64,000 nucleotides of DNA. It comes from a virus. The notes below the pieces were generated by a model. The model made no database searches and was not told where the DNA came from. It saw nothing but the letters and a program-made list of their open reading frames with translations. How positions within the stretch are numbered: the stretch's first letter is position 1; every line of letters begins with the position of its first letter. A program made the translations under genes and the position numbers. The stretch covers positions 1 through 64,000 of IMG/VR virus record IMGVR_UViG_3300035665_003403; one strand, 5' to 3'. This document shows, piece by piece, positions 1 to 64,000 of the stretch.

Positions 1-15
1 CATATTTTATAAATA
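1..15 (-). promoter_or_regulatory. TATTTATA motif before next minus-strand gene
   Basis: An exact TATTTATA (coding strand) lies at 8-15, four bases upstream of a minus-strand ATG at 3-1. This implies that the next gene starts at position 3 and runs off the window. The motif recurs upstream of many gene starts here. Confidence 0.4.
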
Positions 16-16
16 T

Positions 17-3000
17 TTAAAACATTCTAATTGGTCTTACTTTATATGATTCATTCTTAAATATACCTGTTGCAGTTCCTGTGTTAGTATTGAAATCCCA
101 AATCCAATATGAATTTGCATTATTTTGTGATGATGATACATAATATGTGTCAGTAAATCCACCACTTACTCCAAAATTAAAATAACTATCCAACGCACCG
201 ACTAATGGAACATTATTCAAATTTGTGTACATAGTGCTTAAATCATCTCTTGATGGTAAAAACCAATCAGAATAACCACCAACAGAATAATTTTCAGTTA
301 ATGTAACGGCAACACCAGATGGGTTACAATCATTAATTGAATAAAAATCAATCAAATTAGTTGAATTTGATTGACCCGAACCAAAATTGGTTGATGTTGA
401 ATAACCATCTAAAGTTATATCATAATTATCACAAGTAACTAAAGACGTTGGTGGTGTAGTTGATGGAGCGAATGGAGCCAATGACCCTAAATCATTTTCA
501 GCGCAAATATAACCCGTTAAACCATCTTGGTTAAGGTAATATATGAATCCACCACCAAATTTTTCACCTATATAATGTAATGGGACAAAAATTGTTACTT
601 GGTTACCATAGGCTGTACCAGCTGAATTTATAGCATATGCTCTAACATAATATGTTTGACCTAACACTAAACCTGTTAATTGACTATTAAATACACCAAT
701 ACCTGTACCATTTGATGTGTTACTATCAGATGTTGTTGGACTTGGGTTTGTTGACCAACAAACACCTCTTTGTATTACTGGTGAACCCCCATCATTACTA
801 ACTTCACCACCACTATCAGCTGTGTTACCAACAGGTAGAGTTTGTAGGTTACTTACAACTGTTGTTATAACAATAGGTAACGATGGTTCTTCTATTACTA
901 TGATATCACCATCATCGTCATCACCAACTTCGTCTTGTTCTGTATCATCAGAACCTATAATTGATATAGTACCTATAAATTCTGAACCACTACTAAATTG
1001 TTCCATATATACTGTATCATAATTAGAAATTAACGGGTCTTCACTACCTAACACTGTTGTGATTACATCAACTGAAGTTGTCGCTGAATTCGGGTTTGGG
1101 TTTTTGTTTCTAATAAATGGGTTATTACCTATAAGAAGACTATATCTTTTATATTGAAATTTTTGACTATCGAATATGGTGTTTGAATAAACACGAGTTG
1201 ACCCCCAAATAGTGGTTGCTGGTATTACCTGCTCAATTAAATCTGACCAATAAGTTCCAATCATGTCAGCAAAATTATTAATAGTGTCGTATGTGATTGA
1301 ATTACTGGTGTCGGCACATAATCCAGATGAATTAATGTATCTGTCATACAATAATCTTAGTGTTGGATATGATTGAAGAGTCTTTCTGTTTCTAACATCA
1401 ATTAATTCAGTTTGTAATACACTAATAAATTCATTAATATCTGTTATACCAGATAATAGTGTTGTTGTTAATTTATCTATTTCTATATCATCATCACCAC
1501 ATCTTGTTATATCACAACACCCTAATGGAATTGATGGGATTCGCTCTATCTTGGTACAAGTAATTTCACCATCACATGAATTAACAGAAAACCCAGATGG
1601 ACATGATATTGAATTAAATTCGGTACCTGACTTATCAGCCGTTGTGAATAATATATATTCATTTAATTGTGATTGTGTCGTTAATCCACTTAGTATGTCT
1701 GGTGTTGTATCATATATCTCAGCTGCAAAAGAGAATGCTGGTAGTGTATTAAAGTTAGCTCCCTCAAGTTCAATTATATTTAAACCAGATACTAAGGTAA
1801 TTGGGAATACATGCCAATTATAAAAATTAGCCCTCCATGCATCTAAATTAACTATTAAATTACCATTTAATTTAAGTCTAACATAATCATCACCAGCTAT
1901 ACCTAAAGAATATACTTTGGTTTCTGGTACATCAATACAAAATGAAAAACCAATAAATTCATTTGCGTCAGCTGCTGGGTTTCCAGATAACCCAGCAAAA
2001 TTTAACCTACCTTTGCTTGGTGATGTTGCTGGGTAGTCACCCCATAGGTTACTAATAACATTTTCTAATATTAGCACAGGTGAGCCACTACCATTATCTT
2101 CTCTAATTGGTCCAAAATTTCCAGCATCACCTAATGGTAATATTAAATTATCGATATTTTCATAAAAATTTGTTCCACCGCTACAGTAAATAATACTAGG
2201 GGCTGCTGTTGCTGCTGTGTATGTTTGACTAAAAGCTGTACCTCCAGTCGTTATTGTTTTTACACAATAATAACTATCTGATGTTAAAGTATAACCTTCG
2301 TTACAACCATAAATTTCTCCATCACAAGTTTTTCCAGTCAATAAACATGGGTTATTGTTAATATAACACATAACATCAGTTTCAATAGCTTTAGCTCCAT
2401 TTACGTTTAAATCGATTTCTTTAGTGTTTATAATTAGTCTAGAATCGTTTAAATTGTAATCAGTTTCTCTAATAAATTTATTTGTTGATAAATTCATTAT
2501 TGAAAAATTTCTATTTGTTGTATTGGAATTTGTGACCCAAGATTTTTTATTATCCACTACTTTAATTATATCAAAACCAAACGGTTTTTCTAATTTAATG
2601 TTTGTTGATTCTAATACGTTACAAGTTTTATTTAGCTTTATATCATCCAATAAAACACAGATATTAGAGCAAGAATTATTTACTTTAATTGTTAATTTTA
2701 TTTTTTTACCGTTTATTTCAGATAAAATACTTTCATCTGAAATTCTAAACGAATAATTTAACCAATTTGAATTAAATACTTTATTATTTAAACTTGTTTT
2801 AAATAAATCAAATCCATTAGTTAAACCAGATAATCCAGATTGTAAAAATAAAGTATCAACAAGGTTATTTATTGGTATATTACAATTTAATGGGTTTTTA
2901 CCAAAAATATCAACTGATGTGCATCCAGTATTTTGTTGACTATCTGAACCACAAATATGAAATCCGCTATAATCTTGAGTTTTTGTCAAATAATTATATA

Positions 3001-3532
3001 ATAAACCATTACCTATTGGGGTAAATAGAGTATCTTCATAAACTGTAATATACTTATCACCAATTGTTGTTGAACTTAGTACATCAATGGTTACATCAAC
3101 ATTTAATGTTTCTAAAATTTGAGATGGAGTGGTGCAATTTTCAAAATTGTTTGTTAAATTATCAATGAATGATTGACAATCTAATTTAAATAAATAATTA
3201 AAATTAATGTCTAAAAAACAATTATCATTATTAGTAAATTCAAATAAAGAACCATCGTTTTCATTTGAATTTATAATAACTTTAAATCCATTAGTTATAT
3301 CACACACAGTATCAATTGGCTGGGCGTATCTACAAGTTTGGTTTTCTGAATCATAATAAAAATTAGGGTGTAAATATTCACAATAAAATTTTTGAATAAA
3401 ATACGGTTTTAACCCACCACTACCATTTGGTGTAAAAATAGATATTGTACCATCTAAATTAAAGATTATTTGATTACCTGAATTTATTAGGTTATCAATA
3501 ATTTGGTTACTAAATTGTTCGATTAGACTCAT
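17..3532 (-). CDS. receptor-end tail protein with fibronectin-like and lectin-like domains
   Basis: A 1171-aa virion protein, probably a distal fibre or baseplate-attached receptor-binding protein. Residues about 454-617 look like a PA14-type sugar-binding beta-sandwich (GDDYVRLKLNG segment). Residues about 885-985 form a fibronectin-like repeat with the RGVCWST and YYVRAYAINSAGTAYG signatures common in Bacteroidota surface proteins. Residues about 990-1171 resemble the DUF1566/Lcl_C lectin-like fold (WFLPSRDDL, a YYVSSSQ segment and a C-terminal VRPIR). The start ATG overlaps the stop of the gpI-like gene upstream by four bases, so the two are probably translationally coupled. Being last in the baseplate operon after a gpI-like gene matches the position of the P2 fibre gene H. 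The domain names are recognised by eye and the receptor role is inferred. Confidence 0.65.
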   Translation of the reverse strand: MSLIEQFSNQIIDNLINSGNQIIFNLDGTISIFTPNGSGGLKPYFIQKFYCEYLHPNFYYDSENQTCRYAQPIDTVCDITNGFKVIINSNENDGSLFEFTNNDNCFLDINFNYLFKLDCQSFIDNLTNNFENCTTPSQILETLNVDVTIDVLSSTTIGDKYITVYEDTLFTPIGNGLLYNYLTKTQDYSGFHICGSDSQQNTGCTSVDIFGKNPLNCNIPINNLVDTLFLQSGLSGLTNGFDLFKTSLNNKVFNSNWLNYSFRISDESILSEINGKKIKLTIKVNNSCSNICVLLDDIKLNKTCNVLESTNIKLEKPFGFDIIKVVDNKKSWVTNSNTTNRNFSIMNLSTNKFIRETDYNLNDSRLIINTKEIDLNVNGAKAIETDVMCYINNNPCLLTGKTCDGEIYGCNEGYTLTSDSYYCVKTITTGGTAFSQTYTAATAAPSIIYCSGGTNFYENIDNLILPLGDAGNFGPIREDNGSGSPVLILENVISNLWGDYPATSPSKGRLNFAGLSGNPAADANEFIGFSFCIDVPETKVYSLGIAGDDYVRLKLNGNLIVNLDAWRANFYNWHVFPITLVSGLNIIELEGANFNTLPAFSFAAEIYDTTPDILSGLTTQSQLNEYILFTTADKSGTEFNSISCPSGFSVNSCDGEITCTKIERIPSIPLGCCDITRCGDDDIEIDKLTTTLLSGITDINEFISVLQTELIDVRNRKTLQSYPTLRLLYDRYINSSGLCADTSNSITYDTINNFADMIGTYWSDLIEQVIPATTIWGSTRVYSNTIFDSQKFQYKRYSLLIGNNPFIRNKNPNPNSATTSVDVITTVLGSEDPLISNYDTVYMEQFSSGSEFIGTISIIGSDDTEQDEVGDDDDGDIIVIEEPSLPIVITTVVSNLQTLPVGNTADSGGEVSNDGGSPVIQRGVCWSTNPSPTTSDSNTSNGTGIGVFNSQLTGLVLGQTYYVRAYAINSAGTAYGNQVTIFVPLHYIGEKFGGGFIYYLNQDGLTGYICAENDLGSLAPFAPSTTPPTSLVTCDNYDITLDGYSTSTNFGSGQSNSTNLIDFYSINDCNPSGVAVTLTENYSVGGYSDWFLPSRDDLSTMYTNLNNVPLVGALDSYFNFGVSGGFTDTYYVSSSQNNANSYWIWDFNTNTGTATGIFKNESYKVRPIRMF

Positions 3533-6177
3533 CCTTGATAAATATCAGTACATCCAATTATTTTTGATGGTCTTCTCAAATAAGTATTTATTATTATACT
3601 AGTTGATGTGTCAGATAGGTCGGTAAAACCAGCTTGTGTTATTTTACAACCATAACCAACCTGACCATCAAATGGGTCAACAATACCAGGTATTGGTATT
3701 GTTAAATTTGGGATACAATTTGAACCATCTGGTGTTACTACTTTAAATGAAGAGTCTTGTCTTGAAAATTTCAAATATAAGTCACCATTTATATTTATAT
3801 CATCATCAGTTGGGTTTACTTTCCAGCTACAACCAACATAAGAGCCACATAATTGTGATGAATCGCAACAAATATAACCTGAATTTATAATTGTTTCACT
3901 CAAAACCGCAGTACCAAATGTATCATACATAAATGGTGTTCCATTATTTAATAAACAACATTCTTGAGATGTATATTTAGAAGTTCTTAACACTAAAGAA
4001 CCATTTTCATAATATGGTGTACCATCTGAATTGTACTGATAATATTGGAATATTAATACCCCTTGTACTTCGTTACCGTTTTCATCAAATGGTGTTGTAC
4101 CAGCCATATTAACACAAGGTGTTTCTTGGTTATTATTAGCATCCTTAGATATACAAATACTAAGTGATTTATTTATTGACGTGTTGTCACAACCACATTC
4201 ATTTTTTGAATCATGAACTGGGTTATCAATTAACATTGGTTCAATGACTAGGCAACCATCCAAATCAAATCCATTTAATGTAGAGCTATTAACATATGTT
4301 TCTCCACTATAATTATTAATACTACCAAAATTATAATTATAAAATAATTCATCAACAACCTCAGTTATTGTTTCACTAGTTAATGTTAATCCAGAATAGT
4401 TTGGAATTATATTTGTAAATTGACTCAAATACTTACTACCTCTATCATATGGTCCAACGTGTGGGTTATTACCACTATTTTTATCGATAGTAGGTTGTAG
4501 CCCACCAGTTTCTCTATACCATAATCCATTACCTTGGAAGTAAAATTCATCTGAATCTATTGGTTTTGGGTATCCATTGATATCTACTGGGTATAATGAT
4601 AAATCGGTACTAAGATTATTCAATGATAAAATGCTATTAAAATAATCCATATCGATTTTATTTTTAGCTAAATAGTGATATTCATTAAAATCAATTAAAC
4701 CATTTGGTGTCCCAATCATCTTGAATAAAAATTCCACACTCTTTCTAGTACCTTTTGACTTCCAAATCCAAGGTGCATTTAAAACCAATCTTCTCCAAAA
4801 TTCAATTTCTGATTCAGCTGGAGTTAAACCATAAGTTTGTCCAGAATATGTTGATTTACTTACGGAAGTATATGAATTTAATAAATTGGTGTAATCAACC
4901 ATAGATGGGATTGCATCCCAACCCATATTTCTGGCTATATTTTTAACATTTAAATCTGGGGTATTATCTAACTTATCATATGAAATACTATTTGCTATGG
5001 ATATTCCATATATTAGTTGATTCATATCATCAAATGACCTACCATATATTGCTAATAATTTACTTATCTTTTGACCATCATCATCGTTAATTGTGTTTAA
5101 AACTATAGGTAAAGTATCGAATTCACTTATTGAGTTAGAAACTAGGAATCTTCTAATTAAATTTGAGGATTCTAAATCCGATTTTTCAGATAAATTTAGT
5201 AGTTTATTTGCATAATCAGTATAATCTGTTGTTTGATAATCTAGATTATAACCATCAAAAACTGGCCATGTTATATTTTCTATTGTATACAATAAAACAC
5301 CACTATTAGATACCATTGGTATTGAAAATGATGCTCTATATAATGGGATTGATTGTCTATTCAATAAATGTTTCTCAAATACAGATAAACTATTGAAAAA
5401 CTTATTACATTGGATATCGTTTGGTTTAATATGAAAATAACTTGAGCCTGAAACACCAGAAAATGGATTTCCATTAACCTGTATTGTTAAATAATCATTA
5501 TTTAGTGATGTTGCACCAGTAAAATTAGTTATAGGGTATTCAATATTATTGATTAAAACACTATAAGAAGCATAATTTACTGAAATATTTCTTAATGAAT
5601 TTTCGTTTGTAAACGAATTTAATACTTCACCATCAATTAAAAAATTAATACCATACTGATTAGATATATTATTAGTTGGGACTGTAAATGAAGCTGTGTT
5701 TGTTGTTAAATCAAACGAATAATTATTGTATGTTGTACCAGTTATAACACCAATACCAGTTGTTGTGTTTATAATTGGTGTTACATATAAGGAAGCTGGC
5801 CAATTTAAAATTATTTTTTCTAAAGAAACTCTAACAAATTCTGTTAATGACCCAAATAATGCGTAATTTTGTAATTTAGTGTTATCTAAATTTAGTGAAT
5901 ATTTAAAATTGTTATCTAATATGGTTATTGTTTCACTTATTGTTGAATCTAATGTGGTTAATGATTCAAAATTAGAAAAACTTGTTGTTGCGTAATTTTT
6001 ATCTTTTTTTTTAGATAAATTTGTTGTAACAACAAATGAACCTACAGAAAATTGTGGTGTGTTTTCACTATTAGTGAATTGTAAACCAACCACATCAGTT
6101 GAAAATGGACGATATTCTATATTATCGTTAAAAAATACTCTTTTGGCGTAACCTGGTACCCTTATTCTATTAGACAT
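3529..6177 (-). CDS. gpI-like baseplate protein
   Basis: An 882-aa protein. The middle (about residues 370-510) resembles the P2 gpI / phage tail protein I family: a YGRSFDDMN segment, a D/N-rich NVKNIARNMGWD helix, then EFWRRLVLNAPWIWKSKGTRKSVEFLFKM broken over residues about 465-490, where tail-protein-I members carry a comparable 'K.GT..ai' turn. The N-terminal third is beta-rich and unrecognised. The C-terminal 220 residues are cysteine-rich (CGCDN, CCLLNNG, CCDSSQLCG) and could bind metal or form cross-links. It overlaps both neighbours by a few bases. In P2-like tails gpI joins the baseplate wedge to the fibre, and here the next gene downstream is the fibre-type protein. Family assignment is moderate. 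Confidence 0.55.
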   Translation of the reverse strand: MSNRIRVPGYAKRVFFNDNIEYRPFSTDVVGLQFTNSENTPQFSVGSFVVTTNLSKKKDKNYATTSFSNFESLTTLDSTISETITILDNNFKYSLNLDNTKLQNYALFGSLTEFVRVSLEKIILNWPASLYVTPIINTTTGIGVITGTTYNNYSFDLTTNTASFTVPTNNISNQYGINFLIDGEVLNSFTNENSLRNISVNYASYSVLINNIEYPITNFTGATSLNNDYLTIQVNGNPFSGVSGSSYFHIKPNDIQCNKFFNSLSVFEKHLLNRQSIPLYRASFSIPMVSNSGVLLYTIENITWPVFDGYNLDYQTTDYTDYANKLLNLSEKSDLESSNLIRRFLVSNSISEFDTLPIVLNTINDDDGQKISKLLAIYGRSFDDMNQLIYGISIANSISYDKLDNTPDLNVKNIARNMGWDAIPSMVDYTNLLNSYTSVSKSTYSGQTYGLTPAESEIEFWRRLVLNAPWIWKSKGTRKSVEFLFKMIGTPNGLIDFNEYHYLAKNKIDMDYFNSILSLNNLSTDLSLYPVDINGYPKPIDSDEFYFQGNGLWYRETGGLQPTIDKNSGNNPHVGPYDRGSKYLSQFTNIIPNYSGLTLTSETITEVVDELFYNYNFGSINNYSGETYVNSSTLNGFDLDGCLVIEPMLIDNPVHDSKNECGCDNTSINKSLSICISKDANNNQETPCVNMAGTTPFDENGNEVQGVLIFQYYQYNSDGTPYYENGSLVLRTSKYTSQECCLLNNGTPFMYDTFGTAVLSETIINSGYICCDSSQLCGSYVGCSWKVNPTDDDININGDLYLKFSRQDSSFKVVTPDGSNCIPNLTIPIPGIVDPFDGQVGYGCKITQAGFTDLSDTSTSIIINTYLRRPSKIIGCTDIYQG

Positions 6178-7084
6178 TTATTATTGCATTAAAGTTTTTA
6201 GTAAAATCAATATTAGCTCTTTCTTCCCTTACTTCAAATAATGGTTTTCCATTAAAAGAATCTTTTATCTCAAATAAATTATATTGCTTGTAAATCTGAT
6301 TATTGTTATTATAAATGGTGTAAATACCATCATCAATTGATTTACTTTGATTACCAAATAAACCATATGATAAAGTTTCAATATCTTGGTCTACCATTTC
6401 CAATTCGATAACTAATGGGTTAAAAAATGTATTTGTTAAAATAACATTTTGGTTTGGTTGACCAATAAATGGAAAATCATTTGGTTTAACATTTGGTGCA
6501 GAACTTGGTGATACAGTACAGAAAACCAAAGATGAGTTATCATTAAATCTATACCTTATAGCTTTTTGGTTGCTATTTGTTAAATTTTGATTTACAGCCT
6601 CACTTCTATTATTTGACGTTATTATCCTAAATAGATTAGGAATCTTAGTATCGGATGAATTATTTTCATTCAAATACTCAATTCTATAACCAATTAACCC
6701 ATTATTTTCAAATTTATCAACCAAATCTGTTGGTACATTTGCTAAATCAAATAATATTCCCTTTATATTTGGATATGCTGATAAAACACCAACATCTGTA
6801 ATTTTTAATCTTATTTCTAATGGTTTTATAATTATAGTGTAAATTCCCTTTGCTGAAAATTCACTAACTGGTAGTCTTAAAGTGTATAAACCACCAAAAG
6901 CTTCAAACGTAACTCCAGTACCCCTATTTGGGTTATTTACCTTAGTTAACACATTATTTGAATCTAACTTAATCAAATTTGTGTTACCAATAACACTTCT
7001 AGATTGTGAATAATGATAAAAAATTTCCACATCTGATGGTGATACATCAGCACCTCTAACATTTCCTACTGTTCCTGTTGCCAT
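6170..7084 (-). CDS. baseplate-operon protein, function unknown
   Basis: A 304-aa soluble protein with no signal peptide or membrane segment. It begins MATGTVGNVRGADVSPSDVE and is predicted to be mostly beta-strand, with several short Gly/Pro turns (GRGTGVTFEAFGGLYTLRLP). It overlaps the gpI-like gene by eight bases and follows the 253-aa gene with a three-base gap, so it is part of the baseplate transcription unit. A structural role in the baseplate or in fibre attachment is inferred only from position. I do not recognise the family. Confidence 0.6.
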   Translation of the reverse strand: MATGTVGNVRGADVSPSDVEIFYHYSQSRSVIGNTNLIKLDSNNVLTKVNNPNRGTGVTFEAFGGLYTLRLPVSEFSAKGIYTIIIKPLEIRLKITDVGVLSAYPNIKGILFDLANVPTDLVDKFENNGLIGYRIEYLNENNSSDTKIPNLFRIITSNNRSEAVNQNLTNSNQKAIRYRFNDNSSLVFCTVSPSSAPNVKPNDFPFIGQPNQNVILTNTFFNPLVIELEMVDQDIETLSYGLFGNQSKSIDDGIYTIYNNNNQIYKQYNLFEIKDSFNGKPLFEVREERANIDFTKNFNAIINV

Positions 7085-7087
7085 AAT

Positions 7088-7849
7088 TTAAAATTTAAAA
7101 ATATTGTAATATTCTCCATTATATCTAACCAAATCGTTCAAACTATTTATTTCAGATAATCTAATGTGTGGTTCAAATACGTTTATTTTTCCTCTATCAA
7201 TAAATACATCGGAATTAACTTCTGGTTGTGCTGTGATACCAAATAAATATTCTTCTTTAGTTAATGCTGATAATTCACTATTTGTTTGATTAAACCCTTG
7301 TCCGCTATAAATTATATTTGTTATTGTATTATTCAAAAAATTTGTACTACCTGAAATATCTGAATACAATATACCATATGTTTGACCAGTAGTACCGATT
7401 AATGGGTCGAAATTATTAGCATCTATGGTATAAATGATGTTTGGTGTTGTTGATATTACTTTATTTACCCCATCAATCAAATTACCATCAAAAGTTTGAT
7501 ATTGTTCTGAAGTTATATTTACATTTGGTTGATACTTACTATTTTCATCATATGAAGTAACAAGTTCAATCTTTGAATCTGTAATATAGTTAATAACAGA
7601 ATTATTTTTTGAATAAAAATCACTATTATTGGCATTTATTGACCTTGTTACGAAATCAAAATTTGAAAATAATGATTGTAATTTAGCCTTTTCATAAACT
7701 TCATCAGTAAATAACCCCATATCATCAAATGATTGATTTATAAAGATATTAAATGAAAAAGTAGTAGCTGTTATACTTCCATAATTATCACTAAAATCAC
7801 GCCTATCGATATAGTTTTCTAATAATATTTTTCGTTTTATAAAGTCCAT
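7088..7849 (-). CDS. baseplate-operon protein, function unknown
   Basis: A 253-aa protein rich in Asn, Ser, Tyr and Phe, with no signal peptide or membrane helix. The N-terminus (MDFIKRKILLENYIDRRDF) is a short basic/acidic helix and the remainder looks beta-rich. Its ATG overlaps the stop of the 270-aa gene upstream by one base, so translation is probably coupled. Position between clear baseplate genes suggests a structural protein. The family is not recognised. Confidence 0.6.
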   Translation of the reverse strand: MDFIKRKILLENYIDRRDFSDNYGSITATTFSFNIFINQSFDDMGLFTDEVYEKAKLQSLFSNFDFVTRSINANNSDFYSKNNSVINYITDSKIELVTSYDENSKYQPNVNITSEQYQTFDGNLIDGVNKVISTTPNIIYTIDANNFDPLIGTTGQTYGILYSDISGSTNFLNNTITNIIYSGQGFNQTNSELSALTKEEYLFGITAQPEVNSDVFIDRGKINVFEPHIRLSEINSLNDLVRYNGEYYNIFKF

Positions 7850-8661
7850 TACAGTGTTTGTGCTTGAAATAATAATAAATTCAAATCATTACCTGAATAA
7901 TTAACGTTATTTGAATAGTTATCATCTATCTTATAAGTATATTTAAATGATGTTTTTATTAAATCATATTTTGTATATAATTTATCGTTTAATTCAGATA
8001 TTATTTGTGGTGTTGATACAGTTGATAAAATTATCGATTTACCTGTCTTTAAATTATTGAAGACAGCTTTCATGTATAATGAATTAACCACATCTGTTAT
8101 GTCATCTTTAAAATAATATAAAAAATAACCATCATGTTCACCTCTTGGTCTAGTTGATGGGTTTGATAAGGTGAATTTTACTTGAATTTGATTTGCTGGT
8201 TTAACAAAACCAACTGATGGTAAAGTTACATATAAATCATTTAAAGTTAATTTAGGGTATAATACAATATTAAATAATTCATTCTGATTTAATGCATTAT
8301 CTGAATCATAAAAAGTTAATGTTAAATTAGAGTTGGTAAAAACATTTTTTTTCATGGATAAATCAGAATCTGAAAATCCAATGTCACCATAAGTAACTTG
8401 AGTCATAACATTATTTATTAATAAAAATATATTATAAGTAATGTTATCGATAAACGTTAAATCTAAATTAACTGGATGTATTCTTACTTTTTCGTAATCA
8501 ACAATTTCATTTATGTGGTTATTAACTTCTTTTGGCACAAAAACACTATCAATCAAATCATCTTGGTCTATTATACCAAAATTATTTTTAATATTCAATT
8601 GAATATTAATAGTATCCCCAGAAAACTGGTTTTGATTTATTGTTAGTTTATTAGCAAACAT
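7849..8661 (-). CDS. baseplate-operon protein, function unknown
   Basis: A 270-aa protein, probably beta-rich, with repeated hydrophobic/Asn strands and no catalytic motif that I can see. It begins MFANKLTINQNQFSGDTINI. It overlaps the 565-aa gene upstream by 11 bases and the gene downstream by one base. This tight packing with baseplate genes supports a virion structural role. No family is recognised. Confidence 0.6.
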   Translation of the reverse strand: MFANKLTINQNQFSGDTINIQLNIKNNFGIIDQDDLIDSVFVPKEVNNHINEIVDYEKVRIHPVNLDLTFIDNITYNIFLLINNVMTQVTYGDIGFSDSDLSMKKNVFTNSNLTLTFYDSDNALNQNELFNIVLYPKLTLNDLYVTLPSVGFVKPANQIQVKFTLSNPSTRPRGEHDGYFLYYFKDDITDVVNSLYMKAVFNNLKTGKSIILSTVSTPQIISELNDKLYTKYDLIKTSFKYTYKIDDNYSNNVNYSGNDLNLLLFQAQTL

Positions 8662-10348
8662 CGTCTGAATTATTTACCACAAAATTATTATTACCAATAT
8701 TAACACCAATTGGGTCTGGGATTGTTGGGCCACTAAAATATAATCCCCATAAATTAAATGGGTCTTGTCTTTTTAGTATAACATTAAAATTATTATAAAT
8801 GTAATGACACCCATTTATAAAAGGAAAATCCAATTTTTCTGATAATACGTTTTTATCACCTACATTTAGTAAATCTCTCCAAACATATTTACCATTACCT
8901 AAATCTGTATAATAACTTGGTATATTAACTGTTAGTTCATCACCTTCTTCTATATAATCAGAAAATTCTCGTATTTTAATTAAATGATGAGCCTTATAAT
9001 AATAACCTTCATTTCTTGGACCTAATGCGAATAATACACCAGTACTTTTTTCCCTTATATTTGTATTAAATCTATGATGTACCTCGGATAATGTTATTTC
9101 CTTTAAAGTTTTCACATTATATTCAACTATATCACCATAAAATTTTGTGTCGTTTATAGTTATATTGTTTTCTAATGCATCATAACTTATAAAAGGTAAA
9201 TTATTTATATTACCATGTATTTTATTTATAATTGGTATCTGTCTTAAAGATGAATTTATTTGACCATCGTTTAGAGTTTGTATATAATTTGTTTCAATTC
9301 CAGATGATAAGTTAGTGAATTTGCTTTTGCTATCTGTTTTAATTAATGTTAAATATAATTCACTAATAGGTCTACCTAAATTATCAATTAAATTTGTTGT
9401 ATCAATATCATCATTAACAACAAATTGAAAAACATCATCATCATAAATTGTTTTTGTAAAAGCAGCTTTATAAATATCAAAAGAATCCTCACTTAAAATA
9501 ACTGAATTTACTGTTGATACTTTTTCAAATATTCTAAAATAGTATTTTGATTCAAAACCATCAATTATTTTAACAAATCTAGTGTTTGAATTTATTGAAA
9601 TACCAAATAGTGGTATATCGATTGAAAAATAATTATCTTTTAATGACCCATCTTCTAATCCAACACTTTTAACCTCATGTATTGAATTATAATTTGTTGA
9701 CGTTTGATTAGTTGCATTTTTTAATAAAATTAAATCACCAACTTTTAAATTGTGTTTTATTGGACAACATAATGAAATCATATTCTTATTTGCCACTATA
9801 ATTGGTGTCCTATTTATAATTAATAATCCACCATTTATCAAATAGTGCGTATCGTCCATACTAGATGGGTAAGTTATCATTAAATCCCAATTTTTTACAT
9901 TAGAATTATTTGTATCTATAGTAAATGAAAAACTATTTCTATTTGGTTCCATATCAACAAATCTACATGGTTGATTTGCTGCTCTTGTTGGGTCAAAATA
10001 TCCAAACCAACCATTTATCTCTTTTAAATTATCTGAAACTGAATTCTCAAAAGAATCCGCATTAAAATCTGCATTATCAAAATAATTTAATGTCCCATTT
10101 TTTGATTCGTCACTCATATTAAATAATGGATTTGAAATCAATGGGGAAATATTACCAATTAATCTATATTTGTTTGAAGAATTTCTTTCAGAATTAAATT
10201 GTTCATTTAAATTAACTGAATGATTAATATCATTCTTTTGCAATGTTAGTAATTCTTGATTTAACTCAACCTTTATAAAAGTGTCTTGATTTAAAGAACT
10301 TTTAGATTCCTTACTACCTAATATTTGTTTTATTCTATTTATTGACAC
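8651..10348 (-). CDS. baseplate-operon protein with GTG start, function unknown
   Basis: A 565-aa protein. The start codon is GTG at 10348-10346 (protein begins MSINRIKQILGSKES); no suitable ATG lies near the N-terminus. The start overlaps the stop of the 944-aa gene by ten bases. The N-terminal 60 residues are polar and helical; the rest is beta-rich, with aromatic-Gly turns such as NGWFGYFDPTRAANQPCRF. No enzyme motif, signal peptide or membrane helix is visible. A structural baseplate component is the likely role from context only. Confidence 0.6.
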   Translation of the reverse strand: MSINRIKQILGSKESKSSLNQDTFIKVELNQELLTLQKNDINHSVNLNEQFNSERNSSNKYRLIGNISPLISNPLFNMSDESKNGTLNYFDNADFNADSFENSVSDNLKEINGWFGYFDPTRAANQPCRFVDMEPNRNSFSFTIDTNNSNVKNWDLMITYPSSMDDTHYLINGGLLIINRTPIIVANKNMISLCCPIKHNLKVGDLILLKNATNQTSTNYNSIHEVKSVGLEDGSLKDNYFSIDIPLFGISINSNTRFVKIIDGFESKYYFRIFEKVSTVNSVILSEDSFDIYKAAFTKTIYDDDVFQFVVNDDIDTTNLIDNLGRPISELYLTLIKTDSKSKFTNLSSGIETNYIQTLNDGQINSSLRQIPIINKIHGNINNLPFISYDALENNITINDTKFYGDIVEYNVKTLKEITLSEVHHRFNTNIREKSTGVLFALGPRNEGYYYKAHHLIKIREFSDYIEEGDELTVNIPSYYTDLGNGKYVWRDLLNVGDKNVLSEKLDFPFINGCHYIYNNFNVILKRQDPFNLWGLYFSGPTIPDPIGVNIGNNNFVVNNSDDVC

Positions 10349-13173
10349 TTTGTAAAAAATTTTGAATTCATTTTATCTAACGCTGTTTTACCAGGTTCTG
10401 TACCAAAATAAAAATAATATGAATTACCCTTAGGTTGTTTATAAGAATTACCAACATAGTTTCTAAATTGGTCATATGCTAAACCATTTGCATCACCAAA
10501 ATTTACTGAGTCTAAATAATTAATTGATGTTCCTAAAACTGGATTTGTTGATGGGAATGGGGTGTTAATACTACTAGGTCCATTTACATTCAAAACATAA
10601 AAAATATCTCTAGCTAATCTGTTAAAGCTATTTGTTGGGTCTGTTGGGTCCATTATTTCATTAACACCAATTGTGCAATCTAAAGTGTCCACACTTGTTG
10701 GGATATCAACACCTAACTCACATTGTCTTCTTATATTTCTACAATTACCTATAGAAAAACTTAACCCAGCACAACTTATTGAAAAGAATACTGCGTTGTC
10801 TGGATTATTTTCTCCGATAGCAATCATACCACAATTTATATCGGTATTACTACCGTTTTCATCGTATTCAGTTATAAGTGGTGGAATCTTATATGTTGTT
10901 GGTGTTAGGAATGGTTGTAATTTTGGGACTCCCTGCCAATCACAATCAAATATAGCCCCTAAATTTATTATGTCGGTTGCATATAATCTCCAACCACCAC
11001 TATGTGTTACTGGGGCATAATATAATTCATCATCTATTTTTCTTATTAAACCATCTGTGATATCAACTGAAACTGTATTTTCTAAGGTTCCATTATCTGT
11101 GAAACAAGTATCAACTAATTTATTATTTCTACAATTATTATCTGGTATACCATCACTATCACCATCAGCTCCTAATATGGTCTCACACTCATAATCACAA
11201 AACTTTTCTTTTCCATTCTTTTTATCTTTATATTTCAATAAAAAAGAATATAATGAACCATTAACCCAATCATTATAAAAATCTAATGTATATAAGTTCA
11301 TTTTATCCGCTAATGATGCTGAAATACAATCACTAAAACCAGCACCAAATTGACCTTCTGCTCCATGACCAGCATGTTGGGCATCACCCTCAACATTTTC
11401 ACAATTATCATCTGTATCAAATAATGAATGCCAATGTTGTATAACTATACCATTGTCTGCCGCTGCTGTAAATCCAAGTTCCTCAGAACCACATCCTGGG
11501 GCATAAACTTGTGGGTCATCAGATGGGCAAGTTAAAGTCATGCATGGTATGTAAGATATAATTTGAGTGTTATCACATGCTGGGTCTAATAATGGGTCGT
11601 ATGTTCCTGTACAGAAACCACGTTTACAATCATCCCCACCAGCTGTTAATCCACAAACGACTACACCTAGTGAATATATTAAATCAAGTATTGTTTTTAA
11701 TATACCATTTAAAAGTTCAATAACACCATTCAATAATCTAATAAGTGTACCATTTATAACTACAGCTAATGCAACCATTATTTGAGTTGTTAAACAAACA
11801 ATACTAAATAATGGGTTTAAATTTGTGTCCACTCTATTATATGGGAATGGTGTTTTATTTCCTGGACAATTATCAACATCCTTTATTCCTATAAATGTTC
11901 TAACGTTACCACCACCAAATGTTTGAAATCTACTTATGAAATTTTTAACACTATATATTTTATTCCAATATAAATCAGTAAAATTTGAATCTGATGTTGT
12001 TTCATCAAAACTAAAATCAACTTGTGAATTTATTGGGTTATTTGGAACTAAGTATTTAGCCCTAGTTCTTAATCTACCTTCACCACCAGTTTGGTCCATA
12101 CCGATTCTAAATCTAACTCTAGCTCTAGTTGGGATACCTATATTTGGGTCATTTGATGGTATTAATTGACCAAATTCATCTGTAACGTAATAATCTAAAT
12201 TCATTGGTATTTGGTATGACCAAGTACCATCTGAATCAATAACTCTGCCACCATTTACGTTGAATTCTTCTACTGTACCATCTGGGGTTTTCCTAATCAT
12301 TTCAATACTACCCTCTGATGTTTCAGTTTCACATAGGTTACCTAAGTCCTTTCTAGGTGTGCAACGCTTGTTGACGCTATTCTTATCGGTGTCACCAAAT
12401 ATACTACCCATGAATATTGCTGATGGTTGAATCCTTAAATTAAAATCAACATCAACTCTTGTAATTCCTATTTCACAATTTTCTAAATCACCCCAAAATG
12501 GTTGTACATTAACACCAATATTTGTTGTCTTCACTTGTGGTAAACTATCTAAATTTTTGTCAGCTCTAAATTTAGTCCCACTTTCAAAATATTTTTCAGA
12601 TACACCATTACTAATTAAATCATATGGGCGTTGAGATACAATACCTATATCTGATATATCAGCATCAATATGTAAGGTATAAACACCAACTGGTAATCCA
12701 AATAGCATAAAATCACCAGCATTATTTGTTACTGATGTAAATTTATAATATTTAGTGTAAATTTTTGTTAATATTTCATTATCTATAATTTGTCTTTTAC
12801 TTGGAAATGTACCTATTGGTGTATAGCAATCGTTTTCACCAGATAGTGAATTAGGTAATAAATTATATCTTATACCATTATCATCTCTATCATAAACTAT
12901 TTCATATGGGTAAAGTGTTGATATCTCAATATTTTCTTTATCAACCTCATCTATTGGGATAAAAGCGGAAACTCTTGCATTTGGTATTCCAAATCCATTA
13001 TTGGCAAAAACTCTACCAACAACAACACCATAATCAGAACAATATTTTCTGTATAAGTCATCTTGTGATATCTTAAGCGAAAGTATCTCTATAAAGTCAA
13101 AATTTTGTTCTAATTTAGTCTTTATATAACTATCATCTCCAATATTGGTTCTTATTCTTAATGAGTTAGACAT
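10339..13173 (-). CDS. large baseplate-operon protein with carboxypeptidase-regulatory-like domain
   Basis: A 944-aa protein. Residues about 45-180 (VVVGRVFANNGFGIPNARVS, then GDFMLFGLPVGVYTLHID) look like a carboxypeptidase-regulatory/transthyretin-like beta-sandwich, a fold often used for surface attachment. Residues about 458-511 are a long hydrophobic stretch (TTQIMVALAVVINGTLIRLL onward), long enough for one or two membrane helices and unusual in a baseplate protein. It is followed by a cysteine-rich segment (CGLTAGGDDCKRGFCTG and several more Cys). The gene overlaps the small membrane protein upstream by eight bases and the next gene downstream by ten. The exact function is unknown; membrane contact during injection is speculation. 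Confidence 0.6.
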   Translation of the reverse strand: MSNSLRIRTNIGDDSYIKTKLEQNFDFIEILSLKISQDDLYRKYCSDYGVVVGRVFANNGFGIPNARVSAFIPIDEVDKENIEISTLYPYEIVYDRDDNGIRYNLLPNSLSGENDCYTPIGTFPSKRQIIDNEILTKIYTKYYKFTSVTNNAGDFMLFGLPVGVYTLHIDADISDIGIVSQRPYDLISNGVSEKYFESGTKFRADKNLDSLPQVKTTNIGVNVQPFWGDLENCEIGITRVDVDFNLRIQPSAIFMGSIFGDTDKNSVNKRCTPRKDLGNLCETETSEGSIEMIRKTPDGTVEEFNVNGGRVIDSDGTWSYQIPMNLDYYVTDEFGQLIPSNDPNIGIPTRARVRFRIGMDQTGGEGRLRTRAKYLVPNNPINSQVDFSFDETTSDSNFTDLYWNKIYSVKNFISRFQTFGGGNVRTFIGIKDVDNCPGNKTPFPYNRVDTNLNPLFSIVCLTTQIMVALAVVINGTLIRLLNGVIELLNGILKTILDLIYSLGVVVCGLTAGGDDCKRGFCTGTYDPLLDPACDNTQIISYIPCMTLTCPSDDPQVYAPGCGSEELGFTAAADNGIVIQHWHSLFDTDDNCENVEGDAQHAGHGAEGQFGAGFSDCISASLADKMNLYTLDFYNDWVNGSLYSFLLKYKDKKNGKEKFCDYECETILGADGDSDGIPDNNCRNNKLVDTCFTDNGTLENTVSVDITDGLIRKIDDELYYAPVTHSGGWRLYATDIINLGAIFDCDWQGVPKLQPFLTPTTYKIPPLITEYDENGSNTDINCGMIAIGENNPDNAVFFSISCAGLSFSIGNCRNIRRQCELGVDIPTSVDTLDCTIGVNEIMDPTDPTNSFNRLARDIFYVLNVNGPSSINTPFPSTNPVLGTSINYLDSVNFGDANGLAYDQFRNYVGNSYKQPKGNSYYFYFGTEPGKTALDKMNSKFFTKCQ

Positions 13174-13411
13174 TTATTGGTTCTGAAACTGTTTCAGTGT
13201 GTGGTTTTATTTTGTTATTTATTGCTGTAATTATGCCAACCAAATCAAGTGATTTACTTAAGACTATATGCTTAAATAACGCATAAATCAAAAATAAATT
13301 AATGATTGGTAACATGACTAAGGAAAATATAAAGAGTATTACCTTAAGTGTTTTGTTATTATTTGTTTCAACTAATGTTGATTTATCTGATGTCTTACAA
13401 TTGCAACCCAT
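13166..13411 (-). CDS. small one-helix membrane protein
   Basis: An 81-aa protein. It starts MGCNCKTSDKS, is polar to residue 22, has a strongly hydrophobic segment at about 24-52 (ILFIFSLVMLPIINLFLIYA), and ends in a polar tail. The arrangement is a single membrane anchor with an exposed C-terminus. It overlaps the 944-aa gene, which also has a hydrophobic stretch, by eight bases. It could be a holin or spanin-like protein, or a membrane partner of the baseplate, but it is not next to the muramidase gene and I cannot assign it. Confidence 0.55.
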   Translation of the reverse strand: MGCNCKTSDKSTLVETNNNKTLKVILFIFSLVMLPIINLFLIYALFKHIVLSKSLDLVGIITAINNKIKPHTETVSEPINV

Positions 13412-13455
13412 AAAAATTTTATTAAAATATAACCTTTTTTAATTTAAAATAAAGA

Positions 13456-15273
13456 TTATTTAGTTCTTATTTTGATATCAGTATTGACATCAAATACCTC
13501 ATACATGGTTGTTGGTTCACCATATATTGTATATTCACCCATTAAATCTATTTCTCTCGTTGCATCATCAACATATGGTTGTTGTGTTTCGTTAAGTGAG
13601 TACTTACCACCACCAACTTTATTATAGACTCTTGTATCCATAACATTTAAGACACCAGACACATTGTTTACCTTTTCAATTAAGTTTGATAAGTAAATGT
13701 TATCACCCATTTGAAAATTATTGATGTTCATGAAATTATTAACGGTTAAAATTACCTCGCTAATTATCTGACTTTTAGGGTATTGTTTATCCAATAATAA
13801 ATCAAATTCAAAACCTAAATTAACAATCTTACCATTAGATATTTCTATAGTGTCATTTAACATTCTATAATTACTCAAATAATTAGATATGTTTGTATTT
13901 AATGTGTTAGTTGAAGTGTTATTAAGTTTACCATTGCTATCTATACCTAAAGTGTAAATTTTAATTTTATTTTGTTCTTCAAAGACACCATATCTAAATG
14001 GTGAACCATATTTTCCTGGCATTAACCCAATTCTTGATTGATAATCTTTTATCGCAACACATCTATTTTGACTAGAAAAATTATATTTAACTAAGTTTCT
14101 TATTTCTTCTATAGATGGTTCATCTCTACCACCTAACGCTGGTATTGGGTTGTTTACTGAAAGAGATGTTCTTACTGAATTATTTATTGCTGGGTCTGCT
14201 CCATTGACAAATATAGTCATGTTACCTTTACCTGTTATGATGTTAGTTCCTAAATTAGAGACTAATCCACCACCAACTCTATATTTGATAAACATGGTTG
14301 TATTGGCTGTTGGGGTAGTTCCTAAGGCCATATTATTGATAAAATTACCTATCTTATTTGTAAGTAGTGTACTAACACCAAAATCACAAATTGAACCTAT
14401 GTCTTGACTTCCACCACCAAACGTTAACTTGGTAAAACCTAAATCAGTGTATTCACTAATAAATCTACGGTTTGTTGACACATATTTACCAGGTATTATT
14501 GATATGTTATCAGAAATTGTTGTGTTATCTTCAATAAAAATTTTATCTTCACTCAATGAATCAACCTCATACCATCTATTTGTTGGTGATAAAAATTGAT
14601 TTAGAGTTGGTTCTTTTGTGTAGTTTGTTCCATCTAGAGTTATAATTGACTCTATAGATAAAACGTTGTCATCTGGTAAAACAACTGATAAGAATGGCTT
14701 AACATCAGCTACTGACATTACTTTCTTAAATACCTTAGTGAATCCATTGATAACCACCTCTCTTTTTGTTAAGGTATAATTAACGATGTTACCATTAGAA
14801 TTCGTATTTGGTATAACTAACCTATTTGGTACCCCACCCAGTGCAAATGGTGATGTAAAATCCACATCATCAATTAATTCAAAAACCTTACCAGAACCTG
14901 TAACTTGTGACCCAGCTCTAATCAGTGGCGCATATGATGAATCAAATGAATCACCCATTACTGGTACTGTAACTGAAAAATCAACAATGGTTACTGATGG
15001 ACGTTTTCCTGGAATCTTTAACCCATAAGTTCTAGCTATGGATAACAATGAACGTCTTTCTTGAGCGAAATCAAGTTGAGTTTCTTGAAACATCCTATCT
15101 GTATTGTATGATAGGTTATCACCAATAGCTGCATTTAACTCCAATAACATCATACCAACAGAACTATCGTTAAAATCGGTGAAAATATTACTATAGTATT
15201 GTTTTATATAGTTAACTAAGTCAGTTCTATAGTCATTAAAATTTCTACTTGAATAATTTACTGGATTTGCCAT
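13456..15273 (-). CDS. gp6: baseplate wedge protein gp6/J-like
   Basis: A 605-aa protein of the T4 gp6 / P2 gpJ baseplate wedge family. The N-terminus shows the family pattern: NYSSRNFNDYRTDLVNYIKQ, then a D-rich NDSSVGMMLLELNAAIGDNL turn, then ERRSLLSIARTYG at about residues 90-105. A GRDEPSIEEIRNLVKYNFSSQ segment near residue 390, followed by RCVAIKDYQSRI, is also typical. Gp6 dimers form the inner ring of the baseplate around the hub and control sheath contraction. The gene lies directly after gp25, the same pairing as in T4-like and P2-like phages (W-J). A TATTTATA motif lies ten bases upstream of the ATG. Length is close to T4 gp6 (660 aa). Confidence 0.88.
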   Translation of the reverse strand: MANPVNYSSRNFNDYRTDLVNYIKQYYSNIFTDFNDSSVGMMLLELNAAIGDNLSYNTDRMFQETQLDFAQERRSLLSIARTYGLKIPGKRPSVTIVDFSVTVPVMGDSFDSSYAPLIRAGSQVTGSGKVFELIDDVDFTSPFALGGVPNRLVIPNTNSNGNIVNYTLTKREVVINGFTKVFKKVMSVADVKPFLSVVLPDDNVLSIESIITLDGTNYTKEPTLNQFLSPTNRWYEVDSLSEDKIFIEDNTTISDNISIIPGKYVSTNRRFISEYTDLGFTKLTFGGGSQDIGSICDFGVSTLLTNKIGNFINNMALGTTPTANTTMFIKYRVGGGLVSNLGTNIITGKGNMTIFVNGADPAINNSVRTSLSVNNPIPALGGRDEPSIEEIRNLVKYNFSSQNRCVAIKDYQSRIGLMPGKYGSPFRYGVFEEQNKIKIYTLGIDSNGKLNNTSTNTLNTNISNYLSNYRMLNDTIEISNGKIVNLGFEFDLLLDKQYPKSQIISEVILTVNNFMNINNFQMGDNIYLSNLIEKVNNVSGVLNVMDTRVYNKVGGGKYSLNETQQPYVDDATREIDLMGEYTIYGEPTTMYEVFDVNTDIKIRTK

Positions 15274-15283
15274 ACTTTTTTAA

Positions 15284-15291
15284 TATAAATA
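15284..15291 (-). promoter_or_regulatory. TATTTATA motif upstream of gp6
   Basis: Exact TATTTATA on the coding strand, ten bases before the gp6-like ATG at 15273. It belongs to the recurring set of intergenic motifs. Confidence 0.42.
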
Positions 15292-15321
15292 TCTACAATT
15301 AAAAAACTATGTAAAGAAAAA

Positions 15322-15708
15322 TTAAACCTTTATGGTAACTATATCTGTTTTTTCAAATACACCATCAGTTATAGTATATGAAATAGTTATTGTTGCTAAG
15401 TACTCATTTGTATCGGATGGTTCTACCGTTATTTCATTTACTGTAAGGGTTGGGAAGTATAATTTAACTGTTTCTTTTATCTCCCTATTAACATCAGCTA
15501 ATGTTATACTATCATTTGGTTCAAATATATACTTTAGCAGGTTAGTCCCAAATTTTGGTTTAAAATAACGCTCACCCTTTTGAGTTAATATCAAATGAAT
15601 TAAATCTGACTTAACTGCCGAATCATCATCTTCGTTTAAATCAACAAAAAACCCCTTAGAACTATTTCTAAAGGGATAATGTATGTTTATATATTTACCA
15701 TTAGCCAT
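15322..15708 (-). CDS. gp25: baseplate wedge protein gp25-like (GPW/gp25 family)
   Basis: A 128-aa protein, the usual size for T4 gp25 (132 aa). It shows the family pattern: a hydrophobic YPFRNSSKGFFV start, DLIHLILTQKGERYFKPKFGT with the conserved R/K-G-E-R turn at about residues 41-50, FGTNLLKYIFEP, and a terminal beta-hairpin. Gp25 sits in the inner baseplate, where it initiates the sheath and pairs with gp6. It is directly upstream of the gp6-like gene (48-bp gap). This is the first tail gene after the interposed nucleotide-metabolism genes. Confidence 0.88.
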   Translation of the reverse strand: MANGKYINIHYPFRNSSKGFFVDLNEDDDSAVKSDLIHLILTQKGERYFKPKFGTNLLKYIFEPNDSITLADVNREIKETVKLYFPTLTVNEITVEPSDTNEYLATITISYTITDGVFEKTDIVTIKV

Positions 15709-15712
15709 ATAT

Positions 15713-15720
15713 CATAAATA
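15713..15720 (-). promoter_or_regulatory. variant TATTTATG motif upstream of gp25
   Basis: TATTTATG on the coding strand, four bases before the gp25-like ATG; one-base variant of the recurring TATTTATA. Confidence 0.3.
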
Positions 15721-15747
15721 TAACTAATTTTAGATTATTTTACATAT

Positions 15748-18129
15748 TTATGACGAACATCCAAAACAATCAAATTGACTATCCTTGGGTTTAGGTGGTA
15801 AATCATCATTTATTTTACTAATATCAGTACCTAAATGCTTCGCACCAGTTGATATTGCCTTGGTCCTAAAGTAGTAAGATAAAGTCTTTAACCCATTCTC
15901 CCATGCATATATTTGAGATGAAGTCATCTTAGATATGGTTGGTTCAGCCATGTGAATATTCATTGATTGAGATTGGTCAATAAAAGGTGCCCTATCTATA
16001 GCCATATCGATTATTGATTTTTGAGGTATTTCATAGATTGTTCTATATTTTTTTAATAGAAACTCAACTCTAGATACCTTTTTATCATAATTTTTATCAT
16101 CAGTGTTCAAATATTTATTGAAATTTATTTTCTGAATTGACCCATCGTGAATCAATAATTCGTCTTTGATTCTATCAGACCAAATACCTAACTTTTCTAA
16201 GTCTTCCATAAGGTATTTGTTTGGAATAATAAACTCACCACCCAAAACTCTTCTAGTAAATAAATTTGAGTGAATTGGTTCTGTCATTTCATATGAATTA
16301 GTGGCCTTTGCGCTAGATGCGGTGGGCATAATTGCTGAAATTAAACTATTGGTTACACCGTATTGTTTTATATCTTTCCTTAGTGTTTCCCAATCATACC
16401 CCATACTTAAATCATTATCACTTAATCCAGCTAAGTTGAATTGAAATTCACCATTTTGAATAGGACTACCTTCGAAATAATCATATACCTTGAATGTGTT
16501 ATTCTTAGCTAACTCCATGCTCTCTAACCAACCGTAGTAGTATATTGTTTCAAATATTTTTTTATTCAATAGTTTTGCTTCTGGTGAATCAAATACTAAA
16601 TCTAACATTAAAAACACATCGGCTAACCCCTGAACCCCAATACCAATTGCTCTTTGTTCTCTACCACCCTTCTCACCTCTTTTTGTTGAATAATGGTTGA
16701 TATCGATTACTTTGTTTAATGACTTAACTATTTTTCTAGTTGAATCACCTAATTTATTGAAATCAAACTCACCATTTTTTATAAAGTTCTTTAATATTAA
16801 TGAAGATAAACTACATATCGCAGTGGTTGTTTCATCAGTGTACTGCAAAATTTCTGAACAAAGATTTGAAGATTTTATAACCCCAATATTATTGTGATTT
16901 GATTTTCTATTAACATTATCTTTTGATAACATGTAAGGTGTACCAGTTTCAACCATTGATTCGTACACTTTCTTCCAAATATCTAAAGCTTTAACTTTTA
17001 TTCCTAACCCTAATTCAACAGCCTTATTATAATTTTTTTCAAATTCTTCACCATAACATTCTTGTAATGGTTTTATTTTATTTTTAACTATATCATTTGG
17101 ACAAAATAAATAATAATCACCATCTTCTTTAACTGCTTTGAAGAAATTATCTGGGCACCATAGTGCAGTGAATACATCTCTAGCTCGTAATTCTTCTTTT
17201 CCGTTGTTTTTTCTAATATCTAACAAATCTATAATATCCTTATGCCAAGGTTCGATATATATTGCAGCAGCACCAGGTCTTTTACCTTGTTGATTAAAGA
17301 ATCTAAGTGATTCATTAACAATCTTAACGTATTTTAATAATCCACCAGCGTTTCCACCAGACTTTGCTATTTTAGATTCTTTGCTTCTAATGTTACTTAA
17401 TGATAAACCAATACCAGCCGCATCTGATGAATATACTGAAATATCTTTTAATGTATTTAAAAGACCATTTCTTGAATCACCATTATTATAAACAAGAACA
17501 CATGATGCTAATTGTGGGTTATGTGTTCCACTATTGATTGTTATTGGTGTTGCTGATGAAATTAGTTTATTGGATAACTCATGATAATAATCAATTGCGT
17601 CCTCAAATGAATTGGTTACCCACAAAGCAACTCTCATATACATATATTGTGGTGTTTCCACCAATACACCATCCGAATTCTTTAGAAGGTATGTTTCTTG
17701 TAATGATTTCCAACCAAAATAATCAAAGTTAAAATCTCTATCATGTACTATAGCAGACTCTACTTTGTCAACACCATATTCTTCAATAATTTCAATTAAT
17801 TTTGAATTTACAACCTTGCTTTCAGATAACTTTATCATGGTTCCATAAAAACCATCTTTTATTGATTTCTTGTAAGATGATATAGCTATATTGGCTGCTA
17901 ATAAACTATAATCATAATGGCTAGCTGTATATGAAAATGCTAATCCAGCTGCTGCCTCGTCAATTTGACTTGTTTTAACAATCCCTTCTGTTGGCATTGC
18001 AGTCATTACATTGATAGCTATTGTGTCTACATTTACTTTTAAGCCTTTTGCTGCTTTACGAATTCTATCATGTATTTTTTTTGGGTTAAATGCAACATAA
18101 CCACCATCTCTTTTTTCTATTTTAAGCAT
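15748..18129 (-). CDS. nrdA: ribonucleoside-diphosphate reductase alpha subunit, class Ia
   Basis: A 793-aa catalytic subunit that reduces ribonucleoside diphosphates to deoxyribonucleotides for phage DNA synthesis. Residues about 1-90 form an ATP-cone allosteric domain (KRDGGYVAFNPKKIHDRI). Active-site features are present: Cys210 in LASCVLVY; Asn422-Cys424-Glu426 in SSNLCSEIL; a phosphate-binding MPTASSAKAT segment; and a C-terminal Cys788-x-x-Cys791 pair (CFGC) that relays electrons from thioredoxin or glutaredoxin. All expected catalytic cysteines are intact, so the enzyme should be active. It follows nrdB with a four-base gap. It sits between replication genes and baseplate gp25, an unusual place for it. 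Confidence 0.97.
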   Translation of the reverse strand: MLKIEKRDGGYVAFNPKKIHDRIRKAAKGLKVNVDTIAINVMTAMPTEGIVKTSQIDEAAAGLAFSYTASHYDYSLLAANIAISSYKKSIKDGFYGTMIKLSESKVVNSKLIEIIEEYGVDKVESAIVHDRDFNFDYFGWKSLQETYLLKNSDGVLVETPQYMYMRVALWVTNSFEDAIDYYHELSNKLISSATPITINSGTHNPQLASCVLVYNNGDSRNGLLNTLKDISVYSSDAAGIGLSLSNIRSKESKIAKSGGNAGGLLKYVKIVNESLRFFNQQGKRPGAAAIYIEPWHKDIIDLLDIRKNNGKEELRARDVFTALWCPDNFFKAVKEDGDYYLFCPNDIVKNKIKPLQECYGEEFEKNYNKAVELGLGIKVKALDIWKKVYESMVETGTPYMLSKDNVNRKSNHNNIGVIKSSNLCSEILQYTDETTTAICSLSSLILKNFIKNGEFDFNKLGDSTRKIVKSLNKVIDINHYSTKRGEKGGREQRAIGIGVQGLADVFLMLDLVFDSPEAKLLNKKIFETIYYYGWLESMELAKNNTFKVYDYFEGSPIQNGEFQFNLAGLSDNDLSMGYDWETLRKDIKQYGVTNSLISAIMPTASSAKATNSYEMTEPIHSNLFTRRVLGGEFIIPNKYLMEDLEKLGIWSDRIKDELLIHDGSIQKINFNKYLNTDDKNYDKKVSRVEFLLKKYRTIYEIPQKSIIDMAIDRAPFIDQSQSMNIHMAEPTISKMTSSQIYAWENGLKTLSYYFRTKAISTGAKHLGTDISKINDDLPPKPKDSQFDCFGCSS

Positions 18130-18133
18130 ATTA

Positions 18134-19081
18134 TTAAAAATCTTCGCTAAATGTTATTTTTTCATCTGTCTTGGCTTTTTGATACTCCAAACCTCTTCTT
18201 TCAAAAAAATTAGTCTTACTCTCCATTGCTATTTGTTCCATAAACTTAAATGGTTGTTCACTATTAAAATGTTTCTGACAATTCAACTTATATAATAGTT
18301 GGTCGACAACATATTCTAAATATTGGTTCATTAAATTAGAATTCATACCAATTAATGAAACAGATAACGCATCTGTTACAAATTGTTTTTCAATCTCTAA
18401 CGCAGATAATAATATTTCTTTTATTTTTGCCTCTGAAGGTTTATTTTCAATATGATTATTTAATAAATGAATTGCAAAATCACAATGTAAATTCTCATCT
18501 TTGAATATCAGAGCATTTGCTGATGATAATCCTGGTAATATACCTCTAGATTTTAACCAAAAAATTGATGTGAATGACCCTGAAAAAAATATACCTTCTA
18601 CAGCAACAAATGCAATTAATCTTTCAATAAATGATTCAGATGAAATCCATTTTAAAGCCCATTCAGCTTTCTTTTTAACTGCTGGTAGTGTTTCAATACC
18701 ATTAAATAATTTATTTTTTTCTTCAGTATCCTTAACATAGGTATCTATCAATAAAGAATAAGTTTCTGAATGAATATTTTCCATCATTATCTGAAAACCA
18801 TAGAAAAACTTAGCTTCGGTATATTGAACTTCATTAATGAAATTCAAAGCAATGTTTTCGTTAACTATACCATCACTTGCAGCAAAAAAAGCTAATACAT
18901 TTTTTATAAAGTATTTTTCATTATCAGTTAAATTATCCCATTGACTTATATCTTCTGTTAAATCAATTTCTTTTGCGGTCCAAAAAGCATTTTCATGTTG
19001 TTGGTAAAACCCCCATATATCATTATGTTCTATAGGGTATAAAACAAACCTGTTAGGGTTATTGGTAAGTATCTTCTCCAT
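18134..19081 (-). CDS. nrdB: ribonucleoside-diphosphate reductase beta subunit, class Ia
   Basis: A 315-aa radical-generating subunit. The di-iron ligands can all be read: Asp70, Glu101, His104, Glu162, Glu196 and His199. The radical tyrosine is probably Tyr108 in ENIHSETYS. The C-terminus (ITFSEDF) resembles the terminal phenylalanine peptide that docks NrdB onto NrdA. The presence of a tyrosine at the radical position argues for a tyrosyl-radical class Ia enzyme rather than the Phe-containing class Ic. The ATG overlaps the 3' end of the helicase gene by 23 bases, which suggests coupled translation in a replication operon. Confidence 0.97.
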   Translation of the reverse strand: MEKILTNNPNRFVLYPIEHNDIWGFYQQHENAFWTAKEIDLTEDISQWDNLTDNEKYFIKNVLAFFAASDGIVNENIALNFINEVQYTEAKFFYGFQIMMENIHSETYSLLIDTYVKDTEEKNKLFNGIETLPAVKKKAEWALKWISSESFIERLIAFVAVEGIFFSGSFTSIFWLKSRGILPGLSSANALIFKDENLHCDFAIHLLNNHIENKPSEAKIKEILLSALEIEKQFVTDALSVSLIGMNSNLMNQYLEYVVDQLLYKLNCQKHFNSEQPFKFMEQIAMESKTNFFERRGLEYQKAKTDEKITFSEDF

Positions 19082-20492
19082 CTTCTTTTTGTGTTGGTTT
19101 TAAATTATCTAAAAAATTCTTCATTTTGGATTGTTGCAAAATTTGGGTTACTCTATTAATAGCATTTTTATCTTTTGATTCACCCATTTCTTTGTTTGTC
19201 TTTGGCTTAACGTTACTAGTTATTTCGATTTGAATTCTTGAATTATCAAATTTGATATTCTCAAATATAGTACCTGACTTACCAAACCTAGATTTAATAA
19301 TAGCTATATTAGCTAACGCTTCATCCATTTGGTCAAGTGTCTTGGCAATTGATACAATAAAGTGTCCTATTTGAGCTTTCTTAATAGACCCACCCATTTT
19401 CTTACCATCAACAACTTCAGCACCAACACCTTCTCTGTTTGATTGTACAGCAGTCCAAGCCACAAAGTTAAATTCTGATGCCATTGCCTCATATTGACGC
19501 ATAATCTTACCCTCAGCAACATTATTATCTGATTCGTTTGATGATGATTGAACCACATCAATGTAGTCTAATATAACTATGTCTGGTTTAAACCCATCCG
19601 AAATACATTTCTTGATGTATTGCTTTATGATTGGCATTGTAGTTGAATCGCTTGGGAATTTCTTTAACTTAAGAATTCCAGGTGCCGAATCTTTAAATTC
19701 AGCCAAAGCTGTTAATTCTTCTTTATGGTCTTTGAATGAATTTAATTCATGACCAGACCAACAAGCTAAGTGTTTTCTCCAAATAGCCTTTGGCATGTCT
19801 TCAAAGAATATTTGAAGTACATTATATCCCAAGTCTTTTGCTGTGTTAGCAACCTTGGTTAAGAACGTTGTTTTTCCCACCCCAAATGGAGCCAAAACAA
19901 TACCTAATTCACCTCTACCAAGTCCACCATCCATAATTATATCCAAACCTAATATTCCAGTTGGAATTGGTGTCCTATAATCATCTGCTAATATATCGTC
20001 AATATCGCTAAGACTTACATCTTCATTTTGATGTAAACCATAATCTAAGGCTTTCTTAAGAATCTCTTCACATTTTGAAAAATCAGTTAATTCACCACTT
20101 TCAATTATCTTCTCTATTTCTAAAGTTGCTTTTCTTAACTCTTGTCTTTTACAAAAGAGCATAGATGTTTCTTGGATGTATGGAGCATCAATAACTCCAA
20201 TATCTTCAACCTTTTTTAAGGTGCCAATTAATAAATCTCTTTCAATATCATCATTTGCTAATGATAAAATCCTACTTCCTAAACCAGATAAATCTGGAGT
20301 TGTTCCATACTGGTCATATGCGTCTTTTATTACCGCAACAATTATTCTTAGATTTTGGTCTTCAAAAAAATTAGGATTAACAATATCTAAAATATCATCA
20401 GCAAATTTCTTATCAATTATTAGTTGTAACACAAATTTTAATTGAAACTCAAACCCTAAGAATGCTAAATTATTTTTATCAATTTTACTCAT
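19059..20492 (-). CDS. gp41: DnaB-family replicative helicase (T4 gp41-like)
   Basis: A 477-aa hexameric replicative helicase. The N-terminal domain (about 1-155) is helical, as in DnaB/gp41, followed by a linker with TPIPTGILGLD. The RecA-type motor has Walker A at residues 202-209 (PFGVGKTT) and Walker B at about 304-313 (DIVILDYIDV). The VAWTAVQSNREG segment (about 344-355) is the H3/sensor-like Gln motif, and a Lys/Arg finger region follows. Length agrees with T4 gp41 (475 aa). It is in an operon with RNase H and UvsX genes upstream and nrdB/nrdA downstream. No primase gene is in the window. Confidence 0.92.
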   Translation of the reverse strand: MSKIDKNNLAFLGFEFQLKFVLQLIIDKKFADDILDIVNPNFFEDQNLRIIVAVIKDAYDQYGTTPDLSGLGSRILSLANDDIERDLLIGTLKKVEDIGVIDAPYIQETSMLFCKRQELRKATLEIEKIIESGELTDFSKCEEILKKALDYGLHQNEDVSLSDIDDILADDYRTPIPTGILGLDIIMDGGLGRGELGIVLAPFGVGKTTFLTKVANTAKDLGYNVLQIFFEDMPKAIWRKHLACWSGHELNSFKDHKEELTALAEFKDSAPGILKLKKFPSDSTTMPIIKQYIKKCISDGFKPDIVILDYIDVVQSSSNESDNNVAEGKIMRQYEAMASEFNFVAWTAVQSNREGVGAEVVDGKKMGGSIKKAQIGHFIVSIAKTLDQMDEALANIAIIKSRFGKSGTIFENIKFDNSRIQIEITSNVKPKTNKEMGESKDKNAINRVTQILQQSKMKNFLDNLKPTQKEDGEDTYQ

Positions 20493-20504
20493 TCTTTATG
20501 TTTA

Positions 20505-20512
20505 AATAAATA
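20505..20512 (-). promoter_or_regulatory. variant TATTTATT motif upstream of helicase
   Basis: TATTTATT on the coding strand, twelve bases before the helicase ATG; one-base variant of the recurring motif. If it is a late promoter, the helicase gene would also be transcribed late. Confidence 0.28.
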
Positions 20513-20515
20513 CAA

Positions 20516-21001
20516 TTAAAGTGTTACTTGAGCGTAATTTTTTTTATATTCTTTTTGACTAAAAAAACTCCTAATTTCTGACATAATATCTGGAACTAAA
20601 TCTTTTATATTCACTTGATATCTAACCTTTGGTGGGAACCAAGAACCTGAGAACTGACCTTTTGTCACAATTTTTTTATCAACAATAATTTCAAATTGAT
20701 AATTATCTTCTTTATCAACACCTCTATAAATTTCTGAATTTGTTTCTGAGTATGGGTCATAATTTGACCATAAATATTCTAATGATTTATTCTTTAAATA
20801 TTCTGGTATAATACCTAAATGACCATCTTCTGATTCTGTGTTAATAATGTTAAACATTAATTCCCTTAATTCCAATGATTTTAATACATTTGGGTTATAA
20901 TCTCTAACGTTAAATAGTCTCTTACAAATGACTTTATCATTAATGTAAAATCCGAATTCGAACCTTTGTTCTTCTGTTTTTTGTGTTTCTCTGTTATTCA
21001 T
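20516..21001 (-). CDS. replication-operon protein, function unknown
   Basis: A 161-aa soluble protein between the RNase H/exonuclease and helicase genes. It has an acidic, polar N-terminus, then two similar beta-hairpin blocks: FEFGFYINDKVICKRLFNV and YQFEIIVDKKIVTKGQFSG. Each has the form F/Y-x-F-x-(3-4)-D-K-x-(I/V)-x-K, which suggests an internal duplication. It overlaps the upstream gene by eight bases. Operon position suggests a role in replication or repair, but no known family is recognised. Confidence 0.6.
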   Translation of the reverse strand: MNNRETQKTEEQRFEFGFYINDKVICKRLFNVRDYNPNVLKSLELRELMFNIINTESEDGHLGIIPEYLKNKSLEYLWSNYDPYSETNSEIYRGVDKEDNYQFEIIVDKKIVTKGQFSGSWFPPKVRYQVNIKDLVPDIMSEIRSFFSQKEYKKNYAQVTL

Positions 21002-22058
21002 AATCTGTTGTTTCTTTTAATTCTCTGTCAATATATTTTTTAAAAGGTAATAAATATTCTGGATACCTATTTTGACCTATCATTCTTTCTAAACCATCTA
21101 CTTTAAACCTTTGTAATACATTTTTTAATCCTCTATCTGTTTCAGATAATTCACCATCAATTAATTCATGTAATGCTTCTTTTGCTGACTCAGTTATCAT
21201 AGGGTTCAACAAATTTACTAATAAATTATTTATTTCATACAACTTATTACCTTGTACCCCGTCATTTATTCCGTTTATTATATTTGTAAGTGCTTTTAAT
21301 GGTTTTTTTTTATTAGCTAATCTAATGGTCTCCTGTTCTTTAGCTAAAATAATGATATCGTCTAGTGAAAGAACCTCCGTTTTTAAAGTTGGAAATAAAT
21401 TCAAAAGGGTTTGCAACTTAACACCCTTAACACCAACTATAGTGTCTGAAGTGTCGCCAATTATTGTTTTTATTAGTGCGGCATTTTTATAATGATAACC
21501 AAAATTATCAAAATAATTTTCAGTATCGATATACTTTTTTAAATCACAAAAATAAATTCTTACATTAGGTGAAATGAGCTGACACATATCCCTATCGTTT
21601 GTACATATAGTTATGTTTTCCTCATCTTGCTTTAAGCCACAATAATATGCGATAAAATCGTCAGATTCAACTACATTATCTTGTAATTGTCTAATGAATA
21701 AATCTTCTAAATAATTTCTTATTATAGCTTGTTGTTCTACTTCTGATTGTTCCTTTGGTTGACTACCGTTAATATAGTCCTTACCCCTACCACTCTTGTA
21801 TGGTTCATAAATTAAATACCTTAATTTACCAGAAAATTCACCATCCCAAAACGCAAATACCTTATGGTATAAGGTTTCGTTCATTAGTTTTCTTAATACA
21901 GTTAGGAATTGATATACACCACCTATTGGTTTACCAAAATGATTATACTCATCTTTTGCACCATAAAATCCAAATTTAAAAAGTGCATTACTATCTAGTA
22001 ATAATGTGTTTTTCTTTTCTACTATTTTTTCACCGTATCTTGGTGGACGTTTGTTCAA
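20994..22058 (-). CDS. rnh: RNase H / 5'-3' flap exonuclease (T4 Rnh-like)
   Basis: A 354-aa metal-dependent nuclease of the FEN-1/T4 RNase H/Pol I 5'-nuclease family, which removes RNA primers during lagging-strand synthesis. Acidic metal-binding residues are in the expected order: Asp22 (LLLDSNAL), Asp72 (AFWDGEF), Asp133/134 (ESDDFIAYY), Asp155 and Asp157 (TNDRDM), Asp202 and Asp205 (GDTSDTI). A helix-hairpin-helix, GVKGVKLQTLL, follows at about 209-219. Length is near T4 Rnh (305 aa). The start is TTG at 22058: the nearest upstream ATG is out of frame and stops after two codons (ATGTTTTGA), and the next in-frame Met is beyond catalytic Asp22. It lies in the replication operon after uvsX. 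Confidence 0.87.
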   Translation of the reverse strand: MNKRPPRYGEKIVEKKNTLLLDSNALFKFGFYGAKDEYNHFGKPIGGVYQFLTVLRKLMNETLYHKVFAFWDGEFSGKLRYLIYEPYKSGRGKDYINGSQPKEQSEVEQQAIIRNYLEDLFIRQLQDNVVESDDFIAYYCGLKQDEENITICTNDRDMCQLISPNVRIYFCDLKKYIDTENYFDNFGYHYKNAALIKTIIGDTSDTIVGVKGVKLQTLLNLFPTLKTEVLSLDDIIILAKEQETIRLANKKKPLKALTNIINGINDGVQGNKLYEINNLLVNLLNPMITESAKEALHELIDGELSETDRGLKNVLQRFKVDGLERMIGQNRYPEYLLPFKKYIDRELKETTDYE

Positions 22059-22084
22059 AACATTTTAATTAAATGGTTAATAAC

Positions 22085-23167
22085 TCAATCTTCTTGTCTA
22101 CCATCTGGTTCTTTAGTGATATTAAAATCATCAATCGAAGCATCCAAATGAGATAAAATATGTGATTTATATTTTGTCTTGTATTCTTCTAATTTATCTG
22201 GATTCCAATAACCGTGTGGTGTGGATGCAATAACACCTTTCTTTTCAATACCATTAACGTGATTTTTTTCGCATCTTACTTTTGTTTCAGTACCATATTG
22301 ATATTCAAAACCTTTAGAGGTAGCTTTTAATTTTGATGTACTATGGCTTAAAATACCACCATAATGAATAATTAAACGTGGCGCACTAAAAAATGTCTCC
22401 CCGCCTTTATGTTTAACCACCTTATTTTCATTATCCAACCAAATTTGTTGAACAATAGCCAATGTATTTGTATATGGCATATCAATGCGTTTAGTATTTG
22501 GTATTCTACCGTAAACTATTGATTTAAAACAGTTACTAATTGCACCAGCAGTCCATTGATTATTACTAGCTGACTTAACAGCACCTTTAAAACAATTAAC
22601 AGAACCAACTGAATCCCAGAAAAACGCTATACTCATTGGTATTTCACCATCATCTTGTTTGTCTAATATATAATTCATAAATCTAGCTATATCTTCTACA
22701 ACTACCTCATGTCTCAATCTTTTGGTTAATGTTTTTGAAGACTCGTAATCGTAATTTTCATATTTTTGTAATAAATCATTACTATCCATAAATATGAAAT
22801 TTCCTATTTGTTTTACTTCACCAGTTTCTTCATCAACAAATTGTTCAAATTCTACACCACAATTTTTTGCGTGTTCCCAATTCCAATTACCTTCTGTTTC
22901 AAATATTACAGGTAAATCACCTATTTTTTGCGCTCCAGCAACACCTTCATATATAGCAGTTGACTTACCAGTATTAGAAAACCCTCTAAAACTCGTAAAA
23001 TAACCTCTTGGAATACCTGGAATTCCTAACGCATCAAAAAAAGCCTCAGATAATGGTATCCAACTTAATTCTTTATTTCTAACATCTCTATTTAATCCTT
23101 CAGAATCTTTAAACCCATCTAAGTCAAATGTTTTTTTCTCTATTTTTTTCTTTGGTACTTTACCCAT
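22085..23167 (-). CDS. uvsX: UvsX-like RecA-family recombinase
   Basis: A 360-aa strand-exchange ATPase. Walker A is at residues 62-69 (GFSNTGKS), preceded by GIPRGYFTSFRG, and the Walker B region is at about 178-187 (MSIAFFWDSV). The ASNNQWTAGAISNCFKS segment (about 200-216) corresponds to the DNA-binding loop region. The acidic/basic C-terminus is similar in length to T4 UvsX (391 aa). UvsX drives recombination-dependent replication with gp32, whose gene lies immediately upstream (68-bp gap with a possible hairpin). The N-terminal KVPKKKIEKK is basic. Confidence 0.9.
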   Translation of the reverse strand: MGKVPKKKIEKKTFDLDGFKDSEGLNRDVRNKELSWIPLSEAFFDALGIPGIPRGYFTSFRGFSNTGKSTAIYEGVAGAQKIGDLPVIFETEGNWNWEHAKNCGVEFEQFVDEETGEVKQIGNFIFMDSNDLLQKYENYDYESSKTLTKRLRHEVVVEDIARFMNYILDKQDDGEIPMSIAFFWDSVGSVNCFKGAVKSASNNQWTAGAISNCFKSIVYGRIPNTKRIDMPYTNTLAIVQQIWLDNENKVVKHKGGETFFSAPRLIIHYGGILSHSTSKLKATSKGFEYQYGTETKVRCEKNHVNGIEKKGVIASTPHGYWNPDKLEEYKTKYKSHILSHLDASIDDFNITKEPDGRQED

Positions 23168-23184
23168 AATTGTTTTGTATTAGG

Positions 23185-23216
23185 GAGGATAATAACTATT
23201 CCTAATTACTATCCTC
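23185..23216 (-). promoter_or_regulatory. hairpin in the gp32-uvsX junction
   Basis: A perfect 7-bp inverted repeat, GAGGATA (23185-23191) and TATCCTC (23210-23216), with an 18-nt loop lies between the gp32 stop and the uvsX ATG. There is no long T-run on the coding side, so it is not an obvious terminator. It could attenuate transcription or protect a processed mRNA end. Confidence 0.35.
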
Positions 23217-23235
23217 TTATTTATTTTACCTTAAA

Positions 23236-24126
23236 TTAAAAGGGCAAGTCATTTTCTGATTCAATAGTAACCTCAGGTTCTGAAGTTGTATTCATCATAG
23301 TTGTCTTATGTGTTTCTAATCCAGCCGTTAATTCTGATGAAAGTCTATTTTCTTCAGTTGCAGTTGCTTCTTGTGAAGCCTTAGCCACATACTTATTAAG
23401 TGTTTTATCAAACACTGGTTCACCACCAGTAACTATGATTTCCAAATAATCATAACTCTTAATAGCATAAACGTCTCTCCATGTTTTAGGGTCATTAACC
23501 CATTTATCAATAATACTTTGGTCAGCGTGTAATGGTTTTGGCATACCTGGTACAATACTTTGAATAACCGTATTTTTATTTTGGTCTTTAGCTAACATGA
23601 TAGTTAAATCAATACCATTTTGAACATCAGCAATATTTATTTGCATTGCTCTTACAATAGCCATGATTTTATCCATTGTTCCTGAATTACGATAGTCATG
23701 CTTAAATCTCCAAAACTTTGGACCAAATGCTTCATTCTCTCTATCAATAACTTTTAGAACATACATCTTTCTTGAACTGTAATTCTTAGCTAATTCTTTA
23801 TCGGCTGGTGTTCCTGTTGCTCTAAGTGCTTCATTGGCCTCACAAAACGGACATGGTTTACCTTCCATGTGTTTTAAACACATGAATGTTTTAAATTCAC
23901 CGTTAATTTTAATTGAGTGGCCATAAACTTCAACGAATGGTGTTGAACCATCTGATGGTGGTAATACTCTAACTACCTTTTGACCTGTTTCTTTATCCTT
24001 TGGAAGGAAAGTACTGAAATAATTTTCTAGATTAAAATCAGTTGTTGTTTTAGCTGTTGTTTTCGCAGTATTTTTTTCATACTGGTCTAGCATCGCTTGT
24101 AATGCTGGATTGTTTACTTCACTCAT
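23236..24126 (-). CDS. gp32: single-stranded DNA-binding protein, gp32-like
   Basis: A 296-aa protein coating single-stranded DNA during replication and recombination. T4 gp32 is 301 aa. The diagnostic zinc ligands are present: His70-x12-Cys83-x8-Cys92-x2-Cys95 (T4: His64, Cys77, Cys87, Cys90), within a KTFMCLKHMEGKPCPFCEA region. The N-terminal 30 residues (LQAMLDQYEKNTAKTT) match the cooperativity region. The last residues, ESENDLPF, form an acidic tail ending in a hydrophobic Pro-Phe like the protein-interaction tail of bacterial SSB. It heads the replication block behind a clear Bacteroidota-type promoter at 24170-24199. Confidence 0.92.
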   Translation of the reverse strand: MSEVNNPALQAMLDQYEKNTAKTTAKTTTDFNLENYFSTFLPKDKETGQKVVRVLPPSDGSTPFVEVYGHSIKINGEFKTFMCLKHMEGKPCPFCEANEALRATGTPADKELAKNYSSRKMYVLKVIDRENEAFGPKFWRFKHDYRNSGTMDKIMAIVRAMQINIADVQNGIDLTIMLAKDQNKNTVIQSIVPGMPKPLHADQSIIDKWVNDPKTWRDVYAIKSYDYLEIIVTGGEPVFDKTLNKYVAKASQEATATEENRLSSELTAGLETHKTTMMNTTSEPEVTIESENDLPF

Positions 24127-24169
24127 TTGTTAATGTTTAATTTGAATGTTATGTTATGTTTAATTGACA

Positions 24170-24199
24170 CAAATGTAATCTTTTTTTTAAAAAAGTCAA
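24170..24199 (-). promoter_or_regulatory. Bacteroidota-type promoter upstream of gp32
   Basis: On the coding (minus) strand, TTGAC (24199-24195) is followed by a 17-bp spacer and TACATTTG (24177-24170). This matches the Bacteroidota primary-sigma consensus (TTG, 19-21 bp, TAnnTTTG). Transcription would start about 40 bases before the gp32 ATG and serve the replication operon, so early host-polymerase expression is likely. Confidence 0.72.
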
Positions 24200-24219
24200 T
24201 ACCCTGTTTCTAATTATTT

Positions 24220-24239
24220 CAACAAACTTACTACTTTTT
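24220..24239 (-). repeat. 20-bp repeat, copy 1 (upstream of gp32)
   Basis: The 20-mer caacaaacttactacttttt occurs exactly here and at 26214-26233, each time just upstream of a minus-strand gene. On the coding strand it contains TAAGTTTG, which fits TAnnTTTG. Confidence 0.55.
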
Positions 24240-24257
24240 TTTTTATTAAAAACATAA

Positions 24258-24296
24258 TCAAAAAAAAAAAGACTAATTTCTTAGTCTTTTTTTTTT
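24258..24296 (-). terminator. intrinsic terminator after the 238-aa gene
   Basis: A hairpin with GACTAA (24271-24276) and TTAGTC (24281-24286) and a four-base loop is extended by ten A on one side and ten T on the other. It has U-runs in both directions, so it could be bidirectional. It touches the stop codon of the 24295-25011 gene and separates that unit from the gp32 promoter. Confidence 0.8.
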
Positions 24297-25011
24297 AAAT
24301 ATCTTCTTCTTCATACCCAACATCGAAACTTCTTTTTATTTCGCTATCGCTATATGTTCTATTGATATCATCCTTTGTTAACACATATTCTTTTTTCTTA
24401 TCAACATTCATAACATCATACTGACCTTCTTTTTCGGACCAAAAATCAGTTAATTTCAATGAATATGGGAAAGAATTTAATGAACGCATTTCCATTTTCT
24501 CAACTGGTGTTGGTGTTCTTTTGATTACTTCTTTTTCTAAATCCTGAATCTTTTTTCCTAATTTATCAACCTTGTCAACCTTTTGTAGTAACTCAGTAAA
24601 TTTATTTAATAAATCAGATGCTTTTTGATTGCTTTCATCAGCAATTTGTTTTACTTCATTGTTTGAATTAACCAATTCTGTTACATCCAACTCAATTGAA
24701 TCATCTTGTGGTGGTGCTGGTGGTGCAACTGGTTCTGGTGTTGGCTCTTTAGCTGGTTCCTCCATGTTTTCTTCACCACCCTCAGAATCATCAACACCTA
24801 ATTCAGACGCTACTGAATCTAATTCAGCATCCATATTATCTTCACCACCCTCTGAATCTTCTGGTTTATCTTCAACTGGTTCATCAGCCTCTGTCATTTC
24901 AGAACCTAGGATTAAATCTTTATCACCAGTATAGAAATCATATTCACAAAGAAGCTTGAATTTATTCTTGAATGAAGATATTTCTTCATTTGTTAATGTT
25001 CTTTTCTTCAT
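24295..25011 (-). CDS. acidic coiled-coil protein, function unknown
   Basis: A 238-aa protein. The N-terminus MKKRTLTNEEISSFKNKF resembles short N-terminal leaders on other genes in the window. Residues about 40-110 are strongly acidic and Pro-rich, with a repeated DSEGGE(D/E)NM motif. Residues about 115-165 form a predicted coiled coil (ASDLLNKFTELLQKVDKVDK). The C-terminus is a mixed domain ending GYEEEDI. Its ATG overlaps the stop of the 60-aa gene upstream by one base, and a strong terminator follows it. It could be a scaffold or internal virion protein, but no family is recognised. Confidence 0.6.
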   Translation of the reverse strand: MKKRTLTNEEISSFKNKFKLLCEYDFYTGDKDLILGSEMTEADEPVEDKPEDSEGGEDNMDAELDSVASELGVDDSEGGEENMEEPAKEPTPEPVAPPAPPQDDSIELDVTELVNSNNEVKQIADESNQKASDLLNKFTELLQKVDKVDKLGKKIQDLEKEVIKRTPTPVEKMEMRSLNSFPYSLKLTDFWSEKEGQYDVMNVDKKKEYVLTKDDINRTYSDSEIKRSFDVGYEEEDI

Positions 25012-25193
25012 TAGATTAGTAATTGTCTTCCGTCTTCAACTATTATTTTTTTAGAAACTCTTTCCAAGATACTCTTATCTTCTTTGATTCGGCATTCTTC
25101 AGTGTTACATTCTAATTCATTTACTGGCGTTTCACCTAATAAATTCTCTAAATTAGATTTTAAATTTTTATCCTTATTTTCGTTTGTATTCAT
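25011..25193 (-). CDS. small hypothetical protein (60 aa)
   Basis: A 60-aa highly charged protein with no hydrophobic segment. It contains ELECNTEEC, two cysteines five residues apart. It ends by sharing a base with the ATG of the acidic coiled-coil protein, suggesting coupled expression. A TATTTATA motif lies twelve bases before its ATG. The function is unknown. Confidence 0.5.
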   Translation of the reverse strand: MNTNENKDKNLKSNLENLLGETPVNELECNTEECRIKEDKSILERVSKKIIVEDGRQLLI

Positions 25194-25205
25194 AAAGTTT
25201 TTTAT

Positions 25206-25213
25206 TATAAATA
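25206..25213 (-). promoter_or_regulatory. TATTTATA motif upstream of the 60-aa gene
   Basis: Exact TATTTATA on the coding strand, twelve bases before the ATG at 25193. Confidence 0.42.
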
Positions 25214-25224
25214 CATAGAAAACT

Positions 25225-25626
25225 CTAAAAAATCCTACTTATAGGTGAAATAGATAGATTACCTTTTGATGTGAGAATGATATTATTTTGGTATTTTGAC
25301 CAATCTATGATTATCTTAGAGTTGTCTACATTGCCATAATTATCATTACCAATATTAGATATTAATTTATTTAATGCATTAATAGTGTAAAGTGTATCAC
25401 CATGTTTATGAATTGGTATCGCATTATTTAACTCACTTTTGAAATTAAACCTGTCTGAAGGTGATAAAAATAACTTATATGTTAGAATATTAATGTTAGA
25501 TGTTTCTAACATCTTATAGCAAAAAATATCTTTTATATTAATATTATACTGTGAACCTAACTTACTAATAAAATTATCTAAATCATTTGATTTAACAAAT
25601 GACGCTAACAATATTTTTTTCTTCAT
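25225..25626 (-). CDS. hypothetical protein
   Basis: A protein of 133 aa if it starts at the ATG at 25626 (MKKKILLASFVKSNDLDNFI). An in-frame TTG at 25638 would add four residues. It looks like a compact alpha/beta fold with a hydrophobic first strand (KKILLASFV). A C-terminal DNSKIIIDWSKYQNNIILTS segment ends NLSISPISRIF. The start lies inside the 3' end of the 206-aa gene (about 35-bp overlap), suggesting that the two are a functional pair. No family is recognised. Confidence 0.55.
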   Translation of the reverse strand: MKKKILLASFVKSNDLDNFISKLGSQYNINIKDIFCYKMLETSNINILTYKLFLSPSDRFNFKSELNNAIPIHKHGDTLYTINALNKLISNIGNDNYGNVDNSKIIIDWSKYQNNIILTSKGNLSISPISRIF

Positions 25627-26212
25627 TTTCCTTTCCAATTATATGTGGTAAATACCTTATTTTTTCATCAAGCCAATCAATGTGATGCTTATACTCCATA
25701 AGTATTTCTTCATTAGTCAAAAAAACGTTACTATGCTTTTTTATTTTAAAAATTAATTTATCATAATCATATTTCATATATGTTATAAAATTTTTATTTA
25801 ATCCAAATATGAACTTATCACAACCAATATAAACCATATCTTCAATAATACAAGAAATTATCTTACCAGATGATAATATTTTTCGAACAATACGATATAT
25901 TGTTTTTTTATCTAATAATAAATTATCTATGAAATAATATTTAACATCACAAATAATTGAATTATAGCAATAATCTGTGAATTCATATAAATCAACATCA
26001 AATATACTTCTCTTTTCAAACTTATTAAAAGTCCAAAATAACTTATCGGTTAATTTCTTATTAAAAATGCTATAATTCGGTAGCTTTTTAGCTAATTCCC
26101 AACCAATTACCAATGTTGGTAACTCATTCTCAATCGATTCAAGTGAATCATAATAATTGAAGTATTTTACCTGGTTTATCTTAGAAGTTGTAACTATATT
26201 GCCTATTATCAT
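25592..26212 (-). CDS. hypothetical protein
   Basis: A 206-aa protein, rich in Ile, Lys, Tyr and Phe, with no signal peptide. The middle has a helical segment, FIDNLLLDKKTIYRIVRKIL, and the C-terminus a helix with MEYKHHIDWLDEKIRYLP. The ATG is immediately preceded by the 20-bp repeat (TAAGTTTG on the coding strand) that also occurs upstream of gp32. Overlap with the next gene suggests co-translation. No family is recognised. Confidence 0.55.
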   Translation of the reverse strand: MIIGNIVTTSKINQVKYFNYYDSLESIENELPTLVIGWELAKKLPNYSIFNKKLTDKLFWTFNKFEKRSIFDVDLYEFTDYCYNSIICDVKYYFIDNLLLDKKTIYRIVRKILSSGKIISCIIEDMVYIGCDKFIFGLNKNFITYMKYDYDKLIFKIKKHSNVFLTNEEILMEYKHHIDWLDEKIRYLPHIIGKENEEKNIVSVIC

Positions 26213-26213
26213 C

Positions 26214-26233
26214 CAACAAACTTACTACTTTTT
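26214..26233 (-). repeat. 20-bp repeat, copy 2 (before the 206-aa gene)
   Basis: Exact copy of the 20-mer at 24220-24239. It fills the 19-bp gap between the muramidase stop and the next ATG. The coding-strand TAAGTTTG fits a Bacteroidota -7 box, but I see no TTG at the right upstream distance. Confidence 0.55.
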
Positions 26234-26726
26234 ATTGACTTTTTTTAGATTTTTTATCGTAAATATCTAAGGCTTCCAAATAAATTCCATGTAAATCATC
26301 TATTTTCTTAACCTTAAAACTAGTCCAAGTGTTTTTTAATGAGTCTATAACTTTCTTAAAATCAGTGTCTTTATTTTTTTTTAAGAGCTTTTTATTGATG
26401 CCACCTATTTTTTTATTTATTAATTTAACCCCAGCAATATCTTGGTTTCTTTTTGTTAATGGGGTGTTTTTATCATCATTCATTCCAACCCAAGTTGGAT
26501 ATGTGAATTGATAACGACCAGCTGCCGTAGTGAAAATTGCTGTTCCGTCTTTCTTCTCACCAATTTTATACTTCCAACCACCATTTTGATGAGTTATTGT
26601 GGTATTAGGTTCCCAACCAATAATTGTTCTAAACCCATATAATAGGTCATAACCATTTTGTGATACACCCAATGTTCCTTCCGCATAGGCAATAACATCC
26701 AATAGTGCTTTTTCTTCGTTTGTCAT
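26232..26726 (-). CDS. lambda R-type muramidase / lytic transglycosylase
   Basis: A 164-aa peptidoglycan hydrolase resembling the GH104 lysozyme family (lambda R, 158 aa). The conserved acid is Glu16 in DVIAYAEGT, followed by GYDLLYG and the family signature AAGRYQFTYPTW. There is no signal peptide, so as an endolysin it would need a holin, or it could be virion-associated. Its ATG lies one base after the stop of the 1874-aa hub-like gene, suggesting coupled translation and a possible role at the tail tip. No holin gene is adjacent. Confidence 0.82.
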   Translation of the reverse strand: MTNEEKALLDVIAYAEGTLGVSQNGYDLLYGFRTIIGWEPNTTITHQNGGWKYKIGEKKDGTAIFTTAAGRYQFTYPTWVGMNDDKNTPLTKRNQDIAGVKLINKKIGGINKKLLKKNKDTDFKKVIDSLKNTWTSFKVKKIDDLHGIYLEALDIYDKKSKKSQ

Positions 26727-26727
26727 A

Positions 26728-29700
26728 TTAAATATCTATGGCTCCTAATCCTTTTGTTGTATTATTTGGTATTTTGGCTACTGGACCGACAGACCCTTGA
26801 TTTGTATTAGGGATTGGTGCTACACTATTACCATTTGCTATTGAATCCCTTACACTTTCTGGTACATTAAATTGTATGTGAATGTGACTATCATGCCCTT
26901 CTAAACAATTAACCCATTTTTTACCCTTATAATCTTTAAATGTTTTTATAATTTCAGGGTCATTAAACCAAATTCTACCAATAGCACCAGTACTAAAGGT
27001 TAACGAAGTATCAATTATGGTTTGAATTAATGTCTTAGTACCTTCAAAGCTATAATTTGGATTACCATAACTTGTTGGATTGTCAGACCCATCATTTGTT
27101 ATTGGTCTAATATCCGCTTCACATCCAGTTTGATGGCCACCATACACTGGTCTTGTTTTTCCTTCAAAGTTTGATAAGCTAGTTATTGTTATGTAATCAA
27201 TATAGCTAGTGTTTGTTGCGGTTAATCTCCATTGATTAGCTATTGCTTCCAATAACTTACCATTTTTTTCAATCATCCACTTTTCATTCAAGCCTAATTT
27301 AAATCTTAATGCATCTGATTTAGGTGAATAATTCACATATGGTGATGCTTTTCTTGAATCTTCTAATTTAAATAAATCCAATTCTGCACCTATTGGTTGT
27401 TCTAATGTTATGTTACAACTTGATTTAGTGCCATGTCCCCCCTCTGTTTCATTATTTGTTGAATCAAAATTTAGATTTAATAAATCTGGGTTGTTAGTCA
27501 ATGCTGCTAACCAACTCATATATAACTTTTTCTTATCAATCAACGGTGTTTCTACTGCTCTAAGTCTAACACCAGTAAATTGTGTTGTCATATGATTAGG
27601 TTTGATGCTATGAGTAACTTTATTTATCAAATAAGCACCTCTAAACATAGGTATATTATCCAATTGGAAATACATCATGGGTTGAATCATCGCATTGCCA
27701 AGCATTTCAACTGAAGCCTTATAAGCTCTGGTTTGATATACATTAAAAAGATTTTGACCAACAAGTGTTTGACTTGTTTGCATACCATTCTTACTTATAT
27801 CATCTTGAATTCTTAAAGATTCTTCAGTTTCAGTGAACTCTGTTTGAGATAAATTTATGTTTTTAAAAATATTCTGATTTTGACGACCAAAACCAACTTT
27901 AAATACGGATATAGGGTCACCACCGTTTGTCTCATTAATAAAATCTGATGGTATACCTTCTGGTTTGTCACAATCAAAATTAAACCCATCATTACTAAAA
28001 TTTGAACCTGTTAAATCCAATTTGTTTGATGTTTGTCCAATATACATACACACAAAAGATGGTCCACTAACAACATCATCAACAATTTCATTGAATGGGT
28101 AAGGTTTAAATACATTTACCATTTCTTCTTCATCTCTAAAGTTAATAAATGATGGTAGCGGTATAAAATCGAAATTATTCGCTGTTAACAACCTACTAAG
28201 TGTATCAGCAAATGATACGTTTTCATTTTTAAATAAAATATCTTTAAAAATCAAAGGATTTAATAAAAAGTCATTTCCAATATCAGTAAAACTTCTGTTA
28301 ATAAATCTAAAATTTTTTATTAATTCTTTGCTTTCTGGTGTCCCACATTGGAATACTATATCATCCCCGCTTTCGCTACCAGCAATCCATTTATCATATA
28401 TCGCTTTAAAATGCCTATATATGTTTAGTTTTATAATCCCTAAATCTGATGTTCCAAATATATTATTACGTTTCTCATTTTGATTTACTACAGAAGTTGA
28501 TTCGGTGTATAAACTTTGATATGTTTGTGTAAACTTATTTAAATACTTATTTACATAATCAATCTTTGCTGATATTGGTTTGTAAATATCACCATTTGTT
28601 ATTGGGGCATACCAAATATCACTAGTTGAATTTGCAATCCAAACTGTTTTATTTAATAAAGTTTTGATTGATATAACAACATTTGAATCATCTTTAATCT
28701 CTAAGAAAAACCCATTATTTCCAATGTAATTATATAATTGGTCATCTGGGGCTTGTAGGTGTAAATTATAAGCTCTTCTACTATATTGTCCATTCTTACC
28801 AAGCCCATATAATGGTGATATTGTTGAATATTTATCCGTATTGATAAGGTTATTTATTACATCACCATGATTTAATTGCCAATAAAAAGTTTTATCATCT
28901 TTTACCTTTGGGTAGGTTGGTAATATTGTTGAGCTAGCGTCTATTGGTTTTTTTAATATATTTGTTTGGCCTTGTGTAACTAATGAAATTAATAGAGCAT
29001 GTTTAGTTATTAATTTATTTGCGTCACCATCAATAATTTCTAAGTCTTTTGAAATATTGTCGAAATCATATTTAACAAAATCTAAAAATTGTAGAATAAA
29101 CTCATTAACAACTTGTGTTGGTAAATTCATTAATTCATCATCTAAATTAACATAATCACCACCCTCAATGAATGACATTGGGCTATTTGAAAAATATTTT
29201 CTGAGGTATTGGTTAGTGGCTGGTATTCCACCTTTAATTAATGGAGTATTTTTAAATTTAAAATTAATTGGGTCTACTGCACTAGTTTTTTGCCCCACGA
29301 ATTCTGAACCACTAAACTTTCTCCATAATAACCCACCAACAAATGCAGCCCATAATTTGGGTGCGTTGATTAAAGCTCCACCATTTAAAAATATATTTTT
29401 AATCTCAGGTTGTGAAAATAAACCAACATTATTGGCATGTCTTTCAATCATACCATTAAATGGTATTGTATGTAAAAATAAAAACGATTTTGCCTCTTTT
29501 GATGTTTGATTATAATATAATGAACTACCGAATAAGCTAATACAAGCTGTATCATCTTTATCGTCACTTGTTCCAACCTCAAATGAAATATATGGGTAAC
29601 TTGATGCTTGGGTTGTTAAGTGCTTTCTGGTTTGAGATAAACTACCCCTTGTTTTATAATTTGAACTTTTATATGTGTAAGCCCAATCTGATACAAAGAA

Positions 29701-32352
29701 ATTTTCAGTTACAAAATCATAAACACCTTGTTTTAGTCTATTATTCACATCTAACTTATTTTCTAATTTTGCTGCCTCAAATCTAGTAACCCCTAAACCA
29801 TTATAGTAATATAAGTCATCAACACTATCGTTAGTATTACCACCATTAGCATAAAATACAGAAAATAATAAAATGTTATCTGGTTTATAATTATCATTAT
29901 CAAAATCCAATTTATCAAAAGTTTGGATTCCATTTGAAAATTTATTAGTTTTAAAATTAAGTGTTTTAAGGTCTGATTCTTTTAGTTGTGGTATATCACC
30001 AATAATAGCTGATTCTTCACTACTTAATGTTGGTAAATTTATTCCGTACTTTGATTTATAAGTCTCATCATCAACTATCTTGACATAGTAAGTTCCATTA
30101 TTAATTTTAATACCTGTATTTGATGTGTAATTACTAATGCCAATAAAATTTTTATTAGTGTTTTCAACGATTAATCCAGGATTTAATTTTAATTTATTTG
30201 TATTATTTTCTAATAATATATCACCGTATATTTTTGATTTTGAACTTACACTTAATGGTATTATACTTAAACCATCATCTCTTGTAAAATAATCATATTC
30301 ATATGAATCTACATTTGTTTTTAATAAAGTTGATGGTTCTACACCACCAAATACAGCAATATTTGTTGTTAAGTCATTAATTAACCTTGGTAACCTTTGA
30401 TTTATTGCTCTTTTGATTTTATCATCTGAAATATTGTAAAATAAATTCTTAGCCTCTAATGTTGCCATTAGTTCAATATCTTGTTCGGTTATTTTATTAA
30501 AATATGTTACACCTAAAAATACCATCATTCTATTGATTACTAATTGTTCAAATAAAAAAGATGTTGTATAATCTGTTGTTAATCGTGAGTATGGATTTTC
30601 TGTTAAAAATAATTGATTATCAAATGGACTAACTGAATACCATGATGAATCAACATTTTCTATTTTCTGAGATGATGCCTTTTCATTTTCATAACTTTTA
30701 ATCATTGCTTCCAAAAATTCATTAACAAAACTAACCTCATCTACATTTGAATTTACTGAGTCAATAATACCATCTTGACTCCCTAACCAAGCCTCTGTTA
30801 TTTTATCTCCATTTTTTTTATTGAATTGAGGCCAAGGTAAAATGGTATCAACACCTTCTATTTTTCCATTTTGGGTGATTAATTTATTTAGCTCAGCGTT
30901 TCTTGATTGATTTGATTCAGCATTATATGATACTTTCCATAGACACCATAAAAAAACTTCTATTTGTGTTGTAAATATATTAACTATATTCCTGATATTT
31001 GGTTCTAATTCAGCATTTGAATTACTAATAGTTTTTGATACTTCTTTAATCGTCTTATTAGCAACGTTTTGTACCAAATTATTTTGGGATTCATTTATTC
31101 TTAAGGTGTATTTTTCAATTGCTCTTAAGGTATCTGATAAAAAATATATTTTATCTGTTGTGTTAATTTTAATTGGATTTAATGGTGCAGGTAAATAATT
31201 AATCCTTAATTTAGGGTTTTCAGGTACTTGATTTGGTTGAAATCCTGTTGATGTAGGATTTGTTCCTGGATTTGTTATAATTCTGTAAATATTTGTAAAA
31301 TCATCAACATTCAGTTTAATACTTGATGTTTTTGATGTGTTACTATCATTAACTAATACTTTTAAAGATTCTATTAAATTAACTAATAAATCACTATTTT
31401 TTTTAATTTTTTCTGAGTCTGGATTATTTACTATAATTAAACCTTTATCGTTACTTCCAGAACCTTCTATTATGTCATTAATTGTGTTATCAACCAATAG
31501 TTTCATTTTTGTTAGATTTGCGTTGATATTTGTATTATCATTTAATTCTTTGAACTCTGGGTCTGAATTTGTTAATGCAATAACATATTTGTTTACATCA
31601 CCAATTTTATTTGTTAATTCATCAATTGTAATTAATGAAGGATAATTTCTATCAGCTTTCAAAGCTTCAAATTTTTCTTTCCCTAAAGATGTATTAGTGA
31701 TTGCTCTAATATATCCCATAAGCATATCGGATAGCAATGCATAGGTGTAACCAATGAATTGTGTTTTTATTTCGAAATTACCATTATTTGAATTAAACGT
31801 GCTATCGAATTTTATTAAATGAAGACAATAACTAACTGGCTTACCGTAATAACCTTTTATTGTTAAATTAAAAATAGGATAAGGTAATTCAAAAAATATA
31901 TTATATGGTGAATTATCTGGGTCTTGAAACAACGCATTACCCCTAACATCAATAAAATCAATTGAAATAACTGGAGCCATTGATGAATTAAATGAAATGT
32001 TTATATTTGAAATACCTAAATTTTCATTACCAGATTCATTTAATAATGATAAATCAGTATAAGCTGTAGTTAAACTTTTAACACCATTGATATCCGTTCC
32101 TTCAATGAAATTTATATCACCGATTAACCCTGAAGTTGTTTCACTTCTACCTTGTAGTGTTAAAACACTTCTATTTTTTTTTCTAGCTGTAAGTGAAACA
32201 GATATTGATAAATCTTCTTGTGGGACTGAAAAATTATTGTTAGCATCTGATTTAAAATCACCATCAGGTGTTTTGTAAAATAGATTTGGGTCAATTATCC
32301 TTGTATTTCCATTGACGCAACCGCAGTCACTTAATTTTGTTGTATTATTCAC
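26728..32352 (-). CDS. giant tail hub-like protein with C-terminal zinc peptidase domain
   Basis: A 1874-aa tail-tip protein. The N-terminal part (about 90-220: GISNINISFNSS, IFNLTIKGYYGKPVSYC) and a later segment (about 1590-1650: ASVEMLGNAMIQPMMYFQLD, FRGAYLINKVTHSI) look like hub proteins of the gpD/gp27/VgrG type. The C-terminal 190 residues carry a LAS-type (M15/M74) metallopeptidase pattern: His1740-x2-Gly-x3-Asp1747 (GGHQTGCEADIR) and His1820-x2-His1823-x-His1825 (GHDSHIHIQF), close to MepA murein endopeptidase. Start is GTG at 32352, overlapping the LysM-like gene by eight bases. Synteny (tape measure, U-like, X-like, D-like) supports the hub assignment. Murein cutting during entry is inferred. 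Confidence 0.72.
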   Translation of the reverse strand: MNNTTKLSDCGCVNGNTRIIDPNLFYKTPDGDFKSDANNNFSVPQEDLSISVSLTARKKNRSVLTLQGRSETTSGLIGDINFIEGTDINGVKSLTTAYTDLSLLNESGNENLGISNINISFNSSMAPVISIDFIDVRGNALFQDPDNSPYNIFFELPYPIFNLTIKGYYGKPVSYCLHLIKFDSTFNSNNGNFEIKTQFIGYTYALLSDMLMGYIRAITNTSLGKEKFEALKADRNYPSLITIDELTNKIGDVNKYVIALTNSDPEFKELNDNTNINANLTKMKLLVDNTINDIIEGSGSNDKGLIIVNNPDSEKIKKNSDLLVNLIESLKVLVNDSNTSKTSSIKLNVDDFTNIYRIITNPGTNPTSTGFQPNQVPENPKLRINYLPAPLNPIKINTTDKIYFLSDTLRAIEKYTLRINESQNNLVQNVANKTIKEVSKTISNSNAELEPNIRNIVNIFTTQIEVFLWCLWKVSYNAESNQSRNAELNKLITQNGKIEGVDTILPWPQFNKKNGDKITEAWLGSQDGIIDSVNSNVDEVSFVNEFLEAMIKSYENEKASSQKIENVDSSWYSVSPFDNQLFLTENPYSRLTTDYTTSFLFEQLVINRMMVFLGVTYFNKITEQDIELMATLEAKNLFYNISDDKIKRAINQRLPRLINDLTTNIAVFGGVEPSTLLKTNVDSYEYDYFTRDDGLSIIPLSVSSKSKIYGDILLENNTNKLKLNPGLIVENTNKNFIGISNYTSNTGIKINNGTYYVKIVDDETYKSKYGINLPTLSSEESAIIGDIPQLKESDLKTLNFKTNKFSNGIQTFDKLDFDNDNYKPDNILLFSVFYANGGNTNDSVDDLYYYNGLGVTRFEAAKLENKLDVNNRLKQGVYDFVTENFFVSDWAYTYKSSNYKTRGSLSQTRKHLTTQASSYPYISFEVGTSDDKDDTACISLFGSSLYYNQTSKEAKSFLFLHTIPFNGMIERHANNVGLFSQPEIKNIFLNGGALINAPKLWAAFVGGLLWRKFSGSEFVGQKTSAVDPINFKFKNTPLIKGGIPATNQYLRKYFSNSPMSFIEGGDYVNLDDELMNLPTQVVNEFILQFLDFVKYDFDNISKDLEIIDGDANKLITKHALLISLVTQGQTNILKKPIDASSTILPTYPKVKDDKTFYWQLNHGDVINNLINTDKYSTISPLYGLGKNGQYSRRAYNLHLQAPDDQLYNYIGNNGFFLEIKDDSNVVISIKTLLNKTVWIANSTSDIWYAPITNGDIYKPISAKIDYVNKYLNKFTQTYQSLYTESTSVVNQNEKRNNIFGTSDLGIIKLNIYRHFKAIYDKWIAGSESGDDIVFQCGTPESKELIKNFRFINRSFTDIGNDFLLNPLIFKDILFKNENVSFADTLSRLLTANNFDFIPLPSFINFRDEEEMVNVFKPYPFNEIVDDVVSGPSFVCMYIGQTSNKLDLTGSNFSNDGFNFDCDKPEGIPSDFINETNGGDPISVFKVGFGRQNQNIFKNINLSQTEFTETEESLRIQDDISKNGMQTSQTLVGQNLFNVYQTRAYKASVEMLGNAMIQPMMYFQLDNIPMFRGAYLINKVTHSIKPNHMTTQFTGVRLRAVETPLIDKKKLYMSWLAALTNNPDLLNLNFDSTNNETEGGHGTKSSCNITLEQPIGAELDLFKLEDSRKASPYVNYSPKSDALRFKLGLNEKWMIEKNGKLLEAIANQWRLTATNTSYIDYITITSLSNFEGKTRPVYGGHQTGCEADIRPITNDGSDNPTSYGNPNYSFEGTKTLIQTIIDTSLTFSTGAIGRIWFNDPEIIKTFKDYKGKKWVNCLEGHDSHIHIQFNVPESVRDSIANGNSVAPIPNTNQGSVGPVAKIPNNTTKGLGAIDI

Positions 32353-32665
32353 CGTATAAATTTTTGTATGTTGTCACAGCATCAGCGTATCTCTTTAACC
32401 CACTATCGAATGGAAATGGTATTATTAATTTAGCACTGTTTGGTATATTAAACTCCAAGCCACCGAATTGTGGGTTTGCTGCTAATATTAACCAACCATG
32501 ATATGGGTTATTATAATATTCATCACTTACTTTGTCAAGTCTTGTTTGTCCTTTTTTAAAAATAAATGTTTTATCACCGTTTTCATATGGTATTGGTATA
32601 AAAGGAATCATGCTTACCTTATTATTTGACCTAAAATTGGTATATCTATCGTAAAATACTATCAT
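32345..32665 (-). CDS. LysM-like / gp53-like baseplate protein
   Basis: A 106-aa protein. Residues about 35-90 (FIFKKGQTRLDKVSDEYYNN, YHGWLILAANPQFGG, then an IPNSAKLIIPFP end) match a LysM-type fold as found in P2 gpX and the T4 gp53 core (RLxxLAxxxYGxxxYWxxLxxxN, then I-P). Such proteins clamp the hub to the wedge and may also touch peptidoglycan. It lies two bases from the OmpA-domain gene and overlaps the hub gene, exactly where gpX sits in P2-like tails. Whether it is gpX-like or gp53-like cannot be settled by eye. Confidence 0.6.
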   Translation of the reverse strand: MIVFYDRYTNFRSNNKVSMIPFIPIPYENGDKTFIFKKGQTRLDKVSDEYYNNPYHGWLILAANPQFGGLEFNIPNSAKLIIPFPFDSGLKRYADAVTTYKNLYGE

Positions 32666-32667
32666 TG

Positions 32668-35600
32668 TTATTTACTTAAGGTTATATTAGCTGATTGAAT
32701 TAGTAGATTACCCTTAATTAGTTTTAATGTATAATTACCGTTTGGAAAACGAGGAAACCTAGGAATAAGTATTTTATAAGAATAATTTGTTGTAGTTACA
32801 TATTCAACCATTTGTTCATTAAATAATGAACTATCAGTTAAACTAACAATTTGAAATTTACTATCTGATATTAATTTATTTATTTCATCTTGTGTTGGTA
32901 CCTTTGAAAATTTTAATGTTACCACTATAGTCCAAAATCCAAAATAATACTCAATATTTGTATCAATAATTGGATTAAACCCAACAATATTAGGTTCATC
33001 AATGGCTCCAGTTACTTCAATTGAATTACTGCTATTATTTGCTGTGGCAGTTTGGTTGATGTTACTAGTAACTGGATTAATAGGATTGAATTGAGATGTT
33101 GTTGCTTCAAATGTTTCGGCCTCCAAAGTTTCACCATTTACAAACTCATATGGTTTCTCTATACTATTAGCTTTAACTATTGTGTCACTTCTTCTATCAT
33201 AAACTTGTGTGTTAGCAAAAAAATTAAATGATAAAGCATTTTGTAATTTATTTATTGGGCCTTGTAACGATGAACCACCAATAAATTTAAAAGCAATATT
33301 TACATTAGCTATCATTGGTTGAACACCAATACCCTCTGGGTTTAAATCCCAAACTAACGGTTCATATGTTATTCCTAAATTATCAATCATTATTTTTGTG
33401 TTATAAAAATCACCAATTCTTAAAATACAAACTGGCGGTCTACCAAAAGCTAAATTATTTATACTGTTATTCTTACCAATATTTGTTTGACCTTGCCTAG
33501 TACATTGTAATAAAAAATTAAGTCTAGCATTAAATCCTTCTGGTGTTGTTGAATGAAAAGCTGGATGAAAATATTTTATTTTATTTTTTATTTCACTGTA
33601 AACAATTGGGTCTTCTAATTTTAATTTCTCAAAAAAATTACTTTCGTTATAAAATCTCTTTCTAATACCACTAGATACTGTTGTTGTATTAATACCTTTA
33701 ACCAAAACATCTGGTTGAGTTGCTTCTGTTGTAAGTTCATTATCAATTTCAAACTCAACCTTAACAAATCTACCTTTCTTAGCTTTATCAGATGATACAG
33801 GTGTGTTTTCATCACCAGAATCAAGTGTTACTCCACCATTAACAGTTGTATATCTAGTACTATCAGATAGTACATTATTAATTAACCAATTATAAACCGT
33901 ATTTGTTCTATTTTGCGCTAATGTTTCATTATTAGGTGTTGCGCCACCACCTTGTGAACTAGCATAACCAGTTATCTTTATTTTACAAGTTTTACATTTA
34001 TTAGCAATATAATCCCTCATAGCCGATAATAAACTACTATCATTCATTCCAGAATATATTGTTGAACTACCTGGTAATTGATATTGTTGTTTATTTAATC
34101 CAAAATTTGTATTATCTGGCCATGAATTACCAAACTCACCAGCAATCTGAGAATCTATTGGTGAACTTAAACCACAGCCCTCACCTGTTAATACAACCTC
34201 ACTACCATCACACATACCATCCTCATAAAATCCACTTCCACTTTTCTTTTTAGTAAAAATCTCATTTGATATGTCATTTGGAAAATAAATCTTGAAAGGT
34301 TTTGGTGGTTCTTCATTGTTGGTTACTTTTTGTTGAATTTGTGTTGTTTCTCTACTGTTAACAATGCTTTTTTCATTTGTTGTTAATTTATTAGCTAACG
34401 TTGGGTCTAATGGTAAACAACCAGCAAAAAATGAAGCCATTTCGTCATTTGAATAATCGGACAAAGCATTAACATAAGATGGGTGGTCAATTATTATCTT
34501 AAAAGCCAAATTACCCATTCTTTCAGTATTATTATAAGTGTAAACTGGTTCACCTCTACCTATAAATGGTGTGGTTTCTAAGTTTACATTACTATTCTCT
34601 GAAAATTCAATATTATAGGGTGGAAACCACATAATTTTACCAAATACACCAGTTAATAAATCACCTGGACCAGTTTCTTCTGGGGTCATGTCTTTACTTC
34701 CAGCCCATGCTAGATTTTCAATAGATAACATATAATTCTTTGCTATATCATTTCTTAATCCATTTTTATTACTAGCTTCATCTGATAAATTTTCAAAATC
34801 TGACTTATAAGGGCTAACCTTAACAAAACCATTATCATCTAATACTGAATTTTGCATATTATACCTAAAATTATTACCCATTCCATCCAAACCTCTATGA
34901 CGAATTAATTTATTAACCGTATCATATTTATCCAATGAAGTCCATGACCTACAATATGTTTCATCAGCTGATAACCCATTTGATTGTTGAAGGGCTTTAG
35001 ATGTTAATACACCACTACCCTTAGATATACCTTCACCAGATGGTGTTGTTAACTGTGATTTTATTACGGGATATTTATCACCTTTAGATGATACAATGGT
35101 TTTCATACCAATATCCTTAAATAATTTTTGAGTCTTACCTAAAAGACTATATTTGTCTTTAATTGATGCCTCAATAATACCAGGAACTGAATTTGTTAAA
35201 CCACCTTCATTTGCTCCCCATGTGAATTTAGATGGGTATGTTGATGCATCATATGTTACATCTGGTAAATCATCAAACCCATATTGTTTAATCATTTCCT
35301 CTCTATTCCAACTTAATTCTGGTATAATACTATTAGAGTTATAAGCTAACACATTTATTAATCCATTTGCATCACCAAAAGCATATGTAATTGGTGTAAA
35401 TGTTTGATTACCTCTGTTATCTGTGTAACCTGGAACATAGCCACTTCTAAATGGACTTAAATCTGGGTCATCAAACGATGTTGTACCGTTCAAATTAGCT
35501 TTCATATTGGTTAATAAGGCTAAAACCTGACCTTTACCAGTGTTTTTAATCATATTATTGGCTCTATCAATATTACCAATATTACCATTTTCACTAGCAA

Positions 35601-36609
35601 ATATAGACCCACTATCGTCTAATTTTGAATAGGGTAGTGTAAACCCTAATAATCTTTCAGTATAATCACCAACTCTTGATGATGGGTCACTACTTACAGT
35701 TATATTATAATTTGGTCTAAAACCTTCTAAGGTTCCATTACCTATTAAACTTAGTAAATTATCTGTTATATTCAAACTACCCAATGCAGTTTGTTGTACA
35801 TTAAAAGCTGCATTATTGGCTAAAGATAATGCTAATTGTTGTGCCCCAATCAAACCTAACTTAGTGTCATTAACAGCAGCACCAGAACCCAATACTCTAC
35901 CAGCTAGTGATGCTCTAAAATCAAAATTACTAACTAAACCAGCACTAGATAAACCCAAACCAGTACCATTTAATATACTACCAATTATGTTTGCAGCATT
36001 GATAGCCGATGAATCACCTCTATTTAAACCACCATATATATCTAAATATGAACCTAACTGTTGTTCAATATCACTTGGTATTAATGTAATTAAATCACCA
36101 GCATCAAACTCTTCTTGTTCTGAATTATATAAATTTTTAATTAATAAATCTTTCCTGAAATTACCATCCTTGGTTTTACCCATTAAACCATATTTTGAAA
36201 TATCAGTTGTTGAATTAAATGGGTAAGGTTCACCTACAGGTTGAGTTGAATCAGGAAATATGGGTACTTGAGGTACATTGGTTATTATTGTTAAATCAGT
36301 TGCATTTGAATCAGTATTTCTAAATTGATTTAATGCAGTTAAATTATTATAATTGATAATACCATCTACTTCTATTGGTGTATGTGAAACAATACTACCA
36401 TTACCAACCATTGTATCTAATACGGGTTCACCAATTCTTGGTTCACCATTAACTGAACTAATTAATGCAGTTAAACCATTGTTTATAATTGAAGGTGAAA
36501 TTATATTCTTAGTTAAGAGATAATCCCTGATACCATACGTTGTTGCAACACTAGTAATTGTATTTTTAGTGTTTGGTGTTGGTGAAGCAGTATTATAAAA
36601 AATTGGCAT
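32668..36609 (-). CDS. tail-tip protein with embedded OmpA-like peptidoglycan-binding domain
   Basis: A 1313-aa tail protein. Residues about 165-310 are Ala/Gly/Asn-rich. Around residues 660-730, MWFPPYNIEFSENS, then FIGRGEPVYTYNNTER and GNLAFKIIIDHPSYV, resembles the gpU/contractile-tube-adaptor type of beta-barrel. Residues about 850-965 are OmpA-like: a helix (LLSAMRDYIANKC), IKITGYASSQGG, NETLAQNRTNTVYNWL and a final GRFVKVEFEID. The order tape measure, this gene, LysM-like, hub fits a tail-tip role. Cell-wall contact is inferred from the OmpA fold. A TATTTATA motif lies 17 bases upstream and a 409-bp repeat-rich leader region precedes it. Confidence 0.72.
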   Translation of the reverse strand: MPIFYNTASPTPNTKNTITSVATTYGIRDYLLTKNIISPSIINNGLTALISSVNGEPRIGEPVLDTMVGNGSIVSHTPIEVDGIINYNNLTALNQFRNTDSNATDLTIITNVPQVPIFPDSTQPVGEPYPFNSTTDISKYGLMGKTKDGNFRKDLLIKNLYNSEQEEFDAGDLITLIPSDIEQQLGSYLDIYGGLNRGDSSAINAANIIGSILNGTGLGLSSAGLVSNFDFRASLAGRVLGSGAAVNDTKLGLIGAQQLALSLANNAAFNVQQTALGSLNITDNLLSLIGNGTLEGFRPNYNITVSSDPSSRVGDYTERLLGFTLPYSKLDDSGSIFASENGNIGNIDRANNMIKNTGKGQVLALLTNMKANLNGTTSFDDPDLSPFRSGYVPGYTDNRGNQTFTPITYAFGDANGLINVLAYNSNSIIPELSWNREEMIKQYGFDDLPDVTYDASTYPSKFTWGANEGGLTNSVPGIIEASIKDKYSLLGKTQKLFKDIGMKTIVSSKGDKYPVIKSQLTTPSGEGISKGSGVLTSKALQQSNGLSADETYCRSWTSLDKYDTVNKLIRHRGLDGMGNNFRYNMQNSVLDDNGFVKVSPYKSDFENLSDEASNKNGLRNDIAKNYMLSIENLAWAGSKDMTPEETGPGDLLTGVFGKIMWFPPYNIEFSENSNVNLETTPFIGRGEPVYTYNNTERMGNLAFKIIIDHPSYVNALSDYSNDEMASFFAGCLPLDPTLANKLTTNEKSIVNSRETTQIQQKVTNNEEPPKPFKIYFPNDISNEIFTKKKSGSGFYEDGMCDGSEVVLTGEGCGLSSPIDSQIAGEFGNSWPDNTNFGLNKQQYQLPGSSTIYSGMNDSSLLSAMRDYIANKCKTCKIKITGYASSQGGGATPNNETLAQNRTNTVYNWLINNVLSDSTRYTTVNGGVTLDSGDENTPVSSDKAKKGRFVKVEFEIDNELTTEATQPDVLVKGINTTTVSSGIRKRFYNESNFFEKLKLEDPIVYSEIKNKIKYFHPAFHSTTPEGFNARLNFLLQCTRQGQTNIGKNNSINNLAFGRPPVCILRIGDFYNTKIMIDNLGITYEPLVWDLNPEGIGVQPMIANVNIAFKFIGGSSLQGPINKLQNALSFNFFANTQVYDRRSDTIVKANSIEKPYEFVNGETLEAETFEATTSQFNPINPVTSNINQTATANNSSNSIEVTGAIDEPNIVGFNPIIDTNIEYYFGFWTIVVTLKFSKVPTQDEINKLISDSKFQIVSLTDSSLFNEQMVEYVTTTNYSYKILIPRFPRFPNGNYTLKLIKGNLLIQSANITLSK

Positions 36610-36626
36610 AATCCTTATTGTTTATT

Positions 36627-36634
36627 TATAAATA
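36627..36634 (-). promoter_or_regulatory. TATTTATA motif upstream of the OmpA-domain gene
   Basis: Exact TATTTATA on the coding strand, 17 bases before the ATG at 36609. Confidence 0.45.
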
Positions 36635-36711
36635 CAATATGTTTTGAAATGTAAGGATTAAAATTGAAATTAAGTTGCTTGTTCACAATTGAACACAACT
36701 CCCCCTAATTA

Positions 36712-36731
36712 TATAGTATAATTATACTATA
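36712..36731. repeat. 20-bp perfect palindrome
   Basis: tatagtataattatactata is identical to its own reverse complement. It shares the core agtataat with the tandem 12-bp repeats 120 bp away, so both may bind the same factor. Confidence 0.7.
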
Positions 36732-36854
36732 ATTAAAATGTTTAATAAAAAATGAATTAATAATGAAAAAATTAGTAAATTTATAAATCATTTTTAATTC
36801 ATGTTAAATTAAAAATGAAATTAAAAACATATTTAATAAAAATATTTAATTAAA

Positions 36855-36920
36855 AGTATAATATATAGTATAATATATAGTATAATATATAGTATAATAT
36901 ATAGTATAATATATAGTATA
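36855..36920. repeat. five tandem 12-bp repeats (agtataatatat) plus half unit
   Basis: Units at 36855, 36867, 36879, 36891 and 36903 are identical; a half unit (agtata) ends at 36920. Each contains TATAAT on the plus strand. The period is close to one helical turn plus a base, so a bound protein could polymerise along it. Confidence 0.85.
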
Positions 36921-36926
36921 GAAATA

Positions 36927-36957
36927 CAATTGTAATTTTTTTTTCTGAATAAGTCAA
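36927..36957 (-). promoter_or_regulatory. Bacteroidota-type promoter-like sequence before the repeats
   Basis: On the minus strand, TTGAC (36957-36953), an 18-bp spacer and TACAATTG (36934-36927) differ from TAnnTTTG at one position. It would transcribe the repeats as a leader of more than 300 bases ahead of the tail-tip gene. Confidence 0.42.
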
Positions 36958-37018
36958 TAGCTAGAAACGTTAAATATTTGTTAATATTTTTAACTAATTG
37001 ATTATCAATATGAATATT

Positions 37019-39469
37019 TTAATATGGATTAGGTGATAATTTACCTAAATTTAAATTTTTGCTTACTTGTTGTGAAATTAACCTTGTCATTTCTGAAATG
37101 AAATTTTGGTCTTTTGTTAAATCTAAATTATTTATTCTACCGTTAGGTGTATTTAAATTGATAGTACCAGCAAATTCAATTTTGATTGGTTCAATAGTGT
37201 ATTTAACATTATTTTTATTCTTTCCTTTCAATGATTTATCAATAAAACCACTATTTTTCATAGCTAATAAATCATCTTTGTTATCAATAGGATTTATCCT
37301 ACCATCTTGTATAATTGCTCTACCTTTACTAAAATTATTACTCAATGGTGATTTGATAACACCATCATGCATTGGGGTACCCATATAATCACCAATCATC
37401 TTACCCCCAGCTGAACCCAATCCACTTCCAACCATAGCACCCATTGGTCCACCAACCAATGCACCAATAACCCCACCAGCAATTGTACCGATAAGCGAAC
37501 CCATATCTCCACTTGAATTATTTGTGGTATTTACACCAATACTTTTCATAGCTTCAGTACCTAAATTACCAAGACCAAACCCAACCGCACCACCAATTGC
37601 AGTAGCACCAATACCTTTTAATAACATTTTACCAATACCAGCAAGTCCAGTACTCATCATACCTTGAAAGGTTTTTAAAAATGAACCACCAGCAGCACCA
37701 GCATTGAATCCCTTGGCTAAGATGAAACCATTCATCAACCATTGTGCTTTATCAAACAAGAATTCACCAGCTTTCAATAATCCGTACATAATTCCAGTTT
37801 TTATTGGATTATCAAGTATGAAACCACCTACAGTTGTAACTACTTTTCCAACTAAACTAGCAAATTCACCTATTTTATCAATCCATTTTTCATTTCTAAT
37901 TCTTTCTACTAAATCTTTAACTTTAGGCATCAAGTCTCTATTTAACCCTTCAATCAAAGGTAACATTGCCGTCTTAAATAGCGTTATAGTGTTGTTTAAG
38001 GCATCATCGAAGGTTTGGTTAGACTTTGCCATCTCTTCTAAGTTTGCTTTCTCTTCAGCTAATATTTTTAATTGAGCTATATCTTGGTTAGATAGTTCAG
38101 ATACCAATTTCTTGATTACTTTTCCATCTTTCATTGAAAATGCTATTTCAGCTTTTCCATTTTTACCAATAGTTGCTGTATTTTCAATAAATTCTTTTAC
38201 ATCATCCTTTACAGATAGTTTTATTTGTGAATCAATGTTAGCGAACTTAGCCGCATTCTTAGCTGATTTAACCAAATCCTCAAATGCAACACCAGTTTGT
38301 TCAGCAACATTCCTTAATATCTGCATATTCAATGAACTAATATCAAACTCACCAGTTTCCTTATTCAACTTAGCAGTACCCTTAGTAGCATTAACAACAC
38401 TCTTCAATAAACCATCCATATCATTCCTTGCCATATACATCAATTTGAATGGGTCACCCAATTTAGACCATTCCCCACCCAATACCTGTAATTGAGCCGA
38501 CATATCAATAGCACCTTCAATATTGAATAATTTATCAGCCATACCACTAACAGTATCCATTTGAATACCCATCTTGGTTACAGTTGAAGCCATCTCAGCT
38601 AAACCCTTGGTTCCATTCTTGAAGTTATACTTGTTAATAAGCTTAAACCCTGATTGTATGTTTTTGACCGTTTTTGATGCGTTTAAGCCTAGTTTGTGTG
38701 TTTTATCTAACGATTCCTCAACGAAGTCCCTAACACGCTCTGTAGCGAAGCCTATTGTCTCCATTTCAGAAGCCATCTCAGCAGCACCTTCAGCACCCAA
38801 GATAGTCCCTTTGGCTAATTGAGCCATTGCTTTATGAGATTGTTCAGTAAAAACAACGTTTCTACCCAAAGAATCCGAATAAGAAGCTTGCATCTTAGCC
38901 AAATCCTCAACCCCAACACCATAATCTAATGTAGAATATTCAGCAGCTTTTATAATAGCATCTCTAAACCCATTTGTTTGTCTAACCAACACACCCATTT
39001 CAAGGGCTGCGTTTTTCATAGATTTATCCATTTCGAATAAACCACTAGATTTTATTTGACCATAACTACTTTTGATTAACCCAGGCAAAGCAGCAAATCC
39101 TTTTACCAAGTTGACACCCAACTGAGCTATAACAATCCTACCCTTGTTTACAGACTTAACAGCATCACCAATCAAATCACGTTGAAGTTCTAATTGTTTT
39201 GTTTGTTTTTTTAACTCATTTAGTTTTGCGTTTTCATTATCAATATCATCTTGAGTTATATTATTTTGACCAACTATCATGGCTGATATGTCAGCCACCA
39301 TTTTCTTTTCAATTTCGGTCAAACGATTTATTTCCTCGTTTGTTTTTTTTAAATCTTTGATAGCATCAACGTAAGACTTAGCACTAGAACCAATCTGTGC
39401 TTGTAACTCTGCCATTTTTTTTAATTCTCTGACAGCTTCTTTTATTTCTTTTGGTGTTAATGCAGCCAT
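37019..39469 (-). CDS. tail tape measure protein
   Basis: An 816-aa protein. Residues about 5-110 are charged, helical and coiled-coil-like (AVRELKKMAELQAQIG, KTNEEINRLTEIEKKMVADI). The middle has long helical segments with a TMP-like pattern (AMAQLAKGTILGAEGAAEMA, GLAEMASTVTKMGIQMDTV). Residues about 620-695 form a Gly/Ala-rich hydrophobic block (IGGAVGFGLGNLG, GTIAGGVIGALVGGPMGAM). Tape measures set tail length and are ejected into the host envelope; at 1.5 angstrom per residue this predicts a tail of roughly 120 nm. Position after the chaperone-type genes is canonical. Its ATG overlaps the 473-aa gene by one base. Confidence 0.87.
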   Translation of the reverse strand: MAALTPKEIKEAVRELKKMAELQAQIGSSAKSYVDAIKDLKKTNEEINRLTEIEKKMVADISAMIVGQNNITQDDIDNENAKLNELKKQTKQLELQRDLIGDAVKSVNKGRIVIAQLGVNLVKGFAALPGLIKSSYGQIKSSGLFEMDKSMKNAALEMGVLVRQTNGFRDAIIKAAEYSTLDYGVGVEDLAKMQASYSDSLGRNVVFTEQSHKAMAQLAKGTILGAEGAAEMASEMETIGFATERVRDFVEESLDKTHKLGLNASKTVKNIQSGFKLINKYNFKNGTKGLAEMASTVTKMGIQMDTVSGMADKLFNIEGAIDMSAQLQVLGGEWSKLGDPFKLMYMARNDMDGLLKSVVNATKGTAKLNKETGEFDISSLNMQILRNVAEQTGVAFEDLVKSAKNAAKFANIDSQIKLSVKDDVKEFIENTATIGKNGKAEIAFSMKDGKVIKKLVSELSNQDIAQLKILAEEKANLEEMAKSNQTFDDALNNTITLFKTAMLPLIEGLNRDLMPKVKDLVERIRNEKWIDKIGEFASLVGKVVTTVGGFILDNPIKTGIMYGLLKAGEFLFDKAQWLMNGFILAKGFNAGAAGGSFLKTFQGMMSTGLAGIGKMLLKGIGATAIGGAVGFGLGNLGTEAMKSIGVNTTNNSSGDMGSLIGTIAGGVIGALVGGPMGAMVGSGLGSAGGKMIGDYMGTPMHDGVIKSPLSNNFSKGRAIIQDGRINPIDNKDDLLAMKNSGFIDKSLKGKNKNNVKYTIEPIKIEFAGTINLNTPNGRINNLDLTKDQNFISEMTRLISQQVSKNLNLGKLSPNPY

Positions 39470-40890
39470 TACTTGTTAATTTCTTTTTTATTGTACTCAT
39501 ACCCCTCAGAATCAGGTAGCATTTCAATAACGATTTCAATTACCTCATCTGAATTAAGTATTACATATTCACCAGTTTTATTGTTTCTATAAAACAATTC
39601 TAATATACATTCAAATTTATTATTTTCCAATTCTTTAACTATATAAAATATAAACCCAGATTCTCTATTAACTAATTCAATTTCTTCAATACCATATTTA
39701 ACTACAGCAGTATATGTTGAATCTTTATAGAAATCTCTATTTATATCTTTATTATTTATTGAATATTCTTTAGTTATTGGTTCTAATACTTTAAATTTAA
39801 CACTCCTACCTTTTTTAAATTTATTTGCTGATTCACCAATTTTATCCTCATATTTACCCAAAGAATATTTATCAATTAATTTTAATGTAGCAACAACACC
39901 TTTACTTTCAAAATCCTTATTCTTTAATCCATTGATGAACATATTAAATAAAGTAGGTGATTTATAAAAAGCAGACTTTAAATTTTCATCATTAATTATT
40001 TTATATAAGATGTCTTTTGACTCACTACTTTGCTCATCATCAATAATTTTATTATCAAATTTATCTTCTCTGGTACAATTATCTTTAATTTCAATACTAT
40101 CAATAGATATAAACTCATTTTGTTCATCTTCACCAACTAGTTTAATTAATTTTAAATATGGTACATTACCACCTTTTAACATAAAATTATCATAATCAAC
40201 ATCAGTAAATATGTCTTTTTCTAATTCAATTTTAATTTGATGTTTTCGTAAATTAGATAATTCATTATTATCATCCTCAATCATGTATAATGAAAAATTA
40301 TTACCATTTCTAGAATCAACACAAAAAATAACTTTTGATTGATTATAAAGTGTTATAACTAGACTATTACCCTCATTTGCACTTAATATTTCATTTCTAA
40401 ATTCATTTAAAGAAGCATAATCATTATCATCTAATTGATAAGTTGGTTCTAATTCTGTCGCTTCTGGGTCATTAGGTGTTGAATCATCAAATTCCAAAGA
40501 ATCAATAATTTTATTATTCCTTATAATATCTAATGACTTTAAATCAGTTAACGGTTTAAATTCCCAAGTTTTAGGGTTTTTAATATCAATACCATCTTTG
40601 CGTTTAGTTTTATGCGCCCTTTTAAATGTTAGCTTTTTATTAGATAAACTATCTAAACTAAGTAAATAATAATAATTAATATGCTCAGAACCTGGATTTT
40701 TATTTTCTAAAAATAGATGGTCACCATCTTTTTGTATAACCTTAAATATCAAACCGTCAGTATTCTTAAATGAAATTCTAATGATATCACCTACTTTAAT
40801 AACAGAATCAATCAAAGTATCATAAGTACTTTCTAACAGTATCTTTTCAACCCTCTTTAATTGTTCATTTGTGATAATTAATCGTTTCAT
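39469..40890 (-). CDS. hypothetical protein between chaperone and tape measure genes
   Basis: A 473-aa protein with the N-terminal leader MKRLIITNEQLKRVEKILLE, similar to leaders on other window genes. It contains repeated small beta-barrel-like segments: VGDIIRISFKNTDGLIFKVI with GDHLFLENKNPG, LVITLYNQSKVIFCVDSRNG with NFSLYMIEDDNN, and KKGRSVKFKVLEPITKEYSI. The rest is Asn/Asp-rich and acidic. It is coupled to the tape measure gene by a one-base overlap. A TATTTATA motif lies three bases before the ATG. A role in tape measure folding or as an internal protein is possible from position only. Confidence 0.6.
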   Translation of the reverse strand: MKRLIITNEQLKRVEKILLESTYDTLIDSVIKVGDIIRISFKNTDGLIFKVIQKDGDHLFLENKNPGSEHINYYYLLSLDSLSNKKLTFKRAHKTKRKDGIDIKNPKTWEFKPLTDLKSLDIIRNNKIIDSLEFDDSTPNDPEATELEPTYQLDDNDYASLNEFRNEILSANEGNSLVITLYNQSKVIFCVDSRNGNNFSLYMIEDDNNELSNLRKHQIKIELEKDIFTDVDYDNFMLKGGNVPYLKLIKLVGEDEQNEFISIDSIEIKDNCTREDKFDNKIIDDEQSSESKDILYKIINDENLKSAFYKSPTLFNMFINGLKNKDFESKGVVATLKLIDKYSLGKYEDKIGESANKFKKGRSVKFKVLEPITKEYSINNKDINRDFYKDSTYTAVVKYGIEEIELVNRESGFIFYIVKELENNKFECILELFYRNNKTGEYVILNSDEVIEIVIEMLPDSEGYEYNKKEINK

Positions 40891-40893
40891 CCT

Positions 40894-40901
40894 TATAAAT
40901 A
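40894..40901 (-). promoter_or_regulatory. TATTTATA motif upstream of the 473-aa gene
   Basis: Exact TATTTATA on the coding strand, only three bases (AGG) before the ATG at 40890, in an 11-bp gap. This is too close for a normal leader if it is a -10 element. Confidence 0.4.
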
Positions 40902-41132
40902 TTAAACTAATGGAACATTACCACTATTAATCATATTTTTTAATGCATCACCACTAACTTTTCTAGTTCTACTACCATTTTTAGTTTGTGATTGTCTTGC
41001 TTCTTCCATTTGTTCTTCACGTCTATGCTTATCTCTAATAAGCATATTTAATCTAAACCTTCTTTCATTAACTGGCATTTCCAATATATCATTCCTACTC
41101 AAATTATTTAATAATTGATTACAAATATGCAT
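40902..41132 (-). CDS. tail assembly chaperone-type small protein, possibly frameshift-expressed
   Basis: A 76-aa helical protein when counted from the ATG at 41132. The SRNDILEMPVNERRFRLNML segment resembles the C-terminal 'T' part of tail assembly chaperones and small T4-like assembly factors (leucine-Met-Pro, then E-R). The frame stays open upstream of the ATG through the end of the gp26-like gene (reading GLTSDYKETLIEEM), suggesting synthesis as a fusion by frameshifting at a T7 run at 41178-41172. The basic C-terminus (RQSQTKNGSRTRKVSG) is polar. Synteny just upstream of the tape measure region supports the chaperone idea; the family call is moderate. Confidence 0.5.
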   Translation of the reverse strand: MHICNQLLNNLSRNDILEMPVNERRFRLNMLIRDKHRREEQMEEARQSQTKNGSRTRKVSGDALKNMINSGNVPLV

Positions 41133-41151
41133 TTCTTCAATTAAAGTTTCC

Positions 41152-42237
41152 TTATAATCTGATGTTAGGCCAAAAAAAGTTGATGTTAAGTGGAAGAAAG
41201 GTTTTTAAGGAACCACCTCCAGGGGTTCCAACAGTAACTTCCAAATCAATGTTTGGTTCATTAGCTTCCAAATACTTTATAAAATCACTAGAATCCTTTA
41301 ATAACATATTTGACACATATTCAATTATCGATATAGAATCACGTCTTCCATTAACCTCAACAATAATTCTACTTAATTCATATAGTTTCCTTTTGTTAAT
41401 TGGTACTCCATTCTTTTCATCTTCCTCAAGCATCTTTTCTATATCTTCAATATCCCCAACAGTCAAAAACCTATGTTTTATAACATCTTTTCTAACACTC
41501 GTAACATACTTAATCAAGCCATTTTCATCAACCTCTAATTTCAATTCCTTAAGCTTTAATGTACTCAAATCAATCTCAGATTCAAATGGTTCATTATTTT
41601 CATCAATAAGCGTTACTGGGTACTTTTCACCATAAGCAGTTGCTCTTAACCAAATCATAATAGTGTTTCTATCCCCAACAATCAAATCCCTATAATTTAA
41701 ATTTTGTTCCAATAATTTCCTCTCAATTAATATCTCAAGGAACTGACCACTACCCAATAAGTTGGGTGATGTTAATATAACCTCATCCATTGTTGTCATA
41801 AATGAGACTTTAAGGTTTGATTTAACGTTATGATATAACTTACCTAATGACGGAATAGGGATAACATCATAAGCTGAACTCCAATCCCTTTCTTTTAAAT
41901 TATTCAACATTTCATTATTGATTACCATATCTTCCATCGGTTTTTTAAGTTCAACTTCTTTTATAATCTTAGGATTAGATGCAACTGGGTTAGATAGAAG
42001 TTCATTTGATTTACCCTCTCTCTTAGCTTTGATTCTTTCATCAAATAATTTAGCTTTTTCTTCCATTTCTCTCATCTGCTCTTCAGTCCTCTTTCTCATT
42101 TCCTCAATTCCTTTATCCATACCAGTTGCCTTGGCTGAATCTGTATAGATTTCATTAATGACTTGTTTTTTGGCTTCTTCAAATTTTTCTGTTTGGGATT
42201 TATCACCCTCATTCTTTGGGAACACTTCTGGTTTCAT
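41152..42237 (-). CDS. gp26-like / T4 baseplate-family protein, tail assembly factor
   Basis: A 361-aa protein from the ATG at 42237; an in-frame TTG at 42255 would add six residues. Residues about 1-115 are a charged coiled coil (GMDKGIEEMRKRTEEQMREM). From about residue 120 the pattern resembles the T4 gp26 family: VIPIPSLGKLYHNVKSNLKV, MTTMDEVILTSPNLLGSG, LIVGDRNTIMIWLRATAYG. The 'IPS-G-Y', 'DE-L' and 'LR-YG' features also occur in tail assembly chaperones that bind the tape measure. A T7 run (41178-41172) seven codons before the stop codon may allow frameshifting into the next frame. Confidence 0.55.
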   Translation of the reverse strand: MKPEVFPKNEGDKSQTEKFEEAKKQVINEIYTDSAKATGMDKGIEEMRKRTEEQMREMEEKAKLFDERIKAKREGKSNELLSNPVASNPKIIKEVELKKPMEDMVINNEMLNNLKERDWSSAYDVIPIPSLGKLYHNVKSNLKVSFMTTMDEVILTSPNLLGSGQFLEILIERKLLEQNLNYRDLIVGDRNTIMIWLRATAYGEKYPVTLIDENNEPFESEIDLSTLKLKELKLEVDENGLIKYVTSVRKDVIKHRFLTVGDIEDIEKMLEEDEKNGVPINKRKLYELSRIIVEVNGRRDSISIIEYVSNMLLKDSSDFIKYLEANEPNIDLEVTVGTPGGGSLKTFLPLNINFFWPNIRL

Positions 42238-42253
42238 AATAACTTTGTTTAAC

Positions 42254-42261
42254 AATAAATA
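42254..42261 (-). promoter_or_regulatory. variant TATTTATT motif upstream of the gp26-like gene
   Basis: TATTTATT on the coding strand, 16 bases before the ATG at 42237; one-base variant of the recurring motif. This spacing supports the ATG rather than the TTG at 42255 as the start. Confidence 0.33.
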
Positions 42262-42284
42262 TATCCCAATTTTTTTCTATGTAA

Positions 42285-42320
42285 ATAAAAAACCCCCTTG
42301 CATTGCTACAAGAGGGTTAA
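42285..42320 (-). terminator. intrinsic terminator after the 161-aa gene
   Basis: AACCCCCTTG (42291-42300) and CAAGAGGGTT (42309-42318) pair with one mismatch around an eight-base loop. On the minus strand the stem is followed by TTTTTT and an AT-rich tail. It would end transcription about 20 bases past the stop at 42340. Confidence 0.78.
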
Positions 42321-42339
42321 TTTATTTACTTTTAATTTT

Positions 42340-42825
42340 CTAAACGTCCATTCCTTGTCTATAATTCACATGAACCAAAAATTTAGGTCCAAAATCTTTA
42401 ACAACAAAAGATAATTTACTATACGTGTTTGAATGACCATTATATCCACTACCACCATAACCATTCAAATACTCGTCCATATCTTCAACACTCATCCCCC
42501 TAAATGGTTCCCTTTTCTTTGGAATCAATAACCCAAATCTAACACTTAATCCTTCCACACTCTCATCCCATTCAATTGATTCTGGTCTAATAAACCCAAT
42601 CAACTCCCTATTGTTATCTAAGATAGAATTTCTAATGAAGTTTATTCTATCACCATCAACATCCTTGGGTGATATAGGCTCTTGAACAGATACATCCATC
42701 TTATTATAATAATCACGCTCCATGTCGTTATAATTATCAGCACTAAAACCCCTGTTCTCAAAATATCTAGATTCACATAATTTAGATACCATCTTTAATT
42801 TATTTAATTTGTCGGTTTTTCTCAT
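42340..42825 (-). CDS. hypothetical structural-region protein
   Basis: A 161-aa soluble protein. The N-terminus is basic and helical (MRKTDKLNKLKMVSKLCE); the middle is acidic with a PISPKDVDGDRINF loop. A Gly/Tyr-rich stretch (YLNGYGGSGYNGHSN) precedes a final beta hairpin, KLSFVVKDFGPKFLVHVNYR. It lies between the tube-like paralogue and the gp26-like gene and is followed by a terminator. A TATTTATT variant lies three bases upstream of its ATG. A minor tail component is plausible; the family is not recognised. Confidence 0.6.
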   Translation of the reverse strand: MRKTDKLNKLKMVSKLCESRYFENRGFSADNYNDMERDYYNKMDVSVQEPISPKDVDGDRINFIRNSILDNNRELIGFIRPESIEWDESVEGLSVRFGLLIPKKREPFRGMSVEDMDEYLNGYGGSGYNGHSNTYSKLSFVVKDFGPKFLVHVNYRQGMDV

Positions 42826-42828
42826 ATT

Positions 42829-42836
42829 AATAAATA
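42829..42836 (-). promoter_or_regulatory. variant TATTTATT motif upstream of the 161-aa gene
   Basis: TATTTATT on the coding strand, three bases before the ATG at 42825; one-base variant of the recurring motif. Confidence 0.28.
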
Positions 42837-42846
42837 TTTGACTTCT

Positions 42847-43542
42847 TTAAGAAGTTATAGTTAGTTTCTTATAATTTATAATTAAACTTATTATATTGAT
42901 GTTATTTAATGCATAATCTGATTTGCCAAAGTCAATAAATTTTATTACACAATCACCCAAAACATAACGGTCAACCAAAGCACCAGTAGGGTCTATAATT
43001 TCAATTTCTAACGAAAATTTCTTATTGGTTTCTAAATATGTAATTAGTTTATTAATGAAATTACCAGGTAAATCACGTATATTTAACTTAATATCAGAAT
43101 ACTTTCTTTTACGACTATAAGTAATCCCAAATATTTTTTTCTCTTCAATATAAATTATTGGTTTTTCTATTGATGAAATAGAGTAAGCTGGAATCGTCAA
43201 TTCTTCTGGTAAATTAACCAAAAACCTATTAGTTAGCTTAGGTTCAAAAACAATTGGTAATTTATTTAATAAACTTATCCTATCTGTTAATGGATTTTTT
43301 TTACCAGTTAATTTCTCATATTCCATATTTGGTTCACCAGTATGTTGGTCAAATAGTGGAATTTCATTTTTTTTCTTTTCTAAGAAATCATCTATTGATT
43401 TTGCATAGTTTTTATCTTCTAAAAATTTACTCTTAAAACTATTAATTGATAAATATCTTTTATTAGTTGGTGGTTGATTTCCGTGTAATGTAACACCTAA
43501 GAATTTATCTTTCGTAAATCCACTTAAATTTTTGTTTTCCAT
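42847..43542 (-). CDS. tail tube paralogue, likely tube initiator (gp54/gp48-like role)
   Basis: A 231-aa protein whose C-terminal 135 residues align by eye with the tail tube protein (44594-45082). Matches include EPKLTNRFLVNLPEEL against EPLRKNRWLITFPADL, ISSIEKP against LSSASRP, and IEIIDPTGALVDRYVLGDC against LEMLDPTGVVVQKWLLDGT, then (V/I)xFxDFG against VSFGDLA. An N-terminal extension of about 95 residues is charged and absent from the tube protein. In T4, gp48 and gp54 are extended tube-fold proteins that start tube polymerisation on the baseplate; this gene fits that role. The two genes were probably adjacent before the endonuclease inserted. Confidence 0.68.
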   Translation of the reverse strand: MENKNLSGFTKDKFLGVTLHGNQPPTNKRYLSINSFKSKFLEDKNYAKSIDDFLEKKKNEIPLFDQHTGEPNMEYEKLTGKKNPLTDRISLLNKLPIVFEPKLTNRFLVNLPEELTIPAYSISSIEKPIIYIEEKKIFGITYSRKRKYSDIKLNIRDLPGNFINKLITYLETNKKFSLEIEIIDPTGALVDRYVLGDCVIKFIDFGKSDYALNNINIISLIINYKKLTITS

Positions 43543-43557
43543 ATTATAACATTTATC

Positions 43558-43565
43558 TATAAATA
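43558..43565 (-). promoter_or_regulatory. TATTTATA motif upstream of the tube paralogue
   Basis: Exact TATTTATA on the coding strand, 15 bases before the ATG at 43542. Confidence 0.45.
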
Positions 43566-43593
43566 TGGAATAATTAGTTTTTTTTAGTAATAA

Positions 43594-44469
43594 TTAATTT
43601 AATAATTCTCGTTTTAACTCATTAATTACCCACTCAGTATTGTTATTTATATCTGACTCCCAAAATCTTAATAACTTAATATCGTTTTCTTCAGCTAATA
43701 AATTTTTTCGTATATCATTACCAACTGTTTTTATTTGTATTGGAAATGTTGGTATTTTGTGTTTTGTATTAGGATTACAATGATGGAAATCACCATCAAC
43801 CTCAATTAGTACATTATTTTTAATAATTAAAAAATCAAAAATAGCGTTACTTAATTGATGTTGGTATTTAAACTCGATATTTAAATCAACTAATATTTGT
43901 TCGAATCTTTCTTCCAATTTAGTTTTACTATTCCTGTAATTATTTTTAATTAATCTACTTATTAATCTTTCTGATTGTTTATTTCTTTCATCTACCTTCT
44001 CCCAACGCAATTTACTGAATTGTTTAATTTTAGCTATATGTTCATCACTCTTAGGAACACCACTTAATGCTTTTGATATGTTCTTACCACGCTCTGGGTT
44101 AGCCATAATTTTATTAATATTATCTCTAACCCTATCATCATCCATTGTTAATCCTTTATTCCAAACATTTAATTCACCATTTTCATGCATCTTTTTTTGA
44201 GTCTCATGTGATTTTCTTATAGCTTCTGGATTATGCCCCCAATTATTATTAACCCTAGATGCATGACCACGTACATAATCAACAAATCCTTTCTCAATAG
44301 ATAAAAAATTAGTTTTTTCACCACACCCACACTTGCACGTTGGTTGAACACCATCTAACTTATAGTCAATATATGTTTGCTCAGCACTAACTTTGTGCTT
44401 CTGAACACGATGTCTTCTTAATCCATCCAGTGTTTCAAATTCTCTATCACATTCTTTACATTTAAACAT
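43594..44469 (-). CDS. homing endonuclease, zinc finger plus Vsr-like nuclease
   Basis: A 291-aa mobile endonuclease. A C2H2 finger (Cys4-x2-Cys7-x12-His20-x4-His25) is followed by a small Cys cluster (CKCGCG, 45-50) and a NUMOD3-like DNA-binding helix (GKNISKALSGVPKSDEHIAK, about 128-147). The C-terminal nuclease is of the Vsr/EDxHD type: FDFLI with Asp212, then LIEVDGDFHH (Glu223, Asp225, His229, His230), then NDIRKNLLAEENDIKLLRFW and ESDI. Such enzymes cut the cognate uninvaded locus and spread by repair. It lies between the tail tube gene and its paralogue and has its own Bacteroidota-type promoter. Confidence 0.78.
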   Translation of the reverse strand: MFKCKECDREFETLDGLRRHRVQKHKVSAEQTYIDYKLDGVQPTCKCGCGEKTNFLSIEKGFVDYVRGHASRVNNNWGHNPEAIRKSHETQKKMHENGELNVWNKGLTMDDDRVRDNINKIMANPERGKNISKALSGVPKSDEHIAKIKQFSKLRWEKVDERNKQSERLISRLIKNNYRNSKTKLEERFEQILVDLNIEFKYQHQLSNAIFDFLIIKNNVLIEVDGDFHHCNPNTKHKIPTFPIQIKTVGNDIRKNLLAEENDIKLLRFWESDINNNTEWVINELKRELLN

Positions 44470-44502
44470 AAAAAAATCTTTTAATATACTTGTTATTTTT
44501 TA

Positions 44503-44532
44503 CAAATATACTAAAAGATTTTAATAAGTCAA
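44503..44532 (-). promoter_or_regulatory. Bacteroidota-type promoter for the endonuclease
   Basis: On the minus strand, TTGAC (44532-44528), a 17-bp spacer and TATATTTG (44510-44503) match the TTGAC-17-TAnnTTTG form seen upstream of gp32. It gives the mobile gene expression independent of the late tail genes. Confidence 0.7.
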
Positions 44533-44567
44533 GTATTTGATAAACCAATTCTACTTTTGAATTATAA

Positions 44568-44585
44568 GTACTTGATAACCAAGTA
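44568..44585. other. hairpin after the tail tube gene
   Basis: TACTTG (44569-44574) and CAAGTA (44580-44585) form a 6-bp stem with a five-base loop just past the tube stop. The U-run is weak, so termination is uncertain. Confidence 0.3.
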
Positions 44586-44593
44586 AATAAAAA

Positions 44594-45082
44594 TCAAAAA
44601 AGTAATATAGCCCTATCAAATCTTAATGTTGCCGTGATTTCTGCGATACCGTCATCGTCCATAGCCAAGTCACCAAAGCTAACATTAGTAAGCATAGTAC
44701 CATCTAGAAGCCATTTTTGAACAACAACACCAGTTGGGTCAAGCATTTCAAGTTCCACAGGTCTTTTATAACCAACAGCATAACCTTGACGACCAGTAAT
44801 TGATTCACTATGTAAACGAACCCATTCCATAATTGCTTGTGTTGCAGAAGGACCAATTGGGTCTCTAAAAACAACATCGATTGCTTCCCATGTAAATCTA
44901 CCAATAACCCATGTTGATGTATTCAAGAATTGTATCTCAGTTTCATTTTGTGTTATTGATGGTCTAGACGCTGAAGACAGCCACCATTGCTGAATTCCCA
45001 AATCGGCAGGGAATGTTATTAACCATCTATTTTTCCTTAGAGGTTCGTAAGGTAATGGCATTTTAACTAATAAATCTGACAT
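44594..45082 (-). CDS. gp19: tail tube protein gp19-like
   Basis: A 162-aa protein, the same length as T4 gp19 (163 aa). The sequence MPLPYEPLRKNRWLITFPAD, then RPSITQNETEIQFLNTSTWV, then LEMLDPTGVVVQKWLLDGTM with VSFGDLAMDDDGIAEITATL is typical of the gp19 beta-barrel family. Hexamers stack to form the inner tube through which DNA passes. In T4 it is adjacent to the sheath gene; here the two are separated by a plus-strand endonuclease island and three minus-strand genes. The 86-bp gap before the plus-strand gene holds motifs for both directions. Confidence 0.92.
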   Translation of the reverse strand: MSDLLVKMPLPYEPLRKNRWLITFPADLGIQQWWLSSASRPSITQNETEIQFLNTSTWVIGRFTWEAIDVVFRDPIGPSATQAIMEWVRLHSESITGRQGYAVGYKRPVELEMLDPTGVVVQKWLLDGTMLTNVSFGDLAMDDDGIAEITATLRFDRAILLF

Positions 45083-45101
45083 AGTTTTAAGTTTTTAATT
45101 G

Positions 45102-45109
45102 TATTTATT
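45102..45109 (+). promoter_or_regulatory. TATTTATT motif ahead of the plus-strand endonuclease
   Basis: TATTTATT on the plus strand, about 59 bases before the ATG at 45169. It is in the coding-strand orientation expected from the minus-strand genes. TATCTTTG (45112-45119) lies just downstream and fits TAnnTTTG, but it lacks a matching upstream TTG. Confidence 0.28.
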
Positions 45110-45141
45110 AGTATCTTTGTAAATACTAACGATTATTTAAT

Positions 45142-45149
45142 GATAAATA
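45142..45149 (-). promoter_or_regulatory. variant TATTTATC motif ahead of the tail tube gene
   Basis: TATTTATC on the minus strand, 59 bases before the tube ATG at 45082; a one-base variant. It would give divergent control of the tube and endonuclease genes. Confidence 0.28.
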
Positions 45150-45168
45150 CAATAGAAAATAAAAAAAA

Positions 45169-46812
45169 ATGAATAAAGCTAATGAATTTATAAAAAAAGC
45201 TATTAAAAAATTTGGTGATAGGTATGATTATTCAGAAATGCAATATATTTCATCAATAGAAAAGATTAATATTAGATGCAATAAACATAATATCATTTTC
45301 AATCAACTACCTTCAGCACATTTACGTGGTCAGGTGGGATGTCCTGTATGTAAAAACAGAATAACTACAACAGAAGAATTAATAAGCAAAGCGAAAGAAA
45401 TTCATGGTGATAGATATGATTATTCCAATACAAAATATGTTGATTCAAAAACAAAGATTAAAATTATATGCAAAGAGCATGGTGAATATGAACAATACCC
45501 AAATAATCATCTGATAAATAATTGTCCTAAGTGTGTTATTAAAGCTAACGCAATTGGTAGGACATTAAATAGCCAATCATTCATCAATAAATCAATTTTA
45601 AAGCATGGTGATAAGTATGATTATAGCTTGGTTGATTACATTGATTCTAAGAGCAAGGTTAAGATTATATGCAAAGAGCATGGTGAATTTGAGCAAATAG
45701 CTAGTTCACATATTAGAGGCAAGGGGTGTGAACTATGTGGTATAGAATCCAGGAATTCAATGAGTAGACATACAAAAGAAATGTTTATCAGTAAGGCTAA
45801 TATAATCCACAATAACAAATATAGTTATGATTCACTTGTTTATAAAAATGGTGTATCCAAAGTACTTATAACTTGTAAAAAACATGGTGAATTTGAACAA
45901 TATGCTTATGACCATTTAACTGGTCATGGTTGTAGTAAATGTAGTTCATCTGTATCAAAACAAGAATTGGAATTAATTGAATTTATAAGTAGTTTAGGGT
46001 TAAAGGTAAAAACTAGAGATAAATCAATCATAAAGCCGATGGAATTGGATATATTTATTCCATCACATAATATCGCAATCGAATTCAATGGGTTATATTG
46101 GCATAATGAATTATTCTTGGATAAGAATTATCATTTGAATAAAACAATTCAATGTGAAGAAAACGGGATAAAGCTTATACATATATTTGAAGATGAGTGG
46201 GAGTTTAAAAAAGATATTGTTAAATCAAGGCTTAAGAATATACTTGGATTGACTGAAAATAAGATATTTGGTAGGAAATGTGAGGTAAGAATTGTTTCAC
46301 AAAAAGATGGTGAAATATTTTTAAATAACAATCATTTGCAAGGCAATGTAAATTCAAGTGTTAGGCTTGGATTATATTATGATGATGAATTGGTATCTTT
46401 GATGTGTTTTAACAAACCAAGATTAGGGGTTGGAATTGGTTATGATGGGCATGAACTTAGTAGGTTTTGTAACAAATTAGATATAAATGTTATTGGTGGT
46501 GCTTCTAAGTTATTATCTCATTTCATAAAAGATAATTCACCAAATAAGATTATTAGTTATGCTGATATGAGGTGGAGTACTGGTGATTTATATGATACCT
46601 TAGGTTTCATAGAGTCACATAAAAATAAGCCAAATTATTGGTATGTAGTTGGAAAACAACGTAAACATAGATTTGGGTTTAGAAAAGAAATTCTCAAGAA
46701 AAATGGTTTCGATACCACCAATAAAACTGAACATGAAATTATGCTTGAAAGGAAGATGTACAGGATATATGATTGTGGAACTATAACATATAGTAAATCA
46801 TTTGTTGATTAA
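45169..46812 (+). CDS. homing endonuclease with four DUF723-like zinc repeats
   Basis: A 547-aa protein. Four repeats of about 55-65 residues fill the first 260 residues, with the DUF723 pattern F-x3-A/S-x3-HGD(R/K)YDYS, a K-(V/I)-x-I-x-C-x2-HGE(F/Y)-E/xQ and a final C-x2-C. The nuclease core follows at about 285-345 (ELDIFIPSHNIAIEFNGLYW, then a GIKLIHIFEDEW segment), a Vsr-like pattern. The C-terminal part (about 370-530; VRLGLYYDDELVSLM, ISYADMRWSTGDLYD) is a further domain typical of these mobile nucleases. It lies on the opposite strand to the tail genes, between tube and sheath, so it is probably a mobile insertion. Confidence 0.78.
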   Translation: MNKANEFIKKAIKKFGDRYDYSEMQYISSIEKINIRCNKHNIIFNQLPSAHLRGQVGCPVCKNRITTTEELISKAKEIHGDRYDYSNTKYVDSKTKIKIICKEHGEYEQYPNNHLINNCPKCVIKANAIGRTLNSQSFINKSILKHGDKYDYSLVDYIDSKSKVKIICKEHGEFEQIASSHIRGKGCELCGIESRNSMSRHTKEMFISKANIIHNNKYSYDSLVYKNGVSKVLITCKKHGEFEQYAYDHLTGHGCSKCSSSVSKQELELIEFISSLGLKVKTRDKSIIKPMELDIFIPSHNIAIEFNGLYWHNELFLDKNYHLNKTIQCEENGIKLIHIFEDEWEFKKDIVKSRLKNILGLTENKIFGRKCEVRIVSQKDGEIFLNNNHLQGNVNSSVRLGLYYDDELVSLMCFNKPRLGVGIGYDGHELSRFCNKLDINVIGGASKLLSHFIKDNSPNKIISYADMRWSTGDLYDTLGFIESHKNKPNYWYVVGKQRKHRFGFRKEILKKNGFDTTNKTEHEIMLERKMYRIYDCGTITYSKSFVD

Positions 46813-46828
46813 ACCTATATTTATATGT

Positions 46829-47893
46829 ATGAATTTATTTATAAAGAAGTTATTACGTGAGAATTTACAATTAGCTGATAAATTATACTTTAAAACAAAT
46901 AAGATATCTGAAGAAGGTAAAGATATCATCTTAAGTATAACCAATGGTGACAATACAACTAAAATAATTTCTGATATTTATTCAAATGTTAAGTTACATT
47001 CACACTTTGGTACTAAAAAATTTATAAACTATTTAAAAGATATTCATAATTCATTAGTTAACTACAATAAAAATGTTTTACCAATAGAAAATTTTGATTT
47101 ATACAAATCAAAAGGTGATGAATTATTTTCGTTATTTATTGAACGAATTAAATGTTTAAAAAAATTAAATAAACTACCAAAAGTTGCCATTAGAAATTTA
47201 AAAAACGATATTAGGTTAGAACGTGACTATAATGATTTTAGAACATTACTTAATGATATAGAATATATAACAACACATTTATCATTATTAAATAATAGAG
47301 ATAATTCAGCTAAAAATAAGATTTACAATAAATTATTTAAGAGTGATATAACATTCAGTAGACTAACTCAAATAATTGACGACAAGAAAAAATTAATTGG
47401 CGGTAATAAATTAACCCTTAAAGCAATAAAAGAGATTATTGATTCTGATGATGATTTACAGATAAAGTATTTTAAAAATAAAGTAATGGTTGTTGAGGTT
47501 GGGTCACCATATGCTATTAAAAAGATTGGATGTAATTCATTATGGTGTTTCACATATGATAATTCTAATTTTAATCATTTATGGAAACAATGGCATGATT
47601 ACTCAACAAATGAAATCTGTTACGTTATCATTGATTTTAAACAATCTAGTGATAGTTTAGATTTTATGCATGTATTAGTTAGTCCATTAGAAAGTGAAGA
47701 AACTTATAATACAGATGATTTTGATGCCCACACACCATTATATTCTATGGATAATGAAAATATATACAACCCATATGGTGTATTATATGATTTAGTTGGT
47801 AAAGATAATATTGATAAGATTTTCACATTTGATTATGAAACTGAACCAATCAACGAAACCCAAATATTATTAAGACTTGGGCTGGTTTATTAA
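46829..47893 (+). CDS. hypothetical protein in the plus-strand island
   Basis: A 354-aa protein starting at the ATG at 46829 (MNLFIKKLLRENLQLADKLY). An upstream in-frame TTG at 46802 would add nine residues but lies in the end of the endonuclease gene. The N-terminal leader with KKLLREN resembles leaders found on other phage proteins here. Residues about 30-230 are helical and lysine-rich. The C-terminal domain (VMVVEVGSPYAIKKIGCNSL, WCFTYDNSNFNHLWKQW, YVIIDFKQSS) looks like an alpha/beta domain also seen in other phage hypotheticals. It converges on the metallopeptidase gene and overlaps it by 24 bases. The function is unknown. Confidence 0.55.
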   Translation: MNLFIKKLLRENLQLADKLYFKTNKISEEGKDIILSITNGDNTTKIISDIYSNVKLHSHFGTKKFINYLKDIHNSLVNYNKNVLPIENFDLYKSKGDELFSLFIERIKCLKKLNKLPKVAIRNLKNDIRLERDYNDFRTLLNDIEYITTHLSLLNNRDNSAKNKIYNKLFKSDITFSRLTQIIDDKKKLIGGNKLTLKAIKEIIDSDDDLQIKYFKNKVMVVEVGSPYAIKKIGCNSLWCFTYDNSNFNHLWKQWHDYSTNEICYVIIDFKQSSDSLDFMHVLVSPLESEETYNTDDFDAHTPLYSMDNENIYNPYGVLYDLVGKDNIDKIFTFDYETEPINETQILLRLGLVY

Positions 47894-48268
47894 GTTTTTA
47901 ACTTGAACCAATAAGTATTCAAAGAAATATGTAAACGCTTCATGGTTATTGGCTTTTATCTTAACACCAACATGGTCAAGTATTGCCCATGTTAAGTGAA
48001 TCAATTCATGTTCAACGGTAGTATTATTATGCTTAAGCAATTCATTTGAGTTAATAAACATAAAGAATCTATTTTTAAGCATTCCTTCAAATTTATATGA
48101 TGTTTCCCATTGGAACCCTCTAGCGTCATTTGCTAAGTCTAATGTATCTTCATTATCAAACTCATCATTTATATGTTGTATTGCTTCTATACATGAATCA
48201 TGAAATATAACAAAAACGTCTTGATTATATATCGATGTATCTATTTTATGATGAGTTATTTTTGTCAT
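47870..48268 (-). CDS. small HExxH metallopeptidase-like protein
   Basis: A 132-aa protein with a zincin motif His87-Glu88-Leu-Ile-His91 (VEHELIHLTWAIL) and a likely third ligand, Glu110, in NNHEAFTYFFEYL. Both features match small phage metallopeptidases. There is no signal peptide. The substrate is unknown; a cytoplasmic role in protein processing or host takeover is possible. Its start overlaps the 3' end of the 136-aa gene by four bases and its 3' end overlaps the converging plus-strand gene. The fold is inferred from the motif spacing only. Confidence 0.6.
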   Translation of the reverse strand: MTKITHHKIDTSIYNQDVFVIFHDSCIEAIQHINDEFDNEDTLDLANDARGFQWETSYKFEGMLKNRFFMFINSNELLKHNNTTVEHELIHLTWAILDHVGVKIKANNHEAFTYFFEYLLVQVKNLINQPKS

Positions 48269-48675
48269 TTGTTTAAGTTAAGAACTGTTGTTATATCTAA
48301 TCTATCTTTGATATTTGATTCCTTAGCCAATGAATTAAATGTGGAAACCAATTTATTTGCATTTTTACTCATAAAAGATTTAGGGTCTTTCACACCCAAG
48401 ATTTCCATAGCATCAAATAATTCATCCAATTGAGATTCATCTTCAAGCATATTTTTTATCTTAGACATGATTTTAGGGTTAGTAATGGCTTTATTTGATA
48501 ATTCCAAGTTATGACCACTCTGATTAAATTTGGTGCCATTAACGGCTTTATTTAGAATCAAACCGATTCCCAAGATACATTCTTTTTTACTCTCAGTAAT
48601 TAAAGTCTTAAACTTTAAATTATATTCAAATAGTTTTTCTTGTTGTGATTCAGTTATAATCAAAGTCTTTTTCAT
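48265..48675 (-). CDS. hypothetical protein with recurrent N-terminal leader
   Basis: A 136-aa helical protein starting MKKTLIITESQQEKLFEYNL, a leader similar to those at 40890 and 25011. The remainder is a series of short helices (KIMSKIKNMLEDESQLDELF, DPKSFMSKNANKLVSTFNSL). It forms a coupled pair with the metallopeptidase gene. A TATTTATA motif lies four bases upstream of the ATG. The function is unknown. Confidence 0.58.
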   Translation of the reverse strand: MKKTLIITESQQEKLFEYNLKFKTLITESKKECILGIGLILNKAVNGTKFNQSGHNLELSNKAITNPKIMSKIKNMLEDESQLDELFDAMEILGVKDPKSFMSKNANKLVSTFNSLAKESNIKDRLDITTVLNLNK

Positions 48676-48679
48676 ATTA

Positions 48680-48687
48680 TATAAATA
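48680..48687 (-). promoter_or_regulatory. TATTTATA motif upstream of the 136-aa gene
   Basis: Exact TATTTATA on the coding strand, four bases before the ATG at 48675 and just downstream of the sheath terminator. Confidence 0.42.
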
Positions 48688-48701
48688 TCATTTTAATAAA
48701 C

Positions 48702-48735
48702 AAAAAACCCCATACTGAAAAGTATAGGGTTTTTT
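48702..48735 (-). terminator. intrinsic terminator after the sheath gene
   Basis: AAAAAACCCCATACT (48702-48716) pairs with AGTATAGGGTTTTTT (48721-48735) around a four-base loop. On the minus-strand RNA the single odd pair is a G-U wobble, and six U follow. This is a strong stop 18 bases past the sheath stop codon. Confidence 0.87.
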
Positions 48736-48752
48736 AACGTTAAGGTTATCGA

Positions 48753-51596
48753 TTAAATATCATCGAATGAAGCCCCAGCGTTTGTTAGTACGAAGTCAAT
48801 CTTTATAAACTCTAGTGAACGAGTTGGTTTCAACCAAATAGTTGCATTCAATTCATTTCTATCCAAGTCTTCTGGTGCATCAGATATAGCCACTCTAAAG
48901 TCAATAAGACCTCTTTGTGTTCTAATATTATTAAGGATTGGGTTAACCATAGCTAAGAATTGGCTTCTAACTACTGAATCATTTTGTTCGAAGATAAGTC
49001 TTAAACAAGCTGATGAAATCAACTTTCTAGTTTGCAATAAAAGTCTTCTAACATTTATTCTATTAAGGGCTGTTTCATTAACTTGAAGTGTTTTATTACC
49101 CCAAATCTTAATACCTTCAGTATTGAATGTGAATATTGGGTTAACTCTAGCATCCAAAAGAGTTTCATTTTCACCAACTGTTAATTTCTTTCTTGCTTTG
49201 ATAGCATCCACGTTACCTCTTTGAAGACCAGCAACTGCGAACCAAGAATAAGATATATTATCAGTCAAAGCTATGTTTCTAACAACATCTCTTGTTGGTG
49301 GAACGTACACATAAGCATTATTTTCAGAATCCAATATTTGAATCCAAGGCCAATATGTTGCTGTGTAGCTACTATCATATAAACCATCAAGTGAATCTGC
49401 AACATCAGCTGCTGATATAACATCACCACTAGCATCTGTATCTGGTGTTGTAACGATATAAAGTGAGTCACTTCTATCATCTTGAATCATATCGATTGTA
49501 GCTTCAACCAAGTTACTATTATCGAATGTATCGATACCTGGTGTAGCCAATACGTTAATATTTATAGCTTCAGGGTTATTAAACGTCCAAATTGCTTCAA
49601 GGTAAGCATAGTAATCGGATGTGATACCTAAATCACCATTTGTAAGTGTTCTATTTGCGAATGTATCAACCAATAGACCAGCAGCACCTTTAGTTCCATT
49701 TATCGTATATGAATCTTGGTTACTTCTTCTAGTTCTATAGATATCCCATCCATCAAAACCACCATAAGGTGCCATTGTGAATTTACGAGCATAAATTTTC
49801 TCATAAGGAGTATTTAGTAATCCAGCTTCAGTTCTAAATTCAGCATCACCAGTATCAAATAAGAATATTGGTGAGTAAGTACCTCCACTTGAGTTAATTA
49901 CTATTTCAACACCATCAATAGTTGCTCCTGTAGCATCGATATCCATGTGGAATCCTTTTGTTAATCCAGTCCACATATCTAAAGTAGAACTTTCTGGTTT
50001 TCCTTTGTAATCAAAGAAGTCAGCATCAATACCGATAGTATTTGATAAACCTAAATAATATTTTCTTTTGTTTTCAAAAGCACTATAAGATGTTTTATAA
50101 GTGATTGATGGAGAAAGAACTGATGAATTACCATTTTCATTATAATCTCTAACTGGATACCCAATAAACCCAGCAGGGAATGCTTCACTTATATCATTTT
50201 CAGTATCAAATTCAACTAAAACATATAAAGATTTTGAAGCATATTCACCATCTAACGTACCTATTTTCTTACCAATATAATTATTAGATTCTGGGTCTAA
50301 TGTACATCTAGTAAAGCTTTCCAACACTTGAATATTAGCATCAGTATCATAGAATCCTCTAACAATAACATCAAACTCTTTTGTATCTGGTTTAATATTA
50401 GTGATTGATATCTTAAACTGCTCATTTGCCGCATTACCATCAGAAATTGTCCAAAACCTGAATAATCTAAGAACTTTATTACCTCTTAATTCTGATACAA
50501 CATATGGTGTAACAGCTGGAGCAAATTCCACCAAATAATCATCAAATTTATTACTATAATTAATAGGTGTTAAGTTAACACCTCTAACTTTTTCATCATC
50601 ATTGTAATTTTCGAACATTTCTGAATAGAATTCTTCAACAAACAATGCTGTTTTACCATCTTGGGCACCTCTACCTAAAACCTTAGGTAAGTAATTTCTT
50701 TTTGTTTTATCCAAAGATAATCCATAACTAAACGCACCTTGTGTTGTTGATGCTCCTGTTAATGTGAAGTCACCTAATGGATTTGTTGTAGCACCAGTAA
50801 CTGATGGGTTAAACCCAACTCCAGTAGCACCAGTAACTTCAAAATCAACCAATTGTGTTGTTTGATTAACAGTTCCTCTAGACCTTAATAAGGCTACCAA
50901 TTTATTTTCAACATCAGAATAAGATGTACCAGAATAAAAAGTTGTAACACCACTTGTTGTTCCAGTTAAATATGAACCACTTGTACCAGTAGATATAACA
51001 TTCAACGTAAATGAAACACCACTAAAGTTATCACCAGTTTTTAAATAATATGGTGATATTGATGAAGTTGTACCAGTATTTGATACACCCAAGAAAGCTA
51101 ATTGGTCTGTTAAAGTACCATTATTTATTAATGATTGAATCAATGAAACACTTGAAGAAACTACCACGTTTGTTCCACCAGTAGTTGCACTATAAGTTAT
51201 CAATGATGCAACATTTGTTGGGCCACTTGTAATACCATATGTACTATTATCCATAGCTGCATCTAATGTAATACCCCATGCTAAACCAGCGTCATAACCA
51301 GAATAACCTAATACTCTAGTTACAAATAATTGATTTGATTGACTAAGATAAGATTTAGCAATATATGCCAATTCATATTTAGGGGCACCAGTATCTTTTA
51401 TTAACGTATTATCTAAACCACCAAAAAATGATTGGAATTCATTATAATTGCTAATGAATATAGGTTGAAACGCTGGTCCAATTGTTGTTTCACCAACCAA
51501 ACCTAATGTTGTAACACCAACTTGACGGGCTACATATGTTAAGTCTCTTTCTGATGTGTAAATACCTGGACTTACGAATACTCTTGATTCTGACAT
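48753..51596 (-). CDS. gp18: tail sheath protein gp18-like
   Basis: A 947-aa contractile sheath protein. The N-terminus (VFVSPGIYTSERDLTYVARQ, GLVGETTIGPAFQPIFISNY) and C-terminus (INVRRLLLQTRKLISSACLR, then FRVAISDAPEDLDRNELNAT and IWLKPTRSLEFIKIDFVL) are diagnostic of the family. The core is conserved, but the length exceeds T4 gp18 (659 aa) because of a Ser/Thr/Gly-rich insertion (about residues 115-305, with repeated TGTTSG-type segments) that probably decorates the outer surface. It is followed by a strong terminator and preceded by a 97-bp leader with a TATTTATA motif and a small hairpin. Confidence 0.96.
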   Translation of the reverse strand: MSESRVFVSPGIYTSERDLTYVARQVGVTTLGLVGETTIGPAFQPIFISNYNEFQSFFGGLDNTLIKDTGAPKYELAYIAKSYLSQSNQLFVTRVLGYSGYDAGLAWGITLDAAMDNSTYGITSGPTNVASLITYSATTGGTNVVVSSSVSLIQSLINNGTLTDQLAFLGVSNTGTTSSISPYYLKTGDNFSGVSFTLNVISTGTSGSYLTGTTSGVTTFYSGTSYSDVENKLVALLRSRGTVNQTTQLVDFEVTGATGVGFNPSVTGATTNPLGDFTLTGASTTQGAFSYGLSLDKTKRNYLPKVLGRGAQDGKTALFVEEFYSEMFENYNDDEKVRGVNLTPINYSNKFDDYLVEFAPAVTPYVVSELRGNKVLRLFRFWTISDGNAANEQFKISITNIKPDTKEFDVIVRGFYDTDANIQVLESFTRCTLDPESNNYIGKKIGTLDGEYASKSLYVLVEFDTENDISEAFPAGFIGYPVRDYNENGNSSVLSPSITYKTSYSAFENKRKYYLGLSNTIGIDADFFDYKGKPESSTLDMWTGLTKGFHMDIDATGATIDGVEIVINSSGGTYSPIFLFDTGDAEFRTEAGLLNTPYEKIYARKFTMAPYGGFDGWDIYRTRRSNQDSYTINGTKGAAGLLVDTFANRTLTNGDLGITSDYYAYLEAIWTFNNPEAININVLATPGIDTFDNSNLVEATIDMIQDDRSDSLYIVTTPDTDASGDVISAADVADSLDGLYDSSYTATYWPWIQILDSENNAYVYVPPTRDVVRNIALTDNISYSWFAVAGLQRGNVDAIKARKKLTVGENETLLDARVNPIFTFNTEGIKIWGNKTLQVNETALNRINVRRLLLQTRKLISSACLRLIFEQNDSVVRSQFLAMVNPILNNIRTQRGLIDFRVAISDAPEDLDRNELNATIWLKPTRSLEFIKIDFVLTNAGASFDDI

Positions 51597-51628
51597 AATT
51601 TTATTTTCTTAATTTTTAATTTATTTTA

Positions 51629-51651
51629 AGCTCTGCTTAGTTATAAATATT
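51629..51651 (-). promoter_or_regulatory. TATTTATA motif and adjacent inverted repeat upstream of the sheath gene
   Basis: Exact TATTTATA (coding strand) at 51651-51644, then TAAGC-N3-GCTTA (51641-51629) directly downstream. The sheath ATG is 47 bases beyond the motif. The inverted repeat would lie at or near the 5' end of the sheath mRNA. Confidence 0.48.
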
Positions 51652-51693
51652 AAGAAATAAATGAAAGTATTCTTTACTTTTTAAAAAATTTAA

Positions 51694-51909
51694 TTAATGA
51701 CCATAAATATAATCAATCAACTCTTGTATGGTATTAAATTTATTCCCATCAATTATCATATCAATAGTTAATACCCTGATTGAATTATCCAATTCAACAT
51801 GAGCCATATACTCATCGATTATTTCAAATCCATTTTCGTATAGTGAATATGTGAATGGTAAAAACTCACCATCCATAATTACTCCACCTTGTGTACTTTG
51901 ATTACTCAT
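51694..51909 (-). CDS. small hypothetical protein (71 aa)
   Basis: A 71-aa acidic soluble protein (MSNQSTQGGVIMDGEFLPFT ... IIDGNKFNTIQELIDYIYGH). It is probably a small alpha/beta domain, with a final helix. It follows the 566-aa fibre gene by three bases and precedes the sheath leader. It could be a fibre assembly helper or capping protein by position, but it is not recognised. Confidence 0.55.
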   Translation of the reverse strand: MSNQSTQGGVIMDGEFLPFTYSLYENGFEIIDEYMAHVELDNSIRVLTIDMIIDGNKFNTIQELIDYIYGH

Positions 51910-51912
51910 AAA

Positions 51913-53613
51913 TTAAATCCTTTTAACTGTCATGTAAGATAATGTTTGTGTTTCAGCTGATGATGCCATTTGACCAGCAATTAATAAATAAACATCATTA
52001 TCCCAATTGATTGCCACACTTGAAACGTTATTTAACGGTGTTGAATCACTTGTATATGTACCAGCCACAAATACAGCTTCGGTTCCATTTCCTGTTCCAT
52101 TTGTGACCTTAATTGGAAGTGTACGTTGCATATATGTTGCAGCTAAGTTTGCAGCGGAAGTTGATGTACCAATTAATGTTGCTCCAGCTAATGTTGGTGA
52201 AGTATTAAAGTAAAATCTATTTGTCGGAATAACTGTCACACCATTTTTTCTTCCTCTCATTTCCATCCTTATAACATCTCCAGCTACATATGTTCCACCT
52301 GAAATTAATACTAAACCAATTAAAGTATTTGATGCTGCTGTTGTTCCACTTTGGTCAATTCCATTTCCATAAATTACATTATTATTTCCAGATGAATAAC
52401 CAGTTATAATAACATTATTTCCATCATTACGTCTTAAAGTTGTTGTACCATTTGCAAATGTACCACCTGTTACATATATATCAGTTGATGAACTTCCTGT
52501 TGTAAATCCAGTTACGTTAAAGGTTCCACCTGTGTTATTTGTAAAAATAGCAGTTCCATTACTATAAGTACCCCCTGTAACTCTAATATCTAATGGTAAA
52601 TTTTGATATGTTGTTGCCGATATTGTTGTTGCCGAAACACCAGACGTAAATCTAGTTTCACCACTAACGGTACCACCAGATAATGGTAAGTATTCACCAC
52701 TTAATGATGATGTTCCACCAGTACTAAACCCACTTACACTGAACGTTCCACCTGTGTTATTTGTAAAAATAGCAGTTCCATTCGAATATGTACCACCAGT
52801 AACATAGACATCAAATCCTGACGAACCGCTTATTGTTGACACATCACGTAGTGAAATAGTTCCGTTATTATCTCTAACTAAAATATTACTTAATGAATTA
52901 TTTGTTGATGCTGATAAAATACTTAAAAAAGGTACAAAAAGTGTATTATTTCCATTTACCGAAATATTTTCCCCTCCAATAATAGCAGACCCATCACCAA
53001 TTAAAGATGAGTTTTTAGACAAAACAAAAGATGTGTAACCAGATACTTGACTACCATCCCCACCAATTAAACCAAAATCACTTCTATTTATATTGTTTGA
53101 ACCAAAACCAACCCCACCTATACCTCTAACAGAAACTTCATAACCAATAGCTACGGAATAATCACCAACAGCATCAGTTGATGAATCATTTAATGTTTTT
53201 AAAGAAAAATTACCACTTGAACCACTACTCCAATATGTATCGGAAATAGTACCACCTGTTGTAAACCCAGTTATTGGTATATTAACATTATCATTTCGTA
53301 TTAAAGTCAATGTTTGTCCATTCAATGTTCCACCAGTAACATAAATATCTGTTCCACTACCACCAGTTAATTGATTAACTGTGGCAAATGGATTAGCACC
53401 ACTAGGTGATGATGCATTCGTTATTGCAGCTATTTGATTTGGTGTAAGTATTGTAAAAGCACCCCATGTACTAATATCATCAGTATTCATATATGCAATT
53501 CCAGTAGAGTAATCAATATAGAATGTACCACGTTTACTAACATGGATTGGAATTCCATCTCCAGATTGAAGTAATACACTACCTATTGATATTGACCTAA
53601 CATTTGTTGCCAT
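51913..53613 (-). CDS. tail fibre-like protein with VTGG repeats
   Basis: A 566-aa repetitive fibre protein. It carries four copies of a roughly 33-residue beta module that begins DxxVTGGTxxxG and ends in xITGF/VSGF, shared with the 1525-aa protein. Residues about 140-240 look like a YadA-type head: DAVGDYSVAIGYEVSVRGIG, GVGFGSNNINRSDFGLIGGD, SYxSFVLSKNSS. Linkers of the form ISATTYQNLPLDI join modules. The C-terminal 170 residues (NVIYGNGIDQSG ... QTLSYMTVKRI) look like a separate beta-domain for receptor or capsid attachment. It is probably a trimeric fibre; the receptor is unknown. Confidence 0.72.
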   Translation of the reverse strand: MATNVRSISIGSVLLQSGDGIPIHVSKRGTFYIDYSTGIAYMNTDDISTWGAFTILTPNQIAAITNASSPSGANPFATVNQLTGGSGTDIYVTGGTLNGQTLTLIRNDNVNIPITGFTTGGTISDTYWSSGSSGNFSLKTLNDSSTDAVGDYSVAIGYEVSVRGIGGVGFGSNNINRSDFGLIGGDGSQVSGYTSFVLSKNSSLIGDGSAIIGGENISVNGNNTLFVPFLSILSASTNNSLSNILVRDNNGTISLRDVSTISGSSGFDVYVTGGTYSNGTAIFTNNTGGTFSVSGFSTGGTSSLSGEYLPLSGGTVSGETRFTSGVSATTISATTYQNLPLDIRVTGGTYSNGTAIFTNNTGGTFNVTGFTTGSSSTDIYVTGGTFANGTTTLRRNDGNNVIITGYSSGNNNVIYGNGIDQSGTTAASNTLIGLVLISGGTYVAGDVIRMEMRGRKNGVTVIPTNRFYFNTSPTLAGATLIGTSTSAANLAATYMQRTLPIKVTNGTGNGTEAVFVAGTYTSDSTPLNNVSSVAINWDNDVYLLIAGQMASSAETQTLSYMTVKRI

Positions 53614-53640
53614 GTATATAAATTATTTAATAACTAACCA

Positions 53641-53648
53641 CATAAATA
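53641..53648 (-). promoter_or_regulatory. variant TATTTATG motif upstream of the 566-aa fibre gene
   Basis: TATTTATG on the coding strand, 27 bases before the ATG at 53613; one-base variant of the recurring motif. Confidence 0.33.
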
Positions 53649-53674
53649 AAAGTTAATGTGTAATTTGTTAATTT

Positions 53675-55159
53675 TTATTCCCAATATCCATTAATAGAAA
53701 CATTACCCCTATAAACTAATAATGGTGTTTCAACCCCTATTGGTATTTTTAATATTATGTGTAAATAAGTTCCAGATTCAACCATAAGTGGTGTTATTAG
53801 TTCATTATTTATCATTGGTCTTGCCATAGTTCCAACAGATGATATTGTTGGTATGTTTTGAACACCTAAACCTAATCTTCTAGTTGTTTTTGTACCACCA
53901 GTAACAGAATCCAACTCACCAAGTGATAAATCTGTTCCACCAACACCAACAACCCACTGAAGTGTTGTTCCAGTACTACCAATTGTTGCACCAGAAGTAA
54001 AAGTATTTATATTAATGTTGTTTATAACCAGTGTTTTACCAGGTATATCAGCTGTTCCATTTGGATTTAAATAACCAAATAAAATGTAATCATTTTCACT
54101 TGAACCACTCGCTGGAATTAAAAAATTTCCACCGATAGTTGTGTAACCACCAGTTGTATTATCAAGTAATGATAATCGTGTTGGTGATAAATTATTTAAT
54201 ATATTAGCTGAAGTTGTTCCACCAGTTAAATTTGATTGACCATCTGGTAAACTTATTGATGATTGACCATTAGTTACCATCAAAGATTTAAAATCTTTAT
54301 TACTTTTAAAATCACTGAAAAGAACACCAAAATCACAAATACTAATTTTAATTGGGGATGAAACAACACCACTATTTCTATTTCTAACAAATAAGGGAAG
54401 TGAATTTGGAAGTGATGTACGATATCCAGCGGTTGTTAATGTAAAGGTTGTTGATGTAAAAAAAACAGTTGTTGCTGTTGGTGTTATCTTACCGATAATG
54501 GTATCATCAACCCAAAACTCAACATTGTTATCAATTATTGCTAATATATAGTCATTATATTCATTTATCGTTGGTGTGTGTATGTTTACAATAGTAGTTT
54601 CATAACCACTATAACTAACAACACCATTAAGGGTTCCACCACTAACTCTAAAAAAAACACCATCAGTAGGTGTTGTTGTTCCAGTTGTGGTAGCTAAACC
54701 AAATTCAATTATATTATTTGTTTGAAAAGTATTATCAAATTTGGTTTTAAAATTAACATAAATAGGGGCGTTTTCAAAAATAGGAAAGGTTCTAAATGTT
54801 TGAACCATTGAATAATCACCACTACCTACACTAGAATTCGCATTTAAGTTAAGACAACCACCAGATAATACTATTGTTTGATTAGTAGTAGTTGCTTTAT
54901 ATTTACTATTGTTTAATACATTACTTGAAAAATTATCTTGCCAAAAAGGTACTTCAACATTTTTAAGTAACCTATAATCTTGAGTAGTATGTAAAGCTCT
55001 TAATGTGGGTATACCAATAACTGAACCATCATCAACTTCAGATATAATATAATTATATCCAGATTCATTTATGATTGTTGGTAAAGTAACTTTTAAATTA
55101 TTATTTGAATCTACTTCAACTTCATTTATACTTTTACCGCCCTTTATTTTTATACTCAT
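53675..55159 (-). CDS. virion structural protein, tandem paralogue 1
   Basis: A 494-aa protein sharing the same layout and many identical segments with its neighbour at 55161-56600: (I/V)KGGxS near the N-terminus, DSNNNLKV, QDYRLL, WQD(N/T)FS, NNxKY, a concanavalin-like PTDGVFFR(V/A)SGG (about residue 170), VTNGQSSIS and a C-terminal SINGYWE. The stop and start are adjacent, so this is a tandem duplication. It contains likely lectin/laminin-G-type strands (IEFGLATTTG). It could be a fibre or decoration protein that binds glycans; the function is inferred from location. Confidence 0.66.
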   Translation of the reverse strand: MSIKIKGGKSINEVEVDSNNNLKVTLPTIINESGYNYIISEVDDGSVIGIPTLRALHTTQDYRLLKNVEVPFWQDNFSSNVLNNSKYKATTTNQTIVLSGGCLNLNANSSVGSGDYSMVQTFRTFPIFENAPIYVNFKTKFDNTFQTNNIIEFGLATTTGTTTPTDGVFFRVSGGTLNGVVSYSGYETTIVNIHTPTINEYNDYILAIIDNNVEFWVDDTIIGKITPTATTVFFTSTTFTLTTAGYRTSLPNSLPLFVRNRNSGVVSSPIKISICDFGVLFSDFKSNKDFKSLMVTNGQSSISLPDGQSNLTGGTTSANILNNLSPTRLSLLDNTTGGYTTIGGNFLIPASGSSENDYILFGYLNPNGTADIPGKTLVINNININTFTSGATIGSTGTTLQWVVGVGGTDLSLGELDSVTGGTKTTRRLGLGVQNIPTISSVGTMARPMINNELITPLMVESGTYLHIILKIPIGVETPLLVYRGNVSINGYWE

Positions 55160-55160
55160 G

Positions 55161-56600
55161 TTATTCCCAATATCCGTTAATTGAAACCAAACCTCTTATT
55201 ATTTGTGTTGCTGTTGCTGTTGATATAGGCATCTTAAGTATTATATGTAAATAAGTTCCAGCTTCCACCATAAGTGGTGCTGTGAATTTTGCATCAATAC
55301 TTGGACTTGCTACAGTACCAACAGTTGTTCCTGTAACCATAGATTGAATTCCCAAACCTACTCTTCTCGCTGCTCTTGTCCCAGCAGTAACAGAATCAGT
55401 TGTAAGAAGAGTAACAGCTGTTCCACCTACACCAATTGTCCATTGCAATACAGTTGCTGTAGTTGCAATAGGTACTACAGCAACATAAGTATCTATCTTA
55501 ACACCAGTTACAACAAGCGTTTTTCCAGGTATAGCAGCTGTTGCAGCTGGGTTTAAATAAGCAAAAAGAGCGTAATCAGTTTCAGCACCACCTAATGCTG
55601 CAAATTGAAACTGTCCACCAAGAGTTGCATAACCAGCTGTTGTATTAGAAAGAGAAGCAGATACTGGACCAGTAATGTTAACAATATTTGCTGTTTGAGT
55701 ACCAGCAGCAACAGCTGCTGAACCATCTGGTGTTGAAATAGATGATTGTCCGTTGGTTACCATGGTTGTACTCCATTCTTTCCCAGAATCCATATCACCA
55801 AGACTTATACCTAATTGTGCTATATTTAATTGAACAGCCGTACTTACAGCACCAGAATTATAATTTCTTAATAATAAAGGTAAAGAATTTGATTGACAAG
55901 GACTACCAAGACCAACAGGTGTTGGTAATGTCGTTAAAATAGTATCATTAACCCAAAAAGTACACTTATCTTGACCAATTGTTATGGCATAATGATATAC
56001 AATATTAGCTATTGGTACATGTATATTAGGTATAACAACTTCAGCACCGTTATTATTAATAACAGCATTTAATTGTCCACCGCTTGCTCTAAAGAAAACA
56101 CCATCAGTTGGTGCAGCAACACCTGAAGCCAACCCCAAACCAAATTCAATAACACTATTTGCTTGAAGTGGGTTTGAAAATTTAGCCTTTATATCAAAAT
56201 ATAAAGGATATGTGTTAAATAAAGAAAAACTCTTAAATGTTTGTACCCTAGCAACGTTGGTTGATGCAACGGCATTACCAGCATTTAAATTTAAAAAACC
56301 ATTTGCTAGTGTTATTGTCATTGTTGATGTAACACCAATATATTTTGCGTTATTTAATACAGCATGACTAAAAGTATCTTGCCAAAGTATTTTATCAATA
56401 CCAGTTCTAAGACGATAATCTTGAGATACATCTATTGGTCTTAATAATTTACTTCCAGTTACTTGACCATCATCTACCTCACCAACTGATATTGAATACC
56501 CAGCACCTGATAATACCACTGGTAAATTAACCTTTAAATTATTATTAGAATCAACATCAGCTAAGATATTTGAAACACCACCTTTTATAATTACACTCAT
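55161..56600 (-). CDS. virion structural protein, tandem paralogue 2
   Basis: A 479-aa protein with the same architecture as the 494-aa neighbour, including PTDGVFFRASGG, VTNGQSSIS, VEAGTYLHIILKMPI and the final SINGYWE. It is richer in alanine and slightly higher in G+C than the neighbour by eye, suggesting that one copy was acquired or diverged recently. It is the first gene after the giant fibre and carries a TATTTATA motif. It probably forms alternative fibre or decoration subunits. Confidence 0.66.
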   Translation of the reverse strand: MSVIIKGGVSNILADVDSNNNLKVNLPVVLSGAGYSISVGEVDDGQVTGSKLLRPIDVSQDYRLRTGIDKILWQDTFSHAVLNNAKYIGVTSTMTITLANGFLNLNAGNAVASTNVARVQTFKSFSLFNTYPLYFDIKAKFSNPLQANSVIEFGLGLASGVAAPTDGVFFRASGGQLNAVINNNGAEVVIPNIHVPIANIVYHYAITIGQDKCTFWVNDTILTTLPTPVGLGSPCQSNSLPLLLRNYNSGAVSTAVQLNIAQLGISLGDMDSGKEWSTTMVTNGQSSISTPDGSAAVAAGTQTANIVNITGPVSASLSNTTAGYATLGGQFQFAALGGAETDYALFAYLNPAATAAIPGKTLVVTGVKIDTYVAVVPIATTATVLQWTIGVGGTAVTLLTTDSVTAGTRAARRVGLGIQSMVTGTTVGTVASPSIDAKFTAPLMVEAGTYLHIILKMPISTATATQIIRGLVSINGYWE

Positions 56601-56616
56601 ATTCTTACATTTTTAT

Positions 56617-56624
56617 TATAAATA
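56617..56624 (-). promoter_or_regulatory. TATTTATA motif upstream of the paralogue pair
   Basis: Exact TATTTATA on the coding strand, 16 bases before the ATG at 56600. Confidence 0.45.
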
Positions 56625-56648
56625 TCTTATATTTTTATATTATCACTT

Positions 56649-59600
56649 TTAATTCAATATTAAATATTTGATATTATACACACCCCAAGTTCCTTCAGAA
56701 CTAAAAGCATTTATGTTAAAACTAACATTATCAACGATATCACTCTTACTAAGAACCACCCCATCAATCATTGAATCCTCAATATCTGGGTGGTTTGTAG
56801 AACTAATAATTGTTAAAACAATATTGGATAAATCAGTAACGGTTGTGGAAGATACTGTTACTGTTGTGAAACTAGTTTCACCACTTATAGCTGCACCAAA
56901 ATTAACACTTGTTGTACCAGTTTCATTCACTATAACAGTAACAAAATTATTAACATCAATACCTAAATTACTAACACTATTACCACCAATAGTTTTTATG
57001 TTCAAAGCATCAACATATGTTGTATTATCGGAAGTACCTGTTAAATTACTACCCAACACAATTGTACTTACACCAATAGCTGTACTACCACTTCCATGAA
57101 CAAATGAATTTAATCCTGATGCAACAGATAAATTACCACCAGCATGTGAATTCTGACCTGATGATGTATTTAAAGCTCCTTCAACGTGACTTCCATCACC
57201 TGAAGCTATATTTCCACTTCCTTCAGCATGTGAAGCTAATCCACTTGATGTGTTTTGGTCACCCTCAGCGTGACTAACGTTACCACTTACTGTATTACTT
57301 TTACCTTCAGAAAATGAATCACTTCCAGTTACTGTATTATTTCTACCTGTTGCAAAAGAATAATTACCACTAACTATATTGGTGTTACCAAAAACACCAG
57401 CATCATTACCACTTATATCATTACCATTTCCAAATGCAGCACTAGTTAATCCACCAACAATATTATTATATCCAGCCGCAAATCCACCATCACTTGTAAC
57501 TCTATTGTTGAATCCAAATGCAGCAGCGTTGATAGCAGCAACATCAAGTGAGTTACCAGCCGCAAAACTTGTTATACCTGATACACTATTACTAAAACCA
57601 AAAGCAGCATTATAAGAATCCCTTGCCACGTTATCATGACCCATAGTGAATGAACCAATACCAATAGATTGGTTATTTAAACCAGCAGCCACAGCATAAT
57701 TACCAGTAGCATCAGTTGTTGAATCGTTTACTATCTTTACAGAATAATCACCACTTGAACCACTACTCCAATATATGTCAGAACTTGTAGTTCCTGTTGT
57801 AAATCCTGTGATAACCACATCGTTATTATCATTACGTCTTAATGTAAGCGTTTGCCCATCCAAGGTTCCACCCGTGACATAAATATCAGTTCCTGTTCCA
57901 CCAGTTGAAAACCCACTTACATTAAATGTACCACCTGTATTATTGGTAAAAGTTGCTGTACCATTTGAATAGGTACCTCCAGTCACACGTATATCTAAAG
58001 GTAATCCTAAATATGTTGATGCGCTTAAGCTACCATTAACAGTTAAGTTTCCTGTTATAGTTCCACCACTTGTACTTAACTTAGATAATATATCTGATTT
58101 AATTGTTTGAATAGTTGAACAATCACTAAGATTATCGCAAGTTAATCCTTGTTGAGTAGGTAAGCTTGAAACGACATATGAATAATGTTGTGAACCTTCT
58201 GTAAAAAATGTTATTGTATGTGATTGATTACTTGTGTTTGTTGCTCTTACAAGAGCAACTATGCTATCAGTAACAGTTATAGGAGACCCACTAAAATATG
58301 CATCACTAAGTTGCATTGATGGTGTTGGTGAATTTGTTGTTACTGGTGTTGGGTCTGTTGTAAATAATAAAGTTGATGTACCACCACTTGTTAGTTTATA
58401 AACTTCAACAAAAATATTAAAAGCTGCATTATTATTTTCCTTATATGAATGCAAATAAAATGACCAAATTCCACCAGGTATTAACGTTTTATTTAATTGG
58501 TCTGATTGAAAAGATGCTATTGTTTCTGTTGCACCAACACCAATTGTTGTTCCAGTTGATTGTTCAGATGCTGTACTACCTGTTGTGCTTAAATATCGAT
58601 TACTATTTTTTGATTGAGATATATTAAAATAAAATAATTGTCCTCCACCACCACCAGTTGAAAACCCACTTACATTAAATGTACCACCTGTATTATTGGT
58701 AAAAGTTGCTGTACCATTTGAATAGGTACCTCCAGTAACTCTAATATCTATAGGTAAACCTAGATAAGTGCTTGCACTAAACGTATTTGCTGTAAGACCA
58801 CTAGTAAATTGAGTTGGTCCCGTTACGGTACCACCAGTGAAATTAATTGCTGTACTAAAACCATTTACGGTAAAAGTACCACCTGTATTATTTGTAAATG
58901 TAGCCGTACCAGCATTATATGTACCACCAGTAACTTTTATATCTAATGGAAGATTTTGATATGTTGTTGCTGAAATTGTTACTGCTGTTAAACCACTAAC
59001 AACACCACCAGTAAATCCTGTGTAAAATCCGTTTACTGTAAATGTACCACCTGTATTATTAGTAAAAATAGTAGAACCATTTGAATAGGTACCTCCAGTA
59101 ACTTTTATATCAAGTGGTAAACCTTGATATGTTGTTGCAGATAAAATATTAGAAGAAATGGTACCGTTTGAAGTTAATCCAGTGACAGAATTAATATTTG
59201 AACTAAATGTACCCCCACTTGAATCTGTTATAGTAAATCTGTTATTATTATAAGTAAAATTAGTGATAGTTGTGTCCGTCATACCAGAACTAAAACCACT
59301 AACACTAAATGTACCACCAGTATTATTACTAAACGTAATGACACCATTATTTGGGTTATAAGTACCTCCAGTAATAGTAACATCACTTGATAATAACCCT
59401 AAGTTTGTGGTAAGTGAAACACCATCATTTCTAGTTAAAATTAAATCGTAATTAGATAAATTAAGAGTTAATCCAGTGGCAAAAACGTCAAGTGGTAAAC
59501 CAAAATAAGTTGTTGCACTCATTGTATTGGCTGTTAACCCATTTGTAAATTGTGTTGCACCAATAATGGTACCACCTGTAAAATTAGAACTACTTGTTCC

Positions 59601-61226
59601 AACAACAATATTTCCATTTGAATCAATACCTAAATTATTAACTGATGAACCACCACCAAGTGTCTTGATATTAAAACTATCAACATATGTTGTGTTATTG
59701 GTTAAACCAGTTATATTAGCACCTAACACAATTGTATTTATACCACCAGCGGTACTACCACTTCCATGTACAAACGATGTTAACCCACTAGCTATTGTAT
59801 TTGCACCACCAGCGTGTGAATAATCACCACTCGCTCTTGTATTTGACCCTTCAGCATGACTCGATAAACCATTAGCTATTGTATTATCACCTTCAGCATG
59901 TGATGTAACACCACTAGCTATTGTGTTACCACCTTCACTATGTGAATAACTACCAAAAGCTGTTGTATATGACCCCTCAGCATGTGATGCTAAACCAATT
60001 GCTGTTGTAAAAGCACCTTCAGCAAATGAATAATCACCAGAAGCAACTATATTTGTGTTATTATTTGATTTTATAGAATATAAACCAGTAGAACCAGTAA
60101 ACCCAGTAAAACCAATATTGGTTGAAAAACCACTTACGTTAAAAGTACCACCTGTGTTGTTTGTGAATATTGTAGTACCACCAGAATATGTTCCACCAGT
60201 AACATAAATATCCTGAGGTAATCCCTGATATGTTGTTGCAGATATTGATGTTCCAGTTAAACCATGAACACCTAAATCAACACCTCTAGTTGCGCCACTA
60301 TATGGTATGAAATTACTTGTATCAACTTGAGCAGAAGGAAAACTTAAACGTGAGTTAGTATTATCATCAATTCTAACTGTAACATTACCAGTTGAAGTAA
60401 CCATCTTAGCATATATCTTAACAACTAATCTATCAGTTGAATTAAGATATATATTATTAGATGAAACACTAAATGTTAAATTTATTTGTAATAACGCATT
60501 TAAATTAGATTGATTAGATGTGTCAGAAGATAATAAAATAGTTTCATTACCAATTAAATCTAATTTAGATAAAGTTGCAAATGTAAAATAATATGCACTA
60601 CCAGAAACTTTTTGAATTTCAAAATGTAAATCAATTTCACCAGATGGTATAACCGTTAAATTAGGATTATAAATATCAGTGACAAATTGACCAACGATTG
60701 TAGAAGCTGTGGTTATTGTAGTTGTTATCAAAGCAACTGGTCCAACAATATATTCGTTTAAACTAACCAATTTATTATAACCAGCAATATCAGTAGCCCC
60801 ACTTACAAGCATATAAGTTGATATTCCGTTAGCTGAATTAGTGAACCCAGTTATAGGTATACTAACATTATCATTTCTTACTAACGTAAGTGTTTGACCA
60901 GAATAAGTTCCACCTGTAACATATATGTCCGTAGATGATGTACCAGTACTAAATCCAGATACATTAAATGTACCACCTGTATTGTTTGTAAATATAGCTG
61001 TACCATTACTATAAGTACCACCTGTAACAAACACATCAGTGAAAGTTTGTCCAGTACTAAACCCAGTTACATTAAATGTTCCACCTGTGTTGTTTGTAAA
61101 TATAGCTGTACCATTACTGTAAGTTCCTCCTGTAACATATATATCAACACCACCAGTATCACCAGAAATCAATGGTTGAATAATATATGTTTGATTAATA
61201 TTTGATGTATTGTTATTATTAATCAT
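56649..61226 (-). CDS. giant repetitive tail fibre protein with YadA-like heads
   Basis: A 1525-aa fibre protein. About ten copies of the DxxVTGGTYSNGTxxFTNNT-type beta module are spread along it. Two YadA/Hep_Hag-like head blocks lie at about residues 392-490 (SHAEGSYTTAFG, SHAEGDNTIANG, SHAEGSNTRASG) and 1202-1388 (SHAEGDQNTSSG, SHAEGSGNIASG, SHVEGALNTSSG). Linkers such as SATTYLGLPLDI separate modules. Between the head blocks is a non-repeat domain (about 850-1000). The C-terminal 120 residues form a distinct domain, possibly for trimer closure. An exact 86-bp DNA repeat occurs within it (57898-57983 and 58651-58736). It is probably a long trimeric fibre. Confidence 0.78.
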   Translation of the reverse strand: MINNNNTSNINQTYIIQPLISGDTGGVDIYVTGGTYSNGTAIFTNNTGGTFNVTGFSTGQTFTDVFVTGGTYSNGTAIFTNNTGGTFNVSGFSTGTSSTDIYVTGGTYSGQTLTLVRNDNVSIPITGFTNSANGISTYMLVSGATDIAGYNKLVSLNEYIVGPVALITTTITTASTIVGQFVTDIYNPNLTVIPSGEIDLHFEIQKVSGSAYYFTFATLSKLDLIGNETILLSSDTSNQSNLNALLQINLTFSVSSNNIYLNSTDRLVVKIYAKMVTSTGNVTVRIDDNTNSRLSFPSAQVDTSNFIPYSGATRGVDLGVHGLTGTSISATTYQGLPQDIYVTGGTYSGGTTIFTNNTGGTFNVSGFSTNIGFTGFTGSTGLYSIKSNNNTNIVASGDYSFAEGAFTTAIGLASHAEGSYTTAFGSYSHSEGGNTIASGVTSHAEGDNTIANGLSSHAEGSNTRASGDYSHAGGANTIASGLTSFVHGSGSTAGGINTIVLGANITGLTNNTTYVDSFNIKTLGGGSSVNNLGIDSNGNIVVGTSSSNFTGGTIIGATQFTNGLTANTMSATTYFGLPLDVFATGLTLNLSNYDLILTRNDGVSLTTNLGLLSSDVTITGGTYNPNNGVITFSNNTGGTFSVSGFSSGMTDTTITNFTYNNNRFTITDSSGGTFSSNINSVTGLTSNGTISSNILSATTYQGLPLDIKVTGGTYSNGSTIFTNNTGGTFTVNGFYTGFTGGVVSGLTAVTISATTYQNLPLDIKVTGGTYNAGTATFTNNTGGTFTVNGFSTAINFTGGTVTGPTQFTSGLTANTFSASTYLGLPIDIRVTGGTYSNGTATFTNNTGGTFNVSGFSTGGGGGQLFYFNISQSKNSNRYLSTTGSTASEQSTGTTIGVGATETIASFQSDQLNKTLIPGGIWSFYLHSYKENNNAAFNIFVEVYKLTSGGTSTLLFTTDPTPVTTNSPTPSMQLSDAYFSGSPITVTDSIVALVRATNTSNQSHTITFFTEGSQHYSYVVSSLPTQQGLTCDNLSDCSTIQTIKSDILSKLSTSGGTITGNLTVNGSLSASTYLGLPLDIRVTGGTYSNGTATFTNNTGGTFNVSGFSTGGTGTDIYVTGGTLDGQTLTLRRNDNNDVVITGFTTGTTSSDIYWSSGSSGDYSVKIVNDSTTDATGNYAVAAGLNNQSIGIGSFTMGHDNVARDSYNAAFGFSNSVSGITSFAAGNSLDVAAINAAAFGFNNRVTSDGGFAAGYNNIVGGLTSAAFGNGNDISGNDAGVFGNTNIVSGNYSFATGRNNTVTGSDSFSEGKSNTVSGNVSHAEGDQNTSSGLASHAEGSGNIASGDGSHVEGALNTSSGQNSHAGGNLSVASGLNSFVHGSGSTAIGVSTIVLGSNLTGTSDNTTYVDALNIKTIGGNSVSNLGIDVNNFVTVIVNETGTTSVNFGAAISGETSFTTVTVSSTTVTDLSNIVLTIISSTNHPDIEDSMIDGVVLSKSDIVDNVSFNINAFSSEGTWGVYNIKYLILN
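57898..57983. repeat. 86-bp exact direct repeat, copy 1
   Basis: Identical by eye to 58651-58736 and encodes one VTGG module. Recombination between copies would delete or duplicate about 750 bp in frame. Confidence 0.85.
58651..58736. repeat. 86-bp exact direct repeat, copy 2
   Basis: Second copy of the fibre repeat at 57898-57983; the offset of 753 bases is a multiple of three (251 codons). Confidence 0.85.
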
Positions 61227-61228
61227 GA

Positions 61229-62284
61229 TTACCTTGCATTACCAACTAATTGAAATCTACCTATATCTAAATTACCCTTGCTTATTGATATAGTTACCAC
61301 TTGATTTTGATTTATGTTTATTGGTGATACTAACACCGTACCATCAAAAACTGAAACACCATCTACCCTTATAATAATTCTACTTATATTTGAAATGTTA
61401 ATCAAAGAATTAAAAACTAAGTCATATTCACAAGTAAAATTAAATGTTTGGATGGTACTTGGATTAAAAACAAAGGTATATGTAATTACATTGTTATTTT
61501 CATTCCTATCAAACAAAATATTCCTATTATAAGCACCATCTTCTTCAACTTCTTGACTCAGCAATGCTCTATTCAATGATGGTATAACTTTATATTCCTT
61601 TTCATCCAACAAATAACCAGCCAATTTAATTTCATACATTTGTTGGTAGTATCTTCTTTCAGAAAATTCTTGAATGTTTGATTCATCAGAGTTATTTTCA
61701 ATTGTAAGTGGCATTGGATGACCTTTAGGTGATATATAATACTGTCTAGCATTGAATGAAATTTTCATTTTCTCATGAAACTCATTCAATTCAACCATCT
61801 TATTACTAAAAAACCTAACTTCGTAAATCAAATCAATCGCTGTTGGTTGTGGTATCTGATATAAATCAACCCCTTTCCTTGCTCCATCAAATGTTGGAAC
61901 TTTCATTATTGTCCAAGTCCTTTCACCAGGTATATTCCATAACCCAGCTTGATTTGTACCTTCTTGTGGGTCTGGTTTCCTAACTATAGTCACAAAAGGT
62001 AATTTAATATTCTTATCAATATCCGATACATCCCAAGTTTTAGTAAATTGACTCCATCTTTGAATAGTCAAAAATATTACTGGAACATTAACCCCATTTA
62101 ATGTCAACCCTAAATTAGTCTTAAATTCATCAATAACACTTGAATCCATATCTGATATCATAACTCCACGAGGCAAAAACCCTTGATGGTCAACAATACC
62201 ATCAAACAACTCTTGACGTTTCTCAACACCAATTTTGCTTGGATTTATATTTAAATTATTTCTGAAATTCTTAGGTACAGCCAT
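61229..62284 (-). CDS. tail completion / sheath stabiliser protein, gp15-like (tentative)
   Basis: A 351-aa protein. The segment IPQPTAIDLIYEVRFFSNKM followed by ELNEFHEKMKISFNARQYYI (about residues 150-195) resembles T4 gp15, where a 'R-P-x-x-Y-x-(L/I)-x-Y' strand and a helix precede the tail-terminator core. The C-terminal part (residues about 255-351, FVFNPSTIQTFNFTCEYDLV) looks like a beta-domain. It follows the gp14-like gene in the T4 order 14-15. In T4, gp15 joins the finished tail to the neck. Similarity is weak and supported mainly by synteny. Confidence 0.5.
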   Translation of the reverse strand: MAVPKNFRNNLNINPSKIGVEKRQELFDGIVDHQGFLPRGVMISDMDSSVIDEFKTNLGLTLNGVNVPVIFLTIQRWSQFTKTWDVSDIDKNIKLPFVTIVRKPDPQEGTNQAGLWNIPGERTWTIMKVPTFDGARKGVDLYQIPQPTAIDLIYEVRFFSNKMVELNEFHEKMKISFNARQYYISPKGHPMPLTIENNSDESNIQEFSERRYYQQMYEIKLAGYLLDEKEYKVIPSLNRALLSQEVEEDGAYNRNILFDRNENNNVITYTFVFNPSTIQTFNFTCEYDLVFNSLINISNISRIIIRVDGVSVFDGTVLVSPININQNQVVTISISKGNLDIGRFQLVGNAR

Positions 62285-62286
62285 TA

Positions 62287-62805
62287 TTATTTAGTATTAA
62301 ATTCTGATTCATCCACTGGGGCACAAGTTACAGTTCTTGATGCTTTTTTAAATCCTAATATTGTATGTTTGCTATCAAAATTCTTAATTCCGTTATTAAC
62401 AACTGAATAAGTTCTAAATTCAGTTTCACTAATTTGGTAAGACACATAATCACCAAGGTTGATTTCAACCCCCAATTCAATCAATTGTTGCTCAAAAATA
62501 CCAAAAACAAATGGCTTATCTTGAATATCCATCATAGTTCCATTTGGGTTAAAAGACTTCGCTTCAGGTTCTTCAATTATCGGCTGCACCTTCAATTCAA
62601 CTGGTGGCAAAAATTGAATCCCATCTTCAACTGATTCACCATATAAATCGTCATATTGTGTCGTAACCCTATCAACTCTATATAATATGACAGTATAATT
62701 ACCATCACCCTCAATGGCTTCACGGCTCATACTTATCTCTAAATTAAAATCTTCACTAGAGAAAAATTTATTTACACGATTTATAGGAATAATAGGTTTA
62801 TTCAT
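62287..62805 (-). CDS. neck protein, gp14-like (tentative)
   Basis: A 172-aa protein. The segment TTQYDDLYGESVEDGIQFLP resembles the D-LYGE motif of T4-like neck gp14 proteins, followed by a beta-rich KVQPIIEEPEAKSFNPN and FVFGIFEQQLIELGVEINLG. The N-terminus (NKPIIPINRVNKFFSS) is typical of such connectors. Gp14 links head and tail. It is the first gene of this minus-strand run, with a divergent plus-strand gene beyond it, and a TATTTATA motif lies ten bases before its ATG. Call based on short motif and gene order. Confidence 0.5.
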   Translation of the reverse strand: MNKPIIPINRVNKFFSSEDFNLEISMSREAIEGDGNYTVILYRVDRVTTQYDDLYGESVEDGIQFLPPVELKVQPIIEEPEAKSFNPNGTMMDIQDKPFVFGIFEQQLIELGVEINLGDYVSYQISETEFRTYSVVNNGIKNFDSKHTILGFKKASRTVTCAPVDESEFNTK

Positions 62806-62815
62806 GAGTTTTATA

Positions 62816-62823
62816 TATAAATA
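62816..62823 (-). promoter_or_regulatory. TATTTATA motif upstream of the neck gene
   Basis: Exact TATTTATA on the coding strand, ten bases before the ATG at 62805. Confidence 0.45.
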
Positions 62824-62827
62824 TAGC

Positions 62828-62883
62828 TATTGACTTTTAAAACAAAAATAACCATATTTAAATTAAAAATTTAAAAGTCAATA
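62828..62883. repeat. 14-bp inverted repeat in the divergent promoter region
   Basis: tattgacttttaaa (62828-62841) and its exact reverse complement (62870-62883) flank a 28-bp spacer between the divergently transcribed neck and helicase genes. Each arm holds a TTGAC facing inward. A good matching -7 box was not found for either. Confidence 0.65.
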
Positions 62884-62916
62884 TTTGACATAAAGAAAAA
62901 TAAATTTTAACACAAA

Positions 62917-64000
62917 TTGATACAATTAAATGATATAAAATCAAAGAAAGCAATTATTCTACTATCTAATTATAGTGGGATAAACCCATATATCTTACAA
63001 TTAAAGAATAAATTAGCTACTAATGGTAAGTTACTATTAACCGAAAATCAAACCAACTATATTATCGAAAATGATAAAACTCAACCAATATTTATAAACA
63101 AAATATTATCTATAACACCATTTTTGGGGGAATCACTTAAAAAAGAGTTTGAATTAAGCTTTACCCCAGAAAAATTATTAGCCGAATACATATTAGCTGA
63201 CAACAATAAAACAATCCACATTTACGGAAAACTAACCAAGAATCAAAAAACATCAACAATGTTTTTCATTCCAAAAAATCAGTTGATAACTGACCCTTAT
63301 TTTGATGAAATTGATGTTGATGTTGATTTTGAAAAATATGATAATATTTTAGCCAAATATGGTAAAAATTTATTCGAACACCAAAAATCTGGTATTAAAT
63401 TCTTGTTAGGTAGAAAAGGAGCTATCTTAGCTGACGAAATGGGACTCGCAAAAACGGCCCAATCAATAATATCAGCACTTGAAAGTGGTTGTAAAAAAAT
63501 ATTAGTTATTTGTCCAGCATCAGTAAAGATAAATTGGAAAAGGGAAATTGAAATTTTCGATAAAAATGTATCAATAGTTGATGGTAATCGTTGGGTTGAT
63601 AATAAATTTACGATTGTAAATTTTGATATACTTAAAAATTTCCACACTATTGAAGATAAAAAAATTGAATTTCAAATTTTAAAAAGAACAATTCTTGATA
63701 CAAAATTTGATGCTATTATTATTGATGAAGCACATTATTTAAAAGATAGCAACACAATTAGAGGTGGTATTGTTAATGATTTGATTAAACTAAACGATTT
63801 TAAAAGAATTTGGTTGTTAACTGGAACCCCAGTAGCCAACAGACCAATAGATTTTTTTAATTTACTTAAGATGATTAAATCACCATTAGGTGATAATTGG
63901 ATGTTTTTTTCTAAGCGTTATTGTGATGCTAAAAAAATGTATAGAACCATGAAAAATGGTAAAAAGAAACAGTTATGGATTAATAGCGGAGCCTCAAACT
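62917..64000 (+). CDS. SNF2-type helicase, incomplete at right edge
   Basis: About 361 codons are visible before the window ends. The likely start is TTG at 62917 (LIQLNDIKSKKAIILLSNYS); a stop codon lies three codons upstream and no ATG occurs before about 63256. SNF2/superfamily 2 motifs are in order: Walker A-type LADEMGLAKTAQS (63430-63468), ICPASVKINWKRE (motif Ia), IIIDEAHYLKD (DEAH box, 63718-63750) and WLLTGTPVANRP (motif III). The phosphate-binding loop reads GLAKT instead of the usual GLGKT. Such phage helicases act in recombination or replication restart; T4 UvsW is a functional parallel, not a proven orthologue. Confidence 0.85.
   Translation, partial: MIQLNDIKSKKAIILLSNYSGINPYILQLKNKLATNGKLLLTENQTNYIIENDKTQPIFINKILSITPFLGESLKKEFELSFTPEKLLAEYILADNNKTIHIYGKLTKNQKTSTMFFIPKNQLITDPYFDEIDVDVDFEKYDNILAKYGKNLFEHQKSGIKFLLGRKGAILADEMGLAKTAQSIISALESGCKKILVICPASVKINWKREIEIFDKNVSIVDGNRWVDNKFTIVNFDILKNFHTIEDKKIEFQILKRTILDTKFDAIIIDEAHYLKDSNTIRGGIVNDLIKLNDFKRIWLLTGTPVANRPIDFFNLLKMIKSPLGDNWMFFSKRYCDAKKMYRTMKNGKKKQLWINSGASN

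Follow-up and report, generated by a model that had tools for sequence, protein, structure and literature searches.

A candidate +1 frameshift site at the end of a gp26-like tail assembly chaperone gene in a T4-like phage and its relatives

The gp26-like gene, its overlapping reading frame and the tail module

The DNA analyzed here (the window) is a stretch of 64,000 nucleotides, positions 1 to 64,000 of IMG/VR record IMGVR_UViG_3300035665_003403, which is a virus contig of 148.8 kb. On its minus strand is a gp26-like open reading frame encoding 361 amino acids (41152..42237), which starts at the ATG at 42237, stops at 41154-41152 and has the 3' end AAC TTT TTT TGG CCT AAC ATC AGA TTA TAA. An earlier note on this DNA, made without database searches, had pointed to AAC TTT TTT TGG near the stop codon and to a downstream frame, offset by one base, that is open through the run of T's. 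Both features are present as described. The T run occupies exactly positions 41178-41172 of the minus strand within the putative shift site (41170..41181), and the offset frame reads GLTSDYKETLIEEM. Past the slip site, the 0 frame of the gp26-like ORF encodes only WPNIRL before it stops. The second ORF is in the +1 frame relative to the gp26-like ORF, which is equivalent to -2. Its frame opens after a stop codon at 41207-41205, 11 codons ahead of a GGC codon at 41171-41169, and closes at the stop codon at 40904-40902. Counted from the GGC it comprises 89 codons plus the stop (40902..41171, minus strand), and this part is referred to below as the T domain, a putative chaperone extension (TAC-C). 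The first ATG of the frame lies at 41132-41130, where the note had placed it and 13 codons into T, and a gene caller would be expected to report the 76-amino-acid ORF that begins there (40902..41132, minus strand).

The chaperone locus lies within a tail module, between genes for the tail tube and a probable tape measure protein. The tail tube protein is gp19-like (44594..45082, minus strand; phrog_4542, E=4.9e-23) and about 90% identical in relatives L002-L007. A second tail-tube-like protein (42847-43542; phrog_4542, E=2.4e-8) is possibly a tube initiator like gp48/gp54 or a paralogue of the tube protein. The contractile tail sheath protein (48753..51596, minus strand) matches Pfam Phage_sheath_1C and Phage_sheath_1. 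The probable tape measure protein (37019..39469, minus strand) has a glycine-zipper region and 35-44% identity to the ORFs that follow T in relatives L003 and L006, and the gene in the equivalent place in Flavobacterium phage immuto is annotated as tape measure. It is the expected client of a tail assembly chaperone. One extra gene, of 473 amino acids (39469..40890, minus strand), separates T from the tape measure gene in the window. This gene is present in L006 and L007 and absent from L003, where the tape measure gene directly follows T.

Other features of the module were observed in passing. Three insertions, at 43594-44469 (minus strand), 45169-46812 and 46829-47893 (both plus strand), encode a C2H2 zinc finger plus DUF559 endonuclease-like product, an opposite-strand treble-clef/Vsr-like product and one unknown neighbour, and look like homing endonucleases or mobile genes. 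The motif ATATTTAT occurs in the 40 nt preceding the ATG in 10 of the 39 minus-strand ORFs of at least 100 amino acids (mean 0.6 and maximum 5 in shuffles), as in those starting at 42237, 42825, 43542, 48675, 40890, 56600 and 62805, and in relatives L003-L007 too it is found ahead of genes. Most of the T4 late promoter TATAAATA, read as its reverse complement, is contained in the motif, a possible late promoter element. A similar N-terminal stretch (MKRLIITNEQLKRV, MKKTLIITESQQEK, MKIIVNERQYNLIK, MSNKLIITEEQYSK, MKIRITENQYDLIL) is shared by several proteins, encoded at 39469-40890 and 48265-48675 of the window and by the genes following T in L004, L006 and L007; it is possibly a targeting signal.

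The gp26/gp51 family and conservation of the junction

The earlier note had likened the predicted fusion to the G/GT proteins of other phages, a comparison that homology to T4 gp26 (short form) and gp51 (long form) now supports. The short form of the window alone matches phrog_150 (baseplate hub) with E=2.5e-4, and the fusion does so with E=2.5e-6, covering positions 61-281 and running through the junction. The Pfam search returned no PF12322 hit for the window protein; the fusion of relative L030 matches phrog_150 (8.7e-16) as well as PF12322 (31.4 bits, cut-off 24.5). T4 gp26 and gp51 each match PF12322 and phrog_150, and since gp26 covers positions 14-235 of the 282 in phrog_150 and gp51 covers positions 13-280, gp51 corresponds to gp26 with a C-terminal extension. 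Fusions built across a T TTT TTY site in 12 T4-like or jumbo phages, where the extension is in the -1 frame, are colinear with T4 gp51 (E=6.6e-10), and their alignment with T4 gp26 (E=1.4e-16) ends at the junction. The +1 and -1 fusions in turn align with E=2e-24, with FFG of the former on FFR of the latter in the same column. The short form is thus homologous to gp26 and the fusion to gp51.

An AlphaFold model of the window fusion, computed from its sequence and unaltered rows from the fetched loci, has a mean pLDDT of 83, a low-confidence linker at the junction (residues 352-359) and a predicted helical T domain (residues 359-419). The structures it matches best are those predicted for gp26/gp51-type viral proteins called 'baseplate hub'. 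A fold search of the PDB with the model returned no significant solved structure (the HK97 tail chaperone 2ob9 had E=2.8), and the T ORF alone gave no direct sequence hits in isolated phages.

A first protein search, in which one query pattern overlapped the site, returned seven relatives with 25-55% protein identity. The junction of all seven carries AACTTTTTTTGGCC or a near copy of it, T being in the +1 frame, and the retention of nucleotides in relatives of only 25-55% protein identity argues that the site is not due to chance. Since that pattern overlapped the site, two better tests were run, namely a scan of DNA alone and a search with site-blind profiles. The scan of IMG/VR for AAYTTTYTTTGGCCTNAC matched at least 120 stretches. 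Among the matches listed, all 120 are located in the 3'-terminal part of a gp26 homologue whose 0 frame stops 5-12 codons past the site, and 118 have a T domain fitting the profile in the +1 frame, the other two being cut by the contig end.

The site-blind search used profiles that covered only the N-terminal region of gp26, and not the site, against IMG/VR and the GTDB genomes. At least 177 loci were scored and a T domain was detected in at least 171, both totals being lower bounds; in all 171 listed T is in the +1 frame, and in none is it in the -1 frame or in frame with gp26. These loci are related to one another, so the counts are not independent. Five of the six loci lacking T end at a contig edge. 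The sixth, in a Paramuribaculum MAG (L317, JAIDJW010000161.1), has a gp26-like gene with a different gene immediately downstream and no T extension detectable in any frame, and it is the sole clear exception within the site-blind set.

Two checks on relatives had been proposed in the earlier note, and both support its reading. YTT followed by T is retained in 171 of the 171 listed site-blind loci, and no relative examined has an in-frame stop codon separating the T run from the extension, the T frame being open across all of them and matching the T profile. The junction reads TTT TTT TGG in 148 of these loci, TTT CTT TGG in six and TTC TTT TGG in six, with TTT TTT TTC (five), TTT CTT TAC (three), TTT TTT TAT (two) and TTT TTT TAC (one) making up the remainder. 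The codon proposed to occupy the P site is TTT in 162 loci, CTT in nine and TTC in none. Phenylalanine at this position is accordingly encoded by TTT in 162 of 162 of these related loci, versus 74-80% elsewhere in the same genes, in which TTC makes up 20-26% of the Phe codons. The 0-frame codon in the A site is UGG in 160 loci, UUC in five, UAC in four and UAU in two; at the shift site UGG is a sense codon, not a stop codon.

More distant isolates have variants of the site. The cultured Flavobacterium phage immuto has CTT TGG (in full, AGC TTT CTT TGG C), SP-15 has TTT CAC and Streptococcus phage GXN1 has TTC TTT CGT C, all three being compatible with a forward slip on UUU or CUU. In an uncultured phage of 484 kb (L011, LR756508.1, approximately positions 4720-4745), the junction reads AAC TTT CTA TTC CCT ACC with T in the +1 frame, which is compatible with slippage at UUU_C one codon earlier and CUA in the A site.

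How the long form would be made

The site and its conservation, like the +1 frame of T and the homology to T4 gp26 and gp51, are read directly from the DNA; from them we infer that frameshifting occurs at the site with re-pairing of the P-site tRNA as its step. Very probably, the event is a +1 slippage at YUU_U that yields a short (TAC-N) and a long (TAC-NC) tail assembly chaperone. Most ribosomes would stop at the TAA at 41154-41152 and release TAC-N, while a minority would shift +1 at the T run. In these ribosomes, tRNA-Phe on the UUU at 41175-41173 would re-pair with the overlapping UUU one base 3', with UGG (41172-41170) in the A site; the T at 41172 would be skipped and translation would resume at the GGC codon at 41171-41169 to give a fusion of 444 residues (...NINFF-GLTSDYK...). 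On the model of lambda gpG/gpGT and T4 gp26/gp51, the window proteins would function as chaperones, both forms coating the tape measure protein and recruiting tail tube subunits. The arrangement at the junction is that of other TAC-N/TAC-NC (G/GT) pairs, in that a conserved slippery sequence lies close to the end of the short ORF and the second ORF, in another frame, has no conserved start of its own.

The direction of the shift had been given in the earlier note as +1 or -2. The frame stands, and the direction is most likely +1. A base that allows the same tRNA to pair in the +1 position follows the P-site codon as YUU_U in all 171 listed loci and as UUU_C in SP-15, GXN1 and LR756508. The invariant YTT plus T supports a +1 shift, being just the sequence required for a P-site tRNA to pair again after a forward move of one base. 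A canonical -1 frameshift (X_XXY_YYZ) does not account for the extension, which is outside the -1 frame in the window and in each of the 171 listed site-blind loci. A -2 shift, in which the P-site tRNA moves back two bases within the T run as in phage Mu (PMC5009743), would reach the same frame with one extra Phe. Pairing rules permit such a move at TTT TTT T sites, which together with TGG make up 148 of the 171 loci, and the change from CTT to TTC would be tolerable through first-position wobble. They do not permit it at the TTC TTT T sites (six loci) or at the TTC TTT C of GXN1, where tRNA-Phe would be left on UCU, and TTT CTA in LR756508 offers no -2 pairing at all. Moreover, the T that follows the P-site codon in 171 of 171 loci is needed for a +1 shift but not for a -2 shift. 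Because the TTC TTT T variants re-pair in the +1 direction only, +1 is preferred and -2 appears improbable. The two directions would differ in the junction peptide, expected in the window phage as TFLPLNINFFGLTSDYK for +1 and TFLPLNINFFFGLTSDYK for -2; in immuto the expected tryptic peptide is FFPEDGPDGGVDIPIGVSFLGLTPEYR for +1, with one extra Phe after SFL for -2.

T could also be an independent gene, initiated at the ATG at 41132 or at an upstream start and translationally coupled to gp26, in which case no fusion would be made. The window and several relatives have an early ATG in T, and 105 of the 171 listed loci have a start-like codon ahead of the junction in the T frame. The positions of these starts are not conserved, however, and in 46 of the 171 loci there is no ATG, GTG or TTG from the upstream stop to codon 20 of T; in L002, L004 and L010 no ATG occurs before T codon 29-57. 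The nucleotides of the slip site are fixed, and T4 gp51 represents the fused form as a single protein. In addition, coding constraint in the T frame begins at the junction, ahead of the ATG. The earlier note had argued for coding sequence upstream of that ATG, and a comparison of the eleven preceding codons within the window's own group bears this out, with T-frame difference rates of 0.26, 0.15 and 0.55 at codon positions 1, 2 and 3. The high third-position variability follows the 0 frame up to the junction and the T frame beyond it, a switch of coding phase at that point. In 12 listed loci, a T-frame stop codon three codons ahead of the junction and a 0-frame stop codon 3-10 codons past it confine the shift to the T run. 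Separate initiation as the sole source of T is therefore considered very unlikely. Since the ATG at 41132 is not conserved and the codons upstream of it are under T-frame coding constraint, it is most likely not the true start of T, and the window phage may make a separate ATG-initiated T product beside the fusion.

Slippage by RNA polymerase that drops or adds U's would give mRNAs already in the T frame, and a run of seven T's is in principle long enough for this. Such transcriptional slippage is disfavoured and seems highly improbable because the frame relation is unchanged where the run is broken to three or four T's (TTTCTTTGG, TTCTTTTGG, TTTCTTTAC), as in 15 of 171 loci and in both immuto and GXN1. 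The notion that the gene is really one fused ORF, split by faulty sequencing or assembly of an error-prone homopolymer, has virtually no chance of being correct, as it is contradicted by the same split in hundreds of independent contigs, in the complete isolate genomes of immuto, Mel-JY01, SP-15, LIS04 and GXN1, and at sites where the T run is interrupted.

No strong stimulator of the proposed +1 shift was found among upstream Shine-Dalgarno-like elements and 3' RNA structure. No Shine-Dalgarno element at the short spacing of the RF2 type is evident upstream of the T run. In one subgroup most members have GGAGG at a distance of 17 or 23 nt ahead of the T run, which was not taken as a stimulator since its spacing is unlike that of RF2 or dnaX and it encodes a conserved Glu-Val. 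On average, the RNA 3' to the site is slightly more stable than shuffled sequences and than control stretches (mean z -1.04, versus -0.19 in the controls), though not in the window itself (z -0.98), and this is a weak sign of a conserved downstream structure. The codon on which the ribosome would wait is nearly always the single Trp codon, so the ratio of the two chaperones could track the supply of charged tRNA-Trp. It is conceivable, if doubtful, that tail assembly responds to charged tRNA-Trp in the host in this way, and that a UUU_UGG +1 shift with little aid from stimulators has been fixed in a large lineage.

Spread of shift direction and comparison with known systems

A tree built from 67 gp26 sequences places the window in a group of 51 rows that are all +1 (support 100/98). 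Outside this group are SP-15, LIS04 and GXN1, which are also +1, and -1 jumbo phages. The direction of the shift changes only two or three times over the whole tree, and is thus a stable lineage trait; the deep part of the tree and the T4 rows have long branches and are uncertain. The 12 phages with a T TTT TTY -1 site just before the gp26 stop codon are P-HM1, S-SSM7, S-SM2, S-CAM1, Syn10, pf16, ACP17, the Straboviridae phage CZ01, OLIVR6, S-PM2, XacN1 and RAS14 (loci L318-L323, L325-L327, L140, L136 and L137). They span phages of cyanobacteria (S-PM2, P-HM1 and Syn10 among them), Pseudomonas, Acidovorax, Vibrio and Agrobacterium as well as the jumbo phages XacN1 and RAS14, and their annotations either start the gp51-like ORF at an internal ATG or leave it out.

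A review described G-T frameshifting as conserved in long-tailed phages 'except T4' (PMC5009743). The tail chaperones of T4-like phages were identified by Vladimirov, Gautam and Davidson in 2022, and that work, as cited in PMC10885494 and PMC12846349, describes the T4 group as having one gene for the short form and another for the long, and others as having -1 poly-T signals. The assignment of gp26 and gp51 as the T4 chaperone pair and the -1 shift in cyanophages were derived independently here, but in view of these citing papers they are reported as known. A literature search that covered a minority of subscription papers found no description of the +1 clade, and a +1 shift at a sense codon throughout a clade looks new. 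Hundreds of mostly uncultured relatives appear to share with the window's T4-like phage a +1 route to the long chaperone. One chaperone family would thus meet the same ratio problem by three routes, which are a -1 shift, a +1 shift and, in T4, two genes. The +1 sites form a large natural alignment that offers material on forward slips in the bacterial ribosome without a stop codon. In genomes of the +1 clade, gene callers miss or truncate the T extension; in immuto the region is annotated only as a 36-codon ORF.

Frameshifting in tail chaperone genes is a classic case of recoding, and nearly all characterized examples are -1. T4 gp26/gp51 and the TAC-N/TAC-NC pairs of T4-like phages belong to the same family (PF12322/phrog_150) and share the split point, the two forms and the place in the tail module. 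T4 has two genes, other T4-like phages use -1, and the window clade, which is separate and well supported, would use +1 at YUU_U(GG). Lambda gpG/gpGT and the chaperones of other long-tailed phages are like those of the window in having two forms, a frameshift and a place upstream of the tape measure gene, whereas lambda and most others shift -1 and their protein sequences are not detectably related to those of the window. The earlier note had named Mu (-2) and PSA (+1) as chaperone precedents. The former holds, but the +1 shifts of PSA are in capsid and tail-shaft genes (PMC5009743). The tail chaperone of Halorubrum myovirus HSTV-2 very likely uses +1 (PMC5009743); this direction is proposed for both it and the window, the host of HSTV-2 being archaeal.

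At the level of mechanism, RF2 (CUU_UGA_C), PSA (CCC_UGA) and influenza PA-X (UCC_UUU_CGU) all involve +1 slippage of the P-site tRNA onto an overlapping codon. The CUU_U of RF2, by far the most efficient shift codon of the RF2 type (PMC5009743), and the UUU_Y of PA-X are also used in the window clade. RF2 has a Shine-Dalgarno stimulator, and none of that type is evident in the window clade. RF2 and the PSA tail-shaft site have a stop codon in the A site, while the window clade has a sense codon (UGG in 160 of 171). In this respect it is like PA-X and the PSA cps site, where a sense codon also occupies the A site, and the TTC TTT CGT C of GXN1 resembles the UCC UUU CGU of PA-X, a proven +1 site (PMC6165434).
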